A stretch of 27,183 nucleotides of DNA from a virus. This document shows, piece by piece, positions 1 to 27,183 of this stretch. Made by a program: the position numbers and the translations under genes. The stretch's first letter is position 1. Each line of letters opens with the position of its first letter. The stretch covers positions 1 to 27,183 of the IMG/VR virus record IMGVR_UViG_3300048587_001114; one strand, 5' to 3'. The notes below the pieces were generated by a model. It was given only the letters and a program-made list of their open reading frames with translations. It ran no database searches and was not told the DNA's origin.

Positions 1-1155
1 TCACACGCTCCACACGACCGCCCCCGTCGCCGGGTTGAGTCGCCAGAGGGAGCGTCCAAATCCGTTGCCGCACGAGCTGGCCAGGAACACCCGGCCGCTG
101 CCGGCGGCGATGTCGTGTCCAACATTGCTCAGGAGCGGCGAGCCGGCCGGCACACGCATCTGCCAGAGCTCGGCCCCCGTGTGGTCCATGGCCCAGGCGA
201 TGGCTCGCACGCCGTCGCCGTCGGCCGTGCCTAAGCCCGCCAGGTAGACCCGGTCGTCGTCGGCGTCGATCGCGAGGTAGCTGCGGTCCGTCTGCAGCGG
301 GCTCACCCACAGCACGGCGCCCGTCACGGCGTCGATCGCGGCCACGAACGATTGCGGGCCGGAGATCAGATCGCGACTGCAGGCCGCGTAGATCACGCCG
401 GCGTGCAGAGCCAGATCCAGGCAGGACACCAGCCCGGCGATCGGCGACACGGCCCAACTGTCCGTGGGCGACAGGCCTTCGCGGACCACGGCCTTGAACG
501 TCGACTGAGCCACGCTGGTCGAGTACCAGTTGATCCCGTCGCCGTCCGACAGCCAGGCGTTGATCGCCGTCACCGTCTCAAACAGGAACGGCGTCGGCGA
601 CGGGTAGCCGACCTCGGTCAAACGAGCCCCAGAGCTCAGGGCGTGGACCGTGGTGCCCCCAAAGAACTTGGAACCCAGCCTGACGCGACCGAACACCACG
701 GCCGTGCGGGTGCCCAAGTTGACGCCTTGGCCCCAGCCCACGCCGACGCCAAACGGTAGGAACACGTCGCCGCCGTCGTGACGCCAATCCTCGAGCCAGG
801 TCTCACCACCAGCGGTGGTGAGCCACGCCAGTTGCCCGCGGCTGAAGATCGGATCATCAAACGACATGGCCACGAGCTGGCCTTCGTGGAACGCCAGGCC
901 AAACCACGACACGTGGGCCGAATCGACCAGCGGCGAGTACTCCCAGACCAGCTCGCCGGCGTCACCGGTACGACGCTGCACCGACCAGTGGTTCGACGCG
1001 TCGCGGCGACGCACCACATAGGCGTGCTCACCGTCCGTCACCACGCGGCGCGTGTCGCGGCAGGGCCGGCAGCAGCAGTCCTTGAGCGCGTCGCGATCGA
1101 CGCTGACCAAGGCGTCGCGGCCGGTGCTGTGGTTGGAGTCGCGAGCGATCGTCAT
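1..1155 (-). CDS. PQQ-like beta-propeller protein, probable tail-tip or receptor-binding component
   Basis: The protein has 384 residues and its TGA stop is the first three bases of the window. It carries recurring blade-like motifs in which a Gly-Ala/Glu turn is followed by a strand with Trp (GELVWEY, GAVLWVS, GAELWQM, GAVVWSV), typical of PQQ/quinoprotein-type beta-propellers. A Cys cluster (DCCCRPCRD) lies about 25 residues from the N-terminus and could bind metal or form disulfides. I chose the ATG at 1155 because it overlaps the upstream TGA (ATGA) and has GGAGG ten bases before it; the in-frame GTG at 1164 is too close to that site. It lies at the distal end of the tail operon, where host-recognition proteins usually sit. 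The propeller call is fairly secure; the adhesion role is inferred from position. No enzyme active site was recognised. Confidence 0.7.
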   Translation of the reverse strand: MTIARDSNHSTGRDALVSVDRDALKDCCCRPCRDTRRVVTDGEHAYVVRRRDASNHWSVQRRTGDAGELVWEYSPLVDSAHVSWFGLAFHEGQLVAMSFDDPIFSRGQLAWLTTAGGETWLEDWRHDGGDVFLPFGVGVGWGQGVNLGTRTAVVFGRVRLGSKFFGGTTVHALSSGARLTEVGYPSPTPFLFETVTAINAWLSDGDGINWYSTSVAQSTFKAVVREGLSPTDSWAVSPIAGLVSCLDLALHAGVIYAACSRDLISGPQSFVAAIDAVTGAVLWVSPLQTDRSYLAIDADDDRVYLAGLGTADGDGVRAIAWAMDHTGAELWQMRVPAGSPLLSNVGHDIAAGSGRVFLASSCGNGFGRSLWRLNPATGAVVWSV

Positions 1156-1592
1156 GAGCTGCACGCCTCCACCCAGGTGCGGCCGGGAAGCTCGACCCAG
1201 TCCAATGCCGCGCTGGACACGCTGACGCCCACGCCGTTGCTCGATCGAGCGGCGTAGATCAGGTCATCGACGCGGTAAGGCGGGAACACGGTCTGGGCCT
1301 GGCCGCTGACCGTCCGCTGCGTAGGGCTTGTGTAGGTCGCCGTGACGCCGCCGGCGTAGCTCTGGCGGATCGCCAGCGGCTTGGCGATCAGCACGTCGGA
1401 CGTGCCCTCAGTCGTGCCGTCAAACTCACGGCAGACAATGTGGTTCTCGCCCATCGACTTGTACCTGAACTGCGTCACCAGCCCGCCGCCGGCGGCGCTG
1501 CCGTCCCACCCGCCCGTGCGCGGCGTCTCGGCCCGCTCCGCCTGCCGGCGTGCGTGCTCGATCTGCTGATTGACCAGGCCGGTGACTTTCAT
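1152..1592 (-). CDS. hypothetical tail-region protein, 146 aa
   Basis: I do not recognise a family with confidence. The N-terminus (about residues 1-25) is a charged amphipathic helix rich in Arg, Glu and Gln. The rest looks like a beta-rich globular domain with many Thr, Val and Ser and a TVFPPYRVDDLIYA segment. The ATG at 1592 overlaps the stop of the upstream LamG protein by four bases (ATGA), and its own stop overlaps the start of the propeller gene in the same way, so all three are translationally coupled. Placement between two large putative adhesion proteins suggests a small tail-tip structural or adaptor protein. That is inference from position only. Confidence 0.7.
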   Translation of the reverse strand: MKVTGLVNQQIEHARRQAERAETPRTGGWDGSAAGGGLVTQFRYKSMGENHIVCREFDGTTEGTSDVLIAKPLAIRQSYAGGVTATYTSPTQRTVSGQAQTVFPPYRVDDLIYAARSSNGVGVSVSSAALDWVELPGRTWVEACSS

Positions 1593-4500
1593 GTGGCTCT
1601 GATGACCTCCACGTCGAGGCTGTCGGGTGCGGCGGGCGCGGACGCGTCGGCCGTGCCGGAGATCTGCAGCCGCGTCGAGACGCCGCCCGCGGCCGACTCC
1701 GCCTCGATCGCCACCGTGATCTGCGTGCCGTGGCTGTACGTGCCCAGGGCCTTGCGGAACTCGCGTCCGCCGTCGAACGTGACCAGGTGCGTAGGCGTGC
1801 CGGGCATGCCGCTGCCTGAGTCGACGTACAGGCGGAACCGCTTGGCGGCCACCGCCTGGCCGGCGGTGACGTGCACCCACCGCAGCGTCATCAAACCGTT
1901 GGCGCCCTGCACGAGCTCGAGGCCGATCGGTGGGTTGGGTCGGGGCACGACCAGGTCGCCGTCGGCGTCGAACTCCACTCGAACCAGGCGAACCGGCTCC
2001 ACGTCCTCCACGCCGCACTCGCTGACGGCCTTGACATTCAGCCACTGCACCGAGCTCGCCCGGAAGCCGGCCAAGTCAGCCGTGCCGCTGCCGGCCGGCA
2101 GGTGGTCCCACAACCGGTCGGGCCCACGCTCCGCGGTGCGGCGGTAAACGCGGTAGACGTTGCCGACCGTCAGATCCGCCGACACGTCCACCGAGATCTC
2201 GGCAGCAGCCTCGTGGATCTCGTCACGGGTGACGGCTGCCGACGAGCTCACGGCCACCGACGACTCTGCCCCGGGCGACAGCGTCAGCTGCAGGCCCGAG
2301 CTCACCGACACATCGGCCTGCCCCGTGGCATCGGGCGCCAGCACCAGGCTCAGCGTGGCCGACGAGCTGATCTCGATCGACGCCTCGGCATAGGGCAGCA
2401 GCGTGATCGTGGCGGTAGAGCTCACGTCGATCGACGCCTGGGCCTCGGGCGCCAGCGTCAAGGCCGCGACGGCCGACGACGTCACATCGATCGCCGCCGC
2501 GCCGCCGCTAGCAGCCAGCAGCAGCCCCAGGGACACGTCAGAGCTCACGTCGATCGACGCCGCCGCGTCGCCTGCCAGGTAGCCGGCCGCCTCGTAGTGA
2601 GCCTCAACGCGAGCGGCGGACAGCACCTTGTTGTAGATCGCCGTCTTGTCCAGCGTGGCCGACAGGAAATCAGTGGCACTGGCGTAGGACCGGCAGAGCC
2701 GGCCGCCGGCGAAGTTGGCAAAGGTCGCCGGCGCCGTCGGCGTGCCTGAGTGCGTGAAGGTCTGCAAGACGGTGTCGACGTAGACCCGCACGGTGGCCGT
2801 CAGCGGCTCAACAGCCACCACCAGGTGATGCGAGTCGCCGTCCGTGATGCCCGTGTCAACCTCGACGGCGCCGGAAAACTCCACGCCATCCGCACCGCGG
2901 AAGCCCACGCGAATGAAGCCGGTCGACGGCGACGCGCTGTTGAACCGATTGGCATTCAGGGCCACGAACCAAAACGTGAGGCCCGAGGCCGGACGCATGT
3001 CGAGCAGCTTGCGGCCCTGAGTCGTGTCGGTGGTCTTGATCCAGGTCTCAAACGTCAGGCCTGCCCCTGCGTTGCTGCCCAGCGTGCCAATGGCCGGCAA
3101 GGTCGCCGACTGCGAGCTGCCGCTGGCAAAGGTGACGGAGGTCCCGGCCTCGGTGGCCACGATGGCCGTAGCCTCCAGCGTCGGGCTGTTGACGTACGCG
3201 CCGTCGTTGGAGTTGCCCGACGAGTCCAGCATGACGGTGTCGCCAGCGGTCTCGTCGTGCTTGTAGAACGCTTCGGGGCCGTCCACGTCTACGGCGTCGG
3301 AATAGGGCGTCGCCACCGGGTCCGGCGTCGCGACCCCCAACTCCACCCCCGTCTCATCCAGCTCGATCGCCGCGACGTTTCCCAACGCGATCGGCCCGCC
3401 CGTCGTGCTGAGCCCGGCCTGCCCCCAACTGTCGCGCCCCTCGCGGCCCGGCTCCCAGCGCGAGACCTGGTAGCGCGGCAGGATCGCGCTCGGGTCGCCG
3501 TGTCGGGCCAGCCGGATGGCGATCTGCTGCGCCTCCTGCGGTGTCGGCGCGGCCGACCAGACGCAGGTGTCGCCGATGTCGCCGTTGCAGTGCTGGATCG
3601 CGCTGGGCGAGGTCCAGGGCAGGCCGCCGATCATCGTGACGTTCGGGCCGGTGATCGCCGTCACGCTCGCGGTGCTGACGCCGGCCAGCACTCCGTCGAT
3701 GAACAGGTACCGCAGCGACGCCGAGGCCCAGATCACCAGCAGGTGGTGCAGCTTCGCGGTGTCGGTGATGGTGATGGTTGATGCCAGATCGTCCTGGCTG
3801 CCGCCGTCCTTGCGGTAGCCGACGCTGATCTGCCCGACGTCCTGGCCGTAGTGCGCGATCCACAGGGCCTCGAGCGCCAGCGATCCGGCCTGGCTCACGG
3901 CCCAGATGCGGCTCAGGTCCGCCGCGCCGTTCCACCTGAACCACGTGCTGACCATGCACGGCGCGCCACTGACCACCGCGCTGGATCGCGAGAGGTACTG
4001 GCCCGAACCGTCGCCCAGGTCCGACATCTTCCACGCGAGCTGCGGCACGCTGTTCGGCGTCGCGATCGTCGTGGGCTGCGCGGTGTCGGCGACTTCGATC
4101 ACGTCGTCCTCGGCGGGCGCGACGAAGGCGTTGGACCAGTCCTTGTCCGTGAGGCCCGATGGCGTCAGGTCATAGCCGCCAATCAGGTCGCGGTCGTGGC
4201 CCTTGCCCCACCAGTGAGCGACCGGCCGCAGGTTGGCCGCACTGCCGCCCGCCATGTAGTAGGCGCGCTCGCGGTCGGTCAGGGCGCGGTTGAAGATCGC
4301 GAGGTCAGCGATCAGGACTTCGCTGCTGTAGTACGTGGTTCCATAAGTCGTCTCGCGGCAAACGTTGATCCGCGATAAGCCACTCAGCGATGGCGTGCTA
4401 CCGACGCTGACGTTGTTTGTCCCGCCCGCGCCGCCGTTGAGCCAGCACGTCGAATAGCCGGAAGCAAACTCAGCAATTGCGGCATTCCAGGCTCCGACTT

Positions 4501-4816
4501 TGAATGAGTTGGAACTATCTCCGATTCTGGCCTTGGTTCCAGATGAGTAGTCACGCAAATCAGCCGCGACGTGGTCGGTTGCTGTGTCGCCGCGAACATA
4601 AATGTTGGCAGCGGTCTTTACGATGCCGCCGCCGGGGTAGGGCTGTTCGAGGGTCAGCAGATTGGCATAGCACGAATCGCTGAACGGCAGAAACCGCGCC
4701 ACCAGCGTGAACGGGTAGCCGGTGATCGGCGTCGCCGTGCGCGTGAGGTAGGAGTTGGCGGGGATTCGCCGCGCCAGCACCAACCCCCCGCCGCGATGTG
4801 CCGCAACGATCGTCAT
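1589..4816 (-). CDS. large multidomain tail-fibre-like protein with three LamG-like domains, short tandem repeats and FN3-like domains
   Basis: The protein has 1075 residues and a modular build. Three concanavalin A/LamG-like regions lie at about residues 25-205, 262-438 and 515-745. Each ends with the helix-like signature seen after laminin-G_3 domains (for example ALTDRERAYYMAGG and LSAARVEAHYEAAG). Residues about 748-885 hold roughly seven degenerate 18-22 residue repeats of the form ASIDVSSxATLxLxLAP. Two fibronectin-III-like beta domains follow (about 885-952 and 955-1050). No signal peptide is present, as expected for a virion protein. LamG and FN3 domains commonly bind glycans or act as spacers on phage tail fibres, so a host-surface binding role is likely. 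It sits after the small 136-aa gene and is coupled (ATGA) to the 146-aa gene. Confidence 0.75.
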   Translation of the reverse strand: MTIVAAHRGGGLVLARRIPANSYLTRTATPITGYPFTLVARFLPFSDSCYANLLTLEQPYPGGGIVKTAANIYVRGDTATDHVAADLRDYSSGTKARIGDSSNSFKVGAWNAAIAEFASGYSTCWLNGGAGGTNNVSVGSTPSLSGLSRINVCRETTYGTTYYSSEVLIADLAIFNRALTDRERAYYMAGGSAANLRPVAHWWGKGHDRDLIGGYDLTPSGLTDKDWSNAFVAPAEDDVIEVADTAQPTTIATPNSVPQLAWKMSDLGDGSGQYLSRSSAVVSGAPCMVSTWFRWNGAADLSRIWAVSQAGSLALEALWIAHYGQDVGQISVGYRKDGGSQDDLASTITITDTAKLHHLLVIWASASLRYLFIDGVLAGVSTASVTAITGPNVTMIGGLPWTSPSAIQHCNGDIGDTCVWSAAPTPQEAQQIAIRLARHGDPSAILPRYQVSRWEPGREGRDSWGQAGLSTTGGPIALGNVAAIELDETGVELGVATPDPVATPYSDAVDVDGPEAFYKHDETAGDTVMLDSSGNSNDGAYVNSPTLEATAIVATEAGTSVTFASGSSQSATLPAIGTLGSNAGAGLTFETWIKTTDTTQGRKLLDMRPASGLTFWFVALNANRFNSASPSTGFIRVGFRGADGVEFSGAVEVDTGITDGDSHHLVVAVEPLTATVRVYVDTVLQTFTHSGTPTAPATFANFAGGRLCRSYASATDFLSATLDKTAIYNKVLSAARVEAHYEAAGYLAGDAAASIDVSSDVSLGLLLAASGGAAAIDVTSSAVAALTLAPEAQASIDVSSTATITLLPYAEASIEISSSATLSLVLAPDATGQADVSVSSGLQLTLSPGAESSVAVSSSAAVTRDEIHEAAAEISVDVSADLTVGNVYRVYRRTAERGPDRLWDHLPAGSGTADLAGFRASSVQWLNVKAVSECGVEDVEPVRLVRVEFDADGDLVVPRPNPPIGLELVQGANGLMTLRWVHVTAGQAVAAKRFRLYVDSGSGMPGTPTHLVTFDGGREFRKALGTYSHGTQITVAIEAESAAGGVSTRLQISGTADASAPAAPDSLDVEVIRAT

Positions 4817-4819
4817 GCG

Positions 4820-5230
4820 TCAGGCGCTCTTCTTGAAGCGGGCTTCCGCCGACACGGTGATGGCGCGGCTGGCGTTGTTGTTCTTCGCGTAGACCTTGAA
4901 GCCCTTCGCCGCGATGTTGGTGAGCTTCACGGTGACGATGGCCGGGTCATCGACGTTGGTATCGAGCACTGCCACCACCGGCGCGTTGTCGTCCGTGTCG
5001 TACTCGTCGGAGCCGCTGCCGTCAGGGTCGCCGCAGGTGTAGAGGATCTTGAACGTGATGGTGTCGCCGCTGGACGGCGTGCCGTTGTTGTCCGCCTTGA
5101 GCGTGATCTCGCCGGCGAACGCGGCATCGGGGATGCTCACGGCGTCGCTCGTCTCCGCGCCGCTGGCGGCCACGCTCTTGCTGTCAGCCGCGGACCACTG
5201 GACCTGCGCGGCTTCGGTCGTGATGCTCAT
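4820..5230 (-). CDS. hypothetical virion-associated protein, 136 aa
   Basis: The family is not recognised. The sequence is Ala/Thr/Asp/Val-rich and predicts as all-beta, with an acidic Asp/Gly-rich loop around residues 68-82 (DPDGSGSDEYDTDD) that could bind cations, and a basic C-terminus (RFKKSA). It lacks a signal peptide and membrane segments. An AGGAG lies about ten bases before the ATG. The stop is followed after only three bases by the start of the 1075-aa LamG protein, so the two are probably co-translated. A small tail accessory, fibre or decoration protein is the most likely role, inferred from composition and position. Confidence 0.65.
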   Translation of the reverse strand: MSITTEAAQVQWSAADSKSVAASGAETSDAVSIPDAAFAGEITLKADNNGTPSSGDTITFKILYTCGDPDGSGSDEYDTDDNAPVVAVLDTNVDDPAIVTVKLTNIAAKGFKVYAKNNNASRAITVSAEARFKKSA

Positions 5231-5270
5231 GGGTCAACTCTCCTGCCCGTGCGGGCGTCGTGGGTGCGGA

Positions 5271-5729
5271 TCAGGCCGCGCGGCGCTTGCGCGCGATGCG
5301 GACGTCGTCGGCGGTGAGCGGGCGAGCCACCGTGGGCTCGGCCTCGGAAATCGTGATGGTGGTGGCGGCGTAGGCCAGCAGCGCGGCCTTGTCCTCGGCA
5401 GTCGCCAGCCCCGTGGCGATCATCGAGTCGATCATCGCGAGGTGGTCGGCGTCGTTCGCGTCGAAGCTCTTGTCCGCGTTGTTGACCATCACCTCGGCGA
5501 TCTCGGCGACCCGCAGGACCGGCGCCGACGTCTCGCTGTTCTTCAACGCGGCCTGCACCTTCGGGAACACGCCACGCTTGACCGCCCAATTCATGAGCTG
5601 GGCGCTGGTCAGCAGGCGCGAGGGCCCGGCCTGGGTGACGGCGTTGAGCGCGGCCGCGAGAGCGGCGTTGCTGTCGTTCCAAGAGAGCTCGCGGCTCTCG
5701 ATCTCGTCGTAAATCCACTGGTAGTTCAT
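5271..5729 (-). CDS. hypothetical phage tail-region protein, 152 aa
   Basis: No family is recognised. Unlike its beta-rich neighbours it appears mainly helical, with an Asp/Glu/Ala-rich sequence and a basic tail (RIARKRRAA). I chose the ATG at 5729 because AAGGAG lies nine bases upstream. An in-frame ATG at 5753 would place that ribosome-binding site inside the coding region and would overlap the previous stop, so it is less likely. The protein lies between the duplicated fibre protein and the 136-aa beta protein. Being helical, it might be a fibre-assembly factor rather than a structural subunit, but this is a guess. Confidence 0.65.
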   Translation of the reverse strand: MNYQWIYDEIESRELSWNDSNAALAAALNAVTQAGPSRLLTSAQLMNWAVKRGVFPKVQAALKNSETSAPVLRVAEIAEVMVNNADKSFDANDADHLAMIDSMIATGLATAEDKAALLAYAATTITISEAEPTVARPLTADDVRIARKRRAA

Positions 5730-5745
5730 GGTGGCGATCTCCTTC

Positions 5746-7002
5746 TCATCCAATGCGGACGGTCATCGCCTCGTCGGCGATCTTCGGGGTGGCGTTGATC
5801 ACGATGTTGGCGACCTCGCTGAGCTCGCTGGTCAGCAGCAGGTTGCCGCTGCTCGAGGAGTCCAGCACCAGCAGGTGGCTGACGACGCCCCACGCGGCCG
5901 TCGCCTTGGCGAACTCGATCACGCCGTCGTTGGTCGAGGTGTAGAGGTCGCTGACCTCAGCGGGCGTGTTCCAGTTGTTGTGCGTGACGCGGGCATAGGC
6001 CCCGCTGCTGGGCTCGCTGTAGTTGGCGCCGTCCAGACCAGGCGTGAACGCGACGCGCTCGCCGCTCAGGTGCGAGTAGGTCAGCGTGGCGGCGGCGCCC
6101 GCGGCGTTGACCAGCGTGACGGTGTAGGGGCCTGAGCCCGTCACCGTGCCGGCGTAGACGGTTTCCTCGGTAGTGTCGAAGCCGGCGTTGAGCACCAGCT
6201 TGGCACCGGCGGCGACAGCGGCGGCGACGCTGATCGACCCGGCGCCGGCCGAGGCACTGGCCGAGAGCGTCGTGACCTTGTGCATGGCCACGTAGAGATT
6301 GGTGGCCTGCGTCCAGGACGCGATCAGCAGCAGGTGCTTGAGCAGGCGATCAGCCAGGGCGTGCGGGGCGGTGCTGCTGATCTTCAGCGTGCCGGCGGCG
6401 AAGCTGAGCGTGTAGCCGTTGTCGATCTCCACGACCGCGTCGAGCCGCAGCTTGGCCAGAGCGTTGCCCGAGCTGCTCGCGTCGTACAGGATCAGCCACC
6501 GGCTCAGCCCCCAGTCCGCGCTGGCCTGGGCGAACGCCACCGTGCCGCTGTTGGAGCACTGGCGGTACCCGCTGCTGTTGGTCGCCGGGTTGGCCCAGGC
6601 CTCAGCCTCGACGCGGGCGTAGCTGCCGCCGGACGGCGCCCGCACGTTGGCCAGGTCGTCGCCCGGCTCAAACACGACCGGCTCGTTGTCGGCGTGGTCG
6701 TAACCCAGGGCGTCCGAAGCGCCAGCGGCGTCGACCAGGTTGACGGTGTACGGGCCCGAGCCGCTGACCGTGCCGACGCAGAACGTCTCCTCATTCACGC
6801 CGCCGGGGTTAATCGTGATCTCGGCGCCCTGGGTAATGACGTGATCGACAGAGATCGACGTCGCGGCCGTGCTGGCCGACGCGGCAAGGTTCGTGTTGAT
6901 GTGCACGCCCAGGTACAGATCCGCGGGCTGGGTCCAGGCCTCGATCTTCAGCAAGTGCTTGATCGCGGCGAGTTCGACGGCGTCAGCAAGGTCACGGGCC
7001 AT
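5746..7002 (-). CDS. phage tail fibre-like protein made of two tandem homologous halves
   Basis: The 418 residues consist of two related units of about 200 residues (roughly 12-215 and 217-410). Matching landmarks occur in the same order in both: LLxIxxWTQxxxLYxxxH, an ASAS segment, a VxTGSGPYTV turn, GxYARV, a WGxxxxLxxxDxSSSGNxLxxxxL block and a final beta segment. The LYVGLH / SYARV / ATAAWG / DASSGGNLL order matches a family of single-unit phage tail appendage proteins that I recognise by pattern, so this looks like a duplication and fusion of such a gene. AAGGAA precedes the ATG. It is probably a virion tail-tip or fibre component, although the exact role is not known. Confidence 0.7.
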   Translation of the reverse strand: MARDLADAVELAAIKHLLKIEAWTQPADLYLGVHINTNLAASASTAATSISVDHVITQGAEITINPGGVNEETFCVGTVSGSGPYTVNLVDAAGASDALGYDHADNEPVVFEPGDDLANVRAPSGGSYARVEAEAWANPATNSSGYRQCSNSGTVAFAQASADWGLSRWLILYDASSSGNALAKLRLDAVVEIDNGYTLSFAAGTLKISSTAPHALADRLLKHLLLIASWTQATNLYVAMHKVTTLSASASAGAGSISVAAAVAAGAKLVLNAGFDTTEETVYAGTVTGSGPYTVTLVNAAGAAATLTYSHLSGERVAFTPGLDGANYSEPSSGAYARVTHNNWNTPAEVSDLYTSTNDGVIEFAKATAAWGVVSHLLVLDSSSSGNLLLTSELSEVANIVINATPKIADEAMTVRIG

Positions 7003-7027
7003 GGTTCGTTCCTTCGTTGATGCTTCC

Positions 7028-7062
7028 GGGGGCGGGCACTTCCGGGGGGCGGGCTCCGGGGG
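7028..7062. repeat. short G-rich tandem repeat in an intergenic gap
   Basis: On the plus strand two near-identical copies of CTTCCGGGGGCGGGC-type sequence are followed by a further CCGGGGG. This gives four or more runs of three to six G within 35 bases. It matches a G-quadruplex-type pattern on the plus strand, meaning a C-rich leader in the minus-strand mRNA of the 418-aa gene downstream. Whether it has a function is unknown. Confidence 0.5.
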
Positions 7063-7890
7063 TCAGGCGGCGTGCGTGACGTTGAGCGTGGCGGTGTAGT
7101 CGCCGCGACGGCCGCTCAGGGTCGGCGGTCCGATCCGCAGCGTGACGGTTTCGGCGGAGGCGTCGGTCAGCGTCACCTTGTAGGTGCCGTCCGTGTGGCT
7201 CTTGAGCACCAGGTCCTTGTTGCTGGTCATCGTCTCCACGGCCGTGGTGTTGGTCCCCGCGGCGATCGTGGCGTTCGTGGCGTTGGCGTAAGCGCCCGAG
7301 TTGCAGACCCGCACACGCAGGTAGTCGGTAATCTTGATGCGTTGGCCGGCAGAATCCACAAGCGTGATGGTCACCGTCGAAGCGCCGCTGGTGGTGCCCT
7401 GCGTGGTCAGAGCAATCACGTATCGCACCAGGTCGTGTGACGAGCTGATCACATGAGCGCCACGGTAGTCCACGATCGTGCTGATGGCGCTGCCTGCCAC
7501 GGTGACGGCGGCAACCTTGACGTGCTCCGTCGCAGGCCAGCCATCGGCGATCGACGCCGCGCCCAGCGCCAACGCGCCGCTGTTGACGTAGGCGTAGACC
7601 AACGCCGTGTCGCCGTTAAAGCTGCTCAGGCTGATCGCGCCGCCCGACCAGGTGTACACAGCGCCGGCGATCGGCACCTGGCCGCAGGCCGTGACGCGCA
7701 CCGTCGTGGCCGTTGCGTCGTCCGCCATGCACGCCAAGCCCAGCGACGCGTTGTCCAGGTGGTAAAAGGCGCTCATAACCTGGGCGTACCAGTTCTCGGT
7801 GTTGAGCGGCGTGACGTAGGCGCCGCTCCTGGCGTGCCGCGTGCCCGAAAGGCCGACGAGCTGAGAAGTTGTCAAATCTTTGACGGCCAT
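7063..7890 (-). CDS. putative phage tail fibre or appendage protein, 275 aa
   Basis: The protein is rich in Ala, Thr, Ser and Val with an alternating beta-strand pattern, typical of fibre or baseplate appendage proteins, and ends with a small Ig-like or jelly-roll-type stretch (about residues 175-275). No catalytic motif, signal peptide or membrane segment is visible. The ATG at 7890 is supported by GAGGA eight bases upstream; the long open frame upstream of it (to 8280) runs antiparallel through the frame of the preceding gene and is not coding. It follows the 173-aa minor tail gene with overlapping translation signals. The tail role is inferred from operon position and composition. Confidence 0.65.
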   Translation of the reverse strand: MAVKDLTTSQLVGLSGTRHARSGAYVTPLNTENWYAQVMSAFYHLDNASLGLACMADDATATTVRVTACGQVPIAGAVYTWSGGAISLSSFNGDTALVYAYVNSGALALGAASIADGWPATEHVKVAAVTVAGSAISTIVDYRGAHVISSSHDLVRYVIALTTQGTTSGASTVTITLVDSAGQRIKITDYLRVRVCNSGAYANATNATIAAGTNTTAVETMTSNKDLVLKSHTDGTYKVTLTDASAETVTLRIGPPTLSGRRGDYTATLNVTHAA

Positions 7891-7901
7891 TTGCACGTTC
7901 C

Positions 7902-8423
7902 TCAAATAAGGTGCGGCGACTGCGTAAAGGTCAGACGGATTTCTAGGTCGTTCACAGTGGCGACGGCTCGCAGATCGCGGGCGCCCTTGGGCGGATCGCT
8001 GATCTCCACGACGGTCTCCAGGACGTCGCTCACGTTGCCGGCGACGTCGCGGAGCTTCACGCCCAGCGGCAGCGTAGTGCACGCCCCGGCGGGCCGGTAG
8101 ACGTGCTCGATCACCAGGCGAGGAGGCATTGAACCACCCCAAGCGCCTTGGCTCCATTCGCCCTGACCAAACCGCCAGGTCAACGGCCCCAATCCCCAAC
8201 CATGTCGCCGAGGTTCGGCAACCCATGAGCCCCACCGCCCCGCGCCCCAGCCGCCCTTGGTCTGCCCGTTGTTGGGCCATGGCTCGACCGTCTGGACCAC
8301 CGTGCCGCCGGCAGGCGTCGAGCCGGCCAGGTCGGCGGCGCCCTCACTGCCCAGGACCAGCAACAGCCGGTCGCTGGCCAGCCAGGTCGTCTTGCGGCCC
8401 ACCTTGACGCGGAGCGTTGCCAT
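7902..8423 (-). CDS. hypothetical minor tail protein with a Gly/Trp-rich centre, 173 aa
   Basis: The N-terminal half has a beta-rich start (about residues 1-45) and then a striking Gly/Trp-rich segment (about 50-100, with GGWGAGRWGSW and WGLGPLTWRFGQGEW). A second beta domain (about 100-160, LVIEHVYRPAG to TVVEISDPP) has a fibronectin-like feel. The start overlaps the stop of the large hub-like gene by one base (TAATG). The Gly/Trp repeats may form a loop array or a carbohydrate-facing surface, but I know no family for it. A tail-tip accessory protein is the most likely reading. Confidence 0.65.
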   Translation of the reverse strand: MATLRVKVGRKTTWLASDRLLLVLGSEGAADLAGSTPAGGTVVQTVEPWPNNGQTKGGWGAGRWGSWVAEPRRHGWGLGPLTWRFGQGEWSQGAWGGSMPPRLVIEHVYRPAGACTTLPLGVKLRDVAGNVSDVLETVVEISDPPKGARDLRAVATVNDLEIRLTFTQSPHLI

Positions 8424-10696
8424 TACAGGTCCGCTCCCTTCATGGCGTAGGGCCCGGCGTCGTCGAGCGTCAGCACGATCGCCTGAGCCAGCCCGATCTG
8501 CTCGGTGACGCTGACCACCTGCGGGTAGACCGCCTGGTCGCCCGCGCCGACCGCGAACGAGTAGTTGCGGCCCCGCACGCCCTGGATCAGGTCGCCCAGG
8601 CGCCAGCGGTCGAACACCATCTGCCAGGTCGTGACCGAGCCGGACAGCACGCCCATGGACAGCACGTCACGCTGGCGCTCGGCCACGTCCCGCACCGTCG
8701 TGGCGGTAACCGCCCCGGCGCTGTTGATCGTGGGCAGCTTGGTCCAGGTGCCGTCGCCCAGGTAGTGATCGGCCGAGGCCCAACGCTCCTCGAGATCCAC
8801 GGGCAGCAGCTGCGCGGTGTAGTAGCGCGACGCACAGGTCGGCTGCCGACGCGCGTCGAAGCGAGCGGCGTGATCCGCTTCAACGCCGGCAGTCAAAGCG
8901 AACCGCAGCTGCTGCGACTTGATCAGCGCCCACCACGACTGCGCCACCGGCGGCGCCTGACCCGTGCCGAACGTCGCGTTGTTCACAGCCGCGAGGTTGC
9001 GCAGGTTGGTGAAGACAACGCCGAAGCCGTCCTTGAGCACGCTGAACTTCACCGTGCAGTGCTTCCAGGTCGTGCCGCCGTCCTCGCTGACCTGCAGGTA
9101 GTAGTCCTGGCCGATGGACGTGGCGGCCGGGTGCTTCAGCGGAAGGACCTGCCGCGGGCGCTTCATCCAGAACATTTCCGGGGGCTGCACGCCGTTGTTG
9201 TTGCGCTCGAGGTAAGCGGCGTTGTAGTCCAGCCCGGTCAGCGCGTTGAGCCCCATCTCCGCGGCGAAGTCGAACCCGTTGGGATCCTGCGCGTAGGGCC
9301 CGCTGGTGTAGCCCACGAAACCCGACGCGTGAGCCAGGCCCCACGCGCGGCCCACGTGCCCCCAGCGGTCGAACAGCACGCCGCCCTGCACGTGCTTGGC
9401 GTGGTAGGTGCTGGCGTCGGCCAGCTTCGCCTCGGTGACCTTGACCAGTTCGCCGTCGATCGCCGCGGAGTGCATGTCGCTCTCAGCCCAGAGCGGCAGG
9501 ATGCCCCACGTGTGCTCAATCACCACGCGGCCCACGCCGTAGATCTCGGTGGCCAGCTCGCTGCGGTCGACAATGCCCGTGATCTTGTTGACGGTGTTGG
9601 CGGCCAGCGTGGCTTCGGCGTCCGCGTCGGCCGCATCACTGCCGCGCTTGCCCAGGTCAACCCACTTGGCCGTGCCCTGGTTGCGCTGCCACACGCGCAG
9701 CTGGTACGGCCGCCAGTTGGCCTGCTGGGCTTCGCTGGCCGTCTCGTCAGCGCTCGACGCCGGATCGTCCACTGCAAGCGAGGCGCTCAGCTCACAGGCC
9801 CACAGCCAGTTGGCTGCGCGGCAGACGGCGTCGATCGCCGCCAGCACGCCCATGCCGTGCACGCTGACCTCGGGCAACTGGCGATCGCCGGCGTCGTGCG
9901 CCGCAGCGCCCAGCAACGCCAGCGTCTCGGGGGCGAGCATGACCACGCGAGGCTTGACGTCCGGCTGCGCGTCGGCGACGTGGGCGCCGTACAGCCAGCG
10001 GATCACGAGCGAAGCCAGGGCCTGGCGAAAGGTCCAGTACTGGCCGGCGGGATCGTCGTCGTGCGTGAACACGAACGCCCGCAGGTTGGCCACGCTCTCC
10101 ATGTAGCCGCCGGACGGGATGGCCGGCTTGATCTGGTGGTAGGGGTTGCGGTTGGGCCGGCCCCGGAAGTTGAACACCGCCGGCAGGCTCATCGACTCGA
10201 TCAGGCGTGAGCCGAAAGTCTCGTGCGCGACCCAGCGGCCGTAGACCAGGTGCTCGGTCTGGCGGTTCATCACTGTCGGCGTCCCGTGCGCCAGCAGCGT
10301 CACCTGCTCGCCGTTCTGCGGGTCTACCTGGAACTGGTGGCGGCGCAGCACGCCCTCAAATCGCAGCTTGCCCTTGGGCGGGTCGGTCGGCTCCTGCTGG
10401 ACCATGGGATCGGCCGGCGGGAACACTTCGACCCGAACCTGGTCGTCGGTGGAGAAAGCTTTCATGGCCTCTTCGAAGGCGACGGTGGTGTCGTCGATCG
10501 ATGGAGCCACGAAGGTGAACTGCGCCGACGCGCCGCGCAGCCCGATCGCGTTGACGATCGACTCGCAGCGCAGCCGGGGCTCGACCAGCCAGCCATCCTG
10601 CTCGCCGTTAAGCATCTGGGCGCCGTCGGCCAGCGGACGCCGGTAGACGATCTGCTGGACCTGGGCGACCACTAGTTGTGTCAGTTGCTCGGCCAT
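8423..10696 (-). CDS. large tail hub / baseplate-like protein, 757 aa
   Basis: This is the largest gene after the tape measure and the 147-aa protein, in the slot where siphophages encode the tail hub or tail-associated protein. The N-terminal part (about 20-160) resembles hub-type beta domains (VEPRLRCESIVNAIGLRGA, then KLRFEGVLRRHQF). The C-terminus (about 660-757) has the pattern WRLGDLIQGVRG followed by VxQVVSVTEQIGLAQAIVLTLDDAG, like the end domain of phage hub proteins that dock tip proteins. No lytic or peptidase motif was seen. The ATG at 10696 has only a weak ribosome-binding site; upstream in-frame codons would overlap the preceding gene. The exact family is uncertain. Confidence 0.65.
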   Translation of the reverse strand: MAEQLTQLVVAQVQQIVYRRPLADGAQMLNGEQDGWLVEPRLRCESIVNAIGLRGASAQFTFVAPSIDDTTVAFEEAMKAFSTDDQVRVEVFPPADPMVQQEPTDPPKGKLRFEGVLRRHQFQVDPQNGEQVTLLAHGTPTVMNRQTEHLVYGRWVAHETFGSRLIESMSLPAVFNFRGRPNRNPYHQIKPAIPSGGYMESVANLRAFVFTHDDDPAGQYWTFRQALASLVIRWLYGAHVADAQPDVKPRVVMLAPETLALLGAAAHDAGDRQLPEVSVHGMGVLAAIDAVCRAANWLWACELSASLAVDDPASSADETASEAQQANWRPYQLRVWQRNQGTAKWVDLGKRGSDAADADAEATLAANTVNKITGIVDRSELATEIYGVGRVVIEHTWGILPLWAESDMHSAAIDGELVKVTEAKLADASTYHAKHVQGGVLFDRWGHVGRAWGLAHASGFVGYTSGPYAQDPNGFDFAAEMGLNALTGLDYNAAYLERNNNGVQPPEMFWMKRPRQVLPLKHPAATSIGQDYYLQVSEDGGTTWKHCTVKFSVLKDGFGVVFTNLRNLAAVNNATFGTGQAPPVAQSWWALIKSQQLRFALTAGVEADHAARFDARRQPTCASRYYTAQLLPVDLEERWASADHYLGDGTWTKLPTINSAGAVTATTVRDVAERQRDVLSMGVLSGSVTTWQMVFDRWRLGDLIQGVRGRNYSFAVGAGDQAVYPQVVSVTEQIGLAQAIVLTLDDAGPYAMKGADL

Positions 10697-10701
10697 GGCG
10701 A

Positions 10702-11145
10702 TTACGGTTCTTCTTCCTCGGGTGGCAGCGGCACGAGCTGCATCCAGGTCCAGACGCACAGCCGGCGAAACGCCACGGTCCCTTCAGCGGCTTCCGCGCT
10801 GGGATTCGCAGGCTCCACCGGCCCCAACACGCGAAAGTCCTCCAGCTTGCATGGGTCGAACACGATGCCGTGGATCGTGACCTTGCTGGTCTCAGCCCGG
10901 TTGCGACGCTGGTCCCATTCGACAATCCGACGCAGCAAGGCGCCGTTGGCTGCGGTGTAGGTGGCGCCCTCGGCCACCAGGTAGCCGGTGATCTGCATCG
11001 AGCCAGGCTTCTCGCTACCCACCGTGACGAAGCGCTTGGCGATGCCAGGATGGTCGTTGACCTCGATCGTGCTGGGAGCCGGCGAAGGCTGGTGACGCCA
11101 GTCGATGCGATCGTTTACCGCGATGTCGTTGACGAGGTACTCCAT
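10702..11145 (-). CDS. tail protein between tape measure and hub, 147 aa
   Basis: The ATG overlaps the TGA stop of the tape measure by one base (TGATG). The gene lies where siphophages usually carry the distal tail protein or a small tail adaptor. The sequence shows a beta-rich N-terminus, a central segment VEWDQRRNRAETSKVTIHGIVFDPCKL and an acidic Pro/Glu tail (PLPPEEEEP). I do not recognise the family from motifs; a distal-tail or LysM-less adaptor role is suggested only by position. There is no signal peptide or membrane segment. Confidence 0.65.
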   Translation of the reverse strand: MEYLVNDIAVNDRIDWRHQPSPAPSTIEVNDHPGIAKRFVTVGSEKPGSMQITGYLVAEGATYTAANGALLRRIVEWDQRRNRAETSKVTIHGIVFDPCKLEDFRVLGPVEPANPSAEAAEGTVAFRRLCVWTWMQLVPLPPEEEEP

Positions 11146-13250
11146 CAGTCAAGCCTCCCCGTCGGCGACGTGAGGCGAGGCTCGCCATTGACGTACATGT
11201 TGGTGACGTTGACCGCTCCCTGCTGCTGTTCGATCCGCGAAATGAGGCCGCTGATGGTTGTTTTCAACTCATCAAGCCGTTCGGCGATCTCACGCTCACG
11301 CGCGGTGGGCTCGCGGTAAAACGACTTCGCGCGAGGGATACCGCCAGGCCCAGCGACCGTTCGAACTTCCGTTGGCCTTCGCAGGAGTTCTGTCCGCTTG
11401 TCGATCGCGGCATAAGCAGCCTCCAACGCATCCTCGCCAGTCAAACCGCCACTGCCCTCAAACAGAATCTCATCAAGCTTGGAGGCAAGCGCTCCCTCTC
11501 CAGAGGTCTGCAGGACCTCTTTGAGCTTGGACCGAACTGCGCCGCTCATCGCGCCGCCCAGATCTGACTGAGACAGTCCGGCGGCGGTGGTGCTAAACGC
11601 TCGCTCAGCCTGCGCAATTGACTCGGACGGCCCGGTGTTGAGACGACGGATCGTCTCCAAGCCCCTGCGGCGCAGAGCAGCGTCGTCCCCGAACTCCGAG
11701 CGAAACTGTATGAAGCTTTGATAGGTCGCAGTGCCGGGCGTGAGCAGTTCCTTCGAAGGGACATCCGCGGCAGCCTCAAAGCTGGCCTTTGACAAGAACT
11801 CTGCGCGTAGCGATGAATCAGCTTGAAGAGCAGCAATCGCTGCGTCTCCACGTTCAGATCGACCGAGGGATTCGAAGAACGCATTGATCTGGCGCGACAG
11901 GCTGATCTGCGCCGTGCGTGTCATCTCTCCCGTCCGGTCCGCTGCGCGATTCGAAATGGCAGCGAACATGCTGCCGGCGCTTTCGCGCGAGAAGCCGTTG
12001 CCCATAGCGCCCGTAACAGCTTGCGGAATGGTCGTGTCACCACGAGCGCCCACCACCCGCGACAGGCCGGCAACGGTCTGGAGATACCCAAACCCGACCA
12101 GGTTGTCGCGCGTACCAATGGCATTGGACGTGTCGCCAATCGCACCAGCGAGAACCGGAGCTCGCTCGGGTTGATCAGGGCGGATCTGCAACGCCAGCCC
12201 CACCAGGTCCGCAGAGCGCCCTTGATCGCCGCCGGTAGAGCTCATGGCGTCTGCCAACGACGACAAGACATTCGGCAGCGGCACCCCATACTTCCGCGAC
12301 AAGTCCTCGCCTGTCTGGCGCATCTTCGCGTACTCGGAATCAGAGGCGCCCGGCATGTTCAGCTTGAGGGTCCGCTCCGCGCTGGCAACCGTGACGTTTT
12401 CCTTGAACGCCTTGTCCTGCAACTGCACGATGAGCCGCAGCTCAGCCACGATCGCCTGGTAAGCCGCAAGGATGCTGCCTGCTCCGGTCAGCACGGGGAA
12501 CAGGCTGCCGGCAGCGCCACGCAAAAGCCCGAACGTGGCAGCCAGTGAACCGGTGGCGCCATCAGCTTCCACAGTAGCCTGCGTGGCGCCACGAATGGCT
12601 CGCGACATCTCCGACTCGATGCGGTCGCGTTCACGCAGTCGAGCGGCAATCCGTTCGATCATGCGGGCACGACGCTCGGCTGCCTGCTCAGCCGCCGCGT
12701 CGGCCTGCGTTCCTTGCGAGGTCAGGCGAGCAGCACGGTCCTGCTCAACGATCAGTTCTCGCAGACGGTCACGCAACCGCTGCTCCGAGTTGCCACGCCG
12801 TTCACTGCGTTGCGACGCACGATCCGTGGCTTCTGCCGAAACGCCTGACTGTGCGGCGCCATCAGCGTCGGCCTGCGTTGCCGCCCGCTGCGCTTCTGCC
12901 GCCTCGCGAACGCGGCGCGTCATCTCCGCCTGGATGTTGACCTCGCGGCCCAGCTCGTCCGTGATGCGCCGGATCTGATCCTCGCGGGCTTCGGCGATCG
13001 CGACCTCGGACTGGTCGATCGTCGCCCCCTCGCGGATGCTCTGCAGGTACGCGTCCTGAGCTCGAACCAGTTCCTCGAGGCGTGCCCGCAGATCCTGCTT
13101 GGAAGCCGACTGCTGCACCGCCGCCCGCGCGGAGAGCTCGCCGGCCTGCTGAGCCGCGAGCCCGAACTCCTGCTCCGCGCGGACCGCGTCCAACACGGGC
13201 TTGGTCGCCTGGTCGTCGGCCGTGATCCGGATTTTGACCTCTTCAGCCAT
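11145..13250 (-). CDS. tape measure protein, 701 aa
   Basis: Tape measure proteins set tail length and are ejected with DNA. The long N-terminal part (about residues 15-215) is an Ala/Arg/Glu/Gln-rich coiled coil. A hydrophobic stretch (about 228-268, with LLRGAAGSLFPVLTGAGSILAAY) is typical of the membrane-inserting part of tape measures. The rest is helical, with Ser/Gly/Thr-rich regions and a C-terminal tag ending RLTSPTGRLD. At 701 residues it is in the usual range for a medium-length siphophage tail. It starts only three bases after the stop of the putative tube gene, so there is no room for the usual tail-assembly chaperone pair. A truncated homologue of its C-terminus lies at the right edge of the window. 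Confidence 0.85.
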   Translation of the reverse strand: MAEEVKIRITADDQATKPVLDAVRAEQEFGLAAQQAGELSARAAVQQSASKQDLRARLEELVRAQDAYLQSIREGATIDQSEVAIAEAREDQIRRITDELGREVNIQAEMTRRVREAAEAQRAATQADADGAAQSGVSAEATDRASQRSERRGNSEQRLRDRLRELIVEQDRAARLTSQGTQADAAAEQAAERRARMIERIAARLRERDRIESEMSRAIRGATQATVEADGATGSLAATFGLLRGAAGSLFPVLTGAGSILAAYQAIVAELRLIVQLQDKAFKENVTVASAERTLKLNMPGASDSEYAKMRQTGEDLSRKYGVPLPNVLSSLADAMSSTGGDQGRSADLVGLALQIRPDQPERAPVLAGAIGDTSNAIGTRDNLVGFGYLQTVAGLSRVVGARGDTTIPQAVTGAMGNGFSRESAGSMFAAISNRAADRTGEMTRTAQISLSRQINAFFESLGRSERGDAAIAALQADSSLRAEFLSKASFEAAADVPSKELLTPGTATYQSFIQFRSEFGDDAALRRRGLETIRRLNTGPSESIAQAERAFSTTAAGLSQSDLGGAMSGAVRSKLKEVLQTSGEGALASKLDEILFEGSGGLTGEDALEAAYAAIDKRTELLRRPTEVRTVAGPGGIPRAKSFYREPTAREREIAERLDELKTTISGLISRIEQQQGAVNVTNMYVNGEPRLTSPTGRLD

Positions 13251-13253
13251 GGA

Positions 13254-13664
13254 TCAAGCCGGATCGGAGAAGGCGGCGGCAAGCGCCTTGCCGCTGAGCG
13301 TGAAGTTGCCCAGGTTGTCGCGCCGGGCCGACATGCTCGACCGCTCGTAGCTCACGTCGGTGAGGGTGACGATCTTGTCGGCGCCTGCGCCAGCGTTGCG
13401 AACGCGGGCGGTGACGTCGTCCTCTGCCTTGTCCAGCAGCGTGAGCAGCGTGGTCAACGAGCGAGACGAGATCTGCAGGGTGATCGGGCCTTCGTTGGTG
13501 CCAGCCCGCTCAAACTTGGTCGGCACCTCCTGCCCCTCTTTGCGGATGCCGATCAACGGCCCGCGAATCCGCGAGATCTCCAGCGTTTCAATGCCCGGGA
13601 ATGAGTCGGCCCCGTGCGTGAATGCCTTGACGTCGAATACTTGAACTTCAGCTTGCTCGGCCAT
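13254..13664 (-). CDS. putative major tail (tube) protein, 136 aa
   Basis: This small beta-rich protein lies directly upstream of the tape measure, the usual place for the tail tube subunit. The sequence has hydrophilic loops around alternating strands (ETLEISRIRGPLIGIRKEGQEV; GPITLQISSRSLTTLLTLLDKAEDD; KIVTLTDVSYERSSMSARRDN), compatible with the tube beta-sandwich plus helix fold. The ATG at 13664 has AAGGAG eight bases upstream, which makes the longer upstream in-frame start unlikely. Identity as tube is inferred from position, size and secondary-structure pattern, not from a diagnostic motif. Confidence 0.6.
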   Translation of the reverse strand: MAEQAEVQVFDVKAFTHGADSFPGIETLEISRIRGPLIGIRKEGQEVPTKFERAGTNEGPITLQISSRSLTTLLTLLDKAEDDVTARVRNAGAGADKIVTLTDVSYERSSMSARRDNLGNFTLSGKALAAAFSDPA

Positions 13665-13684
13665 GGCGGGTCTCCTTGCGCAGC

Positions 13685-14137
13685 TCAGGTGCTGCTGATG
13701 TTGCGGATGTAGGTGATGCGCCAACCGCAACTGATGTAGCCGGTCAGTTGCGCGGCGTCGGGATCGGGCATGATGCCGGGCTCCTGTTCGACCATGCTGA
13801 GCACGGTCGAGTCCAGGTCGCTCTCGGCCAGGGCTTCCATCTGGGCGTGCACCTGGTCGTAGAACTCCGAGAGCTGCATGAGCTGCGTCTGGGCCTTCGA
13901 GCGGTCGATGCTGATGAACGCGCCGACGATCACGATCAGTTCACGCTCACGCTTGTTGCCGTCCTTGCGCATGCCGTGGTCGCGATACCAGTGCACGAAC
14001 ACGACGGGGTTGTCGGCGCGGGCCTCGTCAGCGGCCGGGCGGCGAATGAGCACGCGATCCGCATGCAGCCCGCTGACTTCCAGCAGCCCGGTGCGGATCG
14101 CAGTGAGGATGTCGTTGCGAGTGTTGGTCGCGGGCAT
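13685..14137 (-). CDS. tail terminator / tail completion-like protein, 150 aa
   Basis: The gene lies between the gp10-like head-tail gene and the tube gene, the standard slot for the tail terminator of siphophages. The protein opens with a helix (TRNDILTAIRTGLLEV), followed by strands around VVFVHWYRDHG and ELIVIVGAFISID, a helix with SEFYDQVHAQMEAL, then a closing strand pair (ISCGWRITYIRNI). This alpha/beta order fits the gpU/terminator-like fold. The ATG at 14137 follows a GGGAG, two bases after the previous stop. The family is inferred, with moderate confidence. Confidence 0.6.
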   Translation of the reverse strand: MPATNTRNDILTAIRTGLLEVSGLHADRVLIRRPAADEARADNPVVFVHWYRDHGMRKDGNKRERELIVIVGAFISIDRSKAQTQLMQLSEFYDQVHAQMEALAESDLDSTVLSMVEQEPGIMPDPDAAQLTGYISCGWRITYIRNISST

Positions 14138-14139
14138 GC

Positions 14140-14826
14140 TCAAAACTCCCTCGCGAACCCGGTGAGCGACTGTTCGAGCAACGTGGTGAAACGAGGCGTC
14201 AGGTCCTGTGCGGTGCGGGCCAATGCGTCGGTGCCCTTGACAGTGACCTGGTTGAGCAGCACGAACAGCAGCTTGCCCTTGACGTCGCCCTTCTGCCGGC
14301 CGTTCTTGGTCGTCCGCTTGTAGGTGCCGCCGGTCCGCAGGAACGCCACCAGGTTGCCGCTGCGGCTTTCGAAGATGGACAGCAACTTGCCGCCTCGCGG
14401 GCCGCGCTGGGCCATGGCTTCGCGAGGACTCATGCGCATGATGCCCGAAGCGTCCAGGTTGTCGGCGATCGGCACCCACAGGTGCTTGGCGTTCTTGGGG
14501 CGGACGGTGGTCTCGCCCTGGTCCAGCAGCATGCGGGCATAGGGCACGCCCTCGCCGATGCCGAAGGTGCCGCTAAGCGGCTGGTCAAGCTCATGGGTCG
14601 CCTTGGCCCTCAGCATGCCGCTGCGGACCGCCAGCGGGGCGTTGCCCGCCCGCGACGACCGCCAGTCGCCTCCGGTGAGGTAGCGGGTCTGAAGCCACGC
14701 CTGAGCCTCGCCCAGCCCTTGGCGAAGGGCAGAGCCGATAGCCTGGCCAAGCCCGCGTGCGTTCTCCCGGTGGGCCAGGAGGACTCGCTGCGACTCAGGG
14801 CTGATGCCGATGACGGCCAGTGCCAT
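14140..14826 (-). CDS. HK97 gp10-like head-tail joining / tail morphogenesis protein, 228 aa
   Basis: Position after the connector and before the tail terminator, a helical N-terminus (about 10-50) with Arg and Gln, and a basic C-terminal domain match phage HK97 gp10-type minor structural proteins. Such proteins help join head and tail. It has a Lys/Arg/Gly-rich middle (KRTTKNGRQKGDVKGK) and no membrane segment. The ATG at 14826 overlaps the connector's TGA by one base (TGATG); the in-frame codon further upstream lies inside the connector gene and is rejected. The functional call rests on synteny and general character. Confidence 0.55.
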   Translation of the reverse strand: MALAVIGISPESQRVLLAHRENARGLGQAIGSALRQGLGEAQAWLQTRYLTGGDWRSSRAGNAPLAVRSGMLRAKATHELDQPLSGTFGIGEGVPYARMLLDQGETTVRPKNAKHLWVPIADNLDASGIMRMSPREAMAQRGPRGGKLLSIFESRSGNLVAFLRTGGTYKRTTKNGRQKGDVKGKLLFVLLNQVTVKGTDALARTAQDLTPRFTTLLEQSLTGFAREF

Positions 14827-15449
14827 CAGATCAACCTCCTGATCCACGGCTCGCACGCGGCGATGAGGCTCGGGTCGACATCCTGGTCACGTGCGAGCCA
14901 CTGCCCGCCGCTGCCGGCGTCGAGCTGGCGCAGGCCAGAGCGGCGATCGACGTTGAGGCGACGGACAGCTTCCACCACGATCGCGCGTTGCAGATCCTCG
15001 GGCGGCAGGAACGCGCCCTCCGGCACGGACTCAGTGTCCGGGTCGATCCAGCCTGCGGTGTAGATGACCTGAATGGTTTTGAAGCCATCCGTCCAGACGT
15101 CATCGGTCCTGCGCAAGTAGCCTCGCTGCTGGTTGACTACGTAGTCCGTATCAGCCACTAGAGCGATGACACTGGCGAAGCCGGCTGTCGTCGTAAACAC
15201 ACCGGCATCCTTGACCGATGTCACCGACTCAATGGGCAGCCTGCTCAAGAAAAGCCGGCGGCGACGGCCGAACACTTCGGGGTACTCGGTGACGTTGACG
15301 GCTCGCATGATCGCACCGGGCCGGCCCATAAGGCGAGCGGCCGTTGCGGTCACCGCCACGAGCAACGCCGTCAACGAGGCTTCAGCCCCGTCCTCGTTCA
15401 TGTTGGCGAGCGACTGCAGGTCAGCGAGTTTTGCGAGCTTGTCGGCCAT
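14826..15449 (-). CDS. gp6-like head-tail connector protein, 207 aa
   Basis: The segments LPIESVTSVKD, DTDYVVNQQRGYLRR, VIYTAGW and DLQRAIVVEAVRRLNVDRRSGLRQ are the typical landmarks of the HK97 gp6 / adaptor family (phage gp6-like head-tail connector), which forms a ring under the portal. In that family a run of helices carrying the portal-docking surface is followed by a beta hairpin. The gene follows the small 62-aa gene and precedes the gp10-like gene, the expected order. The start has only a weak ribosome-binding site. This is one of the more secure structural calls in the tail-joining block. Confidence 0.7.
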   Translation of the reverse strand: MADKLAKLADLQSLANMNEDGAEASLTALLVAVTATAARLMGRPGAIMRAVNVTEYPEVFGRRRRLFLSRLPIESVTSVKDAGVFTTTAGFASVIALVADTDYVVNQQRGYLRRTDDVWTDGFKTIQVIYTAGWIDPDTESVPEGAFLPPEDLQRAIVVEAVRRLNVDRRSGLRQLDAGSGGQWLARDQDVDPSLIAACEPWIRRLI

Positions 15450-15455
15450 GGCGAA

Positions 15456-15644
15456 TCACTTGCGGCTGGGAGCCTTGATGGCACGGTCGGTCACTTCGCC
15501 CTTCAACGGAGCGAACTCCGCGGGGTCGATGCCCGAGGCGGTGGCCTGAGGCAGCGTGAACGTTTCACCGGCCTGCCGGCCGGCAACGTTCCGGCGAAGC
15601 TGCACAATCGTGTTTTGAGTCTGGGGCTTGGTTTCTTCGGCCAT
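15456..15644 (-). CDS. small hypothetical phage protein, 62 aa
   Basis: This short gene sits between the putative decoration gene and the connector. The ATG has AAAGGA about eight bases upstream and the stop lies six bases before the connector start. The protein is hydrophilic, with a central stretch NVAGRQAGETFTLPQATASGIDPAEFAPL that looks like a small beta/turn module, and basic ends. Similar tiny Ala/Gly proteins occur between capsid and connector genes in many siphophages; the role is unknown. Confidence 0.65.
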   Translation of the reverse strand: MAEETKPQTQNTIVQLRRNVAGRQAGETFTLPQATASGIDPAEFAPLKGEVTDRAIKAPSRK

Positions 15645-15685
15645 AAAAGCGTCCTTTCGATTCGGAGTTAAGCGGCCTTCAGCGG

Positions 15686-15728
15686 CCGTTCAAAGCCCGC
15701 CCCCGGGGGGGGGCGGGTTGTTGAACGG
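15686..15728 (-). terminator. long GC-rich hairpin after the putative decoration gene
   Basis: CCGTTCAA pairs with TTGAACGG at the base, and CCCGCCCCC pairs with GGGGGCGGG above a small internal mismatch, giving about 17 pairs with a tract of nine G in the centre. On the minus strand the upper stem is followed by CTTTG, only weakly T-rich, so it could be a terminator, an attenuator or an mRNA-stabilising structure between the capsid genes and the connector/tail genes. Confidence 0.5.
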
Positions 15729-15737
15729 TCGATGGGA

Positions 15738-16184
15738 TCAGCCACGCACCACAGCCAGGGCGCCCAGGTCGGTCGCGGGGACTCCGACGTTCGTGAAGAA
15801 GCCAACGGCGGAGAAGTAGGTGCCGGCGTCGCCGTTGCCGGCCTTGGCCTGCAACTGCAGGTACCGGGCGTGCGGCTGCTTCAGGTCCACGATGATGACG
15901 ATCGGCTTGTTGTCGTCATTGGCGCCGGGCACGACGCTGTCCAAAGCGTCGAGCAGTTCGGTGGGGGTGCCGGCCAGCGTGGTGGCATCCGTCTTCGTCT
16001 CGCTTTGCATCACCTTGAGCACGGCCATGTCCGCGTCGATCGAGCCGATCAGCCCGACGAAGACGAGCGACTGGGCGCCACCTGCAAGAGCGGTGTCAAC
16101 GACGTACGACACGTAGTCGGCGTTGTCCTTGATCACGCCCGGCGAAATGGCCGCCACGATCTTCATGTGTTCAAACGGCTGCAT
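15738..16184 (-). CDS. putative head decoration / capsid-associated protein, 148 aa
   Basis: It is the first gene after the major capsid protein, the usual position for a capsid-stabilising decoration protein. The body (about 8-148) is a small alpha/beta domain, with AISPGVIKDNADYVSYVVDTA, IVIIVDLKQPHARYLQLQAKAG and a C-terminal strand ending GALAVVRG. The last region, RYLQLQA to ALAVV, matches the general pattern of the common post-capsid family whose members carry xRYIRVxxxVxG. AAGGAA lies nine bases before the ATG at 16184. The decoration role is inferred, since the family lacks a diagnostic motif. Confidence 0.6.
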   Translation of the reverse strand: MQPFEHMKIVAAISPGVIKDNADYVSYVVDTALAGGAQSLVFVGLIGSIDADMAVLKVMQSETKTDATTLAGTPTELLDALDSVVPGANDDNKPIVIIVDLKQPHARYLQLQAKAGNGDAGTYFSAVGFFTNVGVPATDLGALAVVRG

Positions 16185-16252
16185 AGGTCAGGTTCCTTGT
16201 CCAAGTTTCTGGTGTGAGATTCCGGCTGCCTAGCTACACTGGATGCTGACAA

Positions 16253-16302
16253 CTCCGGTTGCCCGGAGACGCCCGCGAGGCTCTTACCCTCGCGGGCGTT
16301 TT
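16253..16302. terminator. two adjacent perfect hairpins between the capsid and decoration genes
   Basis: CTCCGG (16253-16258) pairs with CCGGAG across a TTGC loop. Immediately after, CGCCCGCGAGG (16270-16280) pairs perfectly with CCTCGCGGGCG (16288-16298) around a 7-base loop, and is followed on the plus strand by TTTTA. Only the plus-strand reading has the T-tract of an intrinsic terminator; on the minus strand the stems would lie in the mRNA after the capsid stop and may act as a stabiliser or partial attenuator. Confidence 0.55.
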
Positions 16303-16312
16303 ACGCTTGGGA

Positions 16313-17611
16313 TCAGCCCGCCGCCGGCGTGATGATGCCCACGACCGGGCCCGGCGTGGTCGCGTCGCCCAGCGTGTGGTTGTTGATGGCGTGACGAGCA
16401 GTCGCCAGCACCCCGATCTCCTTGCTCGTGAAGTAGGCCTCGCGGCTGGTCTCGATGGTCAGTTGCTGCCGTGAGCCGTGCGTGGACGACAGGCCGATGT
16501 CGCCGTAGATCGCGGCGATCTGGCTGTTGCCCGTGCTGCGCGGCATGACGTGCGAGATTTCGACGGGCGTGCCGAACACCTGCAGGCCGGGCCGACCCTC
16601 GATCTCGGAGCGGGTGACGCCGCCGGCGTCCGTGATGATCTTGGCCAGGCGCTGCCAGTAGAACTCATTGGAGCACACCAGCACGCCCTGGCCGGGGCGA
16701 ACGTGGCGAGCCTGGCCGATGGCCTTGAGGATGTCGTCCTTGCCGATGCCGGTCCAGCCGCTGCCGGCCGCACCGCTGCCCAGCACCAAGCCGCCGCCGT
16801 CGTTGACGCCGTTGATCTCCTTGAGCAGAAACGTGATGCCGGTCTCGTTGTCGTAGGTGTCGGTGCCGTCACCGATCAGGCCGTTCTCCTCCAGCATGAT
16901 CGAGAAGCCCAGGCTCATCTCCTGGAGCAGGAGCTCAGCCACCGCGATCAGGGCGTCGGCCTCCAACTGCTTGGGGTAACTGGTGAGGATGTCATAGTCG
17001 GCGGCGGTGAGGCTGATGGGAGCCACCGTCATGTTCTGCTTGTCCACGGCGGTACGAATCTTCGTCTTGTGCGCACGCATTCCGCTGACGCGTCGCGTGA
17101 AGCTGGCCTCCGGCGTGGTCATGGGCATCATGAACGCGTTGCGAGCCCACACGCTGGAGTCCTCCACCAGCCGTTCGATGCGGCTGGTGTGTTCGTGCGG
17201 GATCAACGCCTGATCGCCGGTGATGTCCTTGGCGTAGGCGCCCATAAATGCCTTGTGGTCGGCGTTGAGGATCTCCAGGCTTCGCTTGCGCATGGAGTCG
17301 TCACCGGTGCGAGCCATGACGCACAAAGCGAAGGTGCGGGCCTGCTCCTCGGAACCGAAACCACCGCGGTAGTTGCCGTGCAGGTCGTAGGCCCGACGGG
17401 CAGCGGCGGCGAGTTTCTGATCGAGGTCGGCCAGCGAGGTCTTGTACTGCTGTTCGAGCTGCTTGACGGCGTCCTCAGCCTGCTTGAGCCGGCCGTTGTC
17501 CGCGCCCCAGCCCTTGATCTCGTTCAACGTCGCCTGGATCTGCTTGAGGTCGCCGGCGAGGATCTTCTCGGCGGCCTTCTCGATCAGTGCCTTCAGTTGA
17601 ATCTCGTCCAT
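16313..17611 (-). CDS. major capsid protein (HK97 fold), 432 aa
   Basis: It forms the icosahedral head. The N-terminal 80-90 residues are a coiled-coil, scaffold-like delta domain (KALIEKAAEKILAGDLKQIQATLN and so on), normally cut off by the prohead protease. The rest matches HK97-type capsids: the IPHEHTSRIERLVEDSSVWARNAFMMPMTT region (about 135-165), a long E-loop/spine-helix segment with LEADALIAVAELLLQEMSLGFSIMLEENGLIGDGTDT, then the ITFLL, A- and P-domain strands. Synteny with the protease just upstream supports it. I chose the ATG at 17611 because AAGGA lies nine bases upstream; the longer reading would start in a region with no signal. Confidence 0.85.
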   Translation of the reverse strand: MDEIQLKALIEKAAEKILAGDLKQIQATLNEIKGWGADNGRLKQAEDAVKQLEQQYKTSLADLDQKLAAAARRAYDLHGNYRGGFGSEEQARTFALCVMARTGDDSMRKRSLEILNADHKAFMGAYAKDITGDQALIPHEHTSRIERLVEDSSVWARNAFMMPMTTPEASFTRRVSGMRAHKTKIRTAVDKQNMTVAPISLTAADYDILTSYPKQLEADALIAVAELLLQEMSLGFSIMLEENGLIGDGTDTYDNETGITFLLKEINGVNDGGGLVLGSGAAGSGWTGIGKDDILKAIGQARHVRPGQGVLVCSNEFYWQRLAKIITDAGGVTRSEIEGRPGLQVFGTPVEISHVMPRSTGNSQIAAIYGDIGLSSTHGSRQQLTIETSREAYFTSKEIGVLATARHAINNHTLGDATTPGPVVGIITPAAG

Positions 17612-17655
17612 GTGATTGCGTCCTTGCGATGAGTGATGAATGCGTTGCCTGGCGA

Positions 17656-18495
17656 TCAACCTTCGCCAGCGAGGGTCCGGAGCGAACGCTCCAGATCAGC
17701 GGTGCCCGACTTGGTTCCGGGGTTGGGCGACCCGTCGTCGTCGTGGTGATGCCCTTGGACCTGCAGGCGCTGGTAGGTCTCGACGACGTTTTCGATCAGA
17801 CCAGCCAGCCGGCCATTGAGGTCGGCATCGAGTGCTTTGGCAATCTCGGTGGCGATCAGCGAGCGGAGCTCGTCATGATCACTTTGAATTTCGAGCAGCT
17901 CCCCAGGCACCGTGGCCCCCATGCCAGCCGAGGCCGCACGCGACAGCGCGGCGCGGTTCGCCGGGATCGGCACCGCGGAGATCTCCAGCAACTCCACCTC
18001 GGTGAACACGCGAAGGCGCTTGCGGGGCCCTTCTTTCATGTCGAAATCCCGCATCTCCCACGCGTGAGCCAGAAATCCCACGCTGAATCCTTTGGCCCGC
18101 TTCTTCGGATCGGGATTGGAGTATTTGCGCCACCAGGCATCGGAAGTCTCGTCCTCGTCAAACCACGCGGTGCCGACAAGGCCGCCTTCTTCGACAGACA
18201 GATTCAGCCAAGTGCCGATCTGGGCAGGCTTGCCGTCCGCCCGCGTGTACTGATGCCCAGGCATTAGCACCGGGTTCTGCATGAAGGTCTTGAGCCACTT
18301 CTTGTAGGCCCTGGGATCGACGATCTCTTCGTACCGATCCGGGTCATGGGTAGACACCACGGCCTCTACTGTTCGATCGTTCAGATTGATGCCGCGGACC
18401 ACCATTTCGCGAGCGCCTTGATCACCAGCAGACGGCTCCAGTTCGCGAGTCGAGGCGTCAAGAATTTTGCGGATGACGTCGGCGTACTTGTTCAT
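17656..18495 (-). CDS. prohead protease (HK97 gp4 / U35 family), 279 aa
   Basis: This serine protease processes the capsid delta domain during head maturation. Visible landmarks are the PGHQ motif with likely catalytic His81, the GFSVGF motif with likely catalytic Ser138, and the ELLEISAVPIPAN segment (about 168-180) that is diagnostic of phage HK97-type prohead proteases. The C-terminal part (about 190-279) is acidic/helical and ends in a His/Asp-rich stretch (GHHHDDDG). The ATG at 18495 overlaps the portal stop (ATGA). The gene order portal, protease, capsid is the classic HK97 order. Confidence 0.85.
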   Translation of the reverse strand: MNKYADVIRKILDASTRELEPSAGDQGAREMVVRGINLNDRTVEAVVSTHDPDRYEEIVDPRAYKKWLKTFMQNPVLMPGHQYTRADGKPAQIGTWLNLSVEEGGLVGTAWFDEDETSDAWWRKYSNPDPKKRAKGFSVGFLAHAWEMRDFDMKEGPRKRLRVFTEVELLEISAVPIPANRAALSRAASAGMGATVPGELLEIQSDHDELRSLIATEIAKALDADLNGRLAGLIENVVETYQRLQVQGHHHDDDGSPNPGTKSGTADLERSLRTLAGEG

Positions 18496-20903
18496 GGTTC
18501 GGTCCCTTCGATGTCGCGGGTCTGCTCGGCGCCCAGGAAGCCGTGCTGTAGGAGGTGAGCGATGCCCCTGGCATCGGCGATCGTGTCGTTGGGGTAGCGG
18601 TTGATCGTGGTGCAGCCACAGTTCGCGGCGTCTTCTGCATCCAGGCCAGGGCCGCGTGGATAGGGCGTCTGGGCGCCGGTCTGCGGAAGCGTGAAGTCCC
18701 GGTCGATTGGGATAGGCGAGGCCATGGTCTGACGCTCTGCTTCAAAGTGCCAAGGCCGGCCGGTCTCTTTTCGAGACCACAGCCATGTCTTGTTCGGCAC
18801 GCCCGCCTGCTTGCGTCCCTGCTGCCTCGCGTCCTCCACGGCGCCGCCAATCTCCGTGCGTGCGATTGTCTTGGCACGGCCGGCGGCGAGATTGAACTCC
18901 TTGCGTAGCCGTTCAGCGATCTGACTGGTTGTCTCGCCCTGCGACAGGCCCTCGGCCATTTCACTGGCCAAACGACGACGCAGCGTCTTGTTGGGTTCCT
19001 TGAGCCGGACCTCACGGGCACGCATCGCGGCCTCAACGCCGGGGTCCTTGATCGAGAATGGATCAGGCTTCGTCTTGCCTGTGGCGGCGGCGTGCTCCGC
19101 CATCACCTGCTTGCCGCCGAGTTCAAAGGCGGTGCGCATCAGCGGCCGGGCTCGCAGCAGCCAGCGAGTGTCGGCATCGGAAAGATCAAAAAGCACCTGG
19201 GCGATGATGTCGCGGTGATGCACAGGCATCTGCCGCACATACTCACGACGAGTCCGACCGCTTTTCGGATCGACATCAAACAGCCGAACCGCGACATCGG
19301 CCAACGCCGATGGAGGCAATGCGAGCGTGACGCCGTCAAGCCGACGCAGCACCTGCTGGCGGAGCTGATGCACGTGCTTCGACCAGCGAGACTCGCCGTT
19401 GGTTTCGAGGCCCGCCCAGCTCGCCCGCCATGCCATCCAGAGGCGTTCGAGTTGCGACGCGGTCAGCTTCGCGACGTGTTCGAAAATCGACTTGCCGGCA
19501 TCCTCGTCGGGCATCGGCTTTTGTTCATCCGTCGCGTCAGCGGCGCCGTCGGGATCAGTCGCCCCCGGCAATGTCGCGGCTTCGTCTTGAACGTTGACCA
19601 AGCCAAAGGGCCGGTACCACGTGTTGCCCCACCACGGCTCTTCGAAAGGAAGGTCATACGCGGAAATCACCTGGTTCAGCGGCACACCGAGAGCGATCCA
19701 CTCAGCCGCCTGCTTGGCCAACTCCAACGTCGCTTTTTGAAGGATCGACACGGTCGATGCATCAAACCAGAAGTAATACTGGTAGCCGTGCACGCCTGCC
19801 CTGACCTTGCATTCGCCGCGATGGCGTTGCACACGTTCACGCTTGGCCATCTTGCGCTGCCGCGCGTCACGAAGCGACAGAGAGGCGTCGCCGACGAACG
19901 CAGGCAGTAGCGCCAACATCAACTCCGAAGCGATCCATTCGGCCCGAGGCAGATGCGTGCTCGTCCACGCGATTTCGTCAGCCTTTTCGGTGGGCTGGCC
20001 ACTGCCCAATCCCTCGCGACCGGTGTAGCCCATCGCCAGCGGACTCATACCGAATGCGACGCAAATGTCTTCCCGGCTGTAGTACTTGAGTTCAGTAAAC
20101 TCCATCTCGGCGAACGAGCTGAACAGCTTCTCGACCGTCAGTCCGCCTTCAAGCAGCATCCAGCGATGCCGGTTTGATGGCCCGCTGAAGCGATCTTCCA
20201 GCGTCGATTCGAGCTCGTCGCGCTGCGGCTCGGTCAGGTTGCGATCGGTCTTCAGACCAAGCCCTCCGCCAGCGCCATGACGCAGCGATTGATCGTTGGC
20301 GACGTCAGCTTGGTAGTGCTGCGAGATCGCCAGACCTGCGGCGTGCCGCGGACTCAATGCACGCTCCAAGTCGCCCGTCCCGTAATCGGGATCGGTGATG
20401 ACGTGCACCTGCTCAAGCGTCAAATCCTGTGCGACGCCGACGCGACCGATGGGAGCGTAGGTGTAGCCGATGATGCCGCTGACGCCACGCTGCTCAGCAA
20501 TCTCCAGGGGCGACACCGGCCGCCAGCCGATGATGCGTCCGCCCGCAAGCTGCTTGACGATGTAGACCCTGCCGAACAGATCCAAGAACGCCGAGATCGC
20601 CATGGCCGCCAGACGAAACGTGAAGCCTGCGGCAGGGCGTTCGAGCAGCTCGACCAGCGGCCCGTTCTCAACGATCTGATCGTCAGCGGTGGACACGCGC
20701 AGCGGCATCATGGACAGAGCCTGCGCCTTGCGCTTGACGCAGGCATATACCGCCACGACCTTGCTGTAGGGAGTTTCAACCGTCTGAGTTGAAGTCTTCG
20801 CCGCAAAATACTTCGCCAACTCCGCAAGGGACATGGCGTCGGCCGATCGCCGCACGGGGCGGATCGGGTGTCGATGCGTGGCACGTGGCGTTCGGTATCT
20901 CAC
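18492..20903 (-). CDS. portal protein fused to a Mu F-like head morphogenesis domain, 803 aa
   Basis: The N-terminal two thirds is a phage portal (about residues 30-440): YSKVVAVYACVKRKAQALS near the start, LLEGGLTVEKLFSSFAEMEFTELKYYSREDICVAFGMSPLAMGY in the middle. The C-terminal third (about 600-780) has the Mu gpF-like pattern, with LKEPNKTLRRRLASEMAEGLSQGET, AKTIARTEIGGAVEDARQQG and a closing CGCTTINRY. In most phages these are separate genes. At 803 residues it exceeds a portal alone by roughly the length of an F protein. I set the start at the GTG at 20903: it overlaps the terminase stop (GTGA) and has GGAGG eight bases upstream. A TTG six bases further up is too close to that site. Confidence 0.8.
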   Translation of the reverse strand: MRYRTPRATHRHPIRPVRRSADAMSLAELAKYFAAKTSTQTVETPYSKVVAVYACVKRKAQALSMMPLRVSTADDQIVENGPLVELLERPAAGFTFRLAAMAISAFLDLFGRVYIVKQLAGGRIIGWRPVSPLEIAEQRGVSGIIGYTYAPIGRVGVAQDLTLEQVHVITDPDYGTGDLERALSPRHAAGLAISQHYQADVANDQSLRHGAGGGLGLKTDRNLTEPQRDELESTLEDRFSGPSNRHRWMLLEGGLTVEKLFSSFAEMEFTELKYYSREDICVAFGMSPLAMGYTGREGLGSGQPTEKADEIAWTSTHLPRAEWIASELMLALLPAFVGDASLSLRDARQRKMAKRERVQRHRGECKVRAGVHGYQYYFWFDASTVSILQKATLELAKQAAEWIALGVPLNQVISAYDLPFEEPWWGNTWYRPFGLVNVQDEAATLPGATDPDGAADATDEQKPMPDEDAGKSIFEHVAKLTASQLERLWMAWRASWAGLETNGESRWSKHVHQLRQQVLRRLDGVTLALPPSALADVAVRLFDVDPKSGRTRREYVRQMPVHHRDIIAQVLFDLSDADTRWLLRARPLMRTAFELGGKQVMAEHAAATGKTKPDPFSIKDPGVEAAMRAREVRLKEPNKTLRRRLASEMAEGLSQGETTSQIAERLRKEFNLAAGRAKTIARTEIGGAVEDARQQGRKQAGVPNKTWLWSRKETGRPWHFEAERQTMASPIPIDRDFTLPQTGAQTPYPRGPGLDAEDAANCGCTTINRYPNDTIADARGIAHLLQHGFLGAEQTRDIEGTEP

Positions 20904-22354
20904 TGCCAACGCCTCCAGTTGGTTCGGCCGAGGGTCCGAGCAGTCGGAGTCGCGGTCAGTTCGCTATGGCCAGCCATGATCGCCAGGGCGCCGCTGTAGG
21001 CGATGTCGCAGTGCGATTCGGGCAACAGCGGGTTCTCCGACTCGACCAGCTTCAGGCTGCCCTTGCCGTTCTCGTCAGTGGCGCCGTCCGCGTCGGACTG
21101 CTTCTGCACCGCGTAAAGGTCGGTGGCGACGAACTTGAACGCGCTGCTCAGCGGCGGGATCGTCTGCGCGCCGTCGCGAAACGCCGTCGCCAGGCCGCTG
21201 CCCAGATCGCTCTTGCGCTTGCCGCCGAAATTCACAGGCGTCCATCGCTCCGGGTACTCGGTCTCCAGCGTCTCGTTGCTGTCCATGCCCAGGCCTGTGG
21301 AATCGCCGCATCCCACGCTGGTGGGCTTGCTGCGCATCGCTTCGCGAATGATGTCCCGCTGCAGGGCGAAGCTGCAGTTGTGCATGACCACCAGGTAACG
21401 CAGGTGCTTCACCTCGGGGCGACCATCGTTGATCCAGAGGGACGACAAATGTCCGCGACGCGCCACGTCCCAGCCCAGTTCCGGCCGGCCCGAGATATCG
21501 CCCAGGGCCTTGAAAAACGAAGCCGACCAACCGGCTTCAGCCTCGACACGAATAAAGTCGAACGGCCGGCCTTCGCCGGCGGCGCCCGCGGCTTCGAGCT
21601 GCGCCCATCGCAGCAGCGATTCGAGAGCGCCCATGAACTTGCACTCGTACTCGCGCTGCCAGCCGATCTCATCGCCGTACAAAGCCTTGAAGGCGTCGAT
21701 CGAGCAGGGCTTGCCGTCCTGGTCACGCAGCTCAAAGCCTTCGGCGACGCTCTGGTAGATGTCGCAGAAGTGCACGCTGTAGAGCTTCGGATCGCTCACC
21801 AATTCGTAGAACTTCGAGTCCTTGCCGCGAGGCGTGCTGATCGCAATCACGCGGAAGCCACGCGTCGCCAGCGGGAACACAACCCGCCAATGGTCGTAGC
21901 CCCCGCGGGGGAACAGGCCAAACTCCGTGAAGATCACGTTGCCCGTCAGGCCGGCGATGGTGTCGGGGTGACGGCCGGGCAGACTCACCACGCGCCCGCC
22001 ATTGGGCAACACCAGCTCGCGGGCCTTGTGCACGAACGTGTAGTCAAGCTCCGCGTCATACTCCTCGTAGGGCTGGGAGTCGATCTCATTGATCTTCTGC
22101 TCGTAGTACTTGGCCCACCACTTGCACTTCTCGAAGGTGGAGTCGGCCTGCCGCTGCGTGAGCGACACGATGTACCAGGACTCCCCACGCTCCATTGCTT
22201 CAAGCACAGCCTTGGCCGCCGTGGTGAAGTCCTTGCCCTTCTGGCGGTGCCAGCACACGACCTGCACGCGAGCCTGGTCAGCGAAGAACCGCTGTTGGGC
22301 AGCGTCGAGCTTCACGGGAGGAGCAGCAGGCCGGCGGGTGCGAGTCTTGCTCAT
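20900..22354 (-). CDS. terL: large terminase subunit, Mu gp28-like, 484 aa
   Basis: This is the ATP-driven DNA packaging motor with a C-terminal nuclease. The ATPase part has a Walker A-like WHRQKGKDF (about residues 35-43, an Arg-Gln variant), a hydrophobic Walker B-like strand with acidic residue Glu144 (NVIFTEFG) and a coupling motif ISTPRG (172-177). The RNase H-like nuclease has candidate acidic residues Asp296 (GWDVARR), Asp351 (CGDSTGLGMD) and Asp450 (HCDIAYSGALA). The overall character matches Mu-like gp28 rather than the lambda or T4 terminases. It is coupled by ATGA to the gp27-like gene and by GTGA to the portal gene. Confidence 0.85.
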   Translation of the reverse strand: MSKTRTRRPAAPPVKLDAAQQRFFADQARVQVVCWHRQKGKDFTTAAKAVLEAMERGESWYIVSLTQRQADSTFEKCKWWAKYYEQKINEIDSQPYEEYDAELDYTFVHKARELVLPNGGRVVSLPGRHPDTIAGLTGNVIFTEFGLFPRGGYDHWRVVFPLATRGFRVIAISTPRGKDSKFYELVSDPKLYSVHFCDIYQSVAEGFELRDQDGKPCSIDAFKALYGDEIGWQREYECKFMGALESLLRWAQLEAAGAAGEGRPFDFIRVEAEAGWSASFFKALGDISGRPELGWDVARRGHLSSLWINDGRPEVKHLRYLVVMHNCSFALQRDIIREAMRSKPTSVGCGDSTGLGMDSNETLETEYPERWTPVNFGGKRKSDLGSGLATAFRDGAQTIPPLSSAFKFVATDLYAVQKQSDADGATDENGKGSLKLVESENPLLPESHCDIAYSGALAIMAGHSELTATPTARTLGRTNWRRWQ

Positions 22355-23112
22355 GACTGCACCTCCGCCGGGGCGAGGCCCAGTAGCTGCTCACGGATCG
22401 TGGTGAACACGCGTGGGTCGATCGACTTGCCGCGTTGAGCCTGTTTCTCCAGGCGATCAATCTGCTTTTGAAGGGCCTTCACCTGGGCGGGCAGGTTCTG
22501 GATTTTCTGGTGCAACTGCTGGCGCTCGAGCTGGGCCTTGACCAGGTCGCTCTGCAGCTTCAGCCGGGCCCGCTCGCTCGCGGCGACTTTCACCAGCAGC
22601 TCTTCGCGCTTGAGCTCGACCTTGCTGTGGGCATCCAACGCGACGATCAGGTTCATCACTTCCTTGGCTTCAAGCTCTTCGAGGTTGTCCGTGGCAACGA
22701 GCCGCTCGGTCACCAGTTCGATTAGTCGAGCGTTGGCGACTTTGTGCATCGACTGCACATTGCTGGCCGTGGCTTCGTCCACGCTCAGGCGAGCGATGCG
22801 GCGGGCGTGTTCGCCTCGGACCTGCTGATAGAGCCGGCGGAAGTGATCGCTGAATCGGTAGACGGCATTGTCGTCGATCGCCGGCTCGTCAGCGGTGCCA
22901 CCGAGATCCTTGTTGAGCCACTCCCAGGTCTGGCGGACGGAGATCTCGCGATCGGTCAGACGCAGGCCCAGATTCTCCAGCGTCGAAGTGTCGAGCTTGA
23001 GCAGCTGCGACCGCAGGCCCGCCGTGTCGAAGCGAGCGACCGCTTCGCGCACCAGTTCGATGCGAGGCGGCATAGCGAGTTTTTCAGCTTTTTCAGCCAT
23101 GGCCATAGCCAT
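22351..23112 (-). CDS. Mu gp27-like protein, putative small terminase subunit
   Basis: This 253-aa protein lies directly upstream of the large terminase. It has an N-terminal helical/HTH-like part (about 15-90), containing LGLRLTDREISVRQTWEWLNKDLGG, and a long Gln/Lys/Leu-rich coiled coil (about 130-235). The layout fits the DUF3486/Mu gp27 family, which sits before gp28 and is thought to recognise DNA for packaging. The start is ambiguous: GTG at 23115 or ATG at 23112, 23106 or 23100. I chose the ATG at 23112, which overlaps the previous TGA by one base like other junctions here. The Met-Ala-Met-Ala-Met start is unusual and could allow more than one start. Confidence 0.65.
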   Translation of the reverse strand: MAMAMAEKAEKLAMPPRIELVREAVARFDTAGLRSQLLKLDTSTLENLGLRLTDREISVRQTWEWLNKDLGGTADEPAIDDNAVYRFSDHFRRLYQQVRGEHARRIARLSVDEATASNVQSMHKVANARLIELVTERLVATDNLEELEAKEVMNLIVALDAHSKVELKREELLVKVAASERARLKLQSDLVKAQLERQQLHQKIQNLPAQVKALQKQIDRLEKQAQRGKSIDPRVFTTIREQLLGLAPAEVQS

Positions 23113-23345
23113 CACTCGTTCTGCAGATCCGTGAGCCGCTTGCGCAGTTCGACACCTTGACGGTGGACTTCGACGTAGCGTTGGGCGTGACGCGCGACCT
23201 CGTCGGCGTTGGTGTCCAGCCGGGACCCGACCGCAAACAGCGCGTCCTGGAGCGAGCCGGCGATCCCCTTGAGATCAATCTCGACAGCGTCGAGCCGCTC
23301 CTGCAGCTCGACCATCAGCCCTTTGCGTTTGAGTCGGTCGCTCAT
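23112..23345 (-). CDS. small coiled-coil protein, 77 aa
   Basis: The protein is short and helical, with leucine/valine heptads (ELQERLDAVEIDLKGIAGSLQDAL, then RYVEVHRQGVELRKRLTDL), suggesting it oligomerises. It lacks a membrane segment. The ATG at 23345 overlaps the previous stop by four bases (ATGA), and its stop overlaps the next gene's start. Tight coupling to a coiled-coil membrane protein upstream and to the gp27-like protein downstream suggests a lysis accessory or packaging partner; I know no family for it. Confidence 0.65.
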   Translation of the reverse strand: MSDRLKRKGLMVELQERLDAVEIDLKGIAGSLQDALFAVGSRLDTNADEVARHAQRYVEVHRQGVELRKRLTDLQNE

Positions 23346-23854
23346 GGCGTCCCTCCGAAAAGCTTCGCGGCAACCAGCTTGAACACCAGCGGGCCGCCCC
23401 AGTTCAAAGCCATGAAAACGACCGAAAAGATCGCGGCGTACCTGCCCAGCGTGGTGCGGATTTCGTTGATCGCCTTGCCCTGCTCTTCGATCTTGCCCCA
23501 CGTGTTGGCGAGCCGGGCATCAACCTCATCGCGTTGTTCTTTAACTTGGCTCGACTGCTCGGCCAGCTTGGCCTCAATATCGCCAGCCGGCAGCAGGCGA
23601 TCGGGGAGCTTCGCGCGGAGCACCTTGGCGTCGGTTTCGAGGGCGTGCAGACGCTGATCGTGCCCGTCCAACGCCTTCTGCACGCGGTCGTTCACCGACT
23701 CCTGGTTGGCGACGTGACGCCGGGTGACGGTGACGTACTCGCGAAGCTCGATCGCCTGGCTGTGGATCGTCACCACCAGCTTGCCGAGCTGGTCGTTGAC
23801 GGCTTGAGCCAAAGCGTCCAGTCGCTGCCCCAATGTTCGGTCGTGCTCAGTCAC
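23342..23854 (-). CDS. coiled-coil protein with a C-terminal membrane segment, 170 aa
   Basis: Residues about 5-130 form a long amphipathic coiled coil with many heptads (LGQRLDALAQAVNDQLGKLV, then NDRVQKALDGHDQRLHALETDAKVL). A hydrophobic C-terminal segment (about 138-162, YAAIFSVVFMALNWGGPLVFKLVA) should span a membrane. The architecture resembles XhlA/hemolysin-type or holin-associated phage proteins, although those usually have the membrane part in a much shorter chain. It could be a lysis component or an inner-membrane structural protein. It is coupled to the 77-aa gene by ATGA. Confidence 0.65.
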   Translation of the reverse strand: MTEHDRTLGQRLDALAQAVNDQLGKLVVTIHSQAIELREYVTVTRRHVANQESVNDRVQKALDGHDQRLHALETDAKVLRAKLPDRLLPAGDIEAKLAEQSSQVKEQRDEVDARLANTWGKIEEQGKAINEIRTTLGRYAAIFSVVFMALNWGGPLVFKLVAAKLFGGTP

Positions 23855-23865
23855 GCGTGATGCTC

Positions 23866-23907
23866 CGAAAACTGCAAGGCCACCGGCCCGCGTTGGCAGG
23901 CCGGTGG
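23866..23907 (-). terminator. hairpin between the lipoprotein-like gene and the coiled-coil gene
   Basis: CCACCGGCC (23880-23888) pairs perfectly with GGCCGGTGG (23899-23907) across a 10-base loop. On the minus strand the stem is followed by CCTTGCAGTTTTC, so it is a possible weak intrinsic terminator or attenuator between the first gene and the rest of the operon. Confidence 0.5.
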
Positions 23908-23925
23908 AGGGGTGAATCGAAAGGG

Positions 23926-24666
23926 TCAGTCACCGTTGCCGGTGCTTCCGGGGGCCGAGGCGCCGAGGTTCACCGACGAGCCGGCGCCCGGGGTCAGATT
24001 CACGGGGATGTTCAGATCCGGCGAGATGTTCGGCGTGTTCGTCGGGGTCGCGGTAGAGTTCGACGTCGCGGCCGGGCCGGTCTGCGTGCCCTGCTTTTCG
24101 CTCTGGCCGTGCGTGGTGACCGTCACCGTCACGCTGATCGGCGAGCGGTCAAACGTCACGTGGTGCTGCCCGACGCCGGCGAGCTCGCCCGGCGTCGCTT
24201 CGCTGACGCTGTCACCGTTGAGCACAGCGCCCTTCTTCGCGGCGCCGCCGAAGTACAGGTTGATCGTCGCGTTGTTGCGGAGGTCGGCCCATTGCTCGTC
24301 GGTCTGCCCCTGCTGCGTCGGCTGGTCCTGCGTCGTGGGCTGGTCCGTCGTGGCACACCCGGCCAGCGTGAGCAGGCCGATCGCGGCGATCGCGGCGAAC
24401 ACGCCCAGACGGTTGTAGGTGCCCGTCAGCGTGTCGCAGCTTTCCGGGCCCGGCACGGCCCCCGCGTCCTCGCTGCTCACGTTGTTCTGGCGGGCCTTAG
24501 CGGCGCCCACGGCGACCAGGACGACCGCGACGACGCTGCCCCAGTCGGGCGACGTCTTGGGGTCGTCATCGAGCTCGGCCATGCCCAGGTTGCACACGCA
24601 CGCGATCACGCCCAGCAGGGCGTAGACCAGGGGCTGTCGCTTGCCGACCAGTTGACGCAGATTCAT
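23926..24666 (-). CDS. membrane protein with an internal lipobox, 246 aa
   Basis: This is the first gene of the leftward operon. Residues about 11-29 (PLVYALLGVIACVCNLGMA) and 44-56 are hydrophobic. A third segment (about 86-103) ends in LAGC, a textbook lipobox with Cys104, followed by a long Thr/Gln/Asn/Ser-rich tail with few charges and a low-complexity C-terminus. A lipobox this far inside a protein is odd: it looks like a small membrane protein fused to a lipoprotein. Possible roles are a holin/spanin-like lysis protein or superinfection-exclusion lipoprotein. I chose the ATG at 24666 because GGAG lies about seven bases upstream; the longer reading runs back across the divergent promoter. 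Confidence 0.6.
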   Translation of the reverse strand: MNLRQLVGKRQPLVYALLGVIACVCNLGMAELDDDPKTSPDWGSVVAVVLVAVGAAKARQNNVSSEDAGAVPGPESCDTLTGTYNRLGVFAAIAAIGLLTLAGCATTDQPTTQDQPTQQGQTDEQWADLRNNATINLYFGGAAKKGAVLNGDSVSEATPGELAGVGQHHVTFDRSPISVTVTVTTHGQSEKQGTQTGPAATSNSTATPTNTPNISPDLNIPVNLTPGAGSSVNLGASAPGSTGNGD

Positions 24667-24712
24667 CGGTGTTCTCCGCAAAAAGTTTTTTCGTTTTGCT
24701 CGACTTTGCCAG

Positions 24713-24740
24713 TTGACATCATTGCCGGATATGGTAATAT
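24713..24740 (+). promoter_or_regulatory. sigma70-type promoter for the plus-strand genes
   Basis: A perfect -35 box TTGACA (24713-24718), a 16-base spacer and a near-consensus -10 TAATAT (24735-24740) lie about 45 bases before the ATG at 24783. The predicted start is near 24747. It is the clearest promoter in the window. No equally good promoter is visible for the divergent minus-strand late operon, so that operon may depend on a phage activator. Confidence 0.75.
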
Positions 24741-24743
24741 CCG
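24726..24743. promoter_or_regulatory. palindrome over the -10 box, probable operator
   Basis: CGGATAT and ATATCCG form a 7-bp inverted repeat around a 4-base centre (GGTA). The repeat covers the -10 hexamer of the plus-strand promoter, so a bound dimeric repressor would block transcription. The small HTH protein at 25241-25438 is the obvious candidate binder. This is a prediction from sequence geometry. Confidence 0.55.
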
Positions 24744-24782
24744 TGCATCGCCCCGGGGGACGGGGCAAACAGGAGATTGAGC

Positions 24783-25175
24783 ATGAGCAGCAACGGCAGC
24801 AACAGTGGGACTTGGGGACCGCCGATCGGACAGCCAACTGTCAGCATCTACCGCGCGTGGACGGTCCTCCGCGACTGCCTCGGGGCACTTGAGCGCGGCA
24901 ACCTCGACGGCATCAATCGCTCCGTCCAGATCGACCTGGCTTTGCGATCCGAGCCCGCGCAACTGACCAGCGTCGCAGCCGTAGACCTGCTGGAGCGAGA
25001 GATCGTGTCTCGCGGGCTGCCGATGGTCGTCGCCAGCAATGCGGCGTCGGCGGCGTTTGCGGTCGCCAGCGGGGATCGCTGTGGTGCGGGTCGCGTCCTG
25101 CTCAACACCGCACTCAGCAGCCTCAACTACACGCCCCCCGTGATCGAGCCGCCCTACAACGTCGAGCAGATTTGA
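24783..25175 (+). CDS. hypothetical protein of unknown function, 130 aa
   Basis: This is the first gene of the rightward unit, opposite in direction to the late operon. AGGAG lies seven bases before the ATG at 24783; a TTG six bases earlier is the only alternative start. A disordered Ser/Asn/Gly-rich N-terminus (about 1-20) is followed by a helical body (about 25-115) with ALERGNLDGINRSVQ and VDLLEREIVSRGL, and a Pro-rich end. It has Cys35 and Cys103-type residues but no recognised motif. Control by the -10 palindrome and closeness to an HTH gene suggest a regulatory or early role, which is inference. Confidence 0.65.
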   Translation: MSSNGSNSGTWGPPIGQPTVSIYRAWTVLRDCLGALERGNLDGINRSVQIDLALRSEPAQLTSVAAVDLLEREIVSRGLPMVVASNAASAAFAVASGDRCGAGRVLLNTALSSLNYTPPVIEPPYNVEQI

Positions 25176-25240
25176 CGCCTCGCGCCCGGAGCCGTGCCCG
25201 CGACGGCCGAGGGCCTGCGGCGTCAACGGAGCAACAGCCC

Positions 25241-25438
25241 ATGACCATCCCCATCGTTTCGCAGCTCGACGCCCAGCGGCAGCGCCTGGGCTGGACCTAC
25301 GCGGAGATCGCCGCTCGGGCCGGCACGTCGCCGGCAGCGGTGCATCGCTGCCTGTCGGGCAAACAGCAGCCGCGGGCCGACCTGATTGAACGGCTCGCGA
25401 CAGCGATGTGCTGCGAAGTGCTCGTGCGCCCGAAGTGA
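25241..25438 (+). CDS. small XRE/Cro-type HTH DNA-binding protein, 65 aa
   Basis: Nearly the whole protein is a helix-turn-helix domain: LDAQRQRLGWTYAEIAARAG, then TSPAAVHRCLSGKQQPRADLIERLATAM. This is the classic five-helix XRE/Cro layout, with the recognition helix at SPAAVHRCLSG. At 65 residues it is Cro-sized, with no extra sensor or dimerisation domain. The ATG at 25241 has GGAG nine bases upstream; a TTG overlapping the previous gene's stop at 25172 would add a poorly conserved Arg-rich tail. It lies 65 bases after the 130-aa gene, in the same transcript, and probably binds the palindrome at 24726-24743 to regulate the unit. Confidence 0.75.
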   Translation: MTIPIVSQLDAQRQRLGWTYAEIAARAGTSPAAVHRCLSGKQQPRADLIERLATAMCCEVLVRPK

Positions 25439-25445
25439 TGGACGT

Positions 25446-25478
25446 CAGGCGGCCGGCACAATTGCCGACCGCCGCCTG
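25446..25478. other. GC-rich inverted repeat after the HTH gene
   Basis: CAGGCGGC and GCCGCCTG flank an inner repeat CGGCA-CAAT-TGCCG. It begins eight bases after the HTH stop. There is no T-tract after it, so it is not a typical intrinsic terminator for the plus-strand genes, though it may aid termination or act as a binding site. No gene is seen between here and the tRNA. Confidence 0.45.
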
Positions 25479-25627
25479 CCGGCCAGGGCTGCGGATAGAA
25501 AAATCAAGGGGAAAATGGAGCCGGGGACAGGCGGCGTGATCACGGCCGCTTTTGGCGATGGCGTGGGCAATCAACCCGTGCGTCGTCGCGACCGGCTCCC
25601 GCCTCGTGGAGTGTTTCGAACGGGGAA

Positions 25628-25700
25628 TTGCGGGGGCCGAAATCGAACCGGCGACCTCCTGGTTATGAGCCAGACGAGCTGCCTGCTGCTCTACCCCGCA
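25628..25700 (-). tRNA. tRNA with CAT anticodon, initiator (fMet)-like
   Basis: The 73-base cloverleaf folds fully: 7-bp acceptor TGCGGGG/CCCCGCA, D-stem GAGC/GCTC with an 8-base loop, anticodon stem TCTGG/CCAGG with loop CTCATAA (anticodon CAT), 5-base variable loop and T-stem GCCGG/TCGGC with loop TTCGATT; the discriminator is A73. The D-stem carries A11:U24, the bacterial initiator hallmark, and the body closely follows E. coli tRNA-fMet. It differs by having U1:A72 in place of the C1 x A72 mismatch, and U29:A41 in place of the first of the three G:C pairs. The 3' CCA is not encoded. Confidence 0.9.
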
Positions 25701-25740
25701 GTGGTGATGTGGCGTTGTGCCGAGCATCCGTACCCGCGAT

Positions 25741-25758
25741 CCGGCCGTCCCTGGCCGG
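25741..25758. other. small perfect hairpin upstream of the tRNA
   Basis: CCGGCC and GGCCGG flank a 6-base loop. It lies directly after the terminator of the zinc-ribbon gene and 41 bases upstream of the tRNA 5' end, as seen in transcription order. Between it and the tRNA I see no convincing sigma70 promoter. Confidence 0.4.
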
Positions 25759-25812
25759 AAAAAGAACAAGGGCCGAGTTCACCTGCAGAGCCCCTGCAAG
25801 CGAACACGGCCC
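25759..25812 (-). terminator. intrinsic terminator of the zinc-ribbon gene
   Basis: A long stem of about 18 pairs, with outer arms GGGCCG/CGGCCC and inner arms around a 5-base loop, is followed on the minus strand by CTTGTTCTTTTT. Two of the non-Watson-Crick positions become G-U wobbles only in minus-strand RNA, which supports a leftward terminator. It begins 20 bases after the stop of the gene at 25832. Confidence 0.8.
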
Positions 25813-25831
25813 CTGATGGGTCGTGCTGGGT

Positions 25832-26416
25832 TTAACGTCCACGCGGGTTCACGGCGTTCTCACTCGCCGCTTGGTTGTCGTCGGACACCCTAGCATCCTC
25901 GGGCGGTTTGTCAAGCCGAAGGTGCCTCAGTTCCGCGAGAATTTTTGCCAGAGCCCCGAGGATGAACAGGGCGATCGCACCGATGAACGCGACTCCCGCG
26001 CCGATGGATTTGGCGATGACCTCTGCAGGTGTCGAGTTGTAGTCGACAACGTCGAGAATCCCGCTGGAAACTAGCCCTACAAGTGCCACGATGGCAAACA
26101 AAAACGCGAGATTTGCGGCAAAATTGCAGCGATCAATGCTTGCGGTTCGCGGATCCACCGGACTGGGAAGCGACACCTGTCCAGATGGCGCCGCCATACG
26201 TTGAAAGCACGATTTGCAGATCTGGATGTTGTTGGCTCCGAGCATTACCTCACGCACCACCTCGTGGCACTCTTCGCACACGTGACCGAACTGCCACGCC
26301 TTCCCTGTGATTTTGGCGTAGCAGTCACGGCAGAACCACCTGGAGCCGACCTCAACTGTCAACACCATGTCACTGCCACACGAACTACACTTCGAATCTG
26401 GCTTGATGTTTGGCAT
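25832..26416 (-). CDS. double zinc-ribbon, two-helix membrane protein, 194 aa
   Basis: The N-terminus has two CxxC pairs (Cys10/13 with Cys29/32; Cys47/50 with Cys67/70), so two treble-clef-type zinc ribbons within 70 residues. Two transmembrane segments follow (about 98-122, 135-162) with a short loop, then a hydrophilic C-terminal tail. The zinc part is likely cytoplasmic, with both termini on the same side. Its family is not recognised. The ATG has no Shine-Dalgarno sequence, and a TATACC lies 8 bases upstream, so the message may be leaderless. It stands alone with its own terminator, like a phage moron gene. Codon choice looks less GC-biased than in the structural genes. A defence, exclusion or membrane-stress role is possible but unproven. 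Confidence 0.7.
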   Translation of the reverse strand: MPNIKPDSKCSSCGSDMVLTVEVGSRWFCRDCYAKITGKAWQFGHVCEECHEVVREVMLGANNIQICKSCFQRMAAPSGQVSLPSPVDPRTASIDRCNFAANLAFLFAIVALVGLVSSGILDVVDYNSTPAEVIAKSIGAGVAFIGAIALFILGALAKILAELRHLRLDKPPEDARVSDDNQAASENAVNPRGR

Positions 26417-26430
26417 TTGTACGGTATACC
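26403..26430 (+). promoter_or_regulatory. possible rightward promoter, partly shared with a leftward -10
   Basis: TTGATG (26403-26408), a 16-base spacer and TATACC (26425-26430) form a plausible plus-strand promoter. The -10 lies within the palindrome GGTATACC, so the same bases also offer a -10 to the minus strand for the zinc-ribbon gene. The -35 for the leftward direction is poor. Confidence 0.4.
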
Positions 26431-26456
26431 AGTGTTGGCTTTTGAGGAGACATCAC

Positions 26457-26660
26457 ATGCGCGTTCCGGTGGGCCCCCGTCGTATTGGAATCAATATGTC
26501 AAAGGGGAGCGGGATCGAGCGGGAACAAGCGCGGGATGAAGGGTCATGGCATAAGTGCCACGATCATCATCAGTTGCGATCCTCAGAAGTGGGACGAAAC
26601 GGGAAGGGCTGCCGTTGGCACGAGATTCTTCAAAATGTCAATCTGGCCGCTTTCTCGTGA
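26457..26660 (+). CDS. possible small gene of unknown function, 67 aa
   Basis: The ATG has AGGAG seven bases upstream and lies downstream of the candidate promoter at 26403-26430, which makes a real gene possible. The product is hydrophilic and basic (MRVPVGPRRIGINMSKGSG start, then HKCHDHHQLRSSE and GKGCRWHEI), with two Cys and several His that could bind zinc. I do not recognise it and its composition is not strongly coding. It fills most of the otherwise gene-free stretch between 26417 and 26736. Confidence 0.3.
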   Translation: MRVPVGPRRIGINMSKGSGIEREQARDEGSWHKCHDHHQLRSSEVGRNGKGCRWHEILQNVNLAAFS

Positions 26661-26667
26661 CATCGAA

Positions 26668-26696
26668 GGTGCTTCAACCCCCATTTTTGAAGCGCC
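26668..26696. terminator. hairpin between the small plus-strand gene and the tape-measure fragment
   Basis: GGTGCTTCAA pairs with TTGAAGCGCC (one G-T position) across a 9-base loop. It starts eight bases after the 67-aa reading frame and lies 40 bases beyond the stop of the minus-strand tape-measure fragment, so it could serve either. It is followed by no clear T-run in either direction. A palindromic GCGCGC-rich stretch (about 26714-26734) lies next to it. Confidence 0.4.
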
Positions 26697-26736
26697 AAGG
26701 GCCTTCTCTCGTGCGCGCTGCGCGCGAGCGCGCAGG

Positions 26737-27183
26737 TCAATCCAGGCCCCAGATGCGGCCCTCCAGCCGGCCGTTCGGAGCGGTCAGCCGGCTCTCGCCG
26801 GCGTTGTACTGGTTCGCAATATTGATGACCGTTTGCGGTCGAGACGCCTTCAGCGCCTCGATTACCACGTCCAGCCGATCGGCCGCAGCAGCATCCCGCG
26901 GAGTGGGGTCCTTCACGCGAGGCACAATTTGCCCGAACTGCCCAGTACGCGGGGCTTCTTCGGGCAGCGCATTGGCGTAATCCTCTGCTGTCAGTGCCGC
27001 TCGAGGGGCACGCAGAAACGCCTTGCGGCGTTCCAGCAGACCGATCGCCGTATCCAGGGCAGCTTCGTTCCCTGGAAGCCCCTGCGCGTCAAAGATCATC
27101 GAGTCAATCTGACTGCCCAGATCGCCTTGGCCAGCCGCCTGAAGCAGCGCCTTCAGGTTCTCTCGCAACGCGCCGGCTGTAGC
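26737..27183 (-). CDS. C-terminal part of a second tape-measure-like protein (cut by the window edge)
   Basis: The frame is open to the last base of the window, so only the final 148 residues are visible. They align with the C-terminus of the tape measure protein encoded at 11145-13250: ALRENLKALLQAAGQGDLG matches AVRSKLKEVLQTSGEGALA, LLERRKAFLRAP matches AIDKRTELLRRP, and the end RLTAPNGRLE matches RLTSPTGRLD. This copy has eight extra residues (GRIWGLD end). The homology is clear but the sequences have diverged well beyond a recent duplication. No other tail gene follows it on the left, where one would be expected, so it is either the end of another phage module or a remnant. Confidence 0.75.
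   Translation of the reverse strand, partial: ATAGALRENLKALLQAAGQGDLGSQIDSMIFDAQGLPGNEAALDTAIGLLERRKAFLRAPRAALTAEDYANALPEEAPRTGQFGQIVPRVKDPTPRDAAAADRLDVVIEALKASRPQTVINIANQYNAGESRLTAPNGRLEGRIWGLD

Follow-up and report, generated by a model that had tools for sequence, protein, structure and literature searches.

Discussion of phage tRNAs mostly treats them as codon supplements or as nuclease-resistant stand-ins during elongation, and a viral initiator that is maintained would suggest that phages equip themselves for initiation too. The locus studied here raises the question of whether its one tRNA is such an initiator, whether it belongs to the phage and what it would do there. The window, that is, the stretch of DNA analysed, is the whole virus record of 27,183 bp. 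ARAGORN and Rfam (RF00005, 59.5 bits, E 1e-10) revealed a single tRNA in this record, at positions 25628–25700 of the minus strand, which has the anticodon CAU and reads UGCGGGG-UA-GAGC-AGCAGGCA-GCUC-G-UCUGG-CUCAUAA-CCAGG-AGGUC-GCCGG-UUCGAUU-UCGGC-CCCCGCA-A. By base-pair parsing, the acceptor stem contains U1:A72, a weak pair and no mismatch, followed by G2:C71 and C3:G70, and A73 is present; the D stem is GAGC/GCUC, with A11:U24, and encloses an 8-nt D-loop (AGCAGGCA), while the anticodon arm consists of U29:A41, G30:C40 and G31:C39 and the loop CUCAUAA. The T stem contains a G53.U61 wobble. All stems are intact, and CCA is not encoded, the bases directly after the tRNA being UUC. A preliminary description of this DNA had named U1:A72, A11:U24 and U29:A41 in this CAU tRNA, and parsing bears out all three. 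Energy folding of the bare transcript gave no cloverleaf, but it gave none for a cellular initiator either and was therefore left out of the evidence.

The isotype was assessed with two covariance models, one built from 24 cellular initiators (R1) and the other from 12 CAU elongator-type tRNAs of Planctomycetota (R2). The initiator model gave the window tRNA 89.7 bits, against 71.4 bits from the elongator-CAU model. The direction of this 18-bit lead is clear, although scores from separate models can be compared only roughly and Ile2 is not separated within the elongator set. The controls separated in the same manner: the cellular planctomycete initiator L299 scored 102.9 bits with the initiator and 69.0 bits with the elongator model, and cellular elongators scored 60–67 against 82–98 bits (for the elongator L320, 60.1 against 98.4). 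The direction also agrees with the D stem, as planctomycete elongator CAU tRNAs have C11:G24, and mostly G1:C72, whereas the window tRNA has A11:U24. The initiator-type identity proposed earlier thus stands, the elongator-CAU score being the lower one. A canonical tRNA-fMet has three G:C pairs at 29:41, 30:40 and 31:39, and the window tRNA keeps the latter two; because U29:A41 replaces the first, we term it initiator-type, by its body and D stem, rather than a canonical tRNA-fMet. The three pairs are not absolute, since variation at 29:41 is found in cells as well (A29:U41 in 17 of 113).

The gene content of the window and its relatives bears on whose gene this is. The window genes form a late module of typical make-up, with terminase, portal, protease, capsid, adaptor and tail genes, among them the terminase large subunit (20900–22354, minus strand), a portal protein fused to a Mu-F-like head morphogenesis domain (18492–20909, minus strand) and the major capsid protein (16313–17659, minus strand). 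Terminase relatives among sequenced phages include B3 and similar transposable phages, and 19 viral loci match the window terminase. One relative, L265/L293 (about 82–89% identical, terminase 89% at the amino acid level), holds a tRNA in the same place. In the more distant L271, an initiator-type tRNA with a C1xC72 mismatch and a GGG/CCC anticodon stem lies within the late operon, between homologues of the window head-tail genes g15738 and g14140. All tRNAs found in this terminase group are CAU tRNAs with an initiator-type D stem. L271/L297 and a related prophage in the planctomycete genome G210 encode MuA/MuB-type transposition genes, which makes an integrase attachment site at a tRNA unlikely. 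The phage is probably a temperate, Mu-like (transposable) siphophage; the Mu-like label derives from these relatives, since the 27-kb window, possibly incomplete, showed no gene for an integrase or a transposase.

The preliminary description had allowed that the tRNA might just be an initiator gene of the host; the gene would then lie in DNA flanking the phage or be an attachment site. Such a reading would suit the lack of an integrase or transposase gene in the window and the divergence of L265 directly after the tRNA 3' end. We consider it highly improbable and rejected it given the synteny in L265, the operon position in L271, the transposable relatives and the phage-like genes on both sides of the tRNA (the terminase side and a tape-measure-like fragment at 26737–27168), all of which point to a phage-borne gene. 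Among the cellular genomes compared, the best match is 89% identical and comes from a Caldisericales genome, and planctomycete initiators differ from the window tRNA at 1:72, at 29:41 and in the D-loop.

The L265/L293 tRNA is identical to the window tRNA at 72 of 73 bases. The terminase genes of window and L265 are 85% identical, and 70% at third codon positions; at these two rates, at most one change in 73 nt would be expected with P of 1e-4 and 1e-10, respectively. The tRNA is thus maintained and, judged by this divergence, under purifying selection. The non-coding DNA adjoining it is also conserved between the two phages, including the 5' leader (25701–25735, minus strand; 35/35 identical in L265/L293). 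These values, a single change in the tRNA against 15–30% divergence in the terminase gene, argue against a passenger or decaying relic, a captured host gene that has no function, as does the intactness of all stems. A relic would account for the sporadic distribution, most terminase relatives being without any tRNA (though many of these records are fragments), for G53.U61 in the window tRNA and for the A31xC39 mismatch and long insertion of the L267 copy, and we regard it as improbable. The L267 copy (3399–3485), a CAU tRNA of a related phage, has a 7-nt D-loop and a palindromic insertion in its variable region (TACACAAGTGTA), and is perhaps a pseudo-tRNA.

The host probably belongs to the Planctomycetota. 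Among 392 Planctomycetota genomes, G210 contains a terminase homologue 67% identical to that of the window, beside portal and capsid homologues. Cellular initiators of planctomycetes resemble the window tRNA in their GUAGAGCAG body, in A73 and mostly in the lack of CCA, with 83–88% identity, but differ from it at 1:72, at 29:41 and usually in D-loop length: in the genomes examined, position 1:72 is mostly U1xU72 and sometimes C1xU72 or C1xC72, G29:C41 is the usual pair at 29:41, and most have a D-loop of 9 nt. C1xA72, the state against which the tRNA was originally measured, is therefore the wrong yardstick here; the departure from the initiator of the likely host is nonetheless real, at both 1:72 and 29:41. 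Nor is U1:A72 aberrant in itself, as had been supposed. Of 113 cellular initiators selected for U1, 9 have this pair, and so do initiators of Verrucomicrobiales, Caldisericales and other groups; in Verrucomicrobiales and Caldisericales genomes the U1:A72 gene was the sole initiator match found. We accordingly rejected U1:A72 as a novel element.

The same pair could permit EF-Tu binding, so that a dual-purpose methionine tRNA would both initiate and elongate at AUG. A 1987 study (cited in PMC9976931) is reported to have turned the E. coli initiator into an elongator in vitro by a single base change. This change was reportedly C1 to U1, which gives U1:A72. The 71 bits that the window tRNA obtains with the elongator model would fit as well. 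We think this rather doubtful, since initiator scores are clearly higher, there are cells in which the one initiator gene matched has U1:A72, and the L271 tRNA contains a C1xC72 mismatch.

The simplest account is that the tRNA would work as an extra initiator during phage gene expression, and we consider it probable that it is a working initiator tRNA of a temperate, probably Mu-like Planctomycetota siphophage that adds to the host pool in infection. Transcription of the tRNA would take place around the early/late boundary; the host MetRS (CAU, A73) would charge it, the host enzyme would add CCA, and formylation would be at least partial, as G2:C71, C3:G70 and A11:U24 are kept and a weak U1:A72 pair replaces the mismatch. 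With G30:C40 and G31:C39 kept, it could then be used in the ribosomal P site and enlarge the host initiator pool during phage late gene expression. The kept features have been tied to MetRS recognition, support of formylation and P-site selection (PMC7949028, PMC9976931). By the E. coli standard, a paired 1:72 and the loss of one G:C should make formylation and P-site selection less efficient (PMC7949028); the variants at 1:72 and 29:41 have parallels among other natural initiators or phage copies. Counted against a working initiator are the unusual G53.U61 and the upstream region, where a search for promoters of the sigma-70 type found none.

Phage-borne initiators are already known, and the interesting part is the U29:A41 that viral copies share, a simple handle in that a single base pair can be compared between host and phage tRNA. 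We searched for it with the pattern GAGCAG-N2-3-GGNAGCUC-NNC-U-GG-N-UCAUAACC-A-G, which assumes the usual D-arm body, an assumption that held in the planctomycete genomes examined. None of 398 Pseudomonadota genomes matched, and one of the 392 Planctomycetota genomes did (G107). G107 has two initiator genes: one is canonical, and the matching one lies in an unrelated prophage with a phrog_15 terminase, a phrog_21 portal and a head protease. When 29:41 was left free, cellular contigs gave G:C 96, A:U 17 and U:A 0 (n=113) and viral contigs gave U:A in 6 of 115 (Fisher P 0.03), counts in which related sequences are not independent and cells and viruses are sampled differently, as whole genomes and as contigs, some of the latter with host flanks. 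The 9-nt-loop version of the U29:A41 pattern alone was found in 79 viral contigs, with 53 distinct sequences, 14 of which also have U1:A72, compared with 4 of 67 other viral initiators (P 0.004). In a sample of 24 phage records, annotated or complete, that was drawn from those matching the window tRNA, a selection that favours its own bases, U29:A41 occurs in 10, U1:A72 in 9 and both in 6; the D arm of RcXuper and the tRNAs of Vibrio phi-ST2/D482 parse irregularly, and their D-stem assignments are unreliable. The sampled phages with the signature infect Caulobacter, Rhodobacter, Mycobacterium and Alishewanella, and one is an uncultured myovirus. Given the biased sampling, differing sources, kinship and D-arm assumption, we treat U29:A41 as a viral signature of initiator tRNAs in the sense of a strong lead and not a law. 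Viruses of many bacterial phyla may, as a tentative suggestion, maintain an initiator class with U29:A41 (often with U1:A72), selected via P-site/IF3 scrutiny or toxin escape; in that case, part of the initiation of translation in phages would go through a retuned tRNA.

Toxin escape also underlies the main rival to a working extra initiator, ahead of dual use, a passenger and a host gene. The phage copy would replace a host initiator that defence toxins, namely VapC-type anticodon nucleases or acetyltransferases, have cut or modified, and U29:A41 would aid its escape. The pair is rare or absent in cellular initiators and recurs in viral ones (79 contigs; 10 of the 24 phage records), and VapC toxins cut initiator tRNA, phage tRNAs being altered in the anticodon loop near the cut sites (PMC10264068). 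Yet the anticodon loop CUCAUAA is unchanged here, tRNA-fMet is generally avoided among the tRNAs of phages that infect a VapC host (PMC10264068) and no nuclease was identified in any host, so we judge such a replacement unlikely.

A phage-borne initiator tRNA as such is not exceptional, contrary to what the preliminary description implied: 250 of 50,697 INPHARED phage records match the window tRNA, including CcrSC, CcrBL9 and QDWS359 (all annotated tRNA-fMet), phiLM21 and Bixzunavirus. A lone tRNA-Met or tRNA-fMet has been described in phiLM21-like prophages (PMC12429752) and tRNA-fMet in Erwinia jumbo phages (PMC7760394); our literature search found no papers treating phage-encoded initiator tRNAs as a class. 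The tRNAs of the Caulobacter Dolichocephalovirinae CcrSC, CcrBL9 (tRNA-fMet) and CcrColossus (tRNA-Met) have an initiator-type D stem and U29:A41 like the window tRNA, and those of CcrSC and CcrColossus share U1:A72 with it, but these are phages of 280–322 kb whose tRNA has a 9-nt D-loop, an encoded CCA and a base other than A at 73. Sinorhizobium phiLM21 and phiLM21-like prophages (PMC12429752) are, like the window phage, temperate and carry a lone initiator-type CAU tRNA with U29:A41, located in phiLM21 just upstream of the terminase genes, a further likeness; they belong to a different phage family, and the phiLM21 tRNA has G1xA72, a 9-nt D-loop and an encoded CCA. The second initiator of G107, carried by its prophage (L352, 6072–19743 of G107 C1), has U29:A41, an 8-nt D-loop, an adjoining Xre-type regulator and a terminase module downstream, as in the window, and differs in its U1xU72, its opposite orientation and the unrelated phage that carries it. 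Initiator-type tRNAs are unannotated in the GenBank records of DoCa5 (L342), where the tRNA lies close to the terminase gene, and PaMx74 (L431), and several other INPHARED matches likewise are without tRNA annotation.

The surroundings of the window tRNA hold further features. Between it and the late operon lie two small genes (24777–25438, plus strand) with no counterpart in L265, one of them unassigned and the other encoding an HTH (Xre-type) regulator (25172–25438, plus strand) recognised by Pfam and PHROGs. A conserved non-coding stretch 3' of the tRNA (25500–25599, minus strand) is 89% identical to L265 and was found in these two records only. A long hairpin, GGAGCCGG...CCGGCUCC, followed by AUUUU, can form in it, with a folding energy no better than that of shuffles (z-score 0.14); the stretch matched no Rfam family and could be a terminator, a small RNA or a packaging site. 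At the right end of the window, 26737–27183 (minus strand) encodes a C-terminal fragment that shares 34% identity with the tape-measure-like protein encoded at 11145–13250. A search of viral contigs found no relative of this fragment, which could come from a second phage, from duplication or from a chimeric join.
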